Source of the DNA: Alphaproteobacteria bacterium | Lineage (GTDB): Bacteria > Pseudomonadota > Alphaproteobacteria > Micavibrionales > Micavibrionaceae | Assembly: GCA_030427385.1 (NCBI GenBank) | Contig: JAUHWR010000001.1 | Coordinates: 1,794,042 to 1,858,041, forward strand | Direction of reading: 5' to 3' | Length of the DNA: 64,000 bases | Shown here: positions 1 through 64,000 of the stretch, in pieces | Layout: each line of letters starts with the position of its first letter | How positions within the stretch are numbered: the first letter of the stretch is position 1 | The notes under the pieces: generated by a model | The model's input: the letters and a program-made list of their open reading frames with translations, nothing else | What the model was told of the DNA's origin: nothing | Databases searched by the model: none | Position numbers and translations under genes: made by a program

Positions 1-170
1 ACCCATCAATAGCATATTCATATTGATGGCATTAGATTCTAAAAAAATTGGCATTACGATTTTTCACGGAGAAAAAATATAAATTTATTTTATGACTTGA
101 TCTAAAGTGAGCCGCTTAATCTGCGTTCATTTGATTGATCTCATGGGGAATTAACGCTATATGTGAAAGC

Positions 171-1325
171 ATGTTCACAACCATCAACGGTTACATCGCG
201 CGCAATCTCTTTACCGCTCTTATTTTGATCGGCTTGGTTCTTGTGGCGATTATTTTTATGACACAATCCATTAAATTTTTGGAATTGGTTATTCGTGCGG
301 GCGCAGCGGGCGGGACATTTTGGTTGCTTACTTTACTCGCGCTTCCTCGTTTTCTAGAGGTTATCCTGCCAATTTCCCTCGGTATTTCCGCGGTTTTTGT
401 TTATTACCGCATGATGAGCGACCGCGAGCTGACCGTACTTCGCGCCAGCGGTTTTTCTCCAATGCGACTTGCCGGCCCGGCTCTGACTTTATCCGCCGGA
501 CTGATTGTGTTTCTCTGGATCATGACATTCTGGCTCACCCCGCAAAGCATGCGTAAAATGGAATTTATGCAAAGTACGCTTAAGGCCGAGTTTTCCAATC
601 TGCTATTTCAGGAAGGCATTTTTAATCGCTTTGGTAATGACATCACTTTTTTCATACGTGATCGCGCTGCCAGTGGTGAATTACGCGGCTTAATGATTCA
701 TGATACCCGCGCGCGCAATCCTCATCCCGTTACCGTTACCGCCAAAAGTGGTAGAATTGAAACAACGCAGGATGGTAAAATTCAGATTGTGGTCTTCGAA
801 GGTTCACGTCAGGATTATAACCCCGAAAATAAAATTTTGAACCGCTTGGATTTTGAACGCTATACCATTGACTTGCCGAGCGCGATCATAAAGAAAGACC
901 GTTGGCTGGAAGCAGGTGAGCGCACTATATGGGATTTACTAACCCCGGATATGTCGAATGAAGAAGATTTAAAAAATCTCTCCTCTTTCCGTATTGAACT
1001 CCTAAGACGCGCCTTGGCGCCGCTCATATCTTTAAGCTTCCTATGTATGATCTTTCCCATCATGTTGCTCGGCCCGCAAGGACGCCAAGGGCTGGTGAAA
1101 CGTGTCACAATTGCGGGTATCAGCATCCTTATTTTGCAATCTCTGTTTTTGGCGGGTTTAAACTTTTCACGAAAGCACGAAATTATAGGCGGCGTTGCTA
1201 TGTTAATATGCATCTTTGCCCCAATTGCTGCGGGTCTGTTTACAATGAGCACGTTTGGTGAAAATTTACGGCGCAGCCTGTTTTTCACCTCAAAACCAAT
1301 CACCTATAAAGCGGCGGACTCATAA
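171..1325 (+). CDS. lptF: LPS export ABC transporter permease LptF
   Basis: Inner-membrane permease of the LptB2FG transporter, which extracts lipopolysaccharide from the inner membrane and passes it to the LptC-LptA bridge. The 384-residue product has membrane segments in its first 120 or so residues, a soluble middle part (about 125-270, the periplasmic jellyroll in this family) and three hydrophobic segments near the C-terminus, the YjgP/YjgQ family plan. I chose the ATG at 171, preceded by GAAAG, over an in-frame TTG at 135, because the sequence from MFTTINGYIARNLF onward looks like the family N-terminus. Only two bases separate it from the next gene, so the pair is an operon. Calling it F rather than G rests mainly on gene order. 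Confidence 0.9.
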   Translation: MFTTINGYIARNLFTALILIGLVLVAIIFMTQSIKFLELVIRAGAAGGTFWLLTLLALPRFLEVILPISLGISAVFVYYRMMSDRELTVLRASGFSPMRLAGPALTLSAGLIVFLWIMTFWLTPQSMRKMEFMQSTLKAEFSNLLFQEGIFNRFGNDITFFIRDRAASGELRGLMIHDTRARNPHPVTVTAKSGRIETTQDGKIQIVVFEGSRQDYNPENKILNRLDFERYTIDLPSAIIKKDRWLEAGERTIWDLLTPDMSNEEDLKNLSSFRIELLRRALAPLISLSFLCMIFPIMLLGPQGRQGLVKRVTIAGISILILQSLFLAGLNFSRKHEIIGGVAMLICIFAPIAAGLFTMSTFGENLRRSLFFTSKPITYKAADS

Positions 1326-1327
1326 AA

Positions 1328-2440
1328 ATGAAACATATGCTGCGCCCCTTTTCTTTTACGCTCGCCCAATATCTCTCAAAACGCTATCTGGTGACGTTGC
1401 TGTCTTTTCTGGGCATATTACTCGCCCTGATTTACATGATTGATATTATCGAACTGTTGCGCCGCGCGGGAAAGCAAGACAATGTCCCCTTAATCGTTGT
1501 CTTACAAATGGGATTGTTTAAATTACCTGACGTTGGACAAGTGATCTTACCCTTCGCTATTTTATTCAGCGGTATGTATACGTTTTGGGGACTGACCAAA
1601 CAATATGAGCTTGCGGTCATGCGGGCGGCGGGGTTGTCGGTCTGGCAATTTTTATTACCGATAATTATGGTCGGATTTTTATGCGGCGTGCTGCATGTTT
1701 CTCTGATTAATCCCCTCAGCACTCTATTACTAGACAGATTTGAACAATATGAAACCAAATATCTCGGCAGCCAGCGCCATCTGATTTCTGTCTTCCAAAG
1801 CGGCTTTTGGATACGTGAAAAAGAAACCAAAGCCGGCGAAGTGATTTTACATGCCGAAAAAATTAATCCGGAAAGCTGGCAATTACAAAACGTCATGGGT
1901 TTGGCATTTAACGAAACAAATTCCAATACCAGCCGTCTTGACGCCGAGCAGGCAAAACTCGAAGATGGTTATTGGTTATTTAAAAACGTTCATATCACAC
2001 AAAAAAATGCGGATAATATTGTCCGTGATACTTATAAATTGCCAACGACATTAACCAAAAAAGATATCGAAGAAAGCTTTGCCAACCCCGAAACCATTTC
2101 ATTCTGGAACATGCCTGCCTTTATACGCACCCTTGAAGCCACAGGTTTCGACAGTACAAAGCTGCGGATTCATTATCACTATCTTTTATCCCTCCCGCTT
2201 TTATTTGTCTCGATGATCCTGCTCGCCGCATCTGTGTCTTTTCAGCCACCACGCAGCGCGTACACACTGATTATGGTGGTGATGGGGATTGCAATGGGGA
2301 TGGTGGTTTTCTTCCTCTCCAGCTACCTCCAAGCCCTTGGCATATCTGGTCAAATATCACCCGTTCTTGCGGCATGGGCACCCGCCCTGATTACATTCTT
2401 GCTTGGTTTAAGCGCTCTTTTGACATTTGAGGATGGGTGA
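1328..2440 (+). CDS. lptG: LPS export ABC transporter permease LptG
   Basis: Second permease subunit of the LptB2FG lipopolysaccharide exporter in the inner membrane. The 370 residues show a first membrane helix at about 17-38, more hydrophobic segments to about 125, a hydrophilic periplasmic middle part (about 130-275) and three C-terminal helices, ending just after the last one. This is the YjgP/YjgQ plan and the usual length. The start is the first ATG two bases after the lptF stop; a second ATG nine bases on is also possible. Tandem lptF-lptG is the standard arrangement in Proteobacteria. The ATPase LptB is not in this window. Confidence 0.9.
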   Translation: MKHMLRPFSFTLAQYLSKRYLVTLLSFLGILLALIYMIDIIELLRRAGKQDNVPLIVVLQMGLFKLPDVGQVILPFAILFSGMYTFWGLTKQYELAVMRAAGLSVWQFLLPIIMVGFLCGVLHVSLINPLSTLLLDRFEQYETKYLGSQRHLISVFQSGFWIREKETKAGEVILHAEKINPESWQLQNVMGLAFNETNSNTSRLDAEQAKLEDGYWLFKNVHITQKNADNIVRDTYKLPTTLTKKDIEESFANPETISFWNMPAFIRTLEATGFDSTKLRIHYHYLLSLPLLFVSMILLAASVSFQPPRSAYTLIMVVMGIAMGMVVFFLSSYLQALGISGQISPVLAAWAPALITFLLGLSALLTFEDG

Positions 2441-2574
2441 GACATTTTTGCCATAGTCTGAAAATTAAAACTTGAACAAATCTTTTAAAAAATTATCATT
2501 CTGGTAATAAATATATGATTTTATAGGGTAAGATCAAATATCAATAATTACTTTACTACAGGATTGGGACACTT

Positions 2575-3342
2575 ATGCAGAACAAACAAACTTCTCTTAA
2601 GAATACGGGAGTACTATTTTTAACCGCGACATTATGCCTATTTATGATGTCTTGCGCGTCAAATGACAGCCGTCAATACGGGGATGTTTACGACCCTATG
2701 GAAAGCACAAATCGTGCAATTTTTGCCTTTAACGAAGTTTTGGATGAAAACGTTGCCGAACCTGTTGCCAAAGGATACCGTTTGGTTATGCCTGAGCCGG
2801 GACGTGAAGGAATTAAAAATGTCCTGACCAATTTATCTACGCCGGTGAATGCCGGAAATCAGCTCCTACAAGGGGATGTCGGCGGCGCTATGACGGATAT
2901 CGGGCGTGCGCTTGTGAATACAACAATCGGGATTGCCGGTCTGTTTGATGTGGCGGGGTATTTGGGTCTGGAACATGAACCGGAAGATTTCGGGCAAACA
3001 CTGGCGGTTTGGGGCGTATCTGAAGGGCCATATTTTGTTATACCGTTGCTTGGTCCGTCAAATCTACGTGATGGCGTTGGTCGTTTGGCTGATTCATTCG
3101 CCGACCCGCTTAATATTTATTTGATGAATATCGAAGAGGAAGAAATTATCTATGCACGTTGGGGCGTTTCTGTTGTATCACAACGTGAAGATCTGATTGA
3201 GGTTCTGGACGAGCTTGAATCCGGCGCAATCGATTACTATGCCGTTATGCGCTCTTCTTACTCACAATACCGCAATACGCTGATTACGGATAAAGATGCT
3301 TCAGCCGGTATGGCGGCATTCCCGGACTTTGACGATGAATAA
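2575..3342 (+). CDS. mlaA: MlaA-family phospholipid-binding lipoprotein (VacJ)
   Basis: Outer-membrane lipoprotein of the Mla system, which removes misplaced phospholipids from the outer leaflet of the outer membrane. A signal peptide ends in a lipobox (MMSC, predicted lipidated Cys27). The mature part carries the family signature YDPMESTNRAIFAFNE, followed by the conserved region with GLFDVAGYLGLE and EDFGQTLAVWG, and PYFVIPLLGPSNLRDGVG. The length of 255 residues is normal. A hairpin followed by T residues lies just after the stop, and a MlaC-like gene follows 90 bases on in the same direction, the common alphaproteobacterial pairing of mlaA with a periplasmic carrier. The permease and ATPase genes (mlaFED) are not here. 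Confidence 0.92.
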   Translation: MQNKQTSLKNTGVLFLTATLCLFMMSCASNDSRQYGDVYDPMESTNRAIFAFNEVLDENVAEPVAKGYRLVMPEPGREGIKNVLTNLSTPVNAGNQLLQGDVGGAMTDIGRALVNTTIGIAGLFDVAGYLGLEHEPEDFGQTLAVWGVSEGPYFVIPLLGPSNLRDGVGRLADSFADPLNIYLMNIEEEEIIYARWGVSVVSQREDLIEVLDELESGAIDYYAVMRSSYSQYRNTLITDKDASAGMAAFPDFDDE

Positions 3343-3368
3343 AACAAGTCTGTGATAACAAGGACAAG

Positions 3369-3391
3369 AAAAAGCAAGGCTTGCTTTTTTT
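3369..3391 (+). terminator. Rho-independent terminator or attenuator after mlaA
   Basis: AAAAAGCA and TGCTTTTT form an 8-bp stem around a 5-base loop (AGGCT), followed by more T residues. It lies between mlaA and mlaC on the plus strand, so it may end or only reduce read-through into mlaC. Seen directly; function inferred. Confidence 0.6.
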
Positions 3392-3432
3392 AAAAAAAGA
3401 CAATATCACTCATAATAGAATAAAGGTTTGAT

Positions 3433-4116
3433 ATGAAAAAAAATAAGTTTATTGCACTTGGTTTGCTTGCGGCCACATCCTATTTTGCGATGTCCGCTGT
3501 GAATGCATATGCGAGACCCTATCAGCTAAATAAAAGCCATAGCGCAGAAAAAACGCACAGTAACATCATTTCCGTTGCACAAACCAGCGACGAAATTGTG
3601 CAAGGCGCGCAAAATTTTATTGAAAATGTATCCGCCCGCGGACTTGCCTTCCTGAGCGATAAAAATCTCAGCGAAGAAGACCGCAAGAAAGATTTTCGCG
3701 CTCTTTTGATGGACAGCTTTGATCTGAATACCATCGGGCGTTTTGCTTTAGGTACAAATTGGCGCAGCCTCACCGCCGAACAAAAAGAAGAATATCTCGA
3801 TCTCTTTCATAATATGGTGATTGAAACCTATTCCCAGCGCTTTCGCGAATATCAGGGGCAACAGATTGTAATTAATCGCGCCCGTCCCGAAGGTGAAAAA
3901 GATTCGATCGTAAATTCAAAGATCATTTCCACCGATGGCTCGCCAGATATCCAACTTGATTGGCGCGTGCGCTATAAAGATGGTCAATATCGGATCATTG
4001 ACGTTCTGGTAGAGGGCGTAAGCATGTCCCTCACGCAACGTAGCGAATTCAGCTCCATCGTCCAAAGAGGCGGCGGCAATGTTGAATCTTTGTTGGTTAA
4101 ACTCAGAGAACGCTAA
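3433..4116 (+). CDS. mlaC: MlaC/Ttg2D-family periplasmic phospholipid carrier
   Basis: Periplasmic shuttle that carries phospholipid between the outer-membrane MlaA complex and the inner-membrane Mla transporter. The 227-residue protein begins with a basic N-terminus (MKKNKF) and a hydrophobic stretch giving a signal peptide to about residue 27. The rest matches the MlaC (toluene tolerance Ttg2) family: FDLNTIGRFALGTNWR, then LTAEQKEEYLDLFHNMV, then a beta-rich part with DWRVRYKDGQYRIIDVLVEG and a C-terminal SLTQRSEFSSIVQRGGGNVE. The start ATG is preceded by AAAGG. Its position just after mlaA supports the call. Confidence 0.9.
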   Translation: MKKNKFIALGLLAATSYFAMSAVNAYARPYQLNKSHSAEKTHSNIISVAQTSDEIVQGAQNFIENVSARGLAFLSDKNLSEEDRKKDFRALLMDSFDLNTIGRFALGTNWRSLTAEQKEEYLDLFHNMVIETYSQRFREYQGQQIVINRARPEGEKDSIVNSKIISTDGSPDIQLDWRVRYKDGQYRIIDVLVEGVSMSLTQRSEFSSIVQRGGGNVESLLVKLRER

Positions 4117-4152
4117 AATTCCCGCACAGCATTATTCCATTTATAGAATCTT

Positions 4153-4188
4153 GTATGTCGAGCATTCAAATCGCATCGACATACTTTT
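4153..4188 (+). terminator. Likely terminator after mlaC
   Basis: GTATGTCGA at 4153-4161 and TCGACATAC at 4176-4184 form a perfect 9-bp stem with a 14-base loop, followed by TTTT. It lies 36 bases past the mlaC stop, in the gap between convergent genes. The long loop makes it less typical. Confidence 0.5.
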
Positions 4189-4258
4189 ATTTGCGCTAAA
4201 GATAATATAGAGAAAAATTACAGAGGGGGCGAGGATTTAAAAAAGCTTATAAAAAGTT

Positions 4259-7153
4259 TTAATCATCATCAACACCTACATTTTCCCTGAGCTGCTTATT
4301 CCCGCCGCCAATGCGCCCCAATGCGCCGCCGCCAAGTGCGGCAGTGGCTTTAACACCTGTTCCAACCAAGCCCATAATTTCGCTTGCCTGATCATGCTGG
4401 AAGTCACCGAATGTTTTCGCCGCAACACCGGCCCAACGTAGAATCTGGTTCGGAATACTGTCAATCAGCTTAAAGGAAGTCAGCGCCATCATATAAACAA
4501 TGATCGCATATATGACCGTATAGAAGAACTGGTCAATCGGCCCCCTGAAATCGTCAAGATCAAATGGATCCTGATTCCCGGGGGTTGCGCGGCCATTTGC
4601 CTGCTCAACCGCATCAAAAGCCGCAAAACCGCCGATATTGGCAACTACCAGATCAAACATATCATTCAACACTTTAACCATCGCCATAAAGATGGAAATA
4701 CTACCAAGGAATCCCATTAATATCAAAATCGGGCGTATTAATATTTCAAGTATCAGCCAATATCCACTTGATGCGCCGTCTCCTATAATACCTTCACCAT
4801 CCAGCTGTAAATGCGCGAGCGCCCATAGCGGTAGACCAACCATCGCCTCAAAAATAGCCTTCACCCAATTGGCAACGGCAAACATAAAATAGATAAATGG
4901 CAGATATGGTAAAACATAAAACAACACAAACCCGATCGTTAAACCGATCATGCCGAATGTCGCCATAACGCCGGTCATCTGCTGAATCATTCCCGATAGT
5001 GGTTTCCCAACTGCTTCTTTTATCGGTTGGAATCCCATCGCACTACCAATCGCGGTGCCGCCGAAGGCTATAATCGTGGAATTAACCATTCCGTTACCCA
5101 AAATACTTAACTGCGCCAATGGATGAATACCTGTTTGTTGCCTCATATCAAACAAGCCACTTAAACCGAAAATACTGACGATAGTATCAATGACCGGATT
5201 TTTACCGATCCCCATGCTTTGACGGAAGGCAATATCACGATCCTGATTCACACCTGCGCCCAGTTCCTCACTATTACAATAATATTCATAGGTATTATTT
5301 ATCGCGGTAGCCACGAGCAAATCACTCACCTTAGAGAAATTCATGACCTTAGCTCCGGGAAGCTCCGGATTCATCATATCGCATACTGCTGAGCTTGAAC
5401 TTGCCGTATTACGCAACTGCATCACTTCTTCTATAACTGCTGGATAAAGCCGCACATCGGGCATATTAAATACGGCGCCCTGAACCAAACCATTTGCCTC
5501 TGCAATACGGTTATAATACAGTGCGGCGCACATCCAACCGCATTCCGTCAATGCCGCATCTACATCAAAGATAGAGGGCGGCGCAATGGCCGCATCAACA
5601 GCATTAATAATATTTGCTGCAATGACCTCATCACGGCCCCTGATAAGATTATTAATTTCGCGAATTTCTGGCTCATAAGCGCCATGATTAGGTAGTACAG
5701 AATGAGTAAAACCCTGCCCAATTTCATCAATCAGAGGGTCATTCCAAAGATTATTGATAATCAAATTATACTGCCCGGCTTTAATTAAGCTGGATATTGC
5801 TTCGGGGCCAGAACCGGTTAAAACAATTTCACCGCAATAGGGAATAACAAAACCCGGCTCTGCGCCATATTCCTTTGGCATGCCCGCATATGTCGCCGGA
5901 TTGGCAACATTACACGGCACAGGTTCACCAGGCTGTGCATAGGGTGATGGCGCAGTTGTTTCATGAACGGGAATTCTCTGCCCAAATCTAATTCTGATAT
6001 CACCGTAATTTGATAATTCCAGCGCATTATTATAACTCGTTGGGCCTGTGCCTAACGGCGGGCCGGTCGATAAATTTTCACAATTATCATACTCACTAGC
6101 ACGATTTGTCACAATATAAGCATCGATTACGCGTCCATTTACCTGTTCCTCTGCATGTTTACATGTTTTCACCAGGCTCATAAAACGCACCAAACCAACG
6201 CTAGAAGGGAAATTACTTCTGTTGGGGGGCGCTATTAACGTATCATGATCGCCGGCAAGATCCTCCGCAATCGCTATATTCACTTCGCGCCACGCATTAC
6301 TCGCCATACCGGTACCGTAATAAGCCGCATTGAGTGTAATAATTTGCGCCAAGTTGAATCCTTGATAAAATGGCATAATTAAGGCTGCGAAAAAAATCAC
6401 ACGTACGGGTATCCACGTCTTATTACCGCGTTGCCCCCACATTGTTCCATTTATGGCCGTCTCCGCCGTCATAGTAACGACGTAATATAGTAAAATTACA
6501 AAAGCGAGTGCTATAATCGTGTAATTATAAAATGCAATCATACTGTGGAACCCAGTATGCATCGCGGATGGAAACGCAGTATATGGCGCTAAAGCTTGAC
6601 CGGACGCATCATTACATACTGTCGCTGTCCCAACACAGCTTTCAAAAAAACCTGCCGTACCCGTTATATTCTGAAGTCCAAAAACAAGATCTAGAAAACG
6701 CAAAGCGTAATCTTGTTCGGGCACTGTTGGTACGAATAGAAAATCAAAACCACCTGCGCCGCCTATATCCGTGATCATATCATTCGGGATTGCAAAGGCC
6801 GAATCCATCATCAACGCCCCTGCCATCAAAGTAAACTGAACCAAAAACGTTATAAATGCCGTAATAATGATTAAATATGCCGCAATCTGATCTAAATGCT
6901 TTCGATCCCACGTTATAGATCTTGCCCCTTCGGCAAGCACATTAATTAGACCAAATTTCTTAAAATTTTGTGCCTGTAGATAAGGATGAGAGGGTTGAAA
7001 AATTCTTACCGATCCAAAAATACTCGCAATATAGTACGCAAATAAACGAAAACCACTATGAAAAATATTTAGGACACGCGGTAATAAACCAGGTAGTAAT
7101 GCATACCTGACAACGCCTCCCGTAATACTTTTTCCTGCATGAGTTTCATTCAT
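4259..7153 (-). CDS. DotA/TraY-family type IVB secretion membrane protein, paralogue 1
   Basis: Very large (964 aa) integral membrane protein of the DotA/TraY family, known from Dot/Icm (type IVB) secretion and IncI conjugation systems, where DotA sits in the inner membrane or is exported. An N-terminal region with SHPYLQAQNF is followed by a membrane helix at about 90-115, two more near 205-275, a long predicted periplasmic part with scattered cysteines (to about 660), then a cluster of hydrophobic segments. The cluster holds the family block FEAMVGLPLWALAHLQLDGE and later FFYTVIYAIIVYMMALTSFK. The C-terminal 60 residues are Gly/Ala-rich. It is last in a run of three paralogues, 23 bases after its neighbour, so probably co-transcribed. 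Start is the ATG at 7153. Confidence 0.85.
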   Translation of the reverse strand: MNETHAGKSITGGVVRYALLPGLLPRVLNIFHSGFRLFAYYIASIFGSVRIFQPSHPYLQAQNFKKFGLINVLAEGARSITWDRKHLDQIAAYLIIITAFITFLVQFTLMAGALMMDSAFAIPNDMITDIGGAGGFDFLFVPTVPEQDYALRFLDLVFGLQNITGTAGFFESCVGTATVCNDASGQALAPYTAFPSAMHTGFHSMIAFYNYTIIALAFVILLYYVVTMTAETAINGTMWGQRGNKTWIPVRVIFFAALIMPFYQGFNLAQIITLNAAYYGTGMASNAWREVNIAIAEDLAGDHDTLIAPPNRSNFPSSVGLVRFMSLVKTCKHAEEQVNGRVIDAYIVTNRASEYDNCENLSTGPPLGTGPTSYNNALELSNYGDIRIRFGQRIPVHETTAPSPYAQPGEPVPCNVANPATYAGMPKEYGAEPGFVIPYCGEIVLTGSGPEAISSLIKAGQYNLIINNLWNDPLIDEIGQGFTHSVLPNHGAYEPEIREINNLIRGRDEVIAANIINAVDAAIAPPSIFDVDAALTECGWMCAALYYNRIAEANGLVQGAVFNMPDVRLYPAVIEEVMQLRNTASSSSAVCDMMNPELPGAKVMNFSKVSDLLVATAINNTYEYYCNSEELGAGVNQDRDIAFRQSMGIGKNPVIDTIVSIFGLSGLFDMRQQTGIHPLAQLSILGNGMVNSTIIAFGGTAIGSAMGFQPIKEAVGKPLSGMIQQMTGVMATFGMIGLTIGFVLFYVLPYLPFIYFMFAVANWVKAIFEAMVGLPLWALAHLQLDGEGIIGDGASSGYWLILEILIRPILILMGFLGSISIFMAMVKVLNDMFDLVVANIGGFAAFDAVEQANGRATPGNQDPFDLDDFRGPIDQFFYTVIYAIIVYMMALTSFKLIDSIPNQILRWAGVAAKTFGDFQHDQASEIMGLVGTGVKATAALGGGALGRIGGGNKQLRENVGVDDD

Positions 7154-7176
7154 ATAAAATAGATACCTGTTTATGT

Positions 7177-10056
7177 CTATTCGTTGTTTTCTTTGCTATT
7201 TTGTCTATGACGCGCCATTGCTCCTGATAAGCCTTGGCTGAATGCTTCAGCGCCCTGACCAACCTCGCGGATACCGCCTGTCATACCGACAGTGGCTTTG
7301 CTTTGCAATTGCGCGCCGGCATCACCGATTGATTCACTAAAGGCTTCAACATTCTGTCCTAACCAACGAAGGATAAAGTTTGGAATAAGATCGATTAACT
7401 TAAAGGAGGCAAGAGCCAGCATATAAACAATGATCGCATAAATAACCGTATAGAAAAATTCATCAATAGGGGAGCGCCAATCTTCAATGACATCTGCTAA
7501 AAAGCCTCCTCTTTCTGCTTCCATTTGGTCAAACCCGCCCATATTTGCAGTCACCAAAGTCCATAACTCATTTAGCAATTTCACCATGGCACTGAAAATA
7601 AGAGAGCTAGCCAATAAACCAAAAATAATTAAAATCGGGCGTAAGAAAATTTCCAATATCAACATATATCCCGACATCGCGGCATTACCCGGAATTCCAT
7701 CGCCATCAATTCTTAAATGCGCCAGCGCCCATAAAGGTACGCCAACCATCGCCTCAAAAATTCCCTTCACCCACGTACCGACGGCAAAGAAAAAGTAAAC
7801 AAACGGCATTAAGGGAATGAGATAGAATAACACAAATCCCACCGATAACTGAATAGACGCAAAGGTCAGCAAAAAGCTTGCAGCAACGCTACCTGCGCTT
7901 CCCAAGATACCCGCCAAAGATAAACCCAAGCCGCCGCCTGCATATCCAACATTGTTAATCGCTGCTTGAACCAAACCGCGCCCCGCTGCGGCGATTAAAG
8001 CCAAGGGATGAACATTTCTATTTTCAGGCTTACTCATATTGAACACACCATCCAGACCTAACAAAGAATTCAGGAAGCCCATTATCCCGCCTGCCGAGGT
8101 TTCGGCGCTTCCGCCATCGCCCGTTCCGGTTCCGCCGAGCACCCACATACGGTAGGCCTCATACCCCGCCAAAGCCGGCACACGCGTCAATGGATATCCG
8201 TCAAATAGATCAACATCAGCCCCATTTTCACCACCACCCAAAATAATCGGATTAAACCGATCTATGACCGTCATGCTATGGGCATCTTCCTGGCGTTTTT
8301 GTTGCACCACATCCATCGCCATCGGCCAACTATGTGGCTGTGAAGGGAAACTTACTCCAGCGGCAGTAAAGGAGCCATTATTTTGTGCAATGGCATTGTA
8401 ACAAATCGCAGCTCCGCCCCAACCATACTTCAAATTATATGGGTCATTAGGTGGTCCGCACCAATCTATATCATTTTGATTTTGAGCGATCGCTTGGCGC
8501 AACATATCACTCAGCATCAGCTTATAAATCCCGCTTTTTTCTGCTTTAAATAATGACATGTCAGGCGGCGGCGGAGGTGGACATGAACTGACCGGATAAT
8601 ATGCCTGATCACAAACATCTGAATTATTCATCTGTGATGCCGCATAAGCAGCCGCCGCATCGATAATATCCTGATCTTGCCACATGATTGACAAAACATA
8701 TAGATAGCTCGCCTGAATTTGCAACGATATCGGGTTTTCCGGATCGGCTACCGGCATAGTTATAGACCCGCAGAATGGTTCTACATTGACAAATTTATCC
8801 TTATATTCTGGCGATCTGTTTCCGAATATAATGTAAATACTCTCCATTCCGGTATCATTTACCATCTGTCTCATTAGCGTCAAATTACTACCGGCACTAG
8901 GATTTCCTGGATTAGGAGGTCCTCCGCCCGGAAAGAAATATGGTCCCACAGCGGAAGGCGTTCCATCAACGTCAGTCGCACCAAAGGGGAATAAGCTAAC
9001 CGTAGCAGTAGGGGCATTCAACGCATTATCATTGACATAAAATCCCTGTATAGGCGTAGTTACTTGACCCGCTGTGTGATCGTATGTTTGATAAAATTGA
9101 ACGGCATATTGGCATGCGCGCGCCGTCAACATATATTGGATCATAGGCGCGGGATCGGGAACATTAGGCATTGCAATTAATGTATTACGTGGGCCAAACG
9201 GTGTTTCCCCTGCACCTGCCGCGGCTATATCCCCGTAATAAAATGTCAATCCGTTGGTTGCAAAATTCGACCCCCATTTGGCTGAAATCAAAACTATATA
9301 TTGTGCGGCATTTAAGCCATTTGCCATCGGCACTAACAACCCAAAAGCCATGACCAAACGAATCGGCGCCCAAACACGGTTAAAACGACGACCAAAGGGC
9401 GTACCATCACGTACCGTCTCGCCTAAAATTGTAATCACAAAATACGTTAGAATTAACAGTCCAACCACTAACATCGCTACGTTAAACGTCTGAAATAACG
9501 CCTGAAGACCAAAATGGTAAGGATAAGGGAAATCACCCACACCAATGCCCGGCGGATCATAGCGTGAGTTGAACATATCATCGACGCCAAATACGCGGTC
9601 CAACATCATAAATGCGATATCATCGGCCTCTGTAAATTGACGACCAATAATTGTTGATAAATTGAATATCGTCAGGGCATCAAATTGCGGCGGCGGAACC
9701 GGAACCGGGCCTGCCATGGCAAATGGAAACATCACAGAGCATGCTAAAATAATGATCTGCACAAAGAAGATAACAATACCGAAAGTAATCACGCAGAAAA
9801 TTATAATCTGATCCAGATGTTTGGTATCAAACACTAAATTTTTATAGGCCTGTTTTAATACTTGAGATACGGAATATTGCCCAAAATATTGGGCCTGTAA
9901 ATAAGGGTGATGTGATGGCAGCAACCGAACGGATTCAAAAATCATTGCTACAAAATAAGCGGCATGGGAAAAGACCATAGAGAATAAATCACGTAGCCGC
10001 GGCAAAATTCGCGGCAATGTAACATACCCTACTGCATCTCTTGTTCTAACTTCCAT
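7177..10056 (-). CDS. DotA/TraY-family type IVB secretion membrane protein, paralogue 2
   Basis: Middle of three tandem DotA/TraY paralogues (959 aa). It shares the N-terminal block SHHPYLQAQYFGQYSV, early membrane helices near 90-125 and 205-265, and the C-terminal block FEAMVGVPLWALAHLRIDGD with FFYTVIYAIIVYMLALASFK. The middle part, predicted periplasmic, differs in sequence from both neighbours and contains a proline run (CPPPPPPDMS) and several cysteines. The C-terminal tail is hydrophilic and Gln/Asn-rich. Spacing to both neighbours is 22-23 bases, consistent with one operon. Known: DotA is needed for Dot/Icm secretion. Inferred: this protein is part of the same kind of machine; whether the three form one mixed complex cannot be read from sequence. 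Confidence 0.85.
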   Translation of the reverse strand: MEVRTRDAVGYVTLPRILPRLRDLFSMVFSHAAYFVAMIFESVRLLPSHHPYLQAQYFGQYSVSQVLKQAYKNLVFDTKHLDQIIIFCVITFGIVIFFVQIIILACSVMFPFAMAGPVPVPPPQFDALTIFNLSTIIGRQFTEADDIAFMMLDRVFGVDDMFNSRYDPPGIGVGDFPYPYHFGLQALFQTFNVAMLVVGLLILTYFVITILGETVRDGTPFGRRFNRVWAPIRLVMAFGLLVPMANGLNAAQYIVLISAKWGSNFATNGLTFYYGDIAAAGAGETPFGPRNTLIAMPNVPDPAPMIQYMLTARACQYAVQFYQTYDHTAGQVTTPIQGFYVNDNALNAPTATVSLFPFGATDVDGTPSAVGPYFFPGGGPPNPGNPSAGSNLTLMRQMVNDTGMESIYIIFGNRSPEYKDKFVNVEPFCGSITMPVADPENPISLQIQASYLYVLSIMWQDQDIIDAAAAYAASQMNNSDVCDQAYYPVSSCPPPPPPDMSLFKAEKSGIYKLMLSDMLRQAIAQNQNDIDWCGPPNDPYNLKYGWGGAAICYNAIAQNNGSFTAAGVSFPSQPHSWPMAMDVVQQKRQEDAHSMTVIDRFNPIILGGGENGADVDLFDGYPLTRVPALAGYEAYRMWVLGGTGTGDGGSAETSAGGIMGFLNSLLGLDGVFNMSKPENRNVHPLALIAAAGRGLVQAAINNVGYAGGGLGLSLAGILGSAGSVAASFLLTFASIQLSVGFVLFYLIPLMPFVYFFFAVGTWVKGIFEAMVGVPLWALAHLRIDGDGIPGNAAMSGYMLILEIFLRPILIIFGLLASSLIFSAMVKLLNELWTLVTANMGGFDQMEAERGGFLADVIEDWRSPIDEFFYTVIYAIIVYMLALASFKLIDLIPNFILRWLGQNVEAFSESIGDAGAQLQSKATVGMTGGIREVGQGAEAFSQGLSGAMARHRQNSKENNE

Positions 10057-10078
10057 TTAACTAACTTTCCCCATATTT

Positions 10079-13000
10079 TTAAGGCCCGCTTCCCGGCACA
10101 TTACCTGGCTTAGACACCAGACGCGTTGCGGATGATTTAGCCCCGCTCACCTGTTGTCCTAAACGCCCATTAATCATAGAACCGCCCATACGCCCCAGAC
10201 CCTGCGCACCTTGTCTTAGACCTTGTAATCCCTGACGTCCAACCAAATAGCCTCCAACCGCAGCATATTGTGTCAGATTCTCAGCAGGATCCTGATAACT
10301 ATCACCAAAGCTTCTTACACCCGCACCGGCCCAACGCAGAATAGATTGCGGAATATTATCAATCAGTTTAAAGCAGGACAGCCCAATCATATAAACGGTC
10401 ATGACATAGATAACTGTAAAGAAAAACTCATCAATAATCGCTCTTTTGAAAATACCATCGGGGGTAAACTCCCCTAAAAATCCTGTTAATAATTCTTCAT
10501 CATTCCCCATCACATTCTGAACAACCAGATCAAAAATCTCATGTAGCACGCGTACCATAGCTCCAAAGATAATGAAACTGGCAATAAGAGAGAACACAAT
10601 CAGAATTGGACGTACAAATATCTCCAGTAATAGGAAATAGCCATTAGCAGCCGCATCACCCGGCAGGCCTTCCTTATCAATCCGAATATGTGCCAGCGCC
10701 CATAACGGCACACCAACCATGGCTTCAAATATAGTCTTCACCCATGTACCGACCGCAAAGAAGAAATACAGGAACGGCATGAACGGCAAGACATAAAATA
10801 ATAAGAACCCAGCTGTTAAACCGATCAAAGCGATACTAGAAAGCGCACTACTCAATGCGCCCATCAACGGGCCACTAACGCTGTCTTTACTAGCCTCTTG
10901 CATACCGCTACCGACCGCAAAAATAAGCGAGCCGACAACATTCATCAATGTACTATTCACCAAATCTTTACCGATTGCGACCAATTGCGCCATTGGATGG
11001 ACATCAAAATATTCTTCTTCCAGAATATTCATTAACCGTTTTGTCCCGAAAATACCATGCATCACGCGCTCGATTAAGTTATCATCCGCCATGATAGAGA
11101 TACTGCCGGATGCAATACCACTTTCCTGCCAATCTTTATGAACATTATATAAGACCCAGCCAATATCCATATCTCTTGTGCTCATCAGTTCCTTCAACGA
11201 ACGTCCGTCACTCACCCCTTGGGGGTTATAAGATTCTTCTAAAGATAAGTTATTATCCAATGCCATACGATGCTTACTAATTTCATCCATAACAGCAGGA
11301 ACCCTTGACATGTAAGGAATGTTTGCCGCTGCATCAAACTCACGCCCAATCACAGAGGCTAAATTATTATACCACATCCCCGCGGCAGCCCAGCCACGCT
11401 CACGCACTGTGGATGTCATGTCATAAAGATCCGGCACAGCAAGCATTGCTAGCCATGCATCTTGAATATATCCTTCAATGTAAACTTCTCTGGTCATAAA
11501 ATGACTAGTCTTAAGCTCAGAACTTGGAGGATCATAACATTCGGGAGAACCAGGATTTAGCGCATGACGACGTGCCGATAAAACAGGATCCGGATCAAAT
11601 ATAGAGGTCGTCGCAAAATCTAAATCTGTGATCAAACATGGGCGGAACCATTCTCCGAAACCGGTTTCTTTATTCTCTGTATAACGCGCTGCAATGGCTG
11701 TATTCTCTTCTGCAAACCATTCATCGATTAACATTTCATAATACCCTTTTTGCAGATGCCATGCTCCCGCCGGGTCGCTCCCCGCCATAATAGGCGCGGC
11801 CGTCGTCGTCGTTAACGTAACCTCCCCGCAATAAGGAATAATTGTATCTGGATCATTTGCGCCCGGAACAGGGGCACCAAAACGGATCACCACATCACCA
11901 TAATCAAAAAATGCCAAGGCAATATCGTAATTATCAAATGGTATGCCACCACCGCCCGTCCTAAATCTAGCGGCGCCGACTCTCGAAACCCCTACATAGA
12001 CAGTATTGTCAGGATCCGTAAGCGCCACAGGCGGAATACCCGGCTTCACAAGCCATGGACGAATGGGCTGAAACTCAACTGTCCCTCGTCTTTCATTGAT
12101 AAAGCCGCGGGCTTTCATATAGGCATACTCACAGGCCTTCACAAGCTGCATTGAAGCGATAAACGGCGATGCATCACTCATATTAGGTCGGGGCAATAAA
12201 TGCTCTGATCCGCCTTGCCCTGTTCCGCCATTACCCATACCGGCAACATTGGGATTTGCATATCCACGAGAGGCATAATTCGCCGCAACAGTATCATTAT
12301 AAGCCAGCCAACCATTAGTCGCCAAACCTGAACCCAGCTTTGCAATTGCAAGCGTCAAATATTGCCCTGAATTTAGTCCGTAAGCCACCGGAATTAGTAA
12401 GCCAATCGCTACCAACAATCTGATCGGCCCCCATACTGTATTAAATCTGGCGCCAAATGGCACACCGGTTGAAGCAGTTTCTGCAATAATAACAACCACA
12501 AAATAGATAAAAATCAGCACCGCCACAAACAACAATGACCAGGAATAAAACTCCAATAAGCTATGTAAGCCAGCATGATAAGCATATACCGGCGCCGCCC
12601 CGAACACAGGAATTGAGCCCGCCACACATGGCGCGATTGTCGCATTGGCGGGATCATCTGTTCCCAAAGCACAAGATCCGAAAAATCCCGGCACACCGAA
12701 TACAAAATCCAATAACATAAAGGCGTTATCGCTATCGGGATTCATCGTCTCAAACATGCCACCGGCATAAGCTTTAGAGAATATAAATCCGAATATAATC
12801 AAGACAATCTGAGAAACAAGAAGAACCAAACCAACTAAAATCACGCCAAATATTAATACCTGGTCGATATATTTCAGCTCAAATCTTAAATTTTTGGCCG
12901 CTGCCGCCACAACAAGACGAATGCCATAACGCCCCTTATTTTCAGACAATAAGTAAGGATGCCCCTGTGGCAGAAGACGTACAGCATAGTAAATATGTGC

Positions 13001-13108
13001 AATTAGATAGGCAAGCCATCCAAACCCATCGACCACCAACGACTTAAAGCGGGGAAAAATCCCCGGCAACATCGTGTAGGCCGCAACTTGTCTTTTATTT
13101 ATGTTCAT
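10079..13108 (-). CDS. DotA/TraY-family type IVB secretion membrane protein, paralogue 3
   Basis: First gene of the three-paralogue run and the longest (1009 aa, close to the size of Legionella DotA). N-terminal LLPQGHPYLLSENKGRYGIR corresponds to the SHPYLQAQ blocks of the other two. Membrane segments lie near 85-120, 190-220 and 235-260, followed by a long predicted periplasmic region to about 680 and a C-terminal membrane cluster with FEAMVGVPLWALAHIRIDKE and FFFTVIYVMTVYMIGLSCFK. The tail is Gly/Gln/Arg-rich and probably cytoplasmic. The 113 bases upstream, before the ferredoxin gene, are AT-rich and probably hold the operon promoter, though no clear -35/-10 pair stands out. Confidence 0.85.
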   Translation of the reverse strand: MNINKRQVAAYTMLPGIFPRFKSLVVDGFGWLAYLIAHIYYAVRLLPQGHPYLLSENKGRYGIRLVVAAAAKNLRFELKYIDQVLIFGVILVGLVLLVSQIVLIIFGFIFSKAYAGGMFETMNPDSDNAFMLLDFVFGVPGFFGSCALGTDDPANATIAPCVAGSIPVFGAAPVYAYHAGLHSLLEFYSWSLLFVAVLIFIYFVVVIIAETASTGVPFGARFNTVWGPIRLLVAIGLLIPVAYGLNSGQYLTLAIAKLGSGLATNGWLAYNDTVAANYASRGYANPNVAGMGNGGTGQGGSEHLLPRPNMSDASPFIASMQLVKACEYAYMKARGFINERRGTVEFQPIRPWLVKPGIPPVALTDPDNTVYVGVSRVGAARFRTGGGGIPFDNYDIALAFFDYGDVVIRFGAPVPGANDPDTIIPYCGEVTLTTTTAAPIMAGSDPAGAWHLQKGYYEMLIDEWFAEENTAIAARYTENKETGFGEWFRPCLITDLDFATTSIFDPDPVLSARRHALNPGSPECYDPPSSELKTSHFMTREVYIEGYIQDAWLAMLAVPDLYDMTSTVRERGWAAAGMWYNNLASVIGREFDAAANIPYMSRVPAVMDEISKHRMALDNNLSLEESYNPQGVSDGRSLKELMSTRDMDIGWVLYNVHKDWQESGIASGSISIMADDNLIERVMHGIFGTKRLMNILEEEYFDVHPMAQLVAIGKDLVNSTLMNVVGSLIFAVGSGMQEASKDSVSGPLMGALSSALSSIALIGLTAGFLLFYVLPFMPFLYFFFAVGTWVKTIFEAMVGVPLWALAHIRIDKEGLPGDAAANGYFLLLEIFVRPILIVFSLIASFIIFGAMVRVLHEIFDLVVQNVMGNDEELLTGFLGEFTPDGIFKRAIIDEFFFTVIYVMTVYMIGLSCFKLIDNIPQSILRWAGAGVRSFGDSYQDPAENLTQYAAVGGYLVGRQGLQGLRQGAQGLGRMGGSMINGRLGQQVSGAKSSATRLVSKPGNVPGSGP

Positions 13109-13221
13109 ACGTATATATATAAAATTTAGCTAAATTCAAATTATTACCATTAGTCTACCAACTTATCCTAATACTTACCAATTTTTTGATAGATTTTATC
13201 ATTTTTAATATATCACAAGCA

Positions 13222-13536
13222 CTACTCTTGGGGTACGACCTCAATCACTAACCCGTCTAAATCTTTATTCATAACAATTTGACAGGATAATCTTGAATTG
13301 TCCTGTACATTTGGTGCTTGATCCAACATATCTTCCTCATCTTCACGCGTCTGCGGTAAGCGTGCCATCCATTCGGGCGCTACATAGACATGACATGTCG
13401 CGCAACAACATGCGCCGCCGCACTCTGCCTTAATTGGAACATTATATTCACGAAGATTCTCCATCAACGTCCATCCCTCGATCACTTCATAGGTAATCAG
13501 CTGTCCCGTTTCATCACGCACTGAGATTGATGTCAT
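13222..13536 (-). CDS. Adrenodoxin-type 2Fe-2S ferredoxin
   Basis: Small electron carrier with a [2Fe-2S] cluster. The four cluster ligands fit the adrenodoxin/ISC ferredoxin pattern C-x5-C-x2-C-x36-C at residues 39, 45, 48 and 85 (ECGGACCCATC, then LSC). Cys43 and Cys44 are extra, giving an unusual CCC run. I chose the ATG at 13536, which follows the stop of the upstream gene by one base and has GGGGGT just before it; an ATG at 13551 overlapping that gene is the alternative. The arrangement implies translational coupling to the membrane protein gene. There is no isc operon around it, so it may serve another redox partner. Confidence 0.88.
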   Translation of the reverse strand: MTSISVRDETGQLITYEVIEGWTLMENLREYNVPIKAECGGACCCATCHVYVAPEWMARLPQTREDEEDMLDQAPNVQDNSRLSCQIVMNKDLDGLVIEVVPQE

Positions 13537-13537
13537 A

Positions 13538-14344
13538 CTACCCCCTATCATCTTTTTTCATTGGCGGCCCCATAAATATCCCTTTCAAAACATACGAAAA
13601 GCATATGACCACGACAATTGTGGCGGCCATATCAACCAAAAAATTTATTCCGAAATATGCCATAATCATGGCCGTCTGATTTGTCATGAATAGGGGGGAC
13701 AGAATGTTCAATAATACAAGCCCCACCAATAAAAACGGAACATAGCATGTTAACCACGCTCCAATTAAATGTAGTGAAGATGACATCCCCTTCATATTGG
13801 CCAAAAAGCGACGCACCGGTATATCAACGGCGACCGGAACATATAAGATTAAAAATTTAAATCCCCAAATCATCCCTAAAACCGCCATCGTCGCAACGAA
13901 AAACTTCATTAATGATGCTTGCGCGTCCGGCTCTGTTGATAATTGTCTTAATTCATCTTCATTTATCAAAAATGGCAACGTCAAAGCATTTTGCGCCATT
14001 TTAATCAACACGAAAACAATAATAGCGGCAAAAACGGCGCGGCCGCGTGCGGCGATAAAATTCATATCGCGCTCGACTTCACCTGATAATTTCACGGGCC
14101 ATAATTCCCCCAATACGATATAGCGCACGATATGGGCAATCATCCATCCTTCCATAAAATACGCCGGTAACATCACCAAAGTCTGGCGCAAAATATTTTC
14201 ATGAAATCCCAAAAGATACACAATCGCAAAAAATATAATCTTTGTCGCAAACGGAAACGCGGCAAGGCGTATAAAATAAGACTTGTCATTCCATGCCTTA
14301 ATATATGCTCTGCCCGATGTTTCTATAATATCAAATGAAGACAA
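13538..14344 (-). CDS. Polytopic membrane protein of unknown function
   Basis: I do not recognise a family. The 268 residues contain about six hydrophobic segments (near 27-48, 52-75, 103-125, 145-170, 197-222 and 228-255), separated by short charged loops, and end in a basic/acidic tail (KKDDRG). The start is a TTG, with AAAGG nine bases before it; no ATG gives a sensible alternative because the next Met lies after the first helix. The stop is one base from the ferredoxin start, so the two products are probably made together. A hairpin upstream overlaps the ribosome-binding site. Confidence 0.7.
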   Translation of the reverse strand: MSSFDIIETSGRAYIKAWNDKSYFIRLAAFPFATKIIFFAIVYLLGFHENILRQTLVMLPAYFMEGWMIAHIVRYIVLGELWPVKLSGEVERDMNFIAARGRAVFAAIIVFVLIKMAQNALTLPFLINEDELRQLSTEPDAQASLMKFFVATMAVLGMIWGFKFLILYVPVAVDIPVRRFLANMKGMSSSLHLIGAWLTCYVPFLLVGLVLLNILSPLFMTNQTAMIMAYFGINFLVDMAATIVVVICFSYVLKGIFMGPPMKKDDRG

Positions 14345-14669
14345 GTTAAACGGCCTTTCTGTAATGAATACAACCTAAAAAGGCCTGGATATCACTAGCA
14401 AAATTAATTACGCGCCGCTTTGAACCAACGCCTATAGGGACGGGCATAAAATTCAACCGTTTTTCTAAGTAATAATTTTGAATATCCATCATAACGTCAG
14501 GAGCTTAACCTAAGCGGGCATCCGTGACAAATAAATCGTGCATATCAACACTTAAAATTACTAACCCTTAATTATTACCATAATGTATGCACATATATCT
14601 TATCCTCTTTTTTCTAGGGACATTTTTTTTAGATTGCCGTACGTGTGCTTCTTTGGTTACTCTCAGGTT
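14345..14669. other. Intergenic region between divergent genes
   Basis: About 325 bases between the membrane protein gene (minus) and holA (plus). It holds the hairpin at 14352-14385 and AT-rich stretches that probably carry both promoters. A plus-strand extension of the holA frame to 14583 is open but has no ribosome-binding site and no family similarity. I found no tRNA or other RNA gene by eye. Confidence 0.6.
14352..14385 (-). promoter_or_regulatory. Hairpin covering the ribosome-binding site of the 14344 gene
   Basis: GGCCTTT (14352-14358) and AAAGGCC (14379-14385) can pair around a 20-base loop. Read on the minus strand, the 3' arm contains AAAGG, the likely ribosome-binding site for the TTG start at 14344. 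Pairing would hide it. The pairing is seen; a regulatory role is inference. Confidence 0.35.
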
Positions 14670-15683
14670 ATGAAGATTCCGCCGCGTAATATTGATCATT
14701 TTGTGAAATCCCCCGATCCCGCGGCGCGCGTGATTATGATTTATGGCCCCGATGACGGATTAATGCGTAGCCGTGCCAAAACCATTGGCAAAACTATTGT
14801 CAGTGATCTGAATGATCCGTTTAATGTCTCGGTCTTCAAAAGCGATGATCTGCATAACGACCCCGATAAGCTCATCAACGAAGCCGCAACCCCCTCCATG
14901 ATGGGCGGCGACCGCCTGATTATTATTGAAGATGGCAAAGATGGCCTGACCCCCGCCTTAAAAACCTATCTTACTAATCCATCAACGCAAACTCTGATTA
15001 TTATTGAGGCGGGGGATATGGGCGCTCGCAGCCCGCTGCGCACGTTATGTGAGAAGGATAAAGCCGCCGCCGCTCTGCCATGTTACATCGCCGATGCGCG
15101 CGGCCTGTCGCAAACGATCCGCGGCCTACTATCACAAGATCACTTTACCGCCTCGCATGATGCCCTGAACTGGCTGGCGGAAAATCTGGCGGGGGATCAC
15201 GGGCGCGTCCTGTCTGAAATCAATAAACTGATGATTTATATGGGCGATCGCAAACATATCGAGCTTAATGACGTACAGGCCGCATGTGGCTCAGGCGGGG
15301 CGTTGGCGATGGATGATTTTGTGTTTTCTTTGGCGGGACGCAACGCCCCCGCCATGCTCAAAGCCTATAACCAGCTCTCCCAAGAGGGCATTCCCGTTAT
15401 TGCCATGATCCGCGCCTTGCAAAACCATTTCCGCCGCCTGCACATTACAAAATCACGTATGCATAATGGCGATTCCCAAGACTCTGCCATGGCAAAACTA
15501 ATGCCAAAGGTATTTTTTAAATACGACCCTGCTTTTAAGGCGCAATTACAACGTTGGAATGAAACATCTCTCACAATGGCGCTTGAAAAACTCAGCGATT
15601 TGGAGGCATCTGCCAAACAAACCGGCACCCCGATTGATACCCTTAGCGCCCAAACATTTTTAGGTCTCTCAAAGAGCCGTTAA
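14670..15683 (+). CDS. holA: DNA polymerase III subunit delta
   Basis: Subunit of the clamp loader that opens the beta sliding clamp so it can be placed on primed DNA. The 337-residue product starts MKIPPRNIDHFVKSPDPAAR and continues with the RarA-like fold seen in HolA: VIMIYGPDDGLMRSRA at about 23-38 in the place of a nucleotide-binding loop, then MMGGDRLIIIEDGKDG, the central domain LNWLAENLAGDHGRVLSEINKL, and a C-terminal helical collar domain ending AQTFLGLSKSR. I preferred the ATG at 14670 over an in-frame upstream start because family members start here. In many alphaproteobacteria holA follows lptE; here lptE is 36 kb away. Confidence 0.9.
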   Translation: MKIPPRNIDHFVKSPDPAARVIMIYGPDDGLMRSRAKTIGKTIVSDLNDPFNVSVFKSDDLHNDPDKLINEAATPSMMGGDRLIIIEDGKDGLTPALKTYLTNPSTQTLIIIEAGDMGARSPLRTLCEKDKAAAALPCYIADARGLSQTIRGLLSQDHFTASHDALNWLAENLAGDHGRVLSEINKLMIYMGDRKHIELNDVQAACGSGGALAMDDFVFSLAGRNAPAMLKAYNQLSQEGIPVIAMIRALQNHFRRLHITKSRMHNGDSQDSAMAKLMPKVFFKYDPAFKAQLQRWNETSLTMALEKLSDLEASAKQTGTPIDTLSAQTFLGLSKSR

Positions 15684-16063
15684 GATAATGACGGATAATT
15701 CATACGATTAAGCTCGGGGGCCAGAATATCTATCCGATTTGAGATATCATCCATAATTAGATCTATCACGTTACTACCATAGGCTTTGTCTAAGATTCCT
15801 CTATTTCCTAGCAATGTATCTTGTGCCAACGCTAACCCATTTAGAATAAGCGGGCCCGATGAAACCATGCCTTCTTCAATGAGGGCCATTAACGGCTCTA
15901 AATTTGTCAGATCCGCAAAGTCTGCATCCTCCTGCGGATTTTTTTCAACGTAACCCCTTGTTTCGTCAACTAAATTTCCAACAAATCTTGACATCATATT
16001 ATCATACTCTTCCGTATAACGTACGATCCGGTTACCCTTACTATAAATTGTACTGATTTGCAT
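15680..16063 (-). CDS. Hypothetical protein, 127 aa
   Basis: No family recognised. The protein is acidic, with no signal peptide or membrane segment, and looks mostly helical (EEYDNMMSRFVGNLVDETRG, then LEPLMALIEEGM). The start is the ATG at 16063 with AGAGGA eight bases upstream; a GTG six bases earlier is the alternative. The gene ends four bases inside the convergent holA stop region. A REP palindrome lies upstream at 16149. With the other unknown genes at 16193-20051 it forms an accessory-looking patch between core genes. Confidence 0.6.
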   Translation of the reverse strand: MQISTIYSKGNRIVRYTEEYDNMMSRFVGNLVDETRGYVEKNPQEDADFADLTNLEPLMALIEEGMVSSGPLILNGLALAQDTLLGNRGILDKAYGSNVIDLIMDDISNRIDILAPELNRMNYPSLS

Positions 16064-16148
16064 ACTCACATCCTCTTTTATTTTTTGACGTAATAATTAA
16101 AAAAAGGCATAGCACAAACCCACTTACCATATCATCAAAAAAATACAC

Positions 16149-16192
16149 TTTCTGGGGACAGTCACTTTTCAAAAAGTGACTGTCCCCAGAAA
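16149..16192. repeat. REP-like palindrome, copy 1
   Basis: A 44-base near-perfect palindrome: arms TTTCTGGGGACAGTCACTTTT and its reverse complement around a 2-base centre. It ends one base before the stop codon of the 16193 gene. The core GGGGACAGTCAC is shared with copies at 19508, 20078, 20725 and 25205. Confidence 0.92.
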
Positions 16193-16657
16193 TTAACCAT
16201 CAAAACTGGGATCCATATTTGGGGCAAGGCCAGTGCCGGTGCCAACTTTGGGCATCACCATGCCGCTGCCGCCATCACGTGTGCCGCATAATCTTGAAAT
16301 AATCGCTGGGTTAATCATTTCGGGATCATAAACCATCACCGCATTGGGTGTCATCGCCTTGCCGCGCGGATGCGTTTGCAATAACATCCGCGACCAGCCT
16401 GTATCCTCATCGGCTTCCAGACGTTTAAAATAAAGACGCTCCGTGACCATGGCGCTTAAATCCGATGTCGCTTCCTCATTTAGCAATGCAACCAGATTTT
16501 TTACCGTGCTCTTGGTTAATTCCTCATCTTCGCTGACATCTTTCAACATATAATCGCCCGCATGCACGTCTTCCCCGTCATATTGGCAAAAAATCTGGAA
16601 TGACCTTGGATCATCCGGATGGGGTTCATAGTAGTAATCTTGGTTTTTACTGTTCAT
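16193..16657 (-). CDS. Hypothetical protein, 154 aa
   Basis: No family recognised. The product begins MNSKNQDYYYEPHPDDPRSF and carries alternating acidic and hydrophobic stretches, with no signal or membrane segment. The C-terminus is Gly/Met-rich (DGGSGMVMPKVGTGTGLA). I chose the ATG at 16657 with AAAGGA nine bases upstream. A longer frame would run into ahcY on the other strand and is unlikely. The gene is divergent from ahcY with 76 bases between the starts, so the two promoters share that gap. Confidence 0.65.
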   Translation of the reverse strand: MNSKNQDYYYEPHPDDPRSFQIFCQYDGEDVHAGDYMLKDVSEDEELTKSTVKNLVALLNEEATSDLSAMVTERLYFKRLEADEDTGWSRMLLQTHPRGKAMTPNAVMVYDPEMINPAIISRLCGTRDGGSGMVMPKVGTGTGLAPNMDPSFDG

Positions 16658-16733
16658 GCTTGAATTCCTTTTAAAAGCGCTATATTGTGGCGCGAAAATT
16701 AACATTAGCCCGTAACCATATAAGGACGAACCC

Positions 16734-18044
16734 ATGACTGCCGCACCGAAAGCCATCCATAATGACTATAAAGTAAAAGATATTACCCTAGCCGAATGGG
16801 GACGTAAAGAAATTACCCTCGCCGAAATTGAAATGCCGGGTCTAATGGCACTTCGCAGCGAGTATGGCGCGGCACAACCTTTAAAAGGCGCGCGCATTGC
16901 GGGTTGCCTGCACATGACTATTCAAACCGCGGTTTTGATTGAAACACTAACGGCACTTGGCGCCGAGGTACGTTGGTCATCTTGTAATATTTTCTCAACG
17001 CAGGATCAAGCCGCCGCCGCTATTGCCGCCGCCGGTATTCCTGTATTTGCCTGGAAAGGTCAAACCGAGGAAGAGGGCGAAGCCTGCATTCACGATACAA
17101 TTAAGGGGCCAAACGGCTGGACTCCTAATATGATTTTGGATGATGGTGGCGATTTAACTCGCATCATGCACGAAGAATATCCGGAATTAATGAATGATGT
17201 CCGCGGCATTTCCGAAGAAACCACCACGGGGGTGATGTTCCTGCATGAAATGGAGAAAAAAGGCACTCTAAAGGTTCCTGCCATTAACGTGAATGATTCC
17301 GTCACAAAATCAAAATTCGATAACAAATATGGCTGCCGTGAATCTCTGGTTGATGCTATTCGCCGCGCAACGGACGTTATGATGGCTGGTAAAATCGCCA
17401 TGGTGTGCGGCTTTGGCGATGTGGGTAAGGGCTCTGCCGAATCCTTACGTAATGCGGGCTGCCGCGTAATGGTTTCTGAAGTCGATCCGATTTGCGCGCT
17501 GCAGGCTGCGATGGAAGGGTTCGAAGTCGTCACCATGGAAAATGCCGCGCCGCGCGCCGATATTTTCGTCACCGCCACCGGTAATAAAGACGTGATTACC
17601 GTTGATCATATGCGCGCCATGAAGGATCGCGCCATTGTTTGCAATATCGGTCACTTTGACAATGAAATCCAGACCCAGCCCCTACGCAATATGACATGGC
17701 ACAATGTCAAACCACAAGTTGACGAGATTGAGTTTGCCGATGGCAAGCGCATTTTGCTATTGGCCGAAGGTCGCTTGGTAAACCTTGGTTGCGCCACCGG
17801 TCACCCCTCTTTCGTGATGAGCGCCTCTTTCACTAACCAGACCATCGCCCAAATTGAGCTTTGGAATAATGCGGATAAATACGAGAGCAAAGTGTACGTC
17901 TTGCCGAAACATCTGGATGAAAAAGTCGCCAGCCTACACCTCGAAAAACTAGGCGTGCAAATGACCGAACTATCCAACGATCAGGCCGATTACATCGACG
18001 TCGAAGTCAAAGGCCCGTTCAAAAAAGACACGTACAGATATTAA
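16734..18044 (+). CDS. ahcY: Adenosylhomocysteinase
   Basis: Cytoplasmic NAD-dependent enzyme that splits S-adenosylhomocysteine into adenosine and homocysteine, clearing the by-product of methylation reactions. The 436 residues show [16 protein letters not shown] (substrate domain, about 82-97), [33 protein letters not shown], the NAD-binding loop [18 protein letters not shown], and [13 protein letters not shown] with [10 protein letters not shown]. The C-terminus [11 protein letters not shown], which reaches into the partner subunit's NAD site, is intact. AAGGA precedes the ATG. The 76-base upstream gap is too short for an SAH riboswitch and none was seen. Confidence 0.97.
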
Positions 18045-18058
18045 GAGCAATATCTAAA

Positions 18059-19429
18059 TTATTGTGAAGATAAAGACGGTACGGCATCACACCCCGTACT
18101 GTCATCATCAAATAATATATCTGATATTCGTGTAATATGAGACGGTCCACCCGTCTCGCTTGTCGCTGTTAATTTGTCATACCTATCATTAAATGCAAAT
18201 AGAGCCTGTGTATTAATACCTGCATCCGTTAAGGCTTCGGCATTTTCTTCCTTGATATCCAAACCGGCTATCATCGCATATTCTTTAATCAAACCGTAAG
18301 TTTGCTCATTATCACCAGCGGCTATCTCAAAATCTTCCACAGAACTACATTCAAAGCTTTTTGCATTCCATTGGCCTAATGTATTATTAATCGCCGCAAC
18401 TGATTTTTCCACTTTCCAAGCATCCATTTGCTCTTGCGAAATCCCTAATTCTTCGCCGTAAATACGTTGACGCGCGGCATCAATGCGCGCATCTTCATCC
18501 TCCGAAATTCTATCGGGATCTAATACTGCATCTATTAACACCATCGCCTTAATTGAAGTATCTAGACTCATTAAATTTTCAATATCTACCTCTATTTCAG
18601 AATTCTTGAGTTGATCGATAAGGTCATGTGCTATGTATAAATTTATGTCACGCCCTTCTACATATTCCGCAGTCACGGTTTGTACATATTCGTCCAGGCT
18701 AATTCCCATCACAGCCAATGTATCACTATCTGGCTCTATATTATAATTCGGCATAATGGCTGAAGATGTGCCAATGTCGAATCCCGTCGGAAATTTAAAA
18801 AAATCACTTAACGTATTCTCGGCTGATGATAATCCACGATATCTCGGCTGTTCAATTGCGTTTTTAAAAACACCTTTAATTGCCATGCCCGGAAGAACTT
18901 CACGGGCGTGATCAATTCGTTCTTGTGTCATGGAAGCTGCGCCATCAGGCAATTTTTGATTAATAAGGTCAGCTGCTGTTTCTCCCGTAACTTCTTCAAT
19001 GCGCGCAAATTCTCTAAAACCTGATGTTATGTCTATCAACCTCTCTCTCGTTTCGAAATAATTTAAACCGCTTAGATCTATCTGTCCCCCTTCAATCTCC
19101 TCAATCATCTCTACATACTGATCAGAAGCATTCAAAAACCACTGTTTTTCACGAAGCGGTTGATTTTTTGCTTGTTCTTCTAAGTAATGATTTGGTCCGC
19201 CTCTATCACGTCTAATACTACCTCTTTCTCCCATTATAGAAAACGCCGCACTAAACATAGCATTGGCAACCTGGATATTATCCGCAGGATCATTAGACAC
19301 TGAAATAATACCTGCTTGGTACATTGATAAGGCTAATATCGTTTGAATGTCTGCCTCTTGATAAATACCGGGCGGCGTCTCAAGTAAATCTAACTTCGAC
19401 ATCTCATCTGGCGGTAATCCCTCTAACAT
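18059..19429 (-). CDS. Hypothetical protein, 456 aa
   Basis: No family recognised. It is a large acidic soluble protein without signal peptide or membrane segment, rich in Asp/Glu and predicted mostly helical (repeated short helices such as IDHAREVLPGMAIKGVF and DLIDQLKNSEIEVDIENLM). The start is the ATG at 19429, which has AGAAAG upstream; an in-frame TTG two codons earlier is the alternative. It faces ahcY with a 14-base gap and has a REP palindrome 79 bases upstream. Its size and lack of any recognisable motif make it one of the larger unknowns here; an effector-like or structural role cannot be judged. Confidence 0.65.
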   Translation of the reverse strand: MLEGLPPDEMSKLDLLETPPGIYQEADIQTILALSMYQAGIISVSNDPADNIQVANAMFSAAFSIMGERGSIRRDRGGPNHYLEEQAKNQPLREKQWFLNASDQYVEMIEEIEGGQIDLSGLNYFETRERLIDITSGFREFARIEEVTGETAADLINQKLPDGAASMTQERIDHAREVLPGMAIKGVFKNAIEQPRYRGLSSAENTLSDFFKFPTGFDIGTSSAIMPNYNIEPDSDTLAVMGISLDEYVQTVTAEYVEGRDINLYIAHDLIDQLKNSEIEVDIENLMSLDTSIKAMVLIDAVLDPDRISEDEDARIDAARQRIYGEELGISQEQMDAWKVEKSVAAINNTLGQWNAKSFECSSVEDFEIAAGDNEQTYGLIKEYAMIAGLDIKEENAEALTDAGINTQALFAFNDRYDKLTATSETGGPSHITRISDILFDDDSTGCDAVPSLSSQ

Positions 19430-19507
19430 AATCAAACTTTCTATAATGATTTTTATTTTTAATAATAATTTAAGTAAAATTATAATGCAATTTTATAACG
19501 CTATTTT

Positions 19508-19545
19508 CCGGGGACAGTCACTTTTCCAAAAGTGACTGTCCCCGG
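19508..19545. repeat. REP-like palindrome, copy 2
   Basis: A 38-base palindrome, arms CCGGGGACAGTCACTTTT and complement around a 2-base centre (CC). It lies between the 456-aa unknown gene and the 144-aa unknown gene. Confidence 0.92.
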
Positions 19546-19616
19546 GACTACATTTAACATCATTTGACACCGCATCTTATTTTGGCTACACCCAAATAAA
19601 AAAAGGGTGTTACAAA

Positions 19617-20051
19617 ATGAATAAATCTACAAAACTTAGTTTTGCTGATAAAATTGTCAGCATGTTAAATGATCAGAGCAGCTTATCCTGCGGAATGGCT
19701 TTTAATTTAGCTCTTGATTCACTTCATGGCATGCGATCCCTAACGATGAGCATCGAAGATAAGACCTCTATCCGCACTGCTCTCTGGCAAAGGCAAGACG
19801 GCGCCGAGCAAGTCGGGAGAGAATTTCCCAATTTGAACTTAGATCATGCTTGGACAACCGCCCCTTTACCAAACCGCTACGTAAGCGAATTTGCAAACGC
19901 TCTCGCACAGCATCTCCAAGAATTTCCAAAGAGTAGGGCGGCTGAAGAATGTAAAGATTTCATCGATCATTATCCCGGACATTGGGCCGCCGCCAAACAA
20001 GCTCATACCTTATCTGAAACAACGCCCATAGAAGCGCTAGAACTAGCCTAA
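19617..20051 (+). CDS. Hypothetical protein, 144 aa
   Basis: No family recognised. The product is soluble, with no signal peptide, and looks helical (FADKIVSMLNDQSSLSCGMA, then YVSEFANALAQHLQEF). AAGGG lies 10 bases before the ATG at 19617. The gene sits alone between REP copies 2 and 3, in the direction opposite to both neighbours, so it is probably transcribed by itself. Its reading frame is intact and has a good ribosome-binding site, which supports it as real. Confidence 0.6.
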   Translation: MNKSTKLSFADKIVSMLNDQSSLSCGMAFNLALDSLHGMRSLTMSIEDKTSIRTALWQRQDGAEQVGREFPNLNLDHAWTTAPLPNRYVSEFANALAQHLQEFPKSRAAEECKDFIDHYPGHWAAAKQAHTLSETTPIEALELA

Positions 20052-20077
20052 TCTAACGAGAGATCACTAGGAGATCA

Positions 20078-20115
20078 CTGGGGACAGTCACTTTTGAAAA
20101 AGTGACTGTCCCCAG
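20078..20115. repeat. REP-like palindrome, copy 3
   Basis: A 38-base palindrome, arms CTGGGGACAGTCACTTTT and complement, centre GA. It ends six bases before the stop codon of the RAYT transposase gene, so it flanks that gene on its 3' side. Confidence 0.92.
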
Positions 20116-20121
20116 ATATAT

Positions 20122-20712
20122 TTATGCGCGCTTTAAATTGGCGGGCTTGCCTGATCGGGCATGCTGCTCCAGCTGTTTTAAAAAGTCCTGATCGAGTGGA
20201 CGATCCCAGAATTCTTCCCAATCTTGAACCAGATCATCGACCATATTTCCACTTAATATTGGATTTGGATCACCACGATAGCGCGATTTAGCGCTGCTCC
20301 ATAAATAATCATACGGCCGCGCGGCAATCCCCGCAATCACCGGATTCATTTCAATATAGCGCAGCGCATTCAACATGTAATCTTCATCCATCACATAGGA
20401 TGCAAAGCGCGCCTGCCATAAATGCCCCGTCCATCCTTCGCGTTTATTAATCATACTGGTATAACGCTTATGCACCTGCGCAAAAACGGCGCGCATCGCA
20501 TCCTCATGCCCTGGCACGGCAATTACATGCACATGATTGGGCATCAAACAATACGATAACACATCCAGATCATGCTCCTGACTATAGGTCTGCAACAAAT
20601 CCAGATAAAATTGGAAATCATTCTTTTGAAAAAAGACCGGCTGCTTACGGTTGCCACGTTGAATAATGTGGTGGGGATGATCGGGAATAACGACTCTGGG
20701 TGTACGTGCCAT
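20122..20712 (-). CDS. REP-associated tyrosine transposase (RAYT, Y1/HUH family)
   Basis: Single-strand DNA transposase-like protein of the TnpA_REP group, related to IS200/IS605 transposases. The family nicks or mobilises REP palindromes. The 196-residue product begins MARTPRVVIPDHPHHIIQRG (typical for RAYTs), then has the HUH metal-binding motif in LMPNHVHVIAVP, and the C-terminal block ALRYIEMNPVIAGIAARPYDYLWSS. REP palindromes of one family stand 6 bases after its stop and 13 bases before its start. The ATG at 20712 is chosen because the frame upstream runs through the REP itself. The gene looks intact, so it may still act on the five REP copies nearby. Confidence 0.93.
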   Translation of the reverse strand: MARTPRVVIPDHPHHIIQRGNRKQPVFFQKNDFQFYLDLLQTYSQEHDLDVLSYCLMPNHVHVIAVPGHEDAMRAVFAQVHKRYTSMINKREGWTGHLWQARFASYVMDEDYMLNALRYIEMNPVIAGIAARPYDYLWSSAKSRYRGDPNPILSGNMVDDLVQDWEEFWDRPLDQDFLKQLEQHARSGKPANLKRA

Positions 20713-20724
20713 AATGAATGATAT

Positions 20725-20765
20725 CGGGGGACAGTCACTTTGGCAATCAAAAGTGACTGTCCCCG
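20725..20765. repeat. REP-like palindrome, copy 4
   Basis: Arms GGGGACAGTCACTTT (20727-20741) and AAAGTGACTGTCCCC (20750-20764) around an 8-base centre. It stands directly upstream of the RAYT gene. The longer centre sets it, with copy 5, apart from copies 1-3. Confidence 0.9.
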
Positions 20766-20825
20766 AAAGTGATTCGGCGCTCTCGATTTGATTGATTAAT
20801 CTTAATGACATGGCCATAATAAGTG

Positions 20826-21662
20826 ATGCATATTCTCACCCTTTCCTGCCCTGACCAGCCCGGCATCGTCTCCGCCGTCTCAACTTGCCTGTATAAATCC
20901 GGCTGTAACATCGAAGAAGCCGCGCAATTCCACCAACCCGATGATAATCATTTTTTTATGAGAATTATCTTTTCAGGCGCTCTTTACGCCGAGGATAGCT
21001 TTGAGCAGAATTTTCGCGAAGTTGCAAAGAAATTTGCCATGACTTATCGCATATATGGCGCCCATGATCCGGTTAAAACCGTTATTTTGGTTTCACAATG
21101 GGATCATTGCGTGAGCGATCTGCTATATCGCGCCACCTCCGGCCATTTAAATATCGACATCGCCGCCATTATTTCCAATCATAATACAACGCAGGAGATG
21201 GCGGCGCGTCATCATATCCCGTTTCACAAACTTGATGTCACTCCGCAAACAAAGGCAGAAAGCGAAGAGCATATTAGCGAACTTATCAAAGAGACAGAGG
21301 CGGATTTAATTGTTCTGGCGCGCTATATGCAGATTTTATCATCTGATTTTTGCTCCAAATATGCGCCCCGCACCATTAATATTCACCATTCCTTTCTTCC
21401 CGGCTTTAAAGGCGCAAAACCTTACCATCAGGCTTATGAACGCGGTGTGAAAATCATCGGGGCCTCGGCTCATTTTGCCACATCTGATCTGGATGAAGGC
21501 CCTATCATTGCCCAAGACGTACAGAAGATAGACCATACGTACACCCCCGATAAAATGTTGGAATTGGGACGGGACATTGAACGCCAAACCCTTGCCAAAG
21601 CGATCAAACTTTACAGCGAGCATCGTATTTTCCTGCATAATAGGCGCACCATTATTCTGTGA
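20826..21662 (+). CDS. purU: Formyltetrahydrofolate deformylase
   Basis: Hydrolyses 10-formyl-tetrahydrofolate to formate and tetrahydrofolate, balancing one-carbon pools. An N-terminal ACT regulatory domain (about 1-80, beginning MHILTLSCPDQPGIVSAVST) precedes the formyltransferase-fold catalytic domain. The catalytic domain holds NIHHSFLPGFKGAKPYHQAY with the catalytic His, and the invariant Asp in ATSDLDEGPIIAQDV. The total of 278 residues is normal. The start could be the GTG at 20823 or the ATG three bases on; I give the ATG. It is divergent from the RAYT gene, with REP copy 4 in the gap. Confidence 0.95.
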   Translation: MHILTLSCPDQPGIVSAVSTCLYKSGCNIEEAAQFHQPDDNHFFMRIIFSGALYAEDSFEQNFREVAKKFAMTYRIYGAHDPVKTVILVSQWDHCVSDLLYRATSGHLNIDIAAIISNHNTTQEMAARHHIPFHKLDVTPQTKAESEEHISELIKETEADLIVLARYMQILSSDFCSKYAPRTINIHHSFLPGFKGAKPYHQAYERGVKIIGASAHFATSDLDEGPIIAQDVQKIDHTYTPDKMLELGRDIERQTLAKAIKLYSEHRIFLHNRRTIIL

Positions 21663-21732
21663 AATTTGCACTATTTCTCTATATTCTATATATCTAATAT
21701 AAATAGATAAGATTTAATAGGAGGTACAGCAC

Positions 21733-22554
21733 ATGCAAATTTTAAATTTGAATTTGGAAAATCCCGGAAATCCCGTGGAATATATTTTCCAGCTACCTGC
21801 TGATAAACGCCCCACCGAACCCGATCCCAAATTTCAAGAAGAAATTTTTCAGCCTTATTACGAGCAATCCAAACGAATATCTCCCCTTCGCCCGTCCTCC
21901 ATTCCGATCCGCGGCATCGTCATCCATGCAACCGCCGGCGGCAACGCCCACGGCGCCGCCAGTGTCATTACGGCGGGGGTTGCCAGCTATCAATTTCTAA
22001 TCGCCGCCGAAGATGAACGTGACCCGAACCTGCGCGAAAAAATTCTGGCCACGACGCCTGAAAGTCGCATTGCCCAAAGCATACGCGATGATAAAAGCCA
22101 TCCGGAGGTTTTGAAAGGCACACGTAATTTAGACACGCATTCCCTCTCCATTGAAATAGTCAATCGCCAAGACGGCTTAGATCCCTTTTCCGAAGGGCAA
22201 CTGGAACAAACGGCCCGCCTAATCCGCCATCTTTGGTTTAAATATGAAGATTTAGAAATCGTTTACAGTCATGCCGCTGTTGATCCGCTGCGCCGCACAG
22301 ATCCGGGCGCGCATTTTCCATGGGCACGTCTGGAGAATATGATCATCAACGGCATTCCATCTGATGAACCAGAGATAGAGGAACAATATGATGATCCCTT
22401 CCATGATATGCTAATTTCACAGGCAGAGCACGAGCCATTGCCCCCTTTACCCCTATCTTCTCACTTTAAAACAACAAGTGCGATGCCGACTATTACGGCT
22501 TTAGAACCTGATACACATCCAGCCCCGCAAATCTCTACACCTATGATTTCCTAA
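21733..22554 (+). CDS. N-acetylmuramoyl-L-alanine amidase, Amidase_2/PGRP fold
   Basis: Predicted zinc amidase that cuts the bond between N-acetylmuramic acid and the stem peptide of peptidoglycan. The ligand set of the Amidase_2 family is visible: His in GIVIHATAGG (about residue 61), His in YSHAAVDP and Asp in RRTDPGAHFPW. DTHSLSIEIVNRQ fits the central strand. No signal peptide is seen, so it may act in wall recycling in the cytoplasm or leave by another route. The last 60 residues are Pro-rich and outside the fold. GGAGG lies eight bases before the ATG. It has no operon partners in the same direction. Confidence 0.85.
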   Translation: MQILNLNLENPGNPVEYIFQLPADKRPTEPDPKFQEEIFQPYYEQSKRISPLRPSSIPIRGIVIHATAGGNAHGAASVITAGVASYQFLIAAEDERDPNLREKILATTPESRIAQSIRDDKSHPEVLKGTRNLDTHSLSIEIVNRQDGLDPFSEGQLEQTARLIRHLWFKYEDLEIVYSHAAVDPLRRTDPGAHFPWARLENMIINGIPSDEPEIEEQYDDPFHDMLISQAEHEPLPPLPLSSHFKTTSAMPTITALEPDTHPAPQISTPMIS

Positions 22555-22578
22555 TATAGCTAGGAATCACATATCCAC

Positions 22579-22914
22579 TTACAATTCGGGCTCATGATCT
22601 TGGGCGGGCTCTGTTTTGGGAGGAAACCACAAAGCCATATAAGGATTATTCTTTGGGTTTAACATGGGATTCGCCTGCGCCCACCAACCAAGACTTTGCG
22701 CCATAGTATTGGCTGTTGCCGTCGCCATAGCTGTATTTAAATCTTGCGGGACTTTGACCAACTCCTCAGTCTTTCTTGCCAAAACCTCACCGGTAGGGCC
22801 ATATAGTTTCTCTGCCGCTGCTTTACTAAATGCTTCTGCGCCGGCACAACCTATGGTCTCAATTGCCTGCATCCAACGCTCTCCTATACCGAACGGGTCA
22901 CCTTTTAATGTCAT
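22579..22914 (-). CDS. Hypothetical protein, 111 aa, phasin-like appearance
   Basis: A short helical protein, MTLKGDPFGIGERWMQAIET followed by Ala-rich helices (GAEAFSKAAAEKLYG, then LNTAMATATANTMAQSLGWW) and a Pro-rich end. It resembles small granule-associated phasins in composition, but I cannot assign it. The ATG at 22914 has AGGAG eight bases before it, a strong signal that favours this start over a longer frame to 22980. It lies downstream of the broken phosphotransferase gene in the same direction, 87 bases apart, and converges with the amidase gene. Confidence 0.6.
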   Translation of the reverse strand: MTLKGDPFGIGERWMQAIETIGCAGAEAFSKAAAEKLYGPTGEVLARKTEELVKVPQDLNTAMATATANTMAQSLGWWAQANPMLNPKNNPYMALWFPPKTEPAQDHEPEL

Positions 22915-23001
22915 CACATCCACTCCTATCTTATGATTATCCTTCATATTAAGGGTAATGTTCGCGCATAGCAAGATCACAGCCGCATAAAACGTGAAGG
23001 G

Positions 23002-23960
23002 CTAATCATTGGCGACAAAAGCCTCCAAAGCGTATTTAATCTTCCCATGCCCTATGACATTGCTGTCACCAACTAATCTCCGTAGCTCCAATAGGGTCAC
23101 TATGTAATAAATCGGCCCAATCTGACCGATAAGATCTGAAATCACATCTATATTTTGATCATCACACCAATATCTTAAAGACTTGGCCTTGATCATACGA
23201 AATTCTGCGCTGTCCCGAACCAGTCCAAAACGCGCCGAGAAATTATACAAACAGCTCTCAATAGAGAGTAGCGGGTTCCCAATCGATAGTTCGCCCCAAT
23301 CAATGATTGCAAGCATATTATCATCCTTGGTAATCATCATATTATTTACCTGAAAATCCGAATGATTAATGGCATCGGGTATGCCGTACGCATCCAACTT
23401 ATCGCACGCCGCATTAAACCTGTCTTGCTCTACAGATAAATTTTTGATTAATTGCTCAGATAACCCCCGTGCTATTAAACATGCTTTATCCCCTATTAAA
23501 TCTTTATAAATCGCTGCAGATGCGCCAAACTCCAATCCGGCACGCCCAGCGCCCTAAACTGATCCAAATGGGATGAACTTGCCTTTTGTAGATAAATATA
23601 ATGGCTGATACCTGTCAGTAAGTGATCTTTTGACACGCCCTGTCTTAGAAAATGATGCCACAACGTCTCCTCGCCGCATGCGTCTATGATAAAACAACGT
23701 AAATCTTTATTTGCGGCAACAACTTTTGGGACATTAACGCTATTACAGTTCAACCGCAGGATATTCAAAATATCTGCTTCTCGGAATAATGAAATCGGGG
23801 TTTGTTTTAGATAATAAATACCACGTTGCGCAGATAACTTTAAAACATAGGAATAACTTGTACGGGCGATAATTTCTATGTTTTCAACTGCCGGTATAAC
23901 ACTCCTGCCCCATTGCAACAGCGCCGCATGATCAGGGGATGGTGCCAAATCATTTCCCAT
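23002..23960 (-). pseudogene. Phosphotransferase (APH/choline kinase family), frameshifted
   Basis: Kinase-like aminoglycoside phosphotransferase/choline kinase fold, split into two overlapping frames. The first frame (23960 to about 23505) starts with an ATG one base after the trpB stop and encodes the N-lobe, ending in GVPDWSLAHLQRFI. The second (about 23505 to 23002) continues with KDLIGDKACLIARGLS and the catalytic loop NHSDFQVNNMM and IDWGELSIGNP. Restoring one A in the A-run at 23503-23505 (minus strand) joins the parts into one natural protein of about 318 residues. Either the gene is newly inactive or the base is a sequencing error. Its coupling to trpB suggests it was once expressed with it. 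Confidence 0.85.
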
Positions 23961-23961
23961 C

Positions 23962-25182
23962 CTACATATGTACGCCCAATTTTTCGGCAATGGTGAAAAT
24001 GTCTTTATCGCCGCGCCCGCATAAATTCATCACAATCCGTTCTGTTTTCGGTAATGTCGGGGCCAGTTTCATGACATAGGCAAAGGCATGAGCCGGTTCT
24101 AATGCGGGCAAGATGCCCTCTAACTTTGCCAATAACTGAAATGCTTCCATCGCTTCATCATCAGTAACAGACACGTAATTGACGCGTTTTTGATCAAACA
24201 GCCAGGCATGTTCCGGCCCGATCCCCGGATAATCCAGACCGGCGGAAATCGAATGCGCTTCTTGTATTTGCCCATCTGCATCTTGTAAGAAATAGCTCCG
24301 CATCCCATGTAAAACGCCGGGCGCGCCCCCATTTAAACTGGCTGCATGTTGATCGGTATCAACGCCGTGCCCGCCTGCTTCCACACCGTGCATACGTACA
24401 TCCGCATCATTTAAAAACGGATGAAATAAACCCATGGCGTTGGATCCGCCGCCAATACATGCCACCAAATGATCCGGCAAAGCGCCGCTGCGTTCCGCCA
24501 TTTGTTCTTTGGTTTCCTTGCCTATGACCGATTGAAAATCACGTACCATCATGGGAAATGGATGCGGCCCCGCAACTGTCCCGATCAGATAGTACGTGTC
24601 CCGTACGTTTGCCACCCAATCGCGCATCGCTTCATTCATCGCATCTTTTAATGTACCCGCTCCTGATGTTACGGGGCGTACTTCTGCCCCTAATAATTTC
24701 ATGCGAAACACATTTGGCGCTTGTCGCTCGATATCGGTCGCGCCCATAAAAATTGTACAGGGCAATTTAAATAACGCACAAACTGTAGCCGTGGCTACAC
24801 CATGTTGCCCCGCCCCGGTTTCTGCAATTATTCTGGTCTTACCCATTCGCCGCGCCAACAGGATTTGCCCCAAACAATGGTTAATCTTATGGGCGCCGGT
24901 ATGGTTTAATTCATCACGCTTAAACCAAATCTCTGCGCCCCCTAAATGCGCAGTTGTAGCCTTGGCTAAATATAAAGGGGAGGGACGTCCAATGTAATCC
25001 CGCGCCAATTCATGAAACTCCGCCCAGAAATCATCATCGTCCCGTGCTTGCTTATACGCCTTTTCAACATCCATTATTAAAGGCATCAAAGTTTCTGCAA
25101 CGTACCTGCCGCCATATAGCCCAAAATGCCCGGCTTCATCCGGTCCATTCATGAAAGAATTCTGTATGTTTTCAATGCTCAT
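23962..25182 (-). CDS. trpB: Tryptophan synthase beta chain
   Basis: PLP enzyme making L-tryptophan from indole and serine in complex with TrpA. The 406-residue product begins [20 protein letters not shown] and shows the PLP-binding Lys99 in [12 protein letters not shown], the substrate loop [10 protein letters not shown] and the phosphate-binding GGGSNAMG. I chose the ATG at 25182, with GAGG five bases away. The longer frame to 25227 would include part of a REP palindrome. trpF lies upstream on the same strand. The usual partner trpA does not follow; a broken phosphotransferase gene takes its place. Confidence 0.96.
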
Positions 25183-25204
25183 TTTCACCTCATTCGCTGT
25201 TAAC

Positions 25205-25250
25205 GGGGGACAGTCACTTTTTTTCACATACTTATAAAGTGACTGTCCCC
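25205..25250. repeat. REP-like palindrome, copy 5, in the trpF-trpB gap
   Basis: Arms GGGGACAGTCACTTT (25206-25220) and AAAGTGACTGTCCCC (25236-25250) around a 15-base centre. It lies between trpF and trpB in an otherwise continuous transcription unit, so in RNA it would form a strong hairpin 23 bases before the trpB start. Confidence 0.9.
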
Positions 25251-25260
25251 TATCAATAAG

Positions 25261-25887
25261 TTAATATTTTTTCATCATAGTTAAAAATTCAATTATCTTT
25301 TGCGGGCTTTTAACGCCCTTACATTCTTCGACGCCGCTTGACACATCAATGGCATTCGGCTTTAACACAGATAAAGCCTGTACTACGTTATCAACATTAA
25401 GCCCGCCCGCCAACATCCATGGGCGGGAAAGTTTTATGTCCGTTAATATATTCCAATCAAATGTCCGCCCCGTCCCGCCATATTCTGCGGATTTGGTATC
25501 AAATAACAACCAATCGGCAACTGCTTCATACTCTTTTACGAGATTTAAATCCGTATGATCCGAGATGGATATTGCTTTCATGACTTTTAATCCGTACATC
25601 CCTTTAATCTCCTGTACGCGTACAGGAGATTCATGTCCATGCAATTGAATCATATCCAATCCGACAATCGGCACGACTTGCTGAAGAAAAGCATCACTCG
25701 GATTTACAAAAAGCCCGACAATCTTAATGCCGGTTGGGACATGCCGCGACAATATTTTTGCCTGCTCAATCTCAATAGAGCGGGGAGACGGCGGATAAAA
25801 AACGAAACCGATAAAATTCGCACCGCCCTTAATGGCAGCTTGCAAGCCCGCCACATCTTTAATCCCACATATTTTTGTTAATTTCAT
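25261..25887 (-). CDS. trpF: Phosphoribosylanthranilate isomerase
   Basis: Third step of tryptophan synthesis: rearranges phosphoribosylanthranilate to the ribulose form in a single-domain TIM barrel. The 208 residues begin MKLTKICGIKD with the catalytic Cys in KICGI, then FVNPSDAF, IQLHGHE, the GTGRTFDW loop with the general-acid Asp, LAGGL and DVSSGVEECKGVKS for phosphate binding. Family length is normal. It follows pyrF after 13 bases and precedes trpB, a common alphaproteobacterial order. Confidence 0.96.
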   Translation of the reverse strand: MKLTKICGIKDVAGLQAAIKGGANFIGFVFYPPSPRSIEIEQAKILSRHVPTGIKIVGLFVNPSDAFLQQVVPIVGLDMIQLHGHESPVRVQEIKGMYGLKVMKAISISDHTDLNLVKEYEAVADWLLFDTKSAEYGGTGRTFDWNILTDIKLSRPWMLAGGLNVDNVVQALSVLKPNAIDVSSGVEECKGVKSPQKIIEFLTMMKKY

Positions 25888-25900
25888 CTAATGGCTGCCT

Positions 25901-26617
25901 TTACGCGCAGTCTTGCAAAATATCTTCAATCATCTTTTCCGGATCTTCCGCGCCCGTAATCGGCCGCCCGATCACCAAGTGATCTGCGCCGGCATCCAAG
26001 GCCTGTTTCGGGGTCATAATCCGCTTTTGATCACCAATATCACTGCCGGCCGGGCGAATACCCGGCACCATTAGTGTAAAATCTTTGCGCATATTCCGGC
26101 GGATCATTTCAATTTCCATCGCACTACATACAATGCCCGACAGCCCCGCCTCATCAGTTAATCGCGCCAGACGCATCACCAACTCATCGGTTGAGCCATA
26201 AAACCCGATCAGCTCCATATCTTCCTCATCCAAAGACGTCAAAATCGTTACCCCCAAAACTTTAGGGACACGTACACCCGCCTTTTGTGCCCCATCTTGC
26301 GCCCCTTCCAAGGCATATTTCATCATCTCAATCCCGCCGCTAGCATGCACATTAATATAATCAACATCCAATTTGGACGCCTCACGTAATGCGGCGCGCA
26401 CTGTATTGGGAATATCGTGATATTTTAAATCAAGAAAGAATGATAAATCCGGGCACGCCCCACGTATTTTTGCAACGCCTTGTGGGCCGTTTGAATTGAA
26501 AAACTCCAATCCCAGCTTTAATCCCTGTTTGGTTTTTTCCGCAATTTTTGCAAAATGCAAAGCGTGGTCAATATCGGGAGTATCAATAGAAGGATATATA
26601 ATAGGATTTTGTGACAT
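25901..26617 (-). CDS. pyrF: Orotidine 5'-phosphate decarboxylase
   Basis: Last step of UMP synthesis: decarboxylates OMP without a cofactor. The 238-residue TIM barrel shows the catalytic Asp-Lys-x-x-Asp set in FLDLKYHDIPNTV, the VNVHASGG loop, and the phosphate-binding VPGIRPAG and LVIGRPITGAEDP. It is the group-1 bacterial type by these motifs. It is 13 bases upstream of trpF and 95 bases downstream of lapA, so it may be read from a shared transcript. Confidence 0.96.
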   Translation of the reverse strand: MSQNPIIYPSIDTPDIDHALHFAKIAEKTKQGLKLGLEFFNSNGPQGVAKIRGACPDLSFFLDLKYHDIPNTVRAALREASKLDVDYINVHASGGIEMMKYALEGAQDGAQKAGVRVPKVLGVTILTSLDEEDMELIGFYGSTDELVMRLARLTDEAGLSGIVCSAMEIEMIRRNMRKDFTLMVPGIRPAGSDIGDQKRIMTPKQALDAGADHLVIGRPITGAEDPEKMIEDILQDCA

Positions 26618-26711
26618 AAGAAATTTTTAACATGAATAAATTTCAAAGCCAAAGATAAAAACTCTATGCCTATAAATCATAACATCATTAAGGCTTATTA
26701 TAAGAATGTTT

Positions 26712-27038
26712 TTATTTAGACAACATAAGCGGCGCCGGTTTGGATGATTCCTGCGCGGCTTTTTCTGCCTTTAATTTGTCATTTTCCTTGATCAAGCCAT
26801 AGACCTGCCCGCGTTTTTTATCCGCGCGGCGGGATAAGGGGCCATGCACGCACCAGATGAAAAAACCGCCAAATAAGAATCCTAGCGCCATCGCAGATAG
26901 AGCAATGACGGATATCGGCAATTCAACAGGATTATCAAAAGGGGAGTAATAGAGGGGCGCGCTCTGCATATTTGCCACTGCAAAGACCACGGCAATGACG
27001 GCGATTAACGTGCTAAAAATATAACGAAAAAATGTCAT
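26712..27038 (-). CDS. lapA: LapA-family (DUF1049) inner-membrane protein
   Basis: Small membrane protein with two helices: about residues 4-26 (FSTLIAVIAVVFAVANMQ) and 40-62 (SVIALSAMALGFLFGGFFIW), followed by a cytoplasmic Lys/Glu-rich tail likely to form a coiled coil. LapA in enterobacteria works with LapB to control LPS synthesis through LpxC turnover; that role is inferred here. I chose the ATG at 27038; a TTG at 27080 would add 14 residues. It lies just downstream of ihfB, its usual place in alphaproteobacteria. No lapB is present in the window. Confidence 0.8.
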   Translation of the reverse strand: MTFFRYIFSTLIAVIAVVFAVANMQSAPLYYSPFDNPVELPISVIALSAMALGFLFGGFFIWCVHGPLSRRADKKRGQVYGLIKENDKLKAEKAAQESSKPAPLMLSK

Positions 27039-27083
27039 GATATGAGTATAGATTGCATTGCCTATATCTCGCAATGACAAATA

Positions 27084-27365
27084 TTACTCTTCATTTAACC
27101 GATCGCGCAACGCCTTACCGGTTTTAAAAAATGGTAAACGCTTGGCATCGACTTCTACTTTTTCGCCGGTGCGGGGATTACGACCTATGCGCGCATCGCG
27201 CTCTTTTACTGAAAAGGCACCAAAACCTCGCAACTCCACGCGGTCGCCATTGGCAAGCGCTTTGGTAATTTCTTCAAAAAATGTTTCTACAATTTTTTCT
27301 ATGTCCCGCAAGTATAAATGCGGGTTAAGCTCAGCAATACGGCTGATTAGCTCTGATTTTGTCAT
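27084..27365 (-). CDS. ihfB: Integration host factor subunit beta
   Basis: DNA-bending histone-like protein that pairs with IhfA to fold DNA in recombination, replication and transcription. The 93 residues contain the HU/IHF fold: [20 protein letters not shown], then [20 protein letters not shown] and the beta-arm tip RNPRTGEKV with the Pro that inserts between base pairs. Length matches the family. It is separated from rpsA by an inverted Hsp70 gene, unlike the usual direct rpsA-ihfB succession. Confidence 0.95.
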
Positions 27366-27611
27366 ACTCTTTGCCTCTATAAAATACGAACGTTCACTCT
27401 TTAAACGACTTTAAAAGCTTAATAGTTCCAATACGTTATGATATGCACAATTTTCAACGGCGGGTCAAGGAAAACAGCGCATTTTAGCCATGAATAATGG
27501 CGGCTGACTTCCACGTCTTCCGCATAGCTCATATGAAGATTTGACCTAGCTGCCTACGCTCCTTATAACAATTCATTGCGTTTATCCGAACTTAAAAAAT
27601 TAAGGGCCACA

Positions 27612-28877
27612 ATGTCAGAATATAAAATTGGAATTGATTTCGGCACATCTAATTCAACCTGTGCTTTATTAGATAATGGACTTGCGCGCCTGCTACCTTT
27701 GGAAGGGGATAAAACCACATTACCTAGCTCGCTCTTTTTCGCGCAATCCGGTGATATATATTTTGGCCGTCAAAGTTACAAAGCATATCTGGATGGGGAA
27801 GAAGGCCGTTTTATGCGCGGATTAAAGTCCATTTTGGGAACCTCCCTGATGGAGGAAAGAACGATAATTAATCGGCGAGCGATTAACTTTATAGATATTA
27901 TCACGATCTATCTGCGCCATATAAAACAACGCGCAGAGAAGCATATCGGCGCAGAAGTACACGACGTTGTTCTTGGCCGTCCCGTTCACTTTCATGATGA
28001 CAATCCGCAAGCGGATCAGCTATCCGAACAAGCTTTACACCACATTGCACAAAATATCGGATTCAAAAACATTTCATTTCAGTATGAGCCGATCGCCGCC
28101 GCTTTTGCGCATGAACGCTCATTAAAAGGTGACCAATTGGCACTTGTTATCGATTTGGGCGGCGGCACATCTGATTTTACCGTGATTAAGTTATCACCCC
28201 AAAAATCAACGCAGGTAAATCGCGCCGATGACATTCTCGCCACAACCGGTATCCGCATAGGCGGCACAAATTTCGATCAAAAATTATCAATTTCATCTTT
28301 TATGCCCCATTTGGGACTGGGTAGTGATTACCGCTCGGACATGGATGCCGATCAAATCTTCCCCTTGCCTTTAACGATTTATCATCATTTATCAGACTGG
28401 CCATATGTCAATTTTGCCCAAACGAGACAGGCAATCTCGGAAACGAAATCACTCCTCAGAACGGCAATGGAACCTGAAAAGATTAAACGCCTTCTTAATA
28501 TACAAGAATCCGGTTTGGGGCATGCCTTATTACAAACGATTGAGCAAACAAAGATAGATTTAAGCGCGGCGCAACATATTCATGCGGATTTATCGCCGGT
28601 TGATCTGGATATCAGCGTGAGTGTTTCCAGAGAGACCTTTGAAACGGCAATCCAAGATCAAATCACCCGTATTTCCACATCCATTGATGATTGCCTTGCA
28701 CAGGCAAAGATTGATCATGACGCGATCGGATTAATCATCCTGACCGGCGGATCCAGCGAATTACCCATTATTAATCAAATGGTTGCTAATAAATTCCCTG
28801 CCGCAAGCCTGTCAAATGATAATAAATTCGGCAGTGTGGGATTGGGATTGGCATATAATGCCGGGTTTGTGTTTTAA
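27612..28877 (+). CDS. Hsp70-family ATPase without substrate-binding domain (YegD-like)
   Basis: A 421-residue protein consisting of the actin/Hsp70 ATPase fold only. Phosphate-1 loop YKIGIDFGTSNSTCALL at the N-terminus, phosphate-2 loop LVIDLGGGTSDFTV in the middle and adenosine loop IILTGGSSELP near the C-terminus are all present. DnaK has a further 230 or so residues of peptide-binding and lid domains; these are missing, as in YegD-like proteins, so a chaperone role is uncertain. I chose the ATG at 27612, preceded by AAGGG. It is reversed relative to rpsA and ihfB, which it separates. Confidence 0.88.
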   Translation: MSEYKIGIDFGTSNSTCALLDNGLARLLPLEGDKTTLPSSLFFAQSGDIYFGRQSYKAYLDGEEGRFMRGLKSILGTSLMEERTIINRRAINFIDIITIYLRHIKQRAEKHIGAEVHDVVLGRPVHFHDDNPQADQLSEQALHHIAQNIGFKNISFQYEPIAAAFAHERSLKGDQLALVIDLGGGTSDFTVIKLSPQKSTQVNRADDILATTGIRIGGTNFDQKLSISSFMPHLGLGSDYRSDMDADQIFPLPLTIYHHLSDWPYVNFAQTRQAISETKSLLRTAMEPEKIKRLLNIQESGLGHALLQTIEQTKIDLSAAQHIHADLSPVDLDISVSVSRETFETAIQDQITRISTSIDDCLAQAKIDHDAIGLIILTGGSSELPIINQMVANKFPAASLSNDNKFGSVGLGLAYNAGFVF

Positions 28878-28890
28878 ATTCCCCGCCCAT

Positions 28891-28920
28891 AAAAAAAGCC
28901 GAGAAAAATTCCCGGCTTTT
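28891..28920. terminator. Bidirectional terminator between the Hsp70 gene and rpsA
   Basis: AAAAGCCG (28894-28901) pairs with CGGCTTTT (28913-28920), with further partial pairing inside (GAA/TTC). The A run at its start and T run at its end serve as U-tracts for either direction. It lies between two convergent genes. Confidence 0.85.
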
Positions 28921-28942
28921 CATTTATTTATAATCCAAAAAC

Positions 28943-30727
28943 TTACTCGCCTTTTTCCTCATCGGCTTTTTTCTTTGCCGCTGGTTTTTTGGCTTCTTTT
29001 TTTGGCTTGTCTTCTTTGGCTGCCTTTTCGTCTTTGCTCAAAGCCGCGCCGAGGATATCACCAAGAGAAGCACCGGATTCAGTTGAACCGAATTCTTCCA
29101 TGGCTTTTTTATCTTCGTCAATTTCGCGTCCTTTAATTGACAAGGAAAGCTTGCGGCTTTTCTTCTCAACGGACAGGATTTTCGCATCGACTTTTTCACC
29201 AACGGCGAAACGGTCAGGGCGTTGCTCACTACGCTCACGTGACAGATCAAGCTTTTTGATGTAACCGGTGACATTGTCATTCACGGCCACTTCAACGCCT
29301 TTATCGTCAATCGCGGTAATCGTACAGGTCACAATCGCGCCTTTTGCCATGCCTTTCATTGCCCCTTCGAACGGATCGTCCGTCAGTTGCTTGATCCCCA
29401 GAGCAACACGCTCTTTCTCGGCATCAATTTCAAGGATTTTGGCTTTCACGCTATCGCCTTTTTTGAAGGTTTTCAGAACGTCTTCTGTCTGGTCTTCCCA
29501 TGAAATATCAGAGATATGAACCATACCGTCCAGATCATCATCAATACCAACGAACAAGCCAAATTCAGTCACGTTATTCACGGGGCCTTCAATCTCGTCG
29601 CCAACCTTACGGTTTTGCGCGATGGTCTCCCATGGATTTTCCTGACATTGCTTAATCCCCAGCGAAATACGACGCTTTTCTTCATCGATTTCAAGAACCT
29701 GAACTTCAACTTCTTGGGATACAGAGGCAATTTTGCTTGGGTGAACGTTTTTCTTCGTCCATGACATTTCAGACACATGAACCAATCCTTCGATACCATC
29801 ATCCAGCTCAACAAATGCGCCGTAATCGGTCAGGTTGGAAATGCGGCCTTTCAGCTGCTTGCCAACAGGGTAGTTCAGATGAACATCTTCCCATGGATCC
29901 TGTTCCAACTGTTTCATACCAAGGGAGATACGCTTATTCTCTTCATTAAAGCGAATAACCTGTACTTCGATTGTATCACCGATTTTCATCGATTCAGATG
30001 GGTGGTTCACACGTTTGTAAGAAATATCCGTCACATGCAACAAGCCATCAACACCGCCCAGATCAACGAACGCGCCGTAATCTGTGATGTTTTTAACAAC
30101 GCCCTGAAGAACCTGACCTTCTTTGATATTCTCTAAAATATCTGATCTTGCTTCTTCACGTGATTCTTCCAATACAGCACGGCGTGAGACAACAATGTTG
30201 CCGCGCGCGCGGTCCATTTTCAAAATCATGAATGGTTGCGGCGTGCCCATTAACGGGTTCACGTCTTTAATCGGGCGAATATCAACCTGTGATCCCGGTA
30301 GGAACGCAATCGCGCCGCCCAGATCAACGGTAAATCCGCCTTTCACGCGGCTATGGATCACTCCGGTCACGCGCTCTTCTTTTTTGTGTAATTCTTCCAG
30401 TTCGGTCCACACTTCCTCACGACGCGCTTTTTCGCGTGAGAGAACGGCTTCCCCGTTTTGGTCTTCTAAACGCTCAACGAATACGTCAACCATGTCGCCG
30501 ACTTTAACTTCGGGATCCTGACCTGGTTTTGAAAACTCGCGAAGCTCAATACGACCTTCGGATTTCAGACCAACATCGACCAGAACAAATCCGTTCTCGA
30601 CCTCGATGATGCGTCCTTTAACAACGTTTCCTTGAAAATTTTGCTCGCCTGATAATGAAGATTCGAGAAGGGCGGCGAATTCATTTGATTCTTCTCTATC
30701 TTGTAGTCTTGCAGCTGCTGTAGCCAT
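28943..30727 (-). CDS. rpsA: 30S ribosomal protein S1
   Basis: Binds mRNA at the 30S subunit and helps start translation of structured messages. The 594-residue protein has six S1 (OB-fold) repeats, recognisable from recurring GAFVDLGGVDGLLHVTDISY, GAFVELDDGIEGLVHVSEMS and GLFVGIDDDLDGMVHISDIS blocks, each closed by a KRISLGIKQ-like end. The last 60 residues are Lys/Glu/Ala-rich and basic, a common alphaproteobacterial tail. Upstream lies a 44-bp element with a good promoter, duplicated before the next gene. cmk, its usual neighbour, is 2.7 kb upstream with three other genes in between. Confidence 0.97.
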   Translation of the reverse strand: MATAAARLQDREESNEFAALLESSLSGEQNFQGNVVKGRIIEVENGFVLVDVGLKSEGRIELREFSKPGQDPEVKVGDMVDVFVERLEDQNGEAVLSREKARREEVWTELEELHKKEERVTGVIHSRVKGGFTVDLGGAIAFLPGSQVDIRPIKDVNPLMGTPQPFMILKMDRARGNIVVSRRAVLEESREEARSDILENIKEGQVLQGVVKNITDYGAFVDLGGVDGLLHVTDISYKRVNHPSESMKIGDTIEVQVIRFNEENKRISLGMKQLEQDPWEDVHLNYPVGKQLKGRISNLTDYGAFVELDDGIEGLVHVSEMSWTKKNVHPSKIASVSQEVEVQVLEIDEEKRRISLGIKQCQENPWETIAQNRKVGDEIEGPVNNVTEFGLFVGIDDDLDGMVHISDISWEDQTEDVLKTFKKGDSVKAKILEIDAEKERVALGIKQLTDDPFEGAMKGMAKGAIVTCTITAIDDKGVEVAVNDNVTGYIKKLDLSRERSEQRPDRFAVGEKVDAKILSVEKKSRKLSLSIKGREIDEDKKAMEEFGSTESGASLGDILGAALSKDEKAAKEDKPKKEAKKPAAKKKADEEKGE

Positions 30728-30808
30728 AATAGTTAATTTCCTAACTTAATAAAATATATCCGGGCTTTCATGGGTTCCGCCCGCAATCGCGCGCGCATGT
30801 CCACCAGA

Positions 30809-30852
30809 ATGGGGATACATATACCGAGTCGCATAAAGGATTGCAAGGGTTT
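30809..30852 (-). promoter_or_regulatory. Probable rpsA promoter, in a 44-bp duplicated element (copy 1)
   Basis: On the minus strand TTGCAA (30846-30841) and TATATG (30823-30818) are separated by 17 bases, a good sigma-70 spacing, placing transcription start about 85 bases before the rpsA ATG. The same 44 bases recur at 31975-32018 with one difference, in the -10 box. The match is seen; promoter activity is inferred. Confidence 0.7.
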
Positions 30853-30856
30853 AAAT

Positions 30857-30882
30857 GAAAAAAGGAGCTAAAACAGCTCCTT
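30857..30882 (-). terminator. Terminator of the SPFH-protein gene
   Basis: On the minus strand, AAGGAGCT and AGCTCCTT form an 8-bp stem with a 5-base loop, followed by a T run. It is 25 bases after the stop at 30907 and directly before the rpsA promoter element, so rpsA is a separate transcription unit. Confidence 0.85.
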
Positions 30883-30906
30883 AATTTTATTGCTATGTCA
30901 AAAACC

Positions 30907-31884
30907 CTATTGGCCAGGTTCCGGTGCATCCTGTTCTTGTAAAGCCCCGATTGTTACATTATTCGGATCAATTGCCGCTGAAACATTGCTTGCACCACCA
31001 AAACAACCTGGTGTAAATGGCGCGTTATGAGCACCGGTTGATTTTACAATACATAGAGCGCTTATAGCTGCTTCTGGTGATATACCATCAGCCAGCAACG
31101 GCAAGATATACGCACTATCAGCAGCCGCTTCTTTCTCTAAAGTTTTTCTTGCTTGATCAGCATTTTGCTCTCTCAATTTCAGTTTCAGCTCTTCTTGACG
31201 GAGACCTACGACTTCTGCTAAGCGCGCTTCTGTCTCTTCCCCAATGAAATGGAAGCCGCTGGTTAATACAGTTATAATTTCTACCGGCCATCCCTGTACA
31301 TTTAGTTCTTCCTGAGCAAAGCGCTGTGTTCTTTCTTTTAACAAAGTTGTAAATGTTGCGGCTTCTTCCGCATCCTCTTGAGCGGGATTTAGATCTGTAG
31401 GAGTGATAATATCATTAATACTTAGCGATTCAGCTGCGCGGATACCGGCATCTTCAAAAATTTTGTTAACAATTTTGCCTAGCGCTGTAGTTCCACCATC
31501 CTTGGGTAAGTTTTCACCCAATATTCTAATATCTGATCCTTGTCTGATTGCCCATTTAGCTGTCATACCGACAGCCAATCTTAGTTCATCTCCTGTACGC
31601 ATTTCAGTGCCTTCCCCAATTACTGCGTCTTGCTGTGTCAGCGGAAATCTTTCAACACCTGAAAGTGGGTTTTTCAAAGTAATTCCTGGCTCGTCTTCTT
31701 GTTCAACAATTTGACCAAATAAAGTCTCTATAGCTACCTCTGTACGATCAACAACATAAAATGGACTTAATCCTGTTAAGTGGACTGCTCCCATAAAAAC
31801 TGCCGCTAAACCACCGCCCGCTAACAATTTGGTAGTTGTTGAAAAACCTTTTTTTCTACTTTCAAAACTATTCTCATAAGACAT
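30907..31884 (-). CDS. SPFH/band-7 domain membrane protein
   Basis: A 325-residue protein with one N-terminal membrane helix (about 18-40), then a domain like SPFH/prohibitin proteins: SPFYVVDRTEVAIETLFGQI, GITLKNPLSGVERFPLTQQD, and RLAVGMTAKWAIRQ. A charged helical stretch follows (about 220-265, LRQEELKLKLREQNADQARK), likely a coiled coil, and the acidic tail ends in EPGQ. Family members such as HflK/HflC and stomatins assemble into membrane rings and often modulate proteases, which is inferred at best here. It has its own promoter-like element and terminator. It may be an addition to the cmk-rpsA gap. Confidence 0.8.
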   Translation of the reverse strand: MSYENSFESRKKGFSTTTKLLAGGGLAAVFMGAVHLTGLSPFYVVDRTEVAIETLFGQIVEQEDEPGITLKNPLSGVERFPLTQQDAVIGEGTEMRTGDELRLAVGMTAKWAIRQGSDIRILGENLPKDGGTTALGKIVNKIFEDAGIRAAESLSINDIITPTDLNPAQEDAEEAATFTTLLKERTQRFAQEELNVQGWPVEIITVLTSGFHFIGEETEARLAEVVGLRQEELKLKLREQNADQARKTLEKEAAADSAYILPLLADGISPEAAISALCIVKSTGAHNAPFTPGCFGGASNVSAAIDPNNVTIGALQEQDAPEPGQ

Positions 31885-31974
31885 TAATACACTCCTCTAT
31901 AATTATGAATAATTTGCTTATACAATAGAAAAGAGAAACTTACAATAAAATTAATTTGGCTATGCGCAATCAGT

Positions 31975-32018
31975 ATGGGGATACATACACCGAGTCGCAT
32001 AAAGGATTGCAAGGGTTT
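31975..32018 (-). promoter_or_regulatory. Probable promoter of the SPFH gene, 44-bp duplicated element (copy 2)
   Basis: 43 of 44 bases match 30809-30852. On the minus strand the -35 TTGCAA is unchanged and the -10 reads TGTATG instead of TATATG. It lies 91 bases upstream of the SPFH-protein ATG, much as copy 1 lies 82 bases upstream of rpsA. Confidence 0.65.
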
Positions 32019-32023
32019 TATTG

Positions 32024-32668
32024 TTATGGTGCAGGCTGAAAATTAGCTTCTTGCTCGTATGCACCTAAAGCAGTGTCCGTAATGGGCACCTCTAACTCAG
32101 ATGGCAAAAAATCATTCAGTGTAATCATAATAATAGGAATCGCCGCGGCACAAGCCAATCGGCCTGTCGAAACACTTCCGCGATCAAATTTCTCACTAAT
32201 AAGTCTATTACTGCTTTCTTCAGTAAAGGTCTTCCTTAATCCCCTTAAGGCAGCAGATAAAATATTAGCTTTTTTTTCTAAAACAATTGATGATCCAATT
32301 TGAATATCGCTGTTCATCTCCGTTGACTCTTGTTCTTTAGCCCCATTTTTAAAATGTTGTTTTATTTCTTTACATACATTTTTTGAAGCAATATTTGCTA
32401 CTGTATACGTTGATGTAAGCGCGCCTCCCACTACACCCCCTGCATAAGTCATACCTTTAAAGGCAGCAGCAGTTCCAAGACTTGATGTGCCCAATAGAAA
32501 GGTTCCAATAATTAAGGGACTAATATCAAGTTGTTCACCTAATATTGAATGCGTACGATGCGTAATCAAATTAAAACTTGCTAATGATAATCCTGCCACT
32601 AAACCAATTTTTTCATGTTGCTGAGCAAGCTCTGACAGTGCTGATAAGCTGTTATTTTGAATTTCCAT
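32024..32668 (-). CDS. Hypothetical membrane protein, 214 aa
   Basis: No family recognised. Hydrophobic segments lie at about 20-36, 50-65, 72-92 and 170-188, with a charged middle part (about 97-160). An acidic tail ends in NFQPAP. AGAGGA lies 13 bases before the ATG. It ends five bases from the duplicated promoter element and precedes the SPFH gene, in the same direction. The two could form a functional pair, both being membrane proteins with large charged regions, but the promoter between them allows separate expression. Confidence 0.6.
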   Translation of the reverse strand: MEIQNNSLSALSELAQQHEKIGLVAGLSLASFNLITHRTHSILGEQLDISPLIIGTFLLGTSSLGTAAAFKGMTYAGGVVGGALTSTYTVANIASKNVCKEIKQHFKNGAKEQESTEMNSDIQIGSSIVLEKKANILSAALRGLRKTFTEESSNRLISEKFDRGSVSTGRLACAAAIPIIMITLNDFLPSELEVPITDTALGAYEQEANFQPAP

Positions 32669-32738
32669 AGATATTTAATATCCTCTTTTATAAGCTAAGT
32701 CAATAAAATGTAAATTTACCTGATAAATTGCGCGCGCG

Positions 32739-33443
32739 TCAATTCCGCTCCAGAATATGAATTACTTCGTAAATGCCGTCTGGCCGCTCAACGCAGGCGA
32801 TATCATCTATTTTTAGCGCATCTGCGGCGGCGGCGCTATGTGTGGCGCTAAAGCTTGGCGGTTGGGCGATATATTGCAATTCGCTGCGTCCATCGGGGCC
32901 GCTTTCCGGGCCATAGGTTTGTAACGGGATCGTCCCGCTCAGATTTCGTTTCAGATTATAGCCCTCACAAACCCAGCGCGTTAACGGGCGCAGTGTAATC
33001 CAGACATCTGCCGCGCTGGTTCCAACTTCGACGCCGCCCACAATTAACCGCCGATGTTCCATCGTGGAACGTACACCGCTTTGCGTGGTTAAATATTTGG
33101 CTGGAAGATAAGGCGGCATAATCCCTTGCCCCGGATTGAATAGCCCAATGGAGGGACATGTCCGTGTAACCCCTGCGCGGTAACAAACACCTGTCGTAGA
33201 ATAAGCAGAATCATTATAAAGAACCTGCTCATAATTTTTGTTGAAAGACATTCTTTTCATTTCTGCTTCCAACCTGACAACTTCCTGCTCCACAACGCTG
33301 GCACCTAACTTTCCGTCTTCGCTGTTACTGTTGCCACCGCTGCTATTGGAGGAATTTGTAATTGCCATGGCAAGCGCCGCAAATAAAATAATTGCAATTA
33401 AAATAAGAAAAATAACATTTCCGGCTTCACTTTTTTTATGCAT
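32739..33443 (-). CDS. Pilin-like protein with one N-terminal helix
   Basis: A 234-residue protein starting MHKKSEAGNVIFLILIAIIL, one hydrophobic helix directly after a short basic leader, similar to pilin-like or pseudopilin N-termini. A Ser/Asn/Gly linker and a secreted-looking domain with cysteines (VCYRAGVTRTCPS, RWVCEGYN, IACVERPDG) follow. A classical prepilin cleavage site (G followed by F-x4-E) is not evident, so processing is uncertain. The gene start overlaps the end of cmk by 8 bases, implying translational coupling. A prepilin-peptidase-like gene lies at 60273, far away. No other pilus genes are nearby. Confidence 0.6.
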   Translation of the reverse strand: MHKKSEAGNVIFLILIAIILFAALAMAITNSSNSSGGNSNSEDGKLGASVVEQEVVRLEAEMKRMSFNKNYEQVLYNDSAYSTTGVCYRAGVTRTCPSIGLFNPGQGIMPPYLPAKYLTTQSGVRSTMEHRRLIVGGVEVGTSAADVWITLRPLTRWVCEGYNLKRNLSGTIPLQTYGPESGPDGRSELQYIAQPPSFSATHSAAAADALKIDDIACVERPDGIYEVIHILERN

Positions 33444-34107
33444 TATTCTTTTGAATTTTATGGTTTATAATGTCCCAAATATAAGTAAAGGCCTCCTCCA
33501 CATTCATATCCGATGTATCAATAATAAGCGCATCTTCCGCGGCTTTTGATGGGGCATTTTTCCTGTTTTCATCTCTGTCATCGCGCGCGATCATATCGGC
33601 CAAAATTTCTTCATAAGTAACTTCGCCGTTCTTAGCCATTAATTCTTCATAACGACGCTTTGCGCGCACTTCAACATTGGCGGTAATAAACAACTTCACA
33701 TCCGCATGCGGGCAAATCACACTGCCGATATCGCGCCCGTCCAAAACCGCGCCCGCCTTGCCATTTGGCGGATATTTGGCAAAATTGACTTGTAATTCAT
33801 ACAGAGCCGCCCGCACCTTTGGAAATATCCCGACCTTGGACGCCGCCTGTCCTGCCTCCGCCGTTCGGATCAGGGGGTTATTGCACATGCTGGGGTCAAA
33901 ATTATCTTTCAAAAATAAGGCGGCGGCCACCGCTTGTTCTTCATCTGACGGATCGCCGCCTTCCTGTAATACTTCATGCCCCACCAATCGGTAGAGCGCG
34001 CCCGTATCCATATGTGCATAATCCAAATGCGCGGCCAAGCGTTTGGCGATTGTGCCTTTTCCGCTGGCGGCGGGGCCGTCGATGGCAATAATATTTGTGA
34101 TCGTCAT
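33436..34107 (-). CDS. cmk: Cytidylate kinase
   Basis: Phosphorylates CMP and dCMP with ATP. The 223-residue protein begins MTITNIIAIDGPAASGKGTI with the P-loop GPAASGKGT, followed by the NMP-binding region (YAHMDTGALYRLVG) and DGRDIGSVICPHADVKLFIT, with the lid Arg residues in VRAKRRYEEL. I chose the ATG at 34107, preceded by AGGAG at a distance of 10. It sits between aroA and the pilin-like gene, and overlaps the latter by 8 bases. aroA-cmk-rpsA is a widespread gene order. Confidence 0.95.
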   Translation of the reverse strand: MTITNIIAIDGPAASGKGTIAKRLAAHLDYAHMDTGALYRLVGHEVLQEGGDPSDEEQAVAAALFLKDNFDPSMCNNPLIRTAEAGQAASKVGIFPKVRAALYELQVNFAKYPPNGKAGAVLDGRDIGSVICPHADVKLFITANVEVRAKRRYEELMAKNGEVTYEEILADMIARDDRDENRKNAPSKAAEDALIIDTSDMNVEEAFTYIWDIINHKIQKNNA

Positions 34108-34221
34108 TTTTATAACAACTCCTCTGTCCAAAAAGGCGTAACATTAATCGGCATGTATAATCTGAATTAATTAATGCGTATTTATATTAACAAAAAATAC
34201 ATAATACGTATGCCTTATATA

Positions 34222-35568
34222 CTACTTACACGCCCCGCCGTTAATTTCAGTAATCTCACATCCCAGATCATTCATCAACTCGATGAAATTGGGGAAAGAT
34301 GTTAAAATCGGTGCGCCGTCGTCAATGCGTACAGGTTGAGCAGTGACTGTCCCCAGCACCATAAAACTCATCGCGATGCGATGATCTAAATGCGTTTCAA
34401 TATTAACGCCGCCTTGTGGGGGGGTTCCATTGCCATGAACGGTTAAGCTGTCCTCACCCATCTCAAGACGTACACCGCATTTTGCCAATCCCTCTGCCAT
34501 GACGGCCAGACGATCACTTTCTTTAACGCGCAATTCTTCCAAACCGGTCATACGGGTCGTACCATTTGCACAAGATGTAGCCACAGCTAAAACAGGGAAT
34601 TCATCAATCATGGACGCCACGCGACTTGCGGGGACATCGATGCCATTTAAAGCCCCTGTGCCACGAATATGCAGATCCGCAACCTTTTCGCCGCCCTGCA
34701 TGCGTTCGTTTTCAAACTTTATGTCTGCCCCCATCTCGATTAAAGTAGTATAAATACCGGCGCGGCGTTCATTCAGACAAATATTTGGTAATGTAATGTC
34801 CGATCCCTCTCGCAATAATGCCGCAACACAGGGAAATGCCGCCGAAGACGGATCCGATGGCACGTCAAATGAACATCCTTGTAATTGGGTTCCGCCTGTA
34901 ACAGTAATCGCCTGCGCGCCGTCCTCCAATGTAACAACACGTACACCATGCCCGAATGCCTGTAACATATTTTCGGTATGGTCGCGCGTCGGCGTATCTT
35001 CTATAACCGTGACATCGCCCTGTGCGGTTAAACCGGCTAGCAATATGGCTGATTTAACCTGCGCCGATGCCACAGGCAAACGATATTCAATGCTTTTTAT
35101 CTGGTCTGTGCCCTGTATCATCATCGGCAGACGTCCGCCTGTACGTGTCATGAAGGTTGCGCCCATCTCTGATAATGGTTTGGTGATGCGATTCATTGGG
35201 CGTTTCCGCAATGACCCATCTCCGCTCATGACCGCACTGATCGCGTGTCCGGCTATTAACCCGCCCAGAAGGCGTGTAGACGTTCCACTATTACCCATAT
35301 TTAAAACGTCTTCCGGCTCTTTTAAAAATCCAACACCGACCCCTTCGCAGCGCCATAGGCCGTCGTCACCGCGACCGATTTTTGCCCCCATCGCCCGCAT
35401 CGCCAATGCGGTGGCGATCACGTCTTCCCCTTCCAATAAGCCGGAAATAATGGTTTCGCCTTGCGCCAAGCCACCAAACATAAGTGCCCGATGTGAGATT
35501 GATTTATCGCCCGGAATACGCGCCGAGCCGGAAAGAGGGGAAGATGTTTTAGATTCTAAAGGTCTCAT
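34222..35568 (-). CDS. aroA: 3-phosphoshikimate 1-carboxyvinyltransferase (EPSP synthase)
   Basis: Joins shikimate 3-phosphate and PEP in aromatic amino acid synthesis. The 448 residues show PGDKSISHRALMFGGLAQGE, the conserved LNMGNSGTSTRLLGGL, RLPVASAQVKSAILLAGL, LRVKESDRLAVMAEGL and DHRIAMSFMVLG, all expected active-site blocks. By the wording of these motifs it looks like the class II group. The start may be the GTG at 35571 or the ATG at 35568. A 14-base stretch, GTGACTGTCCCCAG at 34343-34356, matches a REP half-site but stays in frame, encoding LGTVTA. Confidence 0.95.
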   Translation of the reverse strand: MRPLESKTSSPLSGSARIPGDKSISHRALMFGGLAQGETIISGLLEGEDVIATALAMRAMGAKIGRGDDGLWRCEGVGVGFLKEPEDVLNMGNSGTSTRLLGGLIAGHAISAVMSGDGSLRKRPMNRITKPLSEMGATFMTRTGGRLPMMIQGTDQIKSIEYRLPVASAQVKSAILLAGLTAQGDVTVIEDTPTRDHTENMLQAFGHGVRVVTLEDGAQAITVTGGTQLQGCSFDVPSDPSSAAFPCVAALLREGSDITLPNICLNERRAGIYTTLIEMGADIKFENERMQGGEKVADLHIRGTGALNGIDVPASRVASMIDEFPVLAVATSCANGTTRMTGLEELRVKESDRLAVMAEGLAKCGVRLEMGEDSLTVHGNGTPPQGGVNIETHLDHRIAMSFMVLGTVTAQPVRIDDGAPILTSFPNFIELMNDLGCEITEINGGACK

Positions 35569-35614
35569 CACCTTTATTTATCATAGTAACCAAATTTTAC
35601 CAGTCCAAATCAGA

Positions 35615-37804
35615 TTAGCTAAAATCAGCCAGCTTGCCGCTATATTTGTTCACATATGCCACAAAATCATCATATGGAATGGGCTTGGAATAACGGAATC
35701 CTTGAACTTCATCACAACCTTCATCAACCAGAAAGGCTTCATGCTCTTTGGTTTCCACCCCTTCCGCAATGACTTTCAGCCCTAAAGAGCGTCCAAGCGT
35801 GATAATCGTTCTGGTGATTGAGGCATCATTCACATCATTCAAGGCATTGCGAATAAAGGATTGGTCAATTTTCAGGCGATCAATCGGGAATTGTCGTAAA
35901 TAAGACAGGGAGGAATAGCCGGTTCCAAAATCATCAATCGCCAATTCAACGCCCAGCGCATGCAGAGCCTTTAACGTTAGAACAGTATGATCAATATCAT
36001 CCATAAATGCACTTTCGGTCACCTCTAATTCCACCAAATGCGGCGGGACACTGGTCTCTTCCAATACCTGTTTGGTAAAGGCAACCAAATCACTTTGCTG
36101 GAATTGTGCGCCGGAAACGTTAATCGCCACGCGAATATCACGTCCGGTCTCTGTTTTCCACTTCATGGCTTGCTCGCATGCCTTACGCATAACCCATTCC
36201 CCGATGGGAACGATCAAGCCGGATTGTTCGGCAATTGGAATAAACACAGCGGGGGAAATAAAGCTGCCGCCTTCTTTACTGTTATCTTGCTTAAACCAAC
36301 GAAGAAGAGCCTCCGCGCCGATAATCTCTCCATTTGTCAGATCAAATTGCGGCTGGAAATACAGCTCAAGCTGATCTTGCTCCATGGCATCGCGTAAATC
36401 ACGTAACATTTGGAAGCGTTGCTGGACAGCGCGGTCAAAGTCGGCAGTATATTCCTTCAGGGTATCTCGTCCCTCCTCTTTGGCACGATTTAACGCGATA
36501 TCTGCATTTTTCAAAACCTGGTTCGGATCATGTCCATGATCGGGATAGGTTGACACCCCAATGGAGGCGCGAATTTGGAAATTTTCGTTAAAGACCTTAA
36601 ACGGTTCCATACGGATGACACGCAAAATGCGCTCTGCCACGTCCACCGAATTATTAATTGAGCTTGAAAGCGGCATCATCACCGCATATTCATCCTCGCT
36701 TAACCGCGCGACGACGGCTGTTTCAGGCAAAGCGGCACGTAACCTTTTGCCAACTGCCTTTAATAGGGCATCGCCAACATTATGCCCCATGGAATCATTA
36801 ATATCTTTGAAATGATCCAAATCAAGGATGATGATTGCGGCGCGGCGCACATGGTCTTCATCACTTTGCGCTTCTCCGGCTGTAAATTCGGTTAATTTTT
36901 GCAAAAATAATGTCCGGTTCGGCAAGAATGTCAGCTGGTCAAAATAGGCCAGATTGTAAATCTGATCTTGTGCCGCCGATTTGATCTTTTTAATATTTTT
37001 CGCGTTTTCTAAAATCAGGCTATGCGCGATATTAATTGATTGCGTGATCTCGTCTTTGGTTTTAAATGGCGGTTCAATCAAATGGGGGTTTTCCGCATCA
37101 TTTGCCGCACTTAATAAACTTTGACGTAAAAACAAAATCGGCTCAAGCAACCAGCGGCTAAGCGCCAGCATTAAAACAGAGGTTACAAAACTCGCCATCA
37201 GGAAGAAAATAATCATACGCTGCTTGGCATATTCGATTTTTTCATCCAAAACATTGGTTGAGGCAACGCGCGCCACAATAATATAAGGGCGGGCATTTAA
37301 TTCAAAGGGACGCAAGGTAAATTCATAAAAAGAACCATCGGCGCTCCAATAGGTTTTGGTGATGTCCTGCGCTTGATGAATTTGGACAATGGGCGAATCC
37401 CCGTAATTTTCCAACATTAATAAATCATGGCTATTATAAACCGTCAGACCAACAATTTTGGTGCTATTACTTAATTGCGACCATTCCGTTTTATCAATCG
37501 GGCTTTGCATAAAGGCCGTATTTTCCTCGGCGGGAATGGCCTGCATGATGCCGATACGGGCTTCTTGTTTCATACGATCCAAAATGCCTTGCTCATGCCC
37601 CTGTATGGTAAATCCGAAAATGCCGACTTGAACGGTCAATATGGTGGCAAAGACAGCAAGTGTAATTTTCCAACTAATCGGGCTGCGCCAAATTTTACCG
37701 GTAGATAAAATTGACGTCTTTGCGCGTTTCTGCGCGCTCTTTTCTTTAGATAATCCCACGGTATTTGTACCTAACAAATTTTTTTCTGTGATAGAGACTG
37801 CCAT
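35615..37804 (-). CDS. Membrane GGDEF-EAL protein, probably a c-di-GMP phosphodiesterase
   Basis: A 729-residue signalling protein. A membrane helix at about 46-67 and another at about 195-217 enclose a predicted periplasmic sensor region. The GGDEF domain (about 290-460) has the signature position changed to SEDEY, so diguanylate cyclase activity is unlikely. The EAL domain (about 480-725) keeps GAEALLRW, NVSGAQFQQ, LEVTESAFMDD, IDDFGTGYSS, LKIDQSF and IAEGVET, so c-di-GMP hydrolysis is likely. Such proteins control the switch between motile and attached life. It is monocistronic by position, next to aroA. Confidence 0.9.
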   Translation of the reverse strand: MAVSITEKNLLGTNTVGLSKEKSAQKRAKTSILSTGKIWRSPISWKITLAVFATILTVQVGIFGFTIQGHEQGILDRMKQEARIGIMQAIPAEENTAFMQSPIDKTEWSQLSNSTKIVGLTVYNSHDLLMLENYGDSPIVQIHQAQDITKTYWSADGSFYEFTLRPFELNARPYIIVARVASTNVLDEKIEYAKQRMIIFFLMASFVTSVLMLALSRWLLEPILFLRQSLLSAANDAENPHLIEPPFKTKDEITQSINIAHSLILENAKNIKKIKSAAQDQIYNLAYFDQLTFLPNRTLFLQKLTEFTAGEAQSDEDHVRRAAIIILDLDHFKDINDSMGHNVGDALLKAVGKRLRAALPETAVVARLSEDEYAVMMPLSSSINNSVDVAERILRVIRMEPFKVFNENFQIRASIGVSTYPDHGHDPNQVLKNADIALNRAKEEGRDTLKEYTADFDRAVQQRFQMLRDLRDAMEQDQLELYFQPQFDLTNGEIIGAEALLRWFKQDNSKEGGSFISPAVFIPIAEQSGLIVPIGEWVMRKACEQAMKWKTETGRDIRVAINVSGAQFQQSDLVAFTKQVLEETSVPPHLVELEVTESAFMDDIDHTVLTLKALHALGVELAIDDFGTGYSSLSYLRQFPIDRLKIDQSFIRNALNDVNDASITRTIITLGRSLGLKVIAEGVETKEHEAFLVDEGCDEVQGFRYSKPIPYDDFVAYVNKYSGKLADFS

Positions 37805-37948
37805 TATGCCCCATAACCTATTTATTTATATTTTGCCTGCTTTCAAATAACGCCGCAATGGTTTTAAAAGAGCATTCATTTGATTTTATACAAAATTTAC
37901 TAAAATTTGATTTATTTTAGAAAAAAATAATAAAGAAAAAAAGGCGGA

Positions 37949-38317
37949 TTATTTTAAGAATGATAATGACAATGCTTTATCTAAAACCCGATAAAAACAA
38001 CTTTGACGATTGGTATGGCATGCGGGGCCGGTCTGCTCGATCTTTAGCAGCAGGCAATCTTGATCACAATCAACGCGTATTTCGACCAGTTTTTGTAAAT
38101 TCCCGCTGGTCTCGCCCTTTTTCCAAATGCGCTTAACATTGCGCCCCCAATAATGCACATAACCGGTTTCCAGCGTTAATTTCAGCGCCTCCTCATTCAT
38201 CCATGCCATCATTTTAATTTCGTGATCATGAATGTCCTGCGTAATAGCGGGAATAAGACCAGCCTCATTCCATTGCGGTACAAAATCTAATGTTTCATCT
38301 CTGAAGGATGCGCCCAT
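37949..38317 (-). CDS. hisI: Phosphoribosyl-AMP cyclohydrolase
   Basis: Opens the purine ring of phosphoribosyl-AMP in histidine synthesis; zinc-dependent. The 122-residue product has [40 protein letters not shown] and the zinc ligands in [11 protein letters not shown] and [14 protein letters not shown]. It is the stand-alone cyclohydrolase, not the HisI/HisE fusion. I chose the ATG at 38317, with AGGAG 10 bases upstream, inside the end of the transporter gene (31-base overlap). No other his genes are in this window. Confidence 0.95.
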
Positions 38318-39228
38318 GACGATGTTTCTCCTAATAAATATATGCCGATAAATATAGCCACCAAACATAATACGCGCCATGCCAAACTTTTATTCATTTG
38401 GGTGCGCGTAAACCATTTGGGGAAATAGCGATAGGCAAATACCCCCAAAACCATTAAAAAGAAGGGCTGCAAGCCGTTCATTGTCTGAACATGACCCGCA
38501 CTAGGCGCAATGGCGAGCGCTTTGGTGAATGACATTTCCGCCAAAATTGCCATTAATTCGGCGCTGACGAATAATAAGAAAATAATAATCGGTAATTTTG
38601 TCACCAGACATGCCACATTCTGGCGATAATTCTTAATAAAAATGGTCATGATAAACGCGCAAATTCCTGCGCCGATTAAATTCCATCCAATAATCACCAG
38701 CCAATGTATATCTTCCGCAAAATACCGTAGCGCCACCGTATAAAGCGCCATCCCGAATGATGACAATAACATACATCCCAGCGTCTTACGCCGAAAACAC
38801 CGCCCCTCCATATCAAATGACATGCCAATCGCGGCGCAGACAATAATCATAGACGCGATCAGCGCCTGCATGGATACAACCTCATCTAAAAACAACCATC
38901 CCAAAGCAAAAACAAAGACCGGAATCGTTTGAAAAATCGGCACGGCCACATTGGAATCATCCTCCTGTATGGCAATGATATACGGCCAAAAAATGAATAT
39001 CGAAGTCGTCCCCAACATACTTAAGGCCAATATTGTATAAAATGGCACATCAAAGCATGGCGGATACAGACAAAGGATAATAACTCCCAACCAAAATCCG
39101 ATCAGGGAGCTAAACACCACCATCATTAATCCCGCCGCGCAAAAATATTTCCGCGCCAGATATTGATCCATAATATTATATATTGCCCATATAAACGGGC
39201 TAATGCTTGCAAATATGATCCAACTCAT
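38287..39228 (-). CDS. EamA/DMT-family membrane transporter
   Basis: A 313-residue polytopic protein with about ten hydrophobic segments. It has the two-repeat plan of the drug/metabolite transporter superfamily, starting [20 protein letters not shown]. The substrate is unknown; relatives export amino acids or metabolites. The ATG at 39228, preceded by GGAG at about five bases, is a better start than the longer frame to 39291. It overlaps the start of hisI by 31 bases, so the two are probably made from one message. Confidence 0.82.
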
Positions 39229-39433
39229 ATGTCTCCGGTTTCCCGAAAGTACTCCCTCGCCCCTGTTGATAACAAGAAAAGTGACCCTCACTAATAAAAT
39301 TCGCTGATTATGATCATTACGAATAGGCTATATCTAGCCCTTCACCACCATTTTGTCCAGAGAGATCATCATATAGATAATTGTTTTTAAAAGATTTTTT
39401 TCTACTTGTAATATTTATGTATGTAAAAATTAC

Positions 39434-40669
39434 TTATTTTATACCGCGAATGCGATCCCGCAGAGTGGGCAGACGCCTTTGGCGGGTAAGCTCCATAAGC
39501 CCCAAAGCCGTCATGCCATGAATTTGCACCGTACAGGCATCGGCGGCAACGGAGTCCTCAATGGCGGCAATAATAACTTTTTCATCGCTTTTATTTTTGC
39601 CTTTCAGAAAGTCAACAATGACAATCCCCCCAAGGTTACGCAAGCGTAATTGGCGCCCGATTTCCTTTGCGGCCAGGCGGTTTAACTCCAAATTGGAATT
39701 GGTCTGATCACCGCCGCGATTAATATCCACCGCCAATAATGCCGCCGTTTCCTGTAAAATCAGATTTCCGCCATCATCCAACAAAACATAAGGTTGTAAT
39801 AAATCCTCAATTTGATCCTCAAGACCATAATGGTGATAGAGCGCAAAATCTTCGGCGGCATTTGCAATTTCAATCGGTTCGATCTTTGTCATCAGATCAG
39901 GCGCAAACCGCTCACACCAGCTTTCGGCCTTGCTTAAATGATCTAAAATGGCGACTTCAATTGATTCCACGGTACAACAAGCCATATCGCTAAGGATACG
40001 CTCAATGGCATTCGGCCCGCGCATCAGCTCTTGCGGGGAAGATAACCCCTTGGCTTTGCTTTGCAGCTCCTCCCACGTTTTTTGCAGGATCAAACCTTCT
40101 TTTTTTAAAATATCTGTCTGAATACTTTCCGCCGAGGCGCGTAGAATACAACCCGATAAATTCTCCTCTAACTCCTCCATCATTTGCACCATTTGACGGC
40201 GCACTTTTGAATCGCGGATCCGTCGGGACAGGCGGTTATCGGTTTCTTTTGCAGCAAAAATCAAATATCGCCCCGGCAACGTCACATCAACCGATAGACG
40301 CGTAACTTTGGGCTCAATCTTGACTTTCCGCATCAAATCCAACTCATCGGCGGGAATTTGACCGGCATTCTGGCTTTTTGTAACGCCGGTTTTGGCCTGT
40401 ACAATCAAAACATCCCCCGCATTGGGATCTTTATTGGGGTCGGGAAATTCTTTACGCGGCATCAGGCCCATTAACCCGTTACCCAGATTAATCCAACACG
40501 CATCTAATTTTCGATCAATGGTTTCAACGCGCCCCAAAAAGATCGATCCCCAGCGGATTTCCTCCCCCGGCGTATCACATTCAATGGCAAATAATTTACG
40601 TTTTGTATCCACCGCCGCCGCCCACACAGCGCCCTGTCTCTCATCAACGATAATATCGAGTTTTTTCAT
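39434..40669 (-). CDS. Ribonuclease E/G-family endoribonuclease, short form
   Basis: Cleaves single-stranded RNA in rRNA or mRNA processing. The 411 residues begin MKKLDIIVDERQGAVWAAAV with an S1-like part (RWGSIFLGRVETIDRKLDAC). The catalytic DNase-I-like domain has LLAVDINRGGDQTNSNLELN and IVIVDFLKGKNKSDEKV, carrying the metal-binding Asp pair. The zinc-link and scaffold regions of RNase E are missing, so it is closer to RNase G in size. It lies 86 bases after maf in the same direction, a usual alphaproteobacterial pair. Confidence 0.88.
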   Translation of the reverse strand: MKKLDIIVDERQGAVWAAAVDTKRKLFAIECDTPGEEIRWGSIFLGRVETIDRKLDACWINLGNGLMGLMPRKEFPDPNKDPNAGDVLIVQAKTGVTKSQNAGQIPADELDLMRKVKIEPKVTRLSVDVTLPGRYLIFAAKETDNRLSRRIRDSKVRRQMVQMMEELEENLSGCILRASAESIQTDILKKEGLILQKTWEELQSKAKGLSSPQELMRGPNAIERILSDMACCTVESIEVAILDHLSKAESWCERFAPDLMTKIEPIEIANAAEDFALYHHYGLEDQIEDLLQPYVLLDDGGNLILQETAALLAVDINRGGDQTNSNLELNRLAAKEIGRQLRLRNLGGIVIVDFLKGKNKSDEKVIIAAIEDSVAADACTVQIHGMTALGLMELTRQRRLPTLRDRIRGIK

Positions 40670-40755
40670 ACTGTTTTATAGAATATAGCAGTCAGACAAA
40701 ATAGGAAGGCAGAAGTTAAAATCATCACATAAATTTTTGCCGTTACGCTTATCTT

Positions 40756-41328
40756 TTATAACGCCGTCCCCAACATCTGGCGCACATTATATAAACATAA
40801 TCCAACAATATTAGTATAGGAGCCTAAAATCTCCTTTACATACATCGCAAACGGCCCCTGTATGCCGTACGCACCGGCTTTGCCTTCCCATTCATTGGAG
40901 GCAATATAAGACTCTATCTCTGATGGGGTCAGGCGCTTAACCTTCACAATTGTTTCGACGATGCGTACACTTTGGCGGCCATCGGCATGAATAACGCAAA
41001 TACCACTGATCACGCGATGCCGCCGCCCTGATAAAAGTGTCATAAAGGCCGCGGCTTCGCGTGCATTCTGCGGCTTTCCCAAAATACGCGTTCCGACCGC
41101 CACAATTGTATCTGCCGCCAAAATAAGGGGGGTTGTTTTGCCCTGATATTGGTTGGAAATGTGCTGTGCCTTTGATATGGCTAGACGGCGGACTAACTCA
41201 CGCGGCTTTTCACCTTTATGCGGCGTCTCATCAATATCCGCCGCCATCACACCATCCGGTATAATTCCGATTTGAGCCAACAGCTCCAAACGGCGCGGGG
41301 ATGAAGAAGCAAGAATAATTTTTGACAT
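40756..41328 (-). CDS. maf: Maf-family nucleotide pyrophosphatase
   Basis: House-cleaning enzyme that hydrolyses non-canonical or pyrimidine NTPs to NMPs. The 190 residues show SSSPRRLELLAQIG at the N-terminus, the catalytic AADTIVAVGTRILGKP with the essential Asp, SGRRHRVISGICV and the closing WEGKAGAYGIQGPFAMYVKE. By these motifs it is nearer the YhdE (dTTP/UTP) subgroup, though the specificity call is tentative. It is followed by the RNase E/G gene. Confidence 0.93.
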   Translation of the reverse strand: MSKIILASSSPRRLELLAQIGIIPDGVMAADIDETPHKGEKPRELVRRLAISKAQHISNQYQGKTTPLILAADTIVAVGTRILGKPQNAREAAAFMTLLSGRRHRVISGICVIHADGRQSVRIVETIVKVKRLTPSEIESYIASNEWEGKAGAYGIQGPFAMYVKEILGSYTNIVGLCLYNVRQMLGTAL

Positions 41329-41357
41329 ATTAATTAAGAATACTTATAAGTTTAAAA

Positions 41358-41792
41358 ATGAGTGATAGCACAAATTTTAAAGAATTTACACCATTGGACA
41401 TGATTGTTCATTTGATCCATTCCTGCCAAATTGCCCCCATGGAAATGCGTGAAACAGAGCGCGAATGCGTTGCCTGGCTGGAGGAAAATATAAATCAGAT
41501 TGCCGAACAGAATCTTCCAATTGCAGAGCGCATGGACATTGATCGTTTTCTAACCTATGCCAAAGACGTGATTGAATGTTATTTTAATCCGGACAAAGAC
41601 CCCATTACAAAAAGTACGCTAGCGATTTTGGGTCATGTTCTTAATCAAAACCCTGACATGGCAACCAGTTTATATGATGAGATCGCCAAAGCAGGGTGTC
41701 ATGATCCTGACGAAGAATCTGCCTTTGATCACATATTATCACTGATAGACTCACAAAAACCCCCTGCTTTAGGGATAGAGATGAAGCTATAA
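41358..41792 (+). CDS. Hypothetical protein, 144 aa
   Basis: No family recognised. It is an acidic, helical, soluble protein (MDIDRFLTYAKDVIECYFNP and HVLNQNPDMATSLYDEIAKA) with no signal or membrane segment. It is divergent from maf by 29 bases and overlaps the convergent HAD gene by 6 bases. It lies on the plus strand between infA/HAD and maf, two genes that are often close neighbours, so it looks like an insertion into that group. Confidence 0.65.
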   Translation: MSDSTNFKEFTPLDMIVHLIHSCQIAPMEMRETERECVAWLEENINQIAEQNLPIAERMDIDRFLTYAKDVIECYFNPDKDPITKSTLAILGHVLNQNPDMATSLYDEIAKAGCHDPDEESAFDHILSLIDSQKPPALGIEMKL

Positions 41793-42401
41793 GACCTTAT
41801 AACGCTCTAAATCTCTTAGCAGCAGCTCCGGCGTTTTAAAATGATGGCCATGAAAACCAAGCGCCACAGCTGCCTCCACATTTTCCTGACGATCATCAAT
41901 GAATAGTAACCGTTCAGGCGTTAAAGAATAACGTTGCAGCAGAATCTTATATATGGCGGGATCGGGTTTTAAAACACGCTCATCATCCGATACGACGATG
42001 CCTTTAAACACATCAAAGAAATCATAGGTTTCACGCGTTTTTGCTAAATTTTCTGAATTGTAATTTGTAATTGCATAAAGCGGGACAGATTGCCGATCTA
42101 AATTTTTTAAAATTTCAACGCTTCCCGCTATCGGACCGGCAAGCGTATCAATCCATCTATCCCGATAAGCTTCAAAAATATGCTGATAATGGGGATGTGT
42201 CTCCGCCCAGCTTTGGCAAGCATCCGCCAGTTTTAACCCGCGATCCATTTCATCATTTTTATTGAAATAATCAATCTCTTTGAAAAAAAGAGTCAGTTTT
42301 TGCGGATCATTATCCAGAAAAGGAAGGAAAAAATTTTGTGGTTGCCAATCAACCAACACGCCCCCAAAGTCAAACACAACGGCGTCTAAAGAAATTGTCA
42401 T
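41787..42401 (-). CDS. HAD-superfamily hydrolase, subfamily IA
   Basis: A 204-residue phosphatase-like protein. Motif I is AVVFDFGGVLVDW with the nucleophile Asp; the second Asp of motif I is replaced by Gly, as in many HAD-IA members of the epoxide hydrolase-like type. Motif II Thr lies in YAITNYNSE, motif III Lys in LKPDPAIY and motif IV in LLFIDDRQENVEAA. The substrate is unknown. Its ATG overlaps the infA stop by one base (TAATG), so it is translated with infA. Confidence 0.88.
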   Translation of the reverse strand: MTISLDAVVFDFGGVLVDWQPQNFFLPFLDNDPQKLTLFFKEIDYFNKNDEMDRGLKLADACQSWAETHPHYQHIFEAYRDRWIDTLAGPIAGSVEILKNLDRQSVPLYAITNYNSENLAKTRETYDFFDVFKGIVVSDDERVLKPDPAIYKILLQRYSLTPERLLFIDDRQENVEAAVALGFHGHHFKTPELLLRDLERYKVL

Positions 42402-42619
42402 TACTTCTCGCGGAAAATAATGCGACCTTTGGTCAAATCATAAGGGGTCATTTCAACCACCACTTTGTCACCCGCCAAAACGCGGATACGGTTTTTACGC
42501 ATTTTTCCGGCGGAGTGCGCCAGAATTTCATGTTCATTTTCTAATGTGACACGAAACATAGCATTGGGCAGAACTTCTGTCACAACGCCTTTAAATTCAA
42601 TGAGATCTTCTTTTGGCAT
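42401..42619 (-). CDS. infA: Translation initiation factor IF-1
   Basis: S1-like OB-fold factor that occupies the A site of the 30S subunit during initiation. The 72 residues, [20 protein letters not shown] to [20 protein letters not shown], match the family over the whole length. The stop overlaps the HAD gene start. It is preceded by an 91-base gap before the gene at 42711. Confidence 0.97.
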
Positions 42620-42710
42620 TTAGCTTCTTTTTTTGGTTAGACATAGTTTATCTAATGATATTTGAAGCTTTTGGCAAGGAAAACATGGGATAGTCGATAA
42701 TAAACAGCGT

Positions 42711-43235
42711 TTAATCAACTGCAAATACGCCGCTGAGCGGGATATTACGCTTACTAAAATAGCGCCGGCAAGCGTCTTTCAGTTCGCTTTGAAACGCCAC
42801 ACCATGTGCGCCGCCATCGCCTTGCATCCGTTTCATGATAATGGCTTTCAGGGTTTTATGGTGCGCGCCCACAATCTCATAAGCATCCGAATCAACTTCT
42901 TTCAAACTCTCCAGAAAGCTGAGCATGATATTTGCCAAATTACCGATCAAGTCATATTTAAACATTGACGCATTGGCTTTCAATTGCATGATCGATTGTG
43001 TCATTTTCTCGCGCAATTCTACGGCATCCATTTGTGTTTTTTGAGAATCAATCAAAACCGTTTCCAATTCATCCAGAAATTGCAAACCCAGTGGCACAAA
43101 ATCCACCATGTTAGTTTCAATTACACGCTGGGAATCTTTGACCTTTTGCGCATCCAACGGGCCGGAGCCAACCTTTGACTGTAAAACATAAGAGGCTTTG
43201 ATAATCTTCGTTTCTACATCCTGATCGTTTGTCAT
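42711..43235 (-). CDS. Hypothetical helical protein, 174 aa, next to a response regulator
   Basis: No named family. The sequence is soluble and almost all helical (FLDELETVLIDSQKTQMDAV, LREKMTQSIMQLKANASMFK), ending in a compact C-terminal part with CRRYFSKRNIPLSGVF. It follows the CheY-like gene by 27 bases in the same direction, so a role as its partner (phosphotransfer or output protein) is a fair inference. No conserved His in a clear HPt setting can be pointed to. Confidence 0.65.
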   Translation of the reverse strand: MTNDQDVETKIIKASYVLQSKVGSGPLDAQKVKDSQRVIETNMVDFVPLGLQFLDELETVLIDSQKTQMDAVELREKMTQSIMQLKANASMFKYDLIGNLANIMLSFLESLKEVDSDAYEIVGAHHKTLKAIIMKRMQGDGGAHGVAFQSELKDACRRYFSKRNIPLSGVFAVD

Positions 43236-43262
43236 TTATACTCCAACACGTTTTTACGTTTA

Positions 43263-43751
43263 TTATCTTGATTTGCGGCGATCATTGCCTTGAAAATTCT
43301 CATTAATGCGGCGGCGGCGGTCGGGGCCAAAATAATGCTTTGATTCCACAAAATCACGCGGACGATTAATTACATGCGCGATGCGCTTGGCCAGATCATC
43401 AGCCGTAAATGGTTTCACCAAAAATTCTGTCACGCCGGTGTCACGTGCCTCTGATACACGCGGAAAGGCACTATATCCCGTCATCATAATAATCGGGACA
43501 AAACGATTGGGTGAATTACCGCTACGGCGGACCAGATTAATCAATTCCAACCCGCTTGATTTCGGCATATGCCAATCGGTGATAATAATATCCGGATTAT
43601 GGCGCACGAAACTGCGGAATCCTTCTTCCCCGCCATCGGCGTTATATATATTACCGACCCCCAATGTCATCAAAACAGCATGGATGATTTTCCGCATAGG
43701 AAGTGTATCTTCGACGACTAACACACTGAGATGTTCAAATTTAAAAGACAT
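43263..43751 (-). CDS. CheY-like single-domain response regulator
   Basis: A 162-residue receiver domain with an extra tail. The acidic pocket is E14/D15 (VVEDTLPMRK), the phospho-accepting Asp59 is in DIIITDWHMPKSSG, the switch Thr91 in MMTGYS and Lys113 in FLVKPF. About 35 residues follow, containing FGPDRRRRINENF and DRRKSR, a basic tail with no DNA-binding fold. So output is probably by protein contact, as for CheY. The 174-aa gene directly downstream is the likely partner. No histidine kinase is adjacent. Confidence 0.9.
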   Translation of the reverse strand: MSFKFEHLSVLVVEDTLPMRKIIHAVLMTLGVGNIYNADGGEEGFRSFVRHNPDIIITDWHMPKSSGLELINLVRRSGNSPNRFVPIIMMTGYSAFPRVSEARDTGVTEFLVKPFTADDLAKRIAHVINRPRDFVESKHYFGPDRRRRINENFQGNDRRKSR

Positions 43752-43883
43752 AGCACCAAAAAAATTGTTCTATTTAAGTTATAATATAAAATCCTTAGCA
43801 AGAAGTTGATTTTTTGGAATTTTTTATAATTTTTTGCAATTTTAAGTCGTTATTTAAAAAATTCCCGTCATCCGTGTGATCTA

Positions 43884-44528
43884 TTATAGCGCTCTTTCCC
43901 CGAAAAATCCACTTCCAACCCTGATCATAGTTGCGCCCAAATCAAGTGCTTTTGGATAATCCTCGCTCATCCCCATACTTAAATCGGATAAGGCATTTTC
44001 GCCTGCGATTTTTTTTAAAAATGCAAAATGTAATGCCGCCGGTGCGTCAATCGGCGGGATGCACATCAATCCCATGATGGGTAATCCGCATGTATGGCGA
44101 CAAAAATCGAGAAAATCAGGAAGATTTTGGGCTGAAATGCCGCTCTTTTGCTCTTCCTCGCCTGTATTTACCTGAATCAAACAGGGAACAGCCTTATTTT
44201 GCGCCGCCATTTCTTCGCCTAACTTAACCGCCAGTTTTTCACGGTCGAGCGTGTGGATTACATCAAATAATGCCACCGCTTCTTTAACTTTATTAGTTTG
44301 CAGCGGGCCGATTAAATGCAGCTCCAAATCGGGATAAGCCGCGCGGCGCTCCTGCCAATGCTCTTGCGCTTCCTGAATACGATTCTCACCAAATATACGC
44401 TGCCCACAGGCCAGCGCTTCGTCCAATCTCTCATCGGGTTGGCGTTTGCTGACCGCAATCAATTTTGCGGCGGGGCGGCGATCTTTAAAGGTTTGTAAAA
44501 TAACGGCGCGGTTTTCAGATATGCTCAT
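43884..44528 (-). CDS. YggS-family PLP-binding protein
   Basis: Single-domain PLP protein of the YggS/PROSC family, which keeps pyridoxal phosphate in balance and affects amino acid pools. The 214-residue TIM barrel has the PLP Lys in AKLIAVSKRQPDE and GENRIQEAQEHW, then LHLIGPLQTNKVKEAV, SGISAQNLPDF, LMCIPPIDAP and LSMGMSEDYPKALDLGATMI, the phosphate-binding end. The ATG at 44528 is followed by a normal family N-terminus. It stands alone between the response regulator and the porin gene. Confidence 0.93.
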   Translation of the reverse strand: MSISENRAVILQTFKDRRPAAKLIAVSKRQPDERLDEALACGQRIFGENRIQEAQEHWQERRAAYPDLELHLIGPLQTNKVKEAVALFDVIHTLDREKLAVKLGEEMAAQNKAVPCLIQVNTGEEEQKSGISAQNLPDFLDFCRHTCGLPIMGLMCIPPIDAPAALHFAFLKKIAGENALSDLSMGMSEDYPKALDLGATMIRVGSGFFGERAL

Positions 44529-44617
44529 AAGGGCGTTTTAGCATCGCCGTCGCGATATAGCAATATATCCTGCTTGCAGCACAGCACTCACCTACGCCCT
44601 ACGCTGTGTCTATACGC

Positions 44618-44655
44618 ATAAAAAAAGGGCAGATCAAATGATCCGCCCTTTTAAA
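44618..44655 (-). terminator. Terminator of the porin gene
   Basis: On the minus strand, AAAGGGCGGATC and GATCTGCCCTTT form a stem with one mismatch around a 4-base loop, followed by seven T residues. It lies about 20 bases past the porin stop. Confidence 0.92.
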
Positions 44656-44674
44656 TTCATATCAACTGATAAAA

Positions 44675-45937
44675 TTAGAAGTTGATCTGTGTACCTAGCA
44701 ATACGGATGTTGCATCCACATCACCTTGAGTATTTGTTTCATGATCGATGTAGCTGATAGAGCCACGGAATGTCATGCCAGGACCGTATGTGTAAACAAC
44801 ACCGCCTGTATAACGATCTGTGTCAAGCTCGTCTGAACCAATCAACTCTTGCTCAGAGTTATAGTAAGACGCACCTAGTTTCCATGGACCGTTTGTGTAA
44901 TCTGTACCGATAACCCATGTATCACGATCAGCATTACCATCAATACCAAGATCATCATTAACATAAGCAGCACCTAAACCGAAGGCACCAACATCTAGGT
45001 CAAGACCAGCATTCCAAGATTGACGATCTTCAAGACCGATATTTGTATCTTGTGCCGCTTGGAAACCAGCAGTTGCACCGCTTTCGATGTAGATTGTACC
45101 GGCAGCAAGGTCAGCTTCAAGTTCAGAGTGAGTGAAACCACCACCTAGAGCGAAACCAAAACCTTCATACTCACCAGCATAACGCAAAGCGATTTCGTAT
45201 GTGTTACCATATTGACCAGATACATCATCTGCACCAACACCGCTTAAGCTTGCATCACTTGTTTCAAGCTCAGGAGTGAAAGACAAACCAGCTTGGAAAC
45301 CAGAAAATACTGGAGTCATATAAGAAAGTTTGTTTGCGTATCCAGAAACATCATCATCATAATCCAATTCACCGAATAGGTTAAGAGTAGTTGTTGCACC
45401 TGTGAAGTTAACAGCACCGGCAGTATTAGCTGTCGCGCCAATGAACTCACCAGCTGTCAAACCATTTGCGAAACCTGCATATGAAGTAACGCTATAGTTA
45501 ACTGGTTGAACAAACTGACGAAGACCGTCAACGTTTGAATCAGCAGAAGGAGCAGCAACTTGTAGCAAGTAAGCAGCACCGTTTTCAGCACCGGCATTGA
45601 TACGTCCCCATGCGCCAGAGAAGTAAGCGTATGATTCTTCAACTTCAAAACCGTCTGAATTATCAGCTTCGGCTTCGATATGTCCACCAACAGTCAGACC
45701 GTTATCAAGTGTTGTTTCACCTGTGAAGTGGATTTCTGTATCTTGTAGCCAGTCAAGGTTACGTGCTTCGGAACCGGCAACTTCGTCTTGATCGACGTAA
45801 GCAAGGTATCCTTTATAGTGACCACCGATAGACAGGCTAACGCCGCCCATGGTTGGATCTGATTGCTCGTCAGCGAAAGCCGGCGCAGCAAAAGCGAGGC
45901 CTGTTAAAGCAACGCTGCAAAGTAGTAGTTTTTTCAT
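44675..45937 (-). CDS. Gram-negative porin (Porin_4-like)
   Basis: Outer-membrane beta-barrel channel. A cleaved signal peptide (MKKLLLCSVALTGLAFAAPA, cut after AFA near residue 22) is followed by about 400 residues of short alternating strands with Tyr/Phe girdle residues and Asp/Gly-rich turns, and the chain ends in Phe (LLGTQINF), the barrel-assembly signal. The repeated AGLDLDVGAFGLGAAYV-like segments fit a 16-strand porin. The codon choice and strong terminator suggest high expression. The family, not the solute, can be named. Confidence 0.88.
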   Translation of the reverse strand: MKKLLLCSVALTGLAFAAPAFADEQSDPTMGGVSLSIGGHYKGYLAYVDQDEVAGSEARNLDWLQDTEIHFTGETTLDNGLTVGGHIEAEADNSDGFEVEESYAYFSGAWGRINAGAENGAAYLLQVAAPSADSNVDGLRQFVQPVNYSVTSYAGFANGLTAGEFIGATANTAGAVNFTGATTTLNLFGELDYDDDVSGYANKLSYMTPVFSGFQAGLSFTPELETSDASLSGVGADDVSGQYGNTYEIALRYAGEYEGFGFALGGGFTHSELEADLAAGTIYIESGATAGFQAAQDTNIGLEDRQSWNAGLDLDVGAFGLGAAYVNDDLGIDGNADRDTWVIGTDYTNGPWKLGASYYNSEQELIGSDELDTDRYTGGVVYTYGPGMTFRGSISYIDHETNTQGDVDATSVLLGTQINF

Positions 45938-46181
45938 CTAGTGTTCTCCGTATAGGTTAGAAGAAAGTTTAAGTTATAGCCTGTATAGGCTCACAATTTT
46001 TTACCGAGAGTTCTCCCCTTGATGTGCTAAATATATCCTATGTGAATCCTACGTCAACGCGGGCTTTTATTGTCTTGCGTTATTTTCTTGTAAAGTGTGT
46101 GATTTTTGCAACATTACATAATATCCTGCTTTTCTGATTTTTGGCTTTTAAGGTATTTATGCTTATGATAAACCCATATAT

Positions 46182-46712
46182 ATGAAACAAAAATTGCGTA
46201 TCCCCTTTATAGCTCTCCTTCTAACCATCTCTCTTGGATTGGCGGGATGTAGCGGAATCAAAAGCGAAGCAAAATATCCGACCGGCGCGGATCGCGCGGC
46301 CACAAATGATGATATTTATGCGGAAGCTCCCAGCATTTTCGGTAAGGGCGGGCTTGGGTTTCTTGGCGGTAAAAATAAGCAGAATGATAACGGCATTGGC
46401 GTGAATTCCTATCTATGGCGCGCCTCACTTGATACCATTTCCTTTATGCCGCTGGATAATGCCGACCCCTTTGGCGGTGTTATTACCACCGATTGGTACA
46501 GCCCCGAATCCAATTCTGAACGTGTAAAAGTTAACGTTTTAATTTTAAGCAAAAAGCTAAAGGCTGATGGCATTACCGTTAAAGTGTTCAAGCAGGTGAA
46601 AAAAAGTGGCACTTGGACAGACATGGCCGTCAGCGATCAAGTCGAGCGTGAATTGGAAACTGCCATTTTAACACGTGCGCGTCAGCTCAACGTGGCGGAT
46701 TTACAGTCATAA
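46182..46712 (+). CDS. DUF3576 lipoprotein
   Basis: A 176-residue lipoprotein of the DUF3576 family, common upstream of leuS in alphaproteobacteria; function not established. The signal peptide ends in the lipobox LAGC (Cys23). The mature part has VNSYLWRASLDTISFMPLDN and ADPFGGVITTDWYSPESN, the conserved family core, then VNVLILSKKLKADGITVKVF and a C-terminal helix (LETAILTRARQLNVADLQ). In this window two further secreted-protein genes separate it from leuS, unlike the usual direct succession. Confidence 0.85.
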   Translation: MKQKLRIPFIALLLTISLGLAGCSGIKSEAKYPTGADRAATNDDIYAEAPSIFGKGGLGFLGGKNKQNDNGIGVNSYLWRASLDTISFMPLDNADPFGGVITTDWYSPESNSERVKVNVLILSKKLKADGITVKVFKQVKKSGTWTDMAVSDQVERELETAILTRARQLNVADLQS

Positions 46713-46822
46713 AGACACTTTATTAACCTTAGTTAATTAATTAAGAGAATCTTAATATTGCTACTGCGCTGCAAGGCGCAGAAAACGTGCATTTGCTGTT
46801 TACTTATGGTAAGCTGTTAATA

Positions 46823-47395
46823 ATGATGAAGAGACATGTTTATTTTACAGCCTTCCTAATCTCTGCCCTCCTCACGATCACAGGATGCAGCACTAACGAA
46901 ATTGCCAGAAACTCCAGCATCAATGCTTATTCACTTGTCACCCCGCCGGAGCATCAACGCACCACCCGTAATTATTTGGCTCAACCGCCGGGCATGACCA
47001 GCAAATCGGCCAGCTCGCACCCTGATGCAGAAATACCCGGTTATTCAACGCGGGTTTTTTATTCCTCCGATGAGGCCGCGCCCGATGATGGATGCGGTGC
47101 CAAAGACCGCTTTGACACCAAAGGCGTCCTTGCCTATTACTCGGATGATCGCACAAAACGACTTTCTTTCCATACGGGCGGATTTGATGAAGCCGTACTA
47201 CGCTACAGCTTTAAATTACGTCAAGGCCTTGATCGTAAAGAAAAATTACGCATGAATTGTTTATATAACTCCCGCTTCCAAGGCATTATCGGCTCGGTTT
47301 ATAATGAGCTATATATGCGCGGGGAAGAGGAAGAAAACGGCTTCGAAAAAGCGCGTAAAAAGCTAGAGCTCGAAGGTCTCGATTTTTGGAAATAA
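46823..47395 (+). CDS. Hypothetical lipoprotein
   Basis: No family recognised. Starting at the ATG at 46823 (a second ATG follows at once), the product has a signal peptide ending in the lipobox LTITGC, then a Ser/Pro-rich linker (SLVTPPEHQRTTRNYLAQPP). The C-terminal domain holds two cysteines and the charged end EKARKKLELEGLDFWK. The weak ribosome-binding signal makes the exact start uncertain; the frame stays open to a GTG at 46787. It is in line with the DUF3576 gene and the next gene, probably one transcript. Confidence 0.65.
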   Translation: MMKRHVYFTAFLISALLTITGCSTNEIARNSSINAYSLVTPPEHQRTTRNYLAQPPGMTSKSASSHPDAEIPGYSTRVFYSSDEAAPDDGCGAKDRFDTKGVLAYYSDDRTKRLSFHTGGFDEAVLRYSFKLRQGLDRKEKLRMNCLYNSRFQGIIGSVYNELYMRGEEEENGFEKARKKLELEGLDFWK

Positions 47396-47453
47396 GTCAC
47401 CCCGCCCCTTGACGGCACTATACAAAAGTAAAAATAAAAGCTAAGGTTGCGCC

Positions 47454-47999
47454 ATGCACCCTTACATAGCCATTGCCATTTTATGCCTTTTTCCTTATAC
47501 GGCGATTGCCAATGATGTCAGCGGCACATACACGCATTTAAAACCAAATTATATTTATCTCGGCCTACCCGCACAAAATGGATCATGCACCGGAGGTACA
47601 TTATTACTCGAAGATCAACAAACATTCTGTGGTGAACAATTGGAAGCCGCGGATAATCTGACATTAAGTCTTAACAGTGATAATCAGCTCAACTTTGAAG
47701 TTAATTTAACATTTCCCAATAATGAAACATGCGACCTAACGGGGAGCGCCGCCCCAATTGCTGAAAATCAATGGCAGTTCATAAAAAAAATAGATGATGA
47801 TCAATCAATATGCACGCTGGATATCATGGCCGAAGCAACGCAAATTACTTTAAATGAAAAAATATCGCCGGTCGCGGCGGATGCGGGGATGGGCTGCCGC
47901 CATTATTGCAGCGCGCATGGTGATTTCACGAATGTAACATTCCCCATCGACGCACAGCCCGCCCCTATTAATGCGCCGGAAGATATAATAACGCAATAA
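47454..47999 (+). CDS. Hypothetical secreted protein with cysteines
   Basis: No family recognised. A signal peptide (MHPYIAIAILCLFPYTAIAN, likely cut after AIA at residue 19) is followed by a beta-rich domain of about 160 residues with several cysteines (NGSCTGG, QTFCGEQ, NETCDLTG, SICTLD, MGCRHYCSAHG), which suggests disulfides in the periplasm or outside the cell. The Asp/Asn-rich strands resemble small secreted or lipocalin-like proteins, but no assignment is justified. It is 73 bases upstream of leuS. Confidence 0.65.
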   Translation: MHPYIAIAILCLFPYTAIANDVSGTYTHLKPNYIYLGLPAQNGSCTGGTLLLEDQQTFCGEQLEAADNLTLSLNSDNQLNFEVNLTFPNNETCDLTGSAAPIAENQWQFIKKIDDDQSICTLDIMAEATQITLNEKISPVAADAGMGCRHYCSAHGDFTNVTFPIDAQPAPINAPEDIITQ

Positions 48000-48072
48000 T
48001 TGATATTACGTGCCGGCGCAGGACTGCAAAAGATTATAGACATATTCGCAAATTTCCCGCTATAAATGCTCT

Positions 48073-50637
48073 ATGAGTATAGAGCGTTATAATATCAAAG
48101 AAACCGAAGCAAAATGGCAAAAAGTCTGGGATGACAATCGCTGTTTTAATGTCACCGAGGATAAAAGCAAGGAAGCTTATTACGTGCTTGCCATGCTGCC
48201 CTATCCTTCGGGTCGCCTGCATATGGGGCATGTGCGTAATTACGCCCTGTCCGATGTGGTCGCGCGTTTTCGCAAAAGCCAGGGTTATAACGTTTTAAAC
48301 CCGATGGGCTGGGACGCGCTGGGTTTACCGGCGGAAAATGCCGCAATTAAGGGTAATCGCCACCCTTCCGATTGGACGTATGATAATATAGGGGAAATGA
48401 AACACCAGATGTTGCAAATGGGTCTGGCGTTTGATTGGGACCGCGAGGTCGCGACCTGCCATCCCGAATATTACAAACATGAACAGAAAATGTTCCTCGA
48501 TTTCATGAAACAGGGCATTGCTTACCGCAAGGAATCGGTTGTGAACTGGGATCCGGTTGAAAATACTGTTCTGGCCAATGAACAGGTTGTGGACGGCAAG
48601 GGCTGGCGCTCCGGCGTTGCGGTCGAGCGCCGCAAATTAAACCAGTGGTTTTTGAAAATTACAGATTACGCCGAAGAATTACTGAGCGAGCTTAAAAACC
48701 TGCCCCGCTGGCCTGATAAAGTCCGTACCATGCAGGAAAACTGGATCGGTAAATCGCAAGGTATGTATGGCGATTTTAAAATCAATGACACTGATCATTC
48801 CTTAAAAATCTATACCACCCGCCCCGATACGATTTTCGGCGCAAGTTTCTTCGCGCTTGCCCCTGAACATCCTCTCACCAAAGAACTTTGTGAGGGCAAA
48901 GACGGTTTTGAGGCGTTCCTGAAAGAATGCGAAGGTCTCGGTACTTCCGAAGAAGCCATCGCGCAAGCCGAAAAGGCCGGCTTTGATACGGGATATACCA
49001 TCACCCATCCCTTTACTGGTGAAAAGCTGCCGATTTATATCGCCAATTTTATCCTGATGGATTACGGCACAGGCGCCATTTTCGGCGTGCCGGCGCATGA
49101 TCAGAGAGACTTTGATTTTGCGAAGAAATATGATCTCAAAATCACTCAAGTTGTCAGCTCACCCGATGATGCGGCTTCGATCGAAAAAGAAGCCTATATG
49201 GGCAGCGGCAACATGATCAATTCCGAATTCTTAAACGGCATGGATAGCGCCGAAGCCAAATCCGCCGTGATTGCCAAACTTGAAGAAATGAATATAGGGC
49301 AGGGCGCAACCGTCTTCCGCCTACGCGATTGGGGCGTCTCCCGCCAGCGTTATTGGGGATGTCCGGTTCCGGTGATTCATTGCGATTCCTGCGGCCTTGT
49401 CCCCGTTCCCGAAGATCAGCTTCCGGTGGAATTGCCCTATGATATTGACTTTAACGAACCAACCAATCCGTTGCTCCGCCATCCGACATGGAAGGACACA
49501 ACCTGCCCGACCTGCAACGGCAAAGCCACGCGTGAGACCGATACCTTCGATACCTTCTTTGAATCCAGCTGGTACTTCGCCCGCTATTGCGACCCACGTA
49601 ACAGCGCCGCCGCCTTTGATAAAGATAAGGCCGAATATTGGTGCGGCGTCGATCAATATATTGGCGGCGTCGAACATGCGGTGCTGCATTTGCTCTATGC
49701 CCGTTTTTTCACCAAAGCTTTACGTGATTGCGGTTATTGGAATATTAGCGAGCCGTTTGAAGGGCTGTTTACCCAAGGTATGGTCACCCATGCGACCTTT
49801 AAGGATGAAAATAACGAATTTTTATTCCCCACACAGGTCACTAAAAATGAAAAAGGTGATTACGTTGAAATCGGCAGCGGCAAACCCGTCAAAGTCGGCC
49901 CGTCGATCAAAATGTCAAAATCCAAAAATAACGGCATTGACCCTCAGGATATCATCGATACGTACGGCGCGGATGCTGCGCGTTTGTTTATTTTATCCGA
50001 TTCCCCGCCCGAACGTGATTTGGAATGGACGGAAAGCGGCATTGACGGCGCATGGAAATTTATCAATAAACTGCACCGCGTGATCTCGGAAAATATGGAG
50101 CATCTCTGCGCTATCGGCGCGGAAAAACCGTCTGAATTTTCTGATAAAGCTAGCGAGCTACGCCGTACGTCTCACGCCGCAGTTAAAGGCGTAACCGAAG
50201 ATATTCAAAATTTCCACATGAATAAAGCGGTGGCGCGTCTGCGAGAATTATCCAATGCCGTATTCGCCTTTAAACCCGCCGCTGCAGGCGATCAATACGC
50301 CCTGCGTGAAGCCACCGAGCATTTAATCCAGTTAATCAACCCCATGATCCCGCATTTAACCGAGGAGATTTGGACGATGATCGGACATAAAACCCTGCTC
50401 GCCGATCAATCTTGGCCAAAAGCTGATGAAAGCTTGCTCGTTCAAGACACCATCACCATGGCGGTACAAGTCAACGGCAAAGTCCGCGCCACAATTACGC
50501 TTCCCGTCGATGCACCGGAGGATAAAGTGAAAGAACTTGCCCTCGCCGAGCCAAATGTCATCAAAATGTTGGACGGCAAAACGGTGCGAAAATTCATTTA
50601 CGTTCCCGGTCGTATTGTGAATGTGGTGGGGGGATAA
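48073..50637 (+). CDS. leuS: Leucine-tRNA ligase
   Basis: Charges tRNA-Leu with leucine. The 854-residue class I synthetase has the HIGH motif as HMGH (residues 50-53, after PYPSGRL), a large editing domain with [20 protein letters not shown] and [20 protein letters not shown], the KMSKS motif as KMSKSKNNG, and the C-terminal tRNA-binding region ending NVVGG. Length is normal for bacteria. It is followed by lptE four bases on, the common alphaproteobacterial arrangement. Confidence 0.97.
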
Positions 50638-50641
50638 TGTA

Positions 50642-51154
50642 ATGAAAAAAGCGCATTTTTATTTTTCATTACTTATACCTGTCCTGCTATTTGTATCTGC
50701 CTGCGGTTTTACTCCGATGTACGCTAAAGGCGGCGGTCAAACGACAACCACGACACAACAGCTTGCAAGCATTGAAATCGCTAATATTCCCGATCGCAGC
50801 GGGCAAATGCTGCGGAATAATCTGGTGGATCGATTAACCCCGCGCGGCGTGATCAGCGCGCCAAAATATAAGCTGGATTTTGTTCAAATGAAAGAAAGCG
50901 TACGTGATTTAGATATCACTGTACGTTCCGATACCACGCGGGAACAAATGAAGCTGTCCGGCACACTTACATTAACTGATTTAGATACCGGAGAGATCGT
51001 TCTAACAAAGCCGCTAAGCGTACGCGGCAGCTATAACATCCTTGAGAGCGAATACACATCGCGCGTATCACGCCAAGATTTACGTCAGGATTTGCTCGAA
51101 AAGCTATCCCTGCAAATTGAACGCGCCGTCACGTTATATCTTTCAAATTTATAA
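50642..51154 (+). CDS. lptE: LPS-assembly lipoprotein LptE
   Basis: Outer-membrane lipoprotein that plugs the LptD barrel and helps insert lipopolysaccharide into the outer leaflet. The 170-residue product begins MKKAHFYFSLLIPVLLFVSA with lipobox VSAC, then CGFTPMYAKGG, the family start, and an alpha/beta part with IEIANIPDRSGQMLRNNLVD and LRQDLLEKLSLQIERAV. I chose the ATG at 50642, four bases after the leuS stop, over an earlier in-frame start inside leuS. The holA gene that usually follows is at 14670 instead. Confidence 0.9.
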   Translation: MKKAHFYFSLLIPVLLFVSACGFTPMYAKGGGQTTTTTQQLASIEIANIPDRSGQMLRNNLVDRLTPRGVISAPKYKLDFVQMKESVRDLDITVRSDTTREQMKLSGTLTLTDLDTGEIVLTKPLSVRGSYNILESEYTSRVSRQDLRQDLLEKLSLQIERAVTLYLSNL

Positions 51155-51162
51155 TTAAAAAA

Positions 51163-51192
51163 AACAGGCCGTGTCGTTATAACAAAGCCTGT
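51163..51192 (-). terminator. Terminator overlapping the end of the 44-codon gene
   Basis: On the minus strand, ACAGGC and GCCTGT form a 6-bp stem with an 18-base loop, followed by eight T residues. The 5' arm lies within the last codons of the small gene. The T tract is strong although the loop is long. Confidence 0.6.
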
Positions 51193-51311
51193 GAATCGAT
51201 TTGAAACTGAACGCGATCAATGCTCGTATAAACACCCTCCCGTGAGAAGATATATTGCCCCTCATCTGTTGTGGTAATGATCTCTATTTCGTCTGCATAG
51301 TCTTCCGACAT
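51177..51311 (-). CDS. Small protein, 44 aa
   Basis: A short open frame from the ATG at 51311 to a TAA at 51177, preceded by GGGGAG at seven bases, a strong ribosome-binding site. The product begins MSEDYADEIEIITTTDEGQY and ends DSQALL; it is acidic, with no membrane segment. Its alternating hydrophobic residues (IEIITTT, QYIFS, RVQFQID) would fit a small beta-sheet. A terminator follows. No family is recognised; the good start signal and clean terminator make it worth keeping. Confidence 0.55.
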   Translation of the reverse strand: MSEDYADEIEIITTTDEGQYIFSREGVYTSIDRVQFQIDSQALL

Positions 51312-51383
51312 AATCCGCTCCCCTATATTATGCCCCTATCATGACGGGTAAATATTAGAGCCGGTTTAATTATCGATAAAATT

Positions 51384-52097
51384 TTATGTAATTGAATCTT
51401 GCGCGGCTTTTAATTCAAGGCAACCTTTTTTAGCCAAGGCTAATAATTGCTGAAATTCATCTTCAGAGAATGGCTCTTTCTCTGCTGTACCCTGAATTTC
51501 AATGATCCCGCCGCGTCCGGTTAAAACAAAATTGGCATCGGTTTCGGCTTCGGAATCTTCCGCATAATCCAGATCAAGAACAGGCACGCCGTTATAGATC
51601 CCACATGAGACAGCCGCCACGGTATCCTTTAGGGGGCTTTCGCTTAAAAGACCGATTGTCATTAAATGATTGATCGCTAATTTTAACGCCACAAACCCGC
51701 CAGTTACCGACGCCGTACGTGTGCCGCCATCGGCCTGTATCACATCGCAATCCACTTTTATCTGGCGCTCCCCCAGTTTTTCCATGTCAATCGCCGCCCG
51801 CAAGGCTCGGCCGATTAAACGTTGAATTTCTTGTGTACGTCCCGATTGTTTTCCGCGCGCCGCTTCGCGGTCCATGCGGCTATGGGTTGAGCGTGGCAAC
51901 ATACCATACTCCGCTGTCACCCAGCCCTTACCGGAGTTTTTCATCCAGCCGGGTACTTTTTCTTCCACACTGGCGGTGCATAAAACATGTGTTTCCCCGC
52001 ACTTGACCAAAACCGATCCTTCGGCGTGTTTGGTAAAATGCGGGATCATTTCAATGGTACGTAATTCTTCGGCTTGGCGTCCGCTGGGGCGTGTCAT
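51384..52097 (-). CDS. rph: Ribonuclease PH
   Basis: Phosphate-dependent 3'-5' exonuclease that trims tRNA 3' ends. The 237-residue protein starts [20 protein letters not shown] and has [60 protein letters not shown] and the catalytic [20 protein letters not shown]. Length and all RNase PH blocks are intact, unlike the frameshifted E. coli K-12 copy. It is divergent from grpE, a neighbour often seen in alphaproteobacteria (hrcA/rph/grpE). Confidence 0.96.
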
Positions 52098-52188
52098 ATT
52101 GTCTCTTTCTATTTTTTTGCAACCTTATAGGGGTTAAGGACGCCGTTCAACCCTTTACTTTTATATATAAACCCGCTAAATCAAACCT

Positions 52189-52830
52189 ATGACAGAAAAT
52201 GAAAACAAACCAAATTTATCACTTGAAGATGATATTGAAATCATTGAAGACGCAAATGACACTGAAAGCTTTGCAGATAACGTAGCGCCTTTACATGATA
52301 AAGATCTACAAGCCGAGAAAATTGCCGCGCTTGAGGAAGAGCTTGCGAAATCAAAAGATCAAACTCTACGCGCTCTTGCCGAGCTGGAAAACACCCGTAA
52401 ACGGGCAATTAAGGACCGCGAAGATGCCAGCGCGTACGGCATTTCTAAATTTTCCCGTGATCTATTAAGCGTGGCTGATAATCTGCGCCGCGCTCTTGAG
52501 GCGGTTCCCGAAGATTTACTTGCCGTTGATGATCGCCTGCCGAATATCATGACCGGCATTGAAGCAACTGAGCGTGAGATGTTAAAAGCCTTTGAAACCA
52601 ACGGCATTAAAAAAATTGAGCCCCTAGAAGAGCGCTTTGACCCGAATTTCCATGAAGTAATGTTCGAAGCCCCCATGCCCGACAAACCAAATGGGACGGT
52701 TATACAGGTCGTAGAATCCGGTTATGTCCTAAAGGGGCGTTTACTACGCGCCGCAAAAGTCGGCGTTGCCAAGAATGCCGGCGAACCAAAAGGGGATAAT
52801 GACGGCCATTTGGTCGATCAGAAGGCATAA
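52189..52830 (+). CDS. grpE: Nucleotide exchange factor GrpE
   Basis: Co-chaperone that releases ADP from DnaK. The 213 residues have an acidic, disordered N-terminus (to about 45), a long coiled-coil helix (LQAEKIAALEEELAKSKDQT onward), the four-helix region (FSRDLLSVADNLRRALEAVP) and the C-terminal beta-wing with FDPNFHEVMFEAPMPDKPNG, VIQVVESGYVLKGRLLRAAK. argS follows after five bases. No dnaK or dnaJ in the window; hrcA is not between rph and grpE. Confidence 0.95.
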   Translation: MTENENKPNLSLEDDIEIIEDANDTESFADNVAPLHDKDLQAEKIAALEEELAKSKDQTLRALAELENTRKRAIKDREDASAYGISKFSRDLLSVADNLRRALEAVPEDLLAVDDRLPNIMTGIEATEREMLKAFETNGIKKIEPLEERFDPNFHEVMFEAPMPDKPNGTVIQVVESGYVLKGRLLRAAKVGVAKNAGEPKGDNDGHLVDQKA

Positions 52831-52835
52831 ACATA

Positions 52836-54581
52836 ATGTCCATTACTGATGCCTTAACCCTTATTTTAGAAGATGCTTTCACAGCACTTGATATACCAAA
52901 AGATCTGGCGGCTGTACGTTTTTCCGATCGCGCGGAAATTGCCCAATTTCAATGTAATGGCGCCATGCCCGCCGCAAAACATCTTGGAAAAAACCCTCGT
53001 GAGATCGCGCAATTAATTCTGGATCACGTACAGGCACGTACAGACACGCCCATCAGTGAGATGAGCATTGCGGGCCCCGGCTTTATTAATATTTTCGTCA
53101 AAGATGAGTATTTATCATCATTTGCCACCGATTTATCCATCCCGAAATTATCACATGGTGAGAATGTTATTCTGGATTATGGCGGCCCGAATATTGCCAA
53201 ACCCATGCATGTCGGTCATTTACGCACCGGAATTATCGGCGATACCCTGCGCCGTATTCTGAAAGCCGCCGGCTTTAATGCGCTAGGCGATATCCACCTT
53301 GGGGATTGGGGCACACATATGGGTATGTTGATGATGGATTATATCCACTCTAATGCCGCCGATATCGTTACAGAATGTGATTTGAATAATGATTCAGACG
53401 TACAGCGTTTATTTGATGATATGGCGATGCGATATCCTCGTGCCTCCGCCGCCGCCAAGGAAGATGAGACATTAATGGCAGAGGCCCGCGCCGCAACCGT
53501 GAAATTGCAAAACAAAGAAGAGCCATTCTTTACGATGTTTCAAAAAATCCGCGCCGTATCTATGCGCGGTATGGAGATAAATTACGGCGCGCTGAACGTA
53601 CATTTTGATCTATGGAAGGGTGAGGCAGACGTACATGATTTAATCGCGCCGATGGCGGAAGATTTAAAAGATAACGGTTATGCCATCGAAGATGACGGCG
53701 CATGGATTATTCCCGTTGAACAAAATGACGACAAAAAGAAATATCCGCCGCTGATTCTTTATAAACGTGATGGCGGTGTGATGTATGGCACAACCGATAT
53801 GGCAACGATTTTAGAGCGTGTCCGTGATTTTGATCCGGCGCGGATAATCTATATCGTTGATCAGAGACAATCGCTGCACTTTGAACAATTATTCCGCGCT
53901 GTACGCCTTTCGCATATTGTACGCGATGATACCGAGCTGAGCTTTGCGGGCGTCGGAACAATGAATGGCACGGATGGCAAACCATTTAAAACTCGCGCCG
54001 GCGGCGTGATGCGTCTTGCGGATATGATCGATATGGCACGCAAGAAGGCAATGGAACGCTTAAATGAAGCGGATTTAGCCCAAGATATGAGCGAGAATGA
54101 ACGTGATGATGTCGCCACCAAAGTCGGTATTGCCGCCTTGAAATTTGCAGATTTACAAAATCAGCGCCATGCCGATTACGTATTTGATTTGGATCGCATG
54201 ACCAATTTCGAGGGAAAGACCGGCCCGTACCTTTTATATCAGGCTGTACGTATTAAATCCTTGCTCCGTAAAGCAGAGATCAATACAGAAAATAGCGATG
54301 ATCCATTACATGTAAGTGATCTGGAACGCCCACTTTTAATTCTTCTGGCGCAATTTCCGGAGATTTTTAAATTGGCCATTCGCAATTATACACCTCATGT
54401 TCTATGTGATTATGCGTATATCCTCGCGCAGGGCTATAGCTCATTCTATGGAAATTGCCATATTTTATCGGAAGAAGATGATGCGTTAAAAAACTCACGC
54501 CTTGCTCTCAGCCATCTGGTTTTATCGCGTCTGGAGCAAGTTCTTAATCTGCTCGGCATTGAAACGCCGGAGCGGATGTAA
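52836..54581 (+). CDS. argS: Arginine-tRNA ligase
   Basis: Charges tRNA-Arg with arginine. The 581-residue class I synthetase has an N-terminal additional domain, the HIGH motif as HVGH in PNIAKPMHVGHLRTGIIGD, GDWGTHMGMLMMDY, and the family region MYGTTDMATILERVRDFDPA with YIVDQRQSLHFEQLFRAVRL. Like many ArgRS enzymes it lacks a classic KMSKS. The C-terminal DALR anticodon-binding domain is present. It begins five bases after grpE and probably shares its transcript. Confidence 0.96.
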   Translation: MSITDALTLILEDAFTALDIPKDLAAVRFSDRAEIAQFQCNGAMPAAKHLGKNPREIAQLILDHVQARTDTPISEMSIAGPGFINIFVKDEYLSSFATDLSIPKLSHGENVILDYGGPNIAKPMHVGHLRTGIIGDTLRRILKAAGFNALGDIHLGDWGTHMGMLMMDYIHSNAADIVTECDLNNDSDVQRLFDDMAMRYPRASAAAKEDETLMAEARAATVKLQNKEEPFFTMFQKIRAVSMRGMEINYGALNVHFDLWKGEADVHDLIAPMAEDLKDNGYAIEDDGAWIIPVEQNDDKKKYPPLILYKRDGGVMYGTTDMATILERVRDFDPARIIYIVDQRQSLHFEQLFRAVRLSHIVRDDTELSFAGVGTMNGTDGKPFKTRAGGVMRLADMIDMARKKAMERLNEADLAQDMSENERDDVATKVGIAALKFADLQNQRHADYVFDLDRMTNFEGKTGPYLLYQAVRIKSLLRKAEINTENSDDPLHVSDLERPLLILLAQFPEIFKLAIRNYTPHVLCDYAYILAQGYSSFYGNCHILSEEDDALKNSRLALSHLVLSRLEQVLNLLGIETPERM

Positions 54582-54637
54582 GGCAAAAATAATCGTCCCT
54601 ATACTTTTATAGTATGGCATTCTTATTGTGACATACG

Positions 54638-57133
54638 TTATTCCGCCGCGCTGCTTGCGTCTTTTTTGCTTTTATCGCTGGTAATTTTTTTACGCGCATC
54701 CAAAGCCGCTTTCTTCAGAATATTTTCCGCCTCCTCGGATACGGGTGTCTTACGCATAAGTACGACATTTTCCATGGAGGCGGCAGTTGCGGCGATGTCC
54801 TTTTTGGGATCCTCTTGCGGTGCCTTTGGCGCTTCTTGAGGGATAACCGGTGCCATCGGCGCGGTTGGCGGTGCAGTGGTGACCTGATCGGTTTTTTGCG
54901 GGCCGCCAAAAATGGATGGTTTGCCGGTTTGCGGCGCTGTAGATGCTGATGGCGGTGTAGATGTCGACGCCGTTGCTGTATCTTGCGGTACCACAGGCGG
55001 TTTTTGCGGTATAATCGGTTGCGCGGGCGATTGATCCGGCTGTTGCTGTGGCATAACCTTTGGCGCGCCGGGCAGAACGGGTTTTTGCTCGCTGGCCATG
55101 CTCGGCGCGGCGGCTTGTGTGCTTGCGGCGTGATCGGGATGAATCATGGCGCGAACTTCATCGGGATGATCTTCGGCGTAAATGTTACATAGACCGAGCA
55201 AGCCCTTCATAACCCCGCTTTGATTTTGGGCATCAGCAAGCTTTAATCCATTGATCATTTTAGCGAGCGCACGCGGCGAATCCGCCTTGGCTTTGGCTTT
55301 TTTCGCAGTCCATGATTTATGCACCAAACGGTCACGCAAATCACGGATTTGCGGCGCAAAGCGCATAGTATTATCGTCGGGCGGCGGCAATCCAAGGAAT
55401 CTGGTAACACGCATCGCTTTGGCGTGCCCCGGATTGGAATAGAAAATCTTGGTATCATACAGCACACCCGCAAAGCACATCACGGCTTCACCTTCTTTAA
55501 ATTCACGAAGGCCGTCATAGCTGGCGCGGGGGCGAAGTTGAACAGAGGCTTGTTTAGAGTCAAAATAAGAGCTGCTCCCCCCTTCGGTAGAGAAAGAGGA
55601 GACCTCTGTAAAGAAGCCTGAGCCAACGGTTTTCTCAAAGAAATCCTTGGTTTCGGTCGGATCTTCCAATTTACCGAAAATTTTGATGTTACAGTTCGCA
55701 ACGATCGAATTGGCTTCCTCGCGGACGCGTTTTTTCATCGCCGGTAAATCCTGCCCGGAGAAAACGAGACAGAAACCCAATGAACGTGCCTGCGCGGCCA
55801 TCACCGCCATACCTTGCGCGGTATAGTAACCAACCTCGTCAAAGACGGTCATAAACGGCGTTGCGGAATTGGTCGGTTTATTGTCAATCACCGTATCGGA
55901 AGACCCCTCAACGGTTGCCCCAAGGGAGGAACCCATCATCCCCTTCATATTGGCGGCAATAATTTTACCAAGGTTGGCAATCTCATCGCCTGATTTTTCA
56001 AGGGCGGGAATCAAAACAACCAGAATACGTCGGTTTAGCACAACATCAATCATATCCACATCAGCATGCGCCGCATTAAAGATATAGCCGTAATCTTCAC
56101 CCAAAGATTGTAAGGAACGTGTCAACTGCATGGTCAAGAAGCCGTGCTGGTTGGACATGGTGTTCATATCCACCTGCGGTACATCACCGCCCGGCGGCTT
56201 CATTTGACCACTATCATCAAAAGCCTTTTCATTATAACCCGGCAGCGTATCCAAATAACCCGCAACCCCCTTACGGATGGTCGGCGGCAAAATTTCTTCA
56301 CGTGAAAGGGCAATAATTTTGTTCAAATTCAACGAGTCACGGATCGCAGTCACAAACAGCGGAATATCCAGATTGTCACGCTTCCACACCAAGGCAGGCA
56401 TAATCGCACTGACCAAGGACACCGCACGCTCTTTCCACATCACGTTATCGCCCTCGGCTTCCGGCATCAAATTGGTGAGCATGTTCACAAGATATGAGGA
56501 AGAACCGGAGGAGAAGGGGTTCATGGTGTTGGACGGTGCGCCGCCCTCGGCATTTCCGGTCATATAGTTCAAAACCAGCAAATCGTCATCACGGCCAAAA
56601 CGGCGACATAATGCGGACAGGGAAGACCAAAGATCGGTATCAGCCTTACCATCCACGTAAACGAAACCCGATCCCCAAGATAAGGCATTGGTCACCATGG
56701 ATTTCAACCCCTCGGTTTTACCCGCACCAGTTGTTCCAAGGTAAAGAAGGTGTGTTCGCGCATCGGAATTGGTGAACCAGACTTCCTCATTTGTTTCCTT
56801 GACGTTTCCTAAATATAAAATCCCCTCGGATTTGCCAGATTTACCGTTCCGCCCGTTATGCCTGTCCATATATTTTGCGCCAAACGGGAATTTAAACGGC
56901 AATTGGCGATCACGTGTCATTAACCACCAAAAGAACAACAGGGATGCAATCATCAAGACATCACCCAGGAAGACCACTTCATCAAAGATAACGATTGCCG
57001 CAACCGCAACGAATAACAGGACAAACGAATTATCACGGCGGCGCATCCATGCACCCAGACGTGCATAAATAGGGCGCGTATCCCTTAAGACGCTTGCGTA
57101 CTTATGTTCATATTTACGACTGTCAACGGCCAT
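54638..57133 (-). CDS. DotL/IcmO-type type IV coupling protein (TraD/TrwB-like ATPase)
   Basis: Hexameric inner-membrane ATPase that receives substrates and hands them to a type IV secretion channel. Of 831 residues, two membrane helices (about 36-50 and 54-72) come first, then FGAKYMDRHNGRNGKSGKSE and WFTNSDARTHLLYLGTTG leading into the Walker A motif GTTGAGKT (133-140). A Walker B region lies in FMTVFDEVGYYTAQG. This layout matches DotL/IcmO more than VirD4. The last 170 residues are Pro/Gln/Thr-rich and probably disordered, the place where DotL binds its adaptor proteins. The 174-aa gene upstream is a likely partner. Confidence 0.87.
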   Translation of the reverse strand: MAVDSRKYEHKYASVLRDTRPIYARLGAWMRRRDNSFVLLFVAVAAIVIFDEVVFLGDVLMIASLLFFWWLMTRDRQLPFKFPFGAKYMDRHNGRNGKSGKSEGILYLGNVKETNEEVWFTNSDARTHLLYLGTTGAGKTEGLKSMVTNALSWGSGFVYVDGKADTDLWSSLSALCRRFGRDDDLLVLNYMTGNAEGGAPSNTMNPFSSGSSSYLVNMLTNLMPEAEGDNVMWKERAVSLVSAIMPALVWKRDNLDIPLFVTAIRDSLNLNKIIALSREEILPPTIRKGVAGYLDTLPGYNEKAFDDSGQMKPPGGDVPQVDMNTMSNQHGFLTMQLTRSLQSLGEDYGYIFNAAHADVDMIDVVLNRRILVVLIPALEKSGDEIANLGKIIAANMKGMMGSSLGATVEGSSDTVIDNKPTNSATPFMTVFDEVGYYTAQGMAVMAAQARSLGFCLVFSGQDLPAMKKRVREEANSIVANCNIKIFGKLEDPTETKDFFEKTVGSGFFTEVSSFSTEGGSSSYFDSKQASVQLRPRASYDGLREFKEGEAVMCFAGVLYDTKIFYSNPGHAKAMRVTRFLGLPPPDDNTMRFAPQIRDLRDRLVHKSWTAKKAKAKADSPRALAKMINGLKLADAQNQSGVMKGLLGLCNIYAEDHPDEVRAMIHPDHAASTQAAAPSMASEQKPVLPGAPKVMPQQQPDQSPAQPIIPQKPPVVPQDTATASTSTPPSASTAPQTGKPSIFGGPQKTDQVTTAPPTAPMAPVIPQEAPKAPQEDPKKDIAATAASMENVVLMRKTPVSEEAENILKKAALDARKKITSDKSKKDASSAAE

Positions 57134-57224
57134 TGAAATTTAATCTCTAATAATTACATCCTGAAGTTTATAGGAAAATCCTCGATTTTGCTATTTTTTT
57201 CTGAAAAATATTTCCCTAAAGCCA

Positions 57225-57749
57225 CTACTCAGCGCGCCGTAAGAAGTCATCAGCAGAGACAGGCGCGCCCGTAACTGTACGCGGATCTTGCGTTGTCGGA
57301 ATACCGGGCGCAGATCCCTCAGCAACCTCTTGTGAGAGCGGGGCTTGCGGCAATCCGCGCCCCATTGAGGGAATAACAAACCAAATCAAAATAAACAGCA
57401 CAGACAACGCGCCGGCCCATTTCAATGCCCCAAGCGCCATGCCGTTTCCTTCCCCCGGCTCACGTCCACCGCGGGCAGAATAAACCCGTGATCCCTTTTC
57501 CAGGGCCGCACTTGTTTCCATTAACGCCGCAATCGCCTGTTCTTTATTGGCATAGGGCGCGATATCACGGCTATCTTTTTCTGAAAACTGAACCGTTAAA
57601 ACATGGAGATCCTTTTTTTCCAAAACCGTAAAAGACGCGGATTTCGCTTCTTCCAAAGACAGACGCATCACAACCGGCGTCACCGCATCGGGCAGGGATA
57701 AAACCAGTGATCCATCTACTACTTTTGCTGTGGAAGTATGCTTTGCCAT
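57225..57749 (-). CDS. Hypothetical one-span membrane protein next to the coupling ATPase
   Basis: No family recognised. Of 174 residues the first 95 form a soluble domain (VVMRLSLEEAKSASFTVLEK, VLTVQFSEKDSRD), followed by a helix at about 107-127 (GALSVLFILIWFVIPSMG) and a Pro/Ala-rich exposed tail ending DDFLRRAE. It lies 92 bases upstream of the DotL-like gene in the same direction, so a role in the same type IV apparatus is a reasonable inference from position only. Confidence 0.65.
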   Translation of the reverse strand: MAKHTSTAKVVDGSLVLSLPDAVTPVVMRLSLEEAKSASFTVLEKKDLHVLTVQFSEKDSRDIAPYANKEQAIAALMETSAALEKGSRVYSARGGREPGEGNGMALGALKWAGALSVLFILIWFVIPSMGRGLPQAPLSQEVAEGSAPGIPTTQDPRTVTGAPVSADDFLRRAE

Positions 57750-57888
57750 GAAATATGTTCCTTATTAAAACGATTTAATCAATAATCTAGATAACTTGCC
57801 AAAAATTAGAAGCTTAAGCCAGTTTTTTATTGATTTAACACGATATAGTTGCTTATGTCTTTCTACAACAAACAATATTGGATATAAA

Positions 57889-59694
57889 ATGCACGCCTAT
57901 CGTACACATAAATGTAACGACCTACGTACCGAACATATTGGACAGGAAATTAAACTGTCCGGCTGGATTAACCGGAAACGCGATCATGGCGGGGTTTTAT
58001 TCATTGATTTGCGCGACACCACCGGCATGACGCAATGTGTGGTGGATGAGGATTCCAACTTGATGGATCAAGCGGAAAAGTGGCGTCCCGAATCCGTTTT
58101 GACCATTATCGGTAAAGTGCGCGCACGCGCCGAAGGCACTGCCAATTCCAAAATTCCGACCGGTGATATCGAAGTTTATATCGAACAGGTAGAGGTTCAA
58201 TCAATGGCGGATGTCTTGCCCTTCCAAGTTGCCGAAGATGACGGCGTCGGTGAAGATTTGCGTCTGAAATACCGTTATCTTGATTTACGCCGCGAAGGGA
58301 TGCAGAAAAAAATCCGGTTGCGTAATAACGTCATTTCATCTTTGCGTCAGCGCATGTGGAAACAAGACTTTCAAGAATTCCAAACTCCGATTTTAACGGC
58401 ATCTTCCCCCGAAGGCGCGCGTGATTATTTGGTGCCTTCCCGTTTACATCCAGGTAAGTTTTACGCCCTGCCACAGGCGCCGCAGCAATTCAAACAACTG
58501 CTGATGATGTCCGGTTTTGATAAATATTTCCAAATCGCGCCGTGCTTCCGCGACGAAGATGGCCGCGCTGACCGCTTGGCGGAATTCTATCAGCTCGATA
58601 TCGAAATGAGCTTTGTGACACAAGAAGATGTCTTTAACACCATCCAGCCTGTGATCGAAGGCGTATTCGAAGAATTTAACGATTTTACCGGCACACCGCA
58701 TAAAATTGAATGGTGCCCGCACATCCGTTATGAAGATGCGATTTTAAAATATGGCTCTGATAAACCTGATCTACGTAACCCATTGGAAATCGTGGATGTC
58801 ACCTCTGTATTTGCGCGTGATGATGTTGAATTTAAGGCCTTTAAAGGCGTGATTGAAAGCGGCGGCGTGGTACGCGCCATCAAAGCGCCCAATGTCGGTG
58901 ATAAACCACGTTCTTTCTTCGATAAGCTGAATGACTGGGCGCGCGGCGAAGGCGCGGTTGGTTTGGGTTACATTCTGTTTGCAGACGGCGAAGCCAAAGG
59001 ACCGATTGCCAAATTCGTCCCTGATGCGGCGCAAGCGGAGCTTAAGGAAATTGCAGGATTGCAAAACGGCGATGCGATTTTCTTTATTTGCGACAAAGAA
59101 AACAAAGCCGCGAAAATGGCGGGACTTGCCCGTACCAAAATCGCGCAAGAAATGGATATTATCGAGCAAGGTGTCTTCAAATTCTGCTGGATTATTGATT
59201 TCCCAATGTATGAACGTGACGAAGCCACAGGTCAAATCGACTTCTCTCATAATCCGTTCTCTATGCCCCAAGACGGCGCAGCGGCATTTAATAAGGATCC
59301 TCTGGATATTTACGCCTATCAATATGATGCGGTGTGTAATGGATTTGAGCTATGTTCCGGTGCCATTCGTAATCACCAACCGGAAATCATGGAAAAAGCC
59401 TTTGGCTTGGCCGGATATGATAAAACTGTTTTGGAAGATAAATTCGGCGGCATGCTCAATGCGATGCGTTTCGGCGCGCCGCCGCATGGTGGCTGCGCAT
59501 TCGGAATTGATCGCATTATCATGCTGATCGCCAATGAGCCTAATTTACGTGAAGTCTATGCCTTCGTCATGAATGGTCAATATGAAGATCAAATGATGAG
59601 CGCGCCAAACGACATTACTGAAGCGCAGCTTAAGGACTTACACATCAAACTTGCTCTCCCAAAAGCAAAAATTGACAGCTCGAAAGCGGCATAA
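57889..59694 (+). CDS. aspS: Aspartate-tRNA ligase
   Basis: Charges tRNA-Asp (and tRNA-Asn if non-discriminating; this cannot be decided here). The 601-residue class IIb synthetase has an N-terminal OB fold ([20 protein letters not shown]), motif 2 with [20 protein letters not shown], a bacterial insertion domain (about 290-420) and motif 3 in [14 protein letters not shown] chose the ATG at 57889 over an in-frame one at 57796, because the first residues then match the family ([12 protein letters not shown]). The next gene converges, with a hairpin between. Confidence 0.96.
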
Positions 59695-59714
59695 GCATAA
59701 ATATATATTATCCG

Positions 59715-59744
59715 TCATCCCGCCCTTAATCTAATGCGGGATGA
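59715..59744. repeat. Inverted repeat between aspS and the next gene
   Basis: TCATCCCGC (59715-59723) and GCGGGATGA (59736-59744) form a perfect 9-bp stem with a 12-base loop. No T tract follows on either side, so it is not a clear terminator. It resembles short palindromic repeats in other alphaproteobacteria; only this copy was seen in the window. Confidence 0.5.
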
Positions 59745-59767
59745 TTGGTGAAATGTATCAGGTATTT

Positions 59768-60244
59768 TTATCTATATTGCGAGAAAGATTGATCAACCAT
59801 GGCGCATTGCTCGGCTTGCTCTTTATAGCAAAAAATCGGTGCGAATAGCAGTTGGAAGTGGTTGGCATTTGGTGTCACATTTGTGCGGCCGCTAACATCC
59901 GCGATCATATTGGCGCATTCTGTCATCGCGCTGGCAATGGCTTCTTTGGTTACGCCCTTAACTTCATTAAAGGCGGTTGTCGCAGCGCAAGAATTTTTAA
60001 CTGCTTCCTTGGCGTCCAATAACTCACTTCTCTCTAACAATGCCATATAATTTGCGGCTAACACTTTATTTGAATCTGACATAATACTCAGGCAGCGCAT
60101 GCTTTCCCATTGCCCTTGAGAGCAATATTTGGCCATTGATTTCGCATAACCGATAATTTCCTTATCCGCGCGCGATGTTTGCGCCTGTACCGGCAAAGCC
60201 GCCATATATATTACCATTAACCCCAGCATAACAATTGATTTCAT
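59768..60244 (-). CDS. Hypothetical secreted protein, 158 aa
   Basis: No family recognised. It has a signal peptide (MKSIVMLGLMVIYMAALPVQ, likely cut after VQA) and a mature domain of about 137 residues with at least six cysteines (AKYCSQGQ, MRCLSI, KNSCAATT, MTECANMI, IFCYKEQAEQCAM), so disulfides are likely. The ATG at 60244, with AGAGG close by, is chosen over a longer frame that would enter the peptidase gene. It ends 23 residues past the last cysteine and probably works in the periplasm. Confidence 0.65.
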   Translation of the reverse strand: MKSIVMLGLMVIYMAALPVQAQTSRADKEIIGYAKSMAKYCSQGQWESMRCLSIMSDSNKVLAANYMALLERSELLDAKEAVKNSCAATTAFNEVKGVTKEAIASAMTECANMIADVSGRTNVTPNANHFQLLFAPIFCYKEQAEQCAMVDQSFSQYR

Positions 60245-60272
60245 TTTTACCTCTTTTTGTTTATATGCCCGA

Positions 60273-60788
60273 TCATACAAGCATTTCGAATAGATTGCCA
60301 AATATCATATAGATCGTCATGATAAAAATACCACCAATTAATCCCGGCCCCGCCGGAATCTCCAACCGTCTCAATGATTTTTTTGTGTAGATTGCATAAA
60401 TGATCCCGTGAAAAATGCTCAGCATTGCCCCCAGACTTAACGCCAACATTACATTTTCTGGGCCAAGCCATAATCCCGCCGCCCCCATTAATTTGACATC
60501 CCCAAGGCCCAGAGCTTCTTGTTTATAATGCCAGCTGCCAATCGCCCGCACCAGCCATAACAACCCATATCCCAGCGCGCCGCCCAATAAAACCGCGTTA
60601 AGAGAAAGATAGGAAAAATCAGTCAAAATATGAAACAAAATGCCCAAGGCCGCATAAGGAAATACATATTTATTCGGTAAAAGGCGCTCGCGAAAATCAA
60701 TCACAATGAGAATGGTCAAAAGAACAGCAGATATCAGCAAACAAAGCAGAGCCAAACTATCAATTACATGTCCTGAAAAAAGGGTCAT
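60273..60788 (-). CDS. A24-family prepilin peptidase-like protein
   Basis: Predicted membrane aspartyl peptidase of the type IV prepilin peptidase (TadV/CpaA-like) family, which removes leader peptides from pilin precursors. The 171 residues contain the two catalytic Asp sites: IDFRERLLPNKY (Asp31) and GLGDVKL (GxGD, Asp97). Six or so hydrophobic segments cover most of the chain. It lacks the N-terminal methyltransferase domain of PilD. It is joined to the TerD-like gene with no gap on the same strand. A pilin-like protein at 32739 could be a substrate, but no pilus cluster is in the window. Confidence 0.82.
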   Translation of the reverse strand: MTLFSGHVIDSLALLCLLISAVLLTILIVIDFRERLLPNKYVFPYAALGILFHILTDFSYLSLNAVLLGGALGYGLLWLVRAIGSWHYKQEALGLGDVKLMGAAGLWLGPENVMLALSLGAMLSIFHGIIYAIYTKKSLRRLEIPAGPGLIGGIFIMTIYMIFGNLFEMLV

Positions 60789-61523
60789 TTAGACAACAAT
60801 AATACCATATTCGGTGGCAAGCGCGCGAAGCCCGCCCTTTGGAATTGTTTCCGTGCAGGCATGAAAGCGCCATTTTGGACCATCTCGGAAAATCTTTCCG
60901 ATTTTCATCGCCGTGCCCTTATGCTCTTCTAAATAGGCATCGGGGATCTCTATTTTACACAACTCAAAATCTGTATCGGCGTTAACGATCCTTAAAAATA
61001 CGTCCCTTACCCCTGAAAAATCTTGTTCTTTAATTTCGCCATCATGAATGGATATCACCAACATAATTGCCGCCACATCAAAGGGGAGAGCCTGCAGATC
61101 AATGGTTATCATCTCATCATCGCCTTCACCGGCTCCGGTGCGGCTATCGCCCATATGTTTAACTTCGCCTTCTTCGGATTGGCGATTATTATAGAATACA
61201 AAATCTGGATCCTTACGGGTTTGACGATCATTATTCAAAATAAACGCGCATAAATCCAAATCCGGCTCTTCGCCCTCAAATTTACGCACCTCCCATCCGG
61301 CGCCGATCATAATACGTTTTAATGTCTGATCTTTATTGGTTAAACCAATATCATCACCCATTTTAAGATTACTGACATCGGATGAAACATGATTAATAAA
61401 ATCTTCGGCAGAGTTTTCAAAGCGTTTAACCGGTTCATTCTGATTATCATCCGCCGCAACCACATCGCCGTTTAAATCTTCCGGCAAGGGCTCTTGTGAT
61501 GGTGTCTTATCTTCGTCAGACAT
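60789..61523 (-). CDS. TerD-family protein
   Basis: A 244-residue protein with an acidic, disordered first 60 residues, then a TerD fold: KFEGEEPDLDLCAFILNNDR, DFVFYNNRQS, GDSRTGAGEGDDEMITIDLQ and MLVISIHDGE. The DxDLCAF and GDD-type acidic loops fit the Ca2+-binding sites known in TerD proteins. TerD is linked to tellurite resistance and phage or stress response; the role here is open. Its stop meets the prepilin-peptidase gene start. The Ca2+/Na+ antiporter gene lies just upstream. Confidence 0.85.
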   Translation of the reverse strand: MSDEDKTPSQEPLPEDLNGDVVAADDNQNEPVKRFENSAEDFINHVSSDVSNLKMGDDIGLTNKDQTLKRIMIGAGWEVRKFEGEEPDLDLCAFILNNDRQTRKDPDFVFYNNRQSEEGEVKHMGDSRTGAGEGDDEMITIDLQALPFDVAAIMLVISIHDGEIKEQDFSGVRDVFLRIVNADTDFELCKIEIPDAYLEEHKGTAMKIGKIFRDGPKWRFHACTETIPKGGLRALATEYGIIVV

Positions 61524-61541
61524 GGCGTAAATTCCGATTTG

Positions 61542-62522
61542 TTATAAATATAATGTATATATTGCCAGAATATACAACACATATCCAGCCACAAACAAAA
61601 TCCCGAGAAGGCGGCTGATTTTTTTGAAAATTAACAGCCACAAACCAAAAACCAGCGTCACAGCAAGCGTGATCCACATATCCAGATTAACAATCTGCTC
61701 GCCTGCCAAGCTCATATTAATCGGCATAATCATGGCGGAAACGCCGATAATCATTAAAATATTAAAGACGTTAGATCCGATAATATTACCGATAATTAAA
61801 TCGGTTTGTTTCTTCATTGCCGCCGCCACACATGTCGCAAGCTCCGGCAAAGATGTGCCCAATGCGATTAAACTTAATGCAATCACCGCCTCCGGCACGC
61901 CCAAAATCGTTGCGGATAATTGCGCGCCGCGTACCAAAAATTCTGCGCCGCCCGCAATAAACAATAATCCCAATATTAAAAATATATACGCCAGAGTTGG
62001 ACGGGCAAAAGCGGGGTCTTCAATCTCTTGCGCCATTTCGGCCTCATCTTCTTTAGAGGCTGTTTTATATTGAAATATCACATATAAAATCAAAATCCCG
62101 ATCATGGACAGGCCGGCAATCTGGCTGATAAAACCATATAAAAATACGCCGATCATCCCGAACGTGGCCAAAAACATCATAATCGTATCATTGAGAATCT
62201 GTTTCGGATTAACCGTCATCGCCGAGACAATCGCCGCGCAGCCCGCCACCAGCAGGATATTAGCAATATTAGATCCCAAAACATTCCCCAGCGCAATGCC
62301 CACGGATCCCTTTAAATTGGCATTTATCGAGACAATTAATTCCGGCAAAGACGTGCCGAATGCAACAATCGTAAAGCCGATAATTAACGGGGAAAGACCA
62401 AACTTGCGCGCAATGTAAACCGCGCCATCAATCGTCCAATCACCGCCCTTAATCAAAAGCAACGTGCCGCATCCCATCGCACCGAGCGATAAAATAAAAA
62501 GATTTACAAGTGAGAGATCCAT
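61542..62522 (-). CDS. Calcium/sodium antiporter (YrbG/CaCA family)
   Basis: Exports Ca2+ in exchange for Na+ or H+. The 326-residue protein has ten hydrophobic segments and two inverted alpha repeats with the selectivity motifs GTSLPELIVSINANLKGSVG and GTSLPELATCVAAAMKK, each followed by GNVLGSN or GNIIGSN. This is the YrbG group. It stands between a TerD-like and a TerA-like gene, 18 and 69 bases away, all in the same direction. Because TerD proteins bind calcium, a shared calcium role is plausible. Confidence 0.93.
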   Translation of the reverse strand: MDLSLVNLFILSLGAMGCGTLLLIKGGDWTIDGAVYIARKFGLSPLIIGFTIVAFGTSLPELIVSINANLKGSVGIALGNVLGSNIANILLVAGCAAIVSAMTVNPKQILNDTIMMFLATFGMIGVFLYGFISQIAGLSMIGILILYVIFQYKTASKEDEAEMAQEIEDPAFARPTLAYIFLILGLLFIAGGAEFLVRGAQLSATILGVPEAVIALSLIALGTSLPELATCVAAAMKKQTDLIIGNIIGSNVFNILMIIGVSAMIMPINMSLAGEQIVNLDMWITLAVTLVFGLWLLIFKKISRLLGILFVAGYVLYILAIYTLYL

Positions 62523-62591
62523 TTACACCATTTTCCCCTGATTGATCTTCTATGTATCATGACTTCACTCATCTGAAAAGATAAACTCGCG

Positions 62592-63359
62592 CTAATCTTT
62601 TTCACCGTCTTCCCATTCCAAACCAAAGCCATAGGCACGGTCCATTTCGGGGTGGCCTGCAAAATATTCAGAAAAATTCTTTAGACGCAGATCACCATTG
62701 ACATTTTCAACCATTCCGACGGCGCACATCACCAATTCCGGTTTTTTAGCATGCGGTGACATTTTTAAATCATGGGATCCCGGAATATCAATCATAATCT
62801 CCGGCAAAACCGTGCGCCAATCCGGCGCGCCCTGATAGATATACATATAAAACAGCACGCGCTTAATTTCGCTCCACTTTTTGCCATTAATGATCATTTT
62901 TTCATCAATGCCAACCGTATCGCCCGTACGTTCATCACCGGTATGATAAATATATGGCGGCTCATCCCTTTCACCGAATAAATCGCCAAAGGCTTGCAGA
63001 CAACCGCGCGTACCATCCTGCATTTCATATAAACATCCCAAATCCAAATCCGCAGGCTCCTCCACAGTTTCGATCTTTGACCCCTTCCCCATCATTTTCG
63101 CAAAAAATCCGGGCTTATGTTCTTTTTCCACTTCCACACGGTCCCATGCCAGTGTGATGGTAATATCCGGAAATTCACCGTTCTTAGGTTTTTCGATATA
63201 GGCGCTATCCCCGCTTTGATCCACAAGCACATCATCATTATGCTTTTCCGCATCCTCTATATCATAATGCCCCGCCGCCCCCAGCGCATTACCATGCCCC
63301 GAAAAATCCGCGCGGCTCTTATTTGCTTCTTCAATTGCTTTTGCTGAATCTTTTGCCAT
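62592..63359 (-). CDS. TerA-like tellurium-resistance family protein
   Basis: A 255-residue acidic protein that I place in the TerA/TerD superfamily: ITITLAWDRVEVEKEHKPGF, LDLGCLYEMQDGTRGCLQAF, YIYHTGDERTGDTVGIDEKM and YMYIYQGAPDWRTVLPEIMI. The Asp-rich loops may bind calcium. I chose the ATG at 63359, with AAGGA seven bases before it, rather than a longer frame to 63383. It heads the run TerA-like, antiporter, TerD-like and prepilin-peptidase-like. Confidence 0.8.
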   Translation of the reverse strand: MAKDSAKAIEEANKSRADFSGHGNALGAAGHYDIEDAEKHNDDVLVDQSGDSAYIEKPKNGEFPDITITLAWDRVEVEKEHKPGFFAKMMGKGSKIETVEEPADLDLGCLYEMQDGTRGCLQAFGDLFGERDEPPYIYHTGDERTGDTVGIDEKMIINGKKWSEIKRVLFYMYIYQGAPDWRTVLPEIMIDIPGSHDLKMSPHAKKPELVMCAVGMVENVNGDLRLKNFSEYFAGHPEMDRAYGFGLEWEDGEKD

Positions 63360-63469
63360 TATGATATCCTTATGATGTTTCAATCATAACATACCGCAGA
63401 AGGGCCGTAATGTGAAGAAATGGATTTCATTATTGGCTTATTTAAACTCGCCTGATAATCAGAACAAAT

Positions 63470-64000
63470 TCATATGCTCATTTCTGGAACAGATACCTTT
63501 TCAGACGGGCCATTACTTAACCAATCCCTACCCCAATTATAAAGATAAAGACGTCGCTCAAATAGAGTAGATGCCAACACATACCCATTATCACTTTCGA
63601 ACGGTACTCGCCGCCTCTCACCCGGAGTATTCTCCGTAAATTCTACAGATGTTGTATTTGGACCTTGGAATGCTTTATCAATTTTGCCTGTACTAACATA
63701 AATAAATAACTGGTTTTCAACATCACATATATTATTAACATCAGATTCTTGCGCCGCACCATCAAGTAATAAACTTATGGCATGAGTACTACCTGTAATG
63801 ATGCTTGAACGAAGTGCTTTAAAATATTCGCTAGCTTCATTAGGACTATCAGGAAAAAATGCCCTAATATTTGCACAAGCCCATTGATCACACAGAAACT
63901 CCGTCATAATAACTGGCTTTTTTATATACGCATCGGGTTGGGTATGTGAGATTTCATGAAGAAAAATAAGGAACCAATTCATTTTAGAAAAATCATCCGA
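63470..64000 (-). CDS. Hypothetical protein with HEISH motif, cut by the window end
   Basis: The 3' part of a gene running off the right end of the window; the frame is open to 64000 beyond the internal ATG at 63982. The motif FLHEISHTQPDAY fits HExxH, the zinc site of many metallopeptidases, but without the rest of the protein I cannot name a family. The segment continues with a helical stretch (ANIRAFFPDSPNEASEYFKA) and ends VSVPEMSI. Strand and spacing (110 bases) suggest a separate unit upstream of the TerA-like gene. Confidence 0.6.
   Translation of the reverse strand, partial: SDDFSKMNWFLIFLHEISHTQPDAYIKKPVIMTEFLCDQWACANIRAFFPDSPNEASEYFKALRSSIITGSTHAISLLLDGAAQESDVNNICDVENQLFIYVSTGKIDKAFQGPNTTSVEFTENTPGERRRVPFESDNGYVLASTLFERRLYLYNWGRDWLSNGPSEKVSVPEMSI

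What the first reader, a model, noticed from the sequence alone, without database searches (positions are those of the whole stretch)
4259..13108. Three tandem DotA/TraY-family genes in one operon
Dot/Icm systems normally have one DotA. Here three genes of 959-1009 codons lie head to tail with 22-23 base gaps, sharing blocks such as FEAMVG(V/L)PLWALAH while their long predicted periplasmic parts differ strongly. Seen: three intact frames and shared blocks. Known: DotA is needed for type IVB secretion. Inferred: a machine with three non-identical DotA-like subunits, perhaps a mixed ring or alternating substrates. The neighbours are housekeeping genes, so it does not look like a mobile island.
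Basis: partly seen in the sequence, partly recalled or inferred. Interest (0 to 1): 0.8.

Follow-up and report, generated by a model that had tools for sequence, protein, structure and literature searches.

The report
Three DotA channel genes in tandem
A family of small alphaproteobacteria related to the bacterial predator Micavibrio carries three different, well preserved copies of DotA, the channel subunit of a type IVB secretion machine, beside only one copy of the other machine parts tested, which suggests a channel built from mixed subunits.

Summary
Three intact genes (1009, 959 and 964 aa; gaps 22 and 23 bases) lie head to tail at 13108-4259, minus strand. All three belong to the DotA/TraY family; the only solved relative found is DotA of the pentameric DotA-IcmX protochannel. 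The array is an old trait of a family whose named members include many labelled Micavibrio: of 73 named loci, 55 hold three and 6 hold four intact tandem dotA genes, and the other 12 are cut by contig ends. Two of seven single-copy loci from sister families have one dotA at the same housekeeping address, which supports origin in place. DotO was found once in 56 of 58 genomes, DotH in 51, a DotB-grade hit in 54. All three copies are under similar purifying selection (dN/dS 0.05-0.17), so none is a decaying spare. Position 2 is not one clade (AU p 1e-4): copies were replaced, converted or gained more than once while arrays keep three or four. I infer, without proof, that the three co-assemble in one hetero-oligomeric protochannel. 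Rickettsiales offer a parallel: several VirB6 paralogues. New variant of a known kind.

The parts
10079..13108 (-). dotA-like gene 1 (first in the operon, 1009 aa)
   Evidence: ORF; TIGR04346 203.5 bits; phmmer to Legionella DotA chain E 2.8e-13; AlphaFold2 model pLDDT 73, pTM 0.69, best PDB match DotA 9ngy (Foldseek E 1.5e-9; VIA Z 18.7)
7177..10056 (-). dotA-like gene 2 (959 aa), 22 bases downstream of gene 1
   Evidence: ORF; TIGR04346 204.6 bits; phmmer to DotA chain E 2.4e-17; not modelled
4259..7153 (-). dotA-like gene 3 (964 aa), 23 bases downstream of gene 2
   Evidence: ORF; TIGR04346 226.1 bits; phmmer to DotA chain E 4.9e-22; AlphaFold2 model pLDDT 76, pTM 0.70, best PDB match DotA 9ngy (Foldseek E 1.5e-13; VIA Z 20.6)
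13109..13221 (-). 113-base A+T-rich gap upstream of gene 1, a possible place of the operon promoter
   Evidence: read; inference only: the promoter scan was at background (29 found, 26.0 expected)

Best explanation
The three genes are one operon for three diverged DotA (VirB6-type) subunits of a single chromosomal type IVB secretion system (T4BSS) in a Micavibrionaceae-type bacterium. In Legionella, DotA and IcmX pentamers form the central protochannel of the machine. Here I infer that the three DotA types co-assemble into that central channel as a hetero-oligomer (for a five-fold ring, for example 2:2:1). Shared hydrophobic cores would keep the ring geometry, while the divergent middle parts would give each subunit its own contacts with the stalk or tip, the cage or the recipient cell. 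Shown: family, fold of two of the three, operon layout, conservation, single copies of the other parts tested, purifying selection on all three. Well supported: origin in place. Inferred: co-assembly and stoichiometry. The recipient (bacterial prey) is a guess from the lifestyle of cultured Micavibrio.
For: Family and fold. Layout: 55 of 73 named loci with exactly three and 6 with four intact tandem copies, the other 12 cut by contig ends; 128 junctions in those 61 loci with a median of 72.5 nt from stop codon to a conserved Pro codon (14 codons into gene 1 of the window), 103 at most 100 nt, 117 at most 150, longest 317. Single machine: DotO in 56 of 58 genomes, once in 53 and in two complementary pieces in 3; DotH once in 51 of 58; one DotB-grade hit above 200 bits in 54 of 58. 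Linkage: in G019 of the same family the triplet (C4:292-300 kb) lies about 12 kb from DotH (C4:312 kb). Constraint: 33 finite dN/dS values 0.049-0.165 in 12 pairs of loci, three more saturated. Shared core: 100 columns nearly invariant across the three classes against 5 class-switch columns (34 loci plus the window). DotA-IcmX pentamer: passages in PMC12981334 and PMC12857230. Precedent: five VirB6 paralogues in Rickettsia (PMC2653234, passages); four interacting VirB6 paralogues in Ehrlichia (title only, in a reference list).
Against: No direct evidence of contact between the three proteins; no complex was modelled. The position-2 rows do not form one clade (AU p 9.5e-5), and positions 2 and 3 re-split inside subclades, which fits interchangeable copies as well as fixed subunits. 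G029 (listed 100% complete) has the dotA triplet but gave no DotO, DotH or DotB-grade hit: an assembly gap or a counterexample. Sister lineages run one, two or four DotA with one DotO, so three is not required in general. No IcmX equivalent was identified. Residues 291-690 were not shown to be periplasmic.
Confidence: 0.5

Rival explanations
1. Alternative channels: each DotA type forms its own homopentameric protochannel, and cells carry a mixed population of machines tuned to different substrates or recipients.
For: Divergence is concentrated in the middle part (26-29% identity against 51-56% in the core). Positions 2 and 3 turned over in several lineages while arrays keep three or four genes.
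Against: Short-spaced operon in most of 128 junctions (117 at most 150 nt to the conserved Pro codon), so no independent transcription is apparent; no array with room for three had fewer; similar constraint on all three is less expected for optional variants.
Confidence: 0.25
2. Division of labour outside one ring: one copy is the channel, while the others act elsewhere, for example as exported DotA (Legionella DotA is itself found in the supernatant) or as an extra assembly or gating part.
For: DotA secretion is reported (PMC12981334 passage citing Nagai and Roy 2001). Gene 3 has a class-specific switch at column 234 (Ala in 1 and 2, Phe in 97% of 3) in a conserved segment.
Against: Proteins 1 and 3, both modelled, match DotA best (Z 18.7 and 20.6), and only 5 class-switch columns were found, so neither looks stripped of channel features.
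Confidence: 0.12
3. Dosage or redundancy: tandem amplification for more DotA, without functional difference.
For: Tandem copies, probably amplified in place; four copies in some lineages.
Against: Copies are only 36-39% identical yet each is constrained (dN/dS 0.05-0.17); position 1 is largely its own lineage.
Confidence: 0.05
4. Mobile or conjugative remnant: the genes belong to an integrated IncI-like element and not to a resident machine.
For: TraY is in the same family, and the genome's T4BSS has a TcpQ-type pilus neighbour. The downstream housekeeping block is not everywhere: mlaC is absent from 14 of 61 named loci with three or more intact genes.
Against: mlaC is present in 47 of those 61 loci and 20 of 30 fetched relatives, and an ABC-F gene lies upstream in 46 of 56; no tRNA in the window; flat G+C.
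Confidence: 0.02

Closest known systems
Legionella Dot/Icm DotA (PDB 9ngy and 9nh0, DotA-IcmX protochannel)
   Same: Only PDB relative with E up to 0.01 of all three by sequence and only significant Foldseek match of proteins 1 and 3; dotI-dotH-dotG-dotF and dotD-dotC-dotB sets elsewhere in the genome
   Different: There a pentamer, the two entries holding 10 chains of one DotA sequence; one dotA per Legionella genome is recalled. Here three diverged paralogues; the DotA equivalog cut-off is not met
TraY of IncI-type conjugation systems (TIGR04346 DotA/TraY family)
   Same: Family profile met by all three; a TcpQ-type pilus gene near dotDCB, and a PilN-type secretin in G047 (below its cut-off)
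   Different: Chromosomal, mostly at a housekeeping address, three copies
Rickettsiales vir (rvh) T4SS with five VirB6 paralogues RvhB6a-e; four VirB6 paralogues in Ehrlichia
   Same: Several strongly diverged paralogues of the VirB6-position subunit kept for long in small alphaproteobacterial genomes (PMC2653234, passages)
   Different: Type IVA, not IVB; VirB6 not DotA; VirB4, VirB8 and VirB9 are doubled there too, whereas here DotO, DotH and DotB are single where found
VirB6 TrwI of the R388 T4SS (PDB 8rt9, 7o3v, 8rtd)
   Same: Next-best fold match to both models (Z 8.3-10.0)
   Different: Much smaller; the match covers 207-263 residues

Membership tests
DotA/TraY family (NCBIfam TIGR04346) | Profile score above the curated cut-off (100 bits) | tested here: met
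   226.1 (protein 3), 204.6 (protein 2) and 203.5 (protein 1) bits
DotA/TraY family (NCBIfam TIGR04346) | DotA fold | tested here: met
   Models of proteins 1 and 3: only PDB match with E at most 0.001 is DotA 9ngy; VIA Z 18.7 (602 residues, rmsd 7.0) and 20.6 (570 residues, rmsd 6.3). Protein 2 was not modelled
T4SS_DotA equivalog (NCBIfam NF033886) | Profile score above the curated cut-off (500 bits) | tested here: not met
   161 (protein 3), 153.3 (protein 2) and 128 (protein 1) bits
Type IVB secretion system (Dot/Icm type) | Core components DotB, DotC, DotD, DotG, DotH, DotI and DotO in the same genome | tested here: met
   Above cut-off: DotI (NF038072, PF11393), DotH (PF12293), DotC-type (PF16932), DotD (PF16816). 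Below their NCBIfam equivalog cut-offs: DotG, DotF, DotD, DotB. DotO by a protein query from a Methylobacterium plasmid, E 1.8e-135
Type IVB secretion system (Dot/Icm type) | IcmX partner of DotA | tested here: inconclusive
   No IcmX hit among the 25 proteins, most from dot neighbourhoods, scanned with NCBIfam; no IcmX query was run on whole genomes
Type IVB secretion system (Dot/Icm type) | Coupling ATPase DotL and adaptors | tested here: inconclusive
   Only PF10412 was tried, in the window's genome: one hit above cut-off, on contig C3; not assigned
DotA-IcmX protochannel | Pentameric assembly on the central axis | not testable with these tools
   No multimer modelling offered; needs biochemistry or cryo-EM

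The most novel reading that the evidence does not exclude
A type IVB machine whose central protochannel is an obligate hetero-oligomer of three (in some lineages four) DotA paralogues, with broken symmetry, evolved in place in a lineage of bacterial predators and used to deliver proteins into bacterial prey.
Probability: 0.3. Interest if true: 0.8.

Novelty: new variant of a known kind. Interest (0 to 1): 0.6.

Why it matters
The DotA-IcmX protochannel is described as a pentameric assembly. A whole family that keeps three diverged DotA paralogues next to single copies of DotO, DotH and DotB is a natural experiment on what the channel subunit does, and it parallels the unexplained VirB6 multiplication in Rickettsiales. 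It also concerns the Micavibrio lineage: the ARL-13 genome paper reported no evidence for a type IV secretion system (PMC3189940, passage), while a 2022 paper detected protein-exporting T4SS of this type in seven Micavibrionales (PMC9418006, passage). Single deletions in a culturable Micavibrio would test both what the paralogues do and whether the machine serves predation.

Tried and rejected
Recent degenerate duplicates: rejected (36-39% identity, intact frames, similar dN/dS). Mobile island: not supported. Several complete T4BSS per genome: rejected for DotO, DotH and DotB. Fusion of neighbouring dotA genes (open frames of about 1800 aa printed): my own ORF reading gave separate genes.

Co-amplification with a partner. 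A family of exported-looking proteins without Pfam, NCBIfam or PDB relatives (alignments A4 and A5) lies among the dot genes in tandem sets: three in the window's genome, two in G023, one in G047. I thought it might be the IcmX/VirB5-like partner, amplified together with DotA. Rejected as stated: its number of matches (matches can be pieces of genes) does not follow the number of DotA (entered by hand): Spearman -0.002 in 39 genomes. No sequence link to IcmX or VirB5 was found. Whether it is an IcmX analogue stays open.

One clade per position: rejected for position 2 (AU p 9.5e-5); the run for position 1 did not finish and position 3 was not tested. Separate trees of the N-terminal, middle and C-terminal parts did not show clean orthology by position in any part, so I cannot say whether conversion, replacement or repeated duplication is the cause. 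G024 without DotA: it also lacks mlaA, so the stretch is probably missing from the assembly. Viral contigs, close relatives of protein 2 only: none encodes one. Promoters and terminators: at background. Paper searches for several DotA copies, for Micavibrio with DotA and for Micavibrionales or Micavibrionaceae with secretion listed no report of this; the 20 hits shown do not concern this gene (mostly the chelator DOTA), so that search says little. The primary protochannel paper (PMC12501162) and the Ehrlichia VirB6 paper (PMC2612412) are not held.
Full report
What is there. On the minus strand of the window three intact ORFs run head to tail: 10079-13108 (1009 aa, here protein 1), 7177-10056 (959 aa, protein 2) and 4259-7153 (964 aa, protein 3), with gaps of 22 and 23 bases. 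Upstream is a 113-base gap and a ferredoxin gene; downstream, on the other strand, mlaC, then mlaA, lptG and lptF (the last three names recalled from the sequences).

Family and fold. All three pass the NCBIfam DotA/TraY profile (203.5, 204.6 and 226.1 bits for proteins 1, 2 and 3; cut-off 100) and fail the narrower DotA equivalog (128, 153 and 161; cut-off 500). In the PDB by sequence each finds only the DotA chain of the Legionella protochannel entries, E 3e-13, 2e-17 and 5e-22. AlphaFold2 models of proteins 1 and 3 (pLDDT 73 and 76) have DotA 9ngy as the only Foldseek match with E at most 0.001 and VIA Z of 18.7 (602 residues, rmsd 7.0) and 20.6 (570 residues, rmsd 6.3), followed by VirB6 TrwI at 8.3-10.0 and then rows below 6. 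Protein 2 was not modelled.

How widespread. In 58 genomes (the window's own and 57 relatives) 56 have DotA/TraY. The window's family f1 shows the tandem array: of 30 f1 loci fetched from relatives, 27 have exactly three intact genes, one has four and two are cut by contig ends. The two genomes without a hit are G024, which also lacks mlaA, and G052 (family f7), which has a fragment at a contig edge. In a scan of named genomes 179 stretches encoded a relative and the best 80 gave 73 loci; 55 have exactly three intact copies, 6 have four, and the remaining 12 are cut by contig ends. The two sets overlap (many contigs have identical lengths, e.g. L091 and G001:C135), so they must not be added. 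G023, a single-contig genome of 2,458,610 bases, has the length that I recall for M. aeruginosavorus EPB; I could not check this. In an even sample of 385 genomes of the class 17 have DotA/TraY at E up to 1e-15; outside f1 I read at most two DotA genes in any of the 13 listed.

Origin. In two f7 genomes (G047, G043) a single dotA lies near the same mlaC-mlaA-lptG-lptF block; five other single-copy loci (L069, L071, L073, L076, L077) do not show it. Within the family mlaC is seen in 20 of 30 fetched loci and in 47 of 61 named loci with three or more intact genes; in at least some others the array sits elsewhere. An ABC-F gene (EttA-like by recall) lies within 9 kb upstream, mostly adjacent, in 46 of 56 sequences, but not in the window or its sister genome, where it is the ferredoxin gene. 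The simplest reading is expansion of one resident dotA in place, with later moves. Trees put position 1 largely apart from 2 and 3. Position 2 is rejected as one clade (AU p 9.5e-5), and positions 2 and 3 re-split in several subclades: copies were replaced, converted, or gained more than once, while arrays keep three or four. Families f3 and f5 carry one, two or four copies; copies of one genome group together there.

One machine. DotO was found in 56 of 58 genomes, once in 53 and in two complementary pieces in 3; DotH once in 51 of 58; a DotB-grade hit (above 200 bits; none reaches the equivalog cut-off) once in 54 of 58. In the window's genome dotD-dotC-dotB lie at C1:283-286 kb and dotI-dotH-dotG-dotF at C1:588-592 kb, far from dotA. 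In G019 the triplet is about 12 kb from DotH. Results against: G029 has the three dotA genes but neither DotO, DotH nor a DotB-grade hit although listed as 100% complete; G032 lacks DotH; G016 (84% complete) lacks DotO, DotH and a DotB-grade hit; G017 and G021 (84% and 77%) lack DotH.

Constraint. In 12 pairs of loci (not all independent) the three positions have dN/dS of 0.049-0.165 (33 finite values, 3 saturated) and similar rates. Between the window and its sister genome synonymous change is saturated or nearly so. In 34 loci plus the window 100 columns are nearly invariant in all three classes and 5 differ in class, among them column 234 of protein 1 (Ala in 1 and 2, Phe in 97% of 3). Divergence is largest in the long middle part.

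Mechanism. Reviews that I read in passages describe DotA and IcmX as a pentameric protochannel on the central axis, DotA in the VirB6 place. Given single copies of the other parts tested, mostly short junctions (117 of 128 at most 150 nt to the conserved Pro codon), no untruncated array with fewer than three genes and similar constraint, I think co-assembly in one hetero-oligomeric channel most likely (0.5), homomeric alternative channels next (0.25). Nothing here shows contact between the proteins. The Rickettsia parallel, five diverged VirB6 paralogues in a small genome (PMC2653234, passages), shows that multiplication of the subunit in this place is known for type IVA systems; I found no report of it for DotA in the searches made, in a library that misses most subscription journals.

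Novelty. Type IVB systems in Micavibrionales are in print in passing (PMC9418006, passage), and DotA is well known. New here, as far as these searches go, is the family-wide, constrained set of three or more DotA paralogues beside otherwise single parts: a new variant of a known kind.

Noticed in passing
L086:1882-3786, 3719-5008 and 5945-8902 (minus strand; window's genome C1 about 292-299 kb): Three tandem exported-looking paralogues (634, 429 and 985 aa) beyond flgK/flgL-like genes (names recalled) from the dotDCB block. Two to seven matches to this family in 34 of 37 f1 genomes and at least one in all 11 f3/f5 genomes. No relative above cut-off in Pfam, NCBIfam or the PDB. Three invariant cysteines in 50 rows; possibly a stalk/tip protein or a secreted substrate of the machine.
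   Followed up: partly
L089:6560-6949, 7260-7649 and 7708-8097 (G047, single-dotA lineage): Three closely similar small membrane-protein genes in a row (one scanned: weak DUF6750 match), followed by a longer protein with a TraQ match below cut-off: a different tandem amplification inside the dot cluster.
   Followed up: no
L059 / genome G029: Intact dotA triplet, but no DotO, DotH, DotB-grade hit or A5-family match in a genome listed as 100% complete: missing cluster in the assembly or loss of the rest of the machine.
   Followed up: no
L085:10885-11745: A DsbG-type disulfide isomerase (NF008657 above cut-off) lies some 1.5 kb before dotDCB; the DotA proteins have conserved cysteines (326 and 427 of protein 1) in their middle part.
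   Followed up: no
L177 / G000:C3:12597-13517: A TraD/TrwB-type ATPase hit on contig C3 of the window's genome, possibly the coupling protein or a plasmid gene.
   Followed up: no
window:13222-13551 and 13538-14344: Ferredoxin and a 268-aa hydrophobic protein sit upstream of dotA in the window and its sister genome; in most other loci an ABC-F gene is there.
   Followed up: partly
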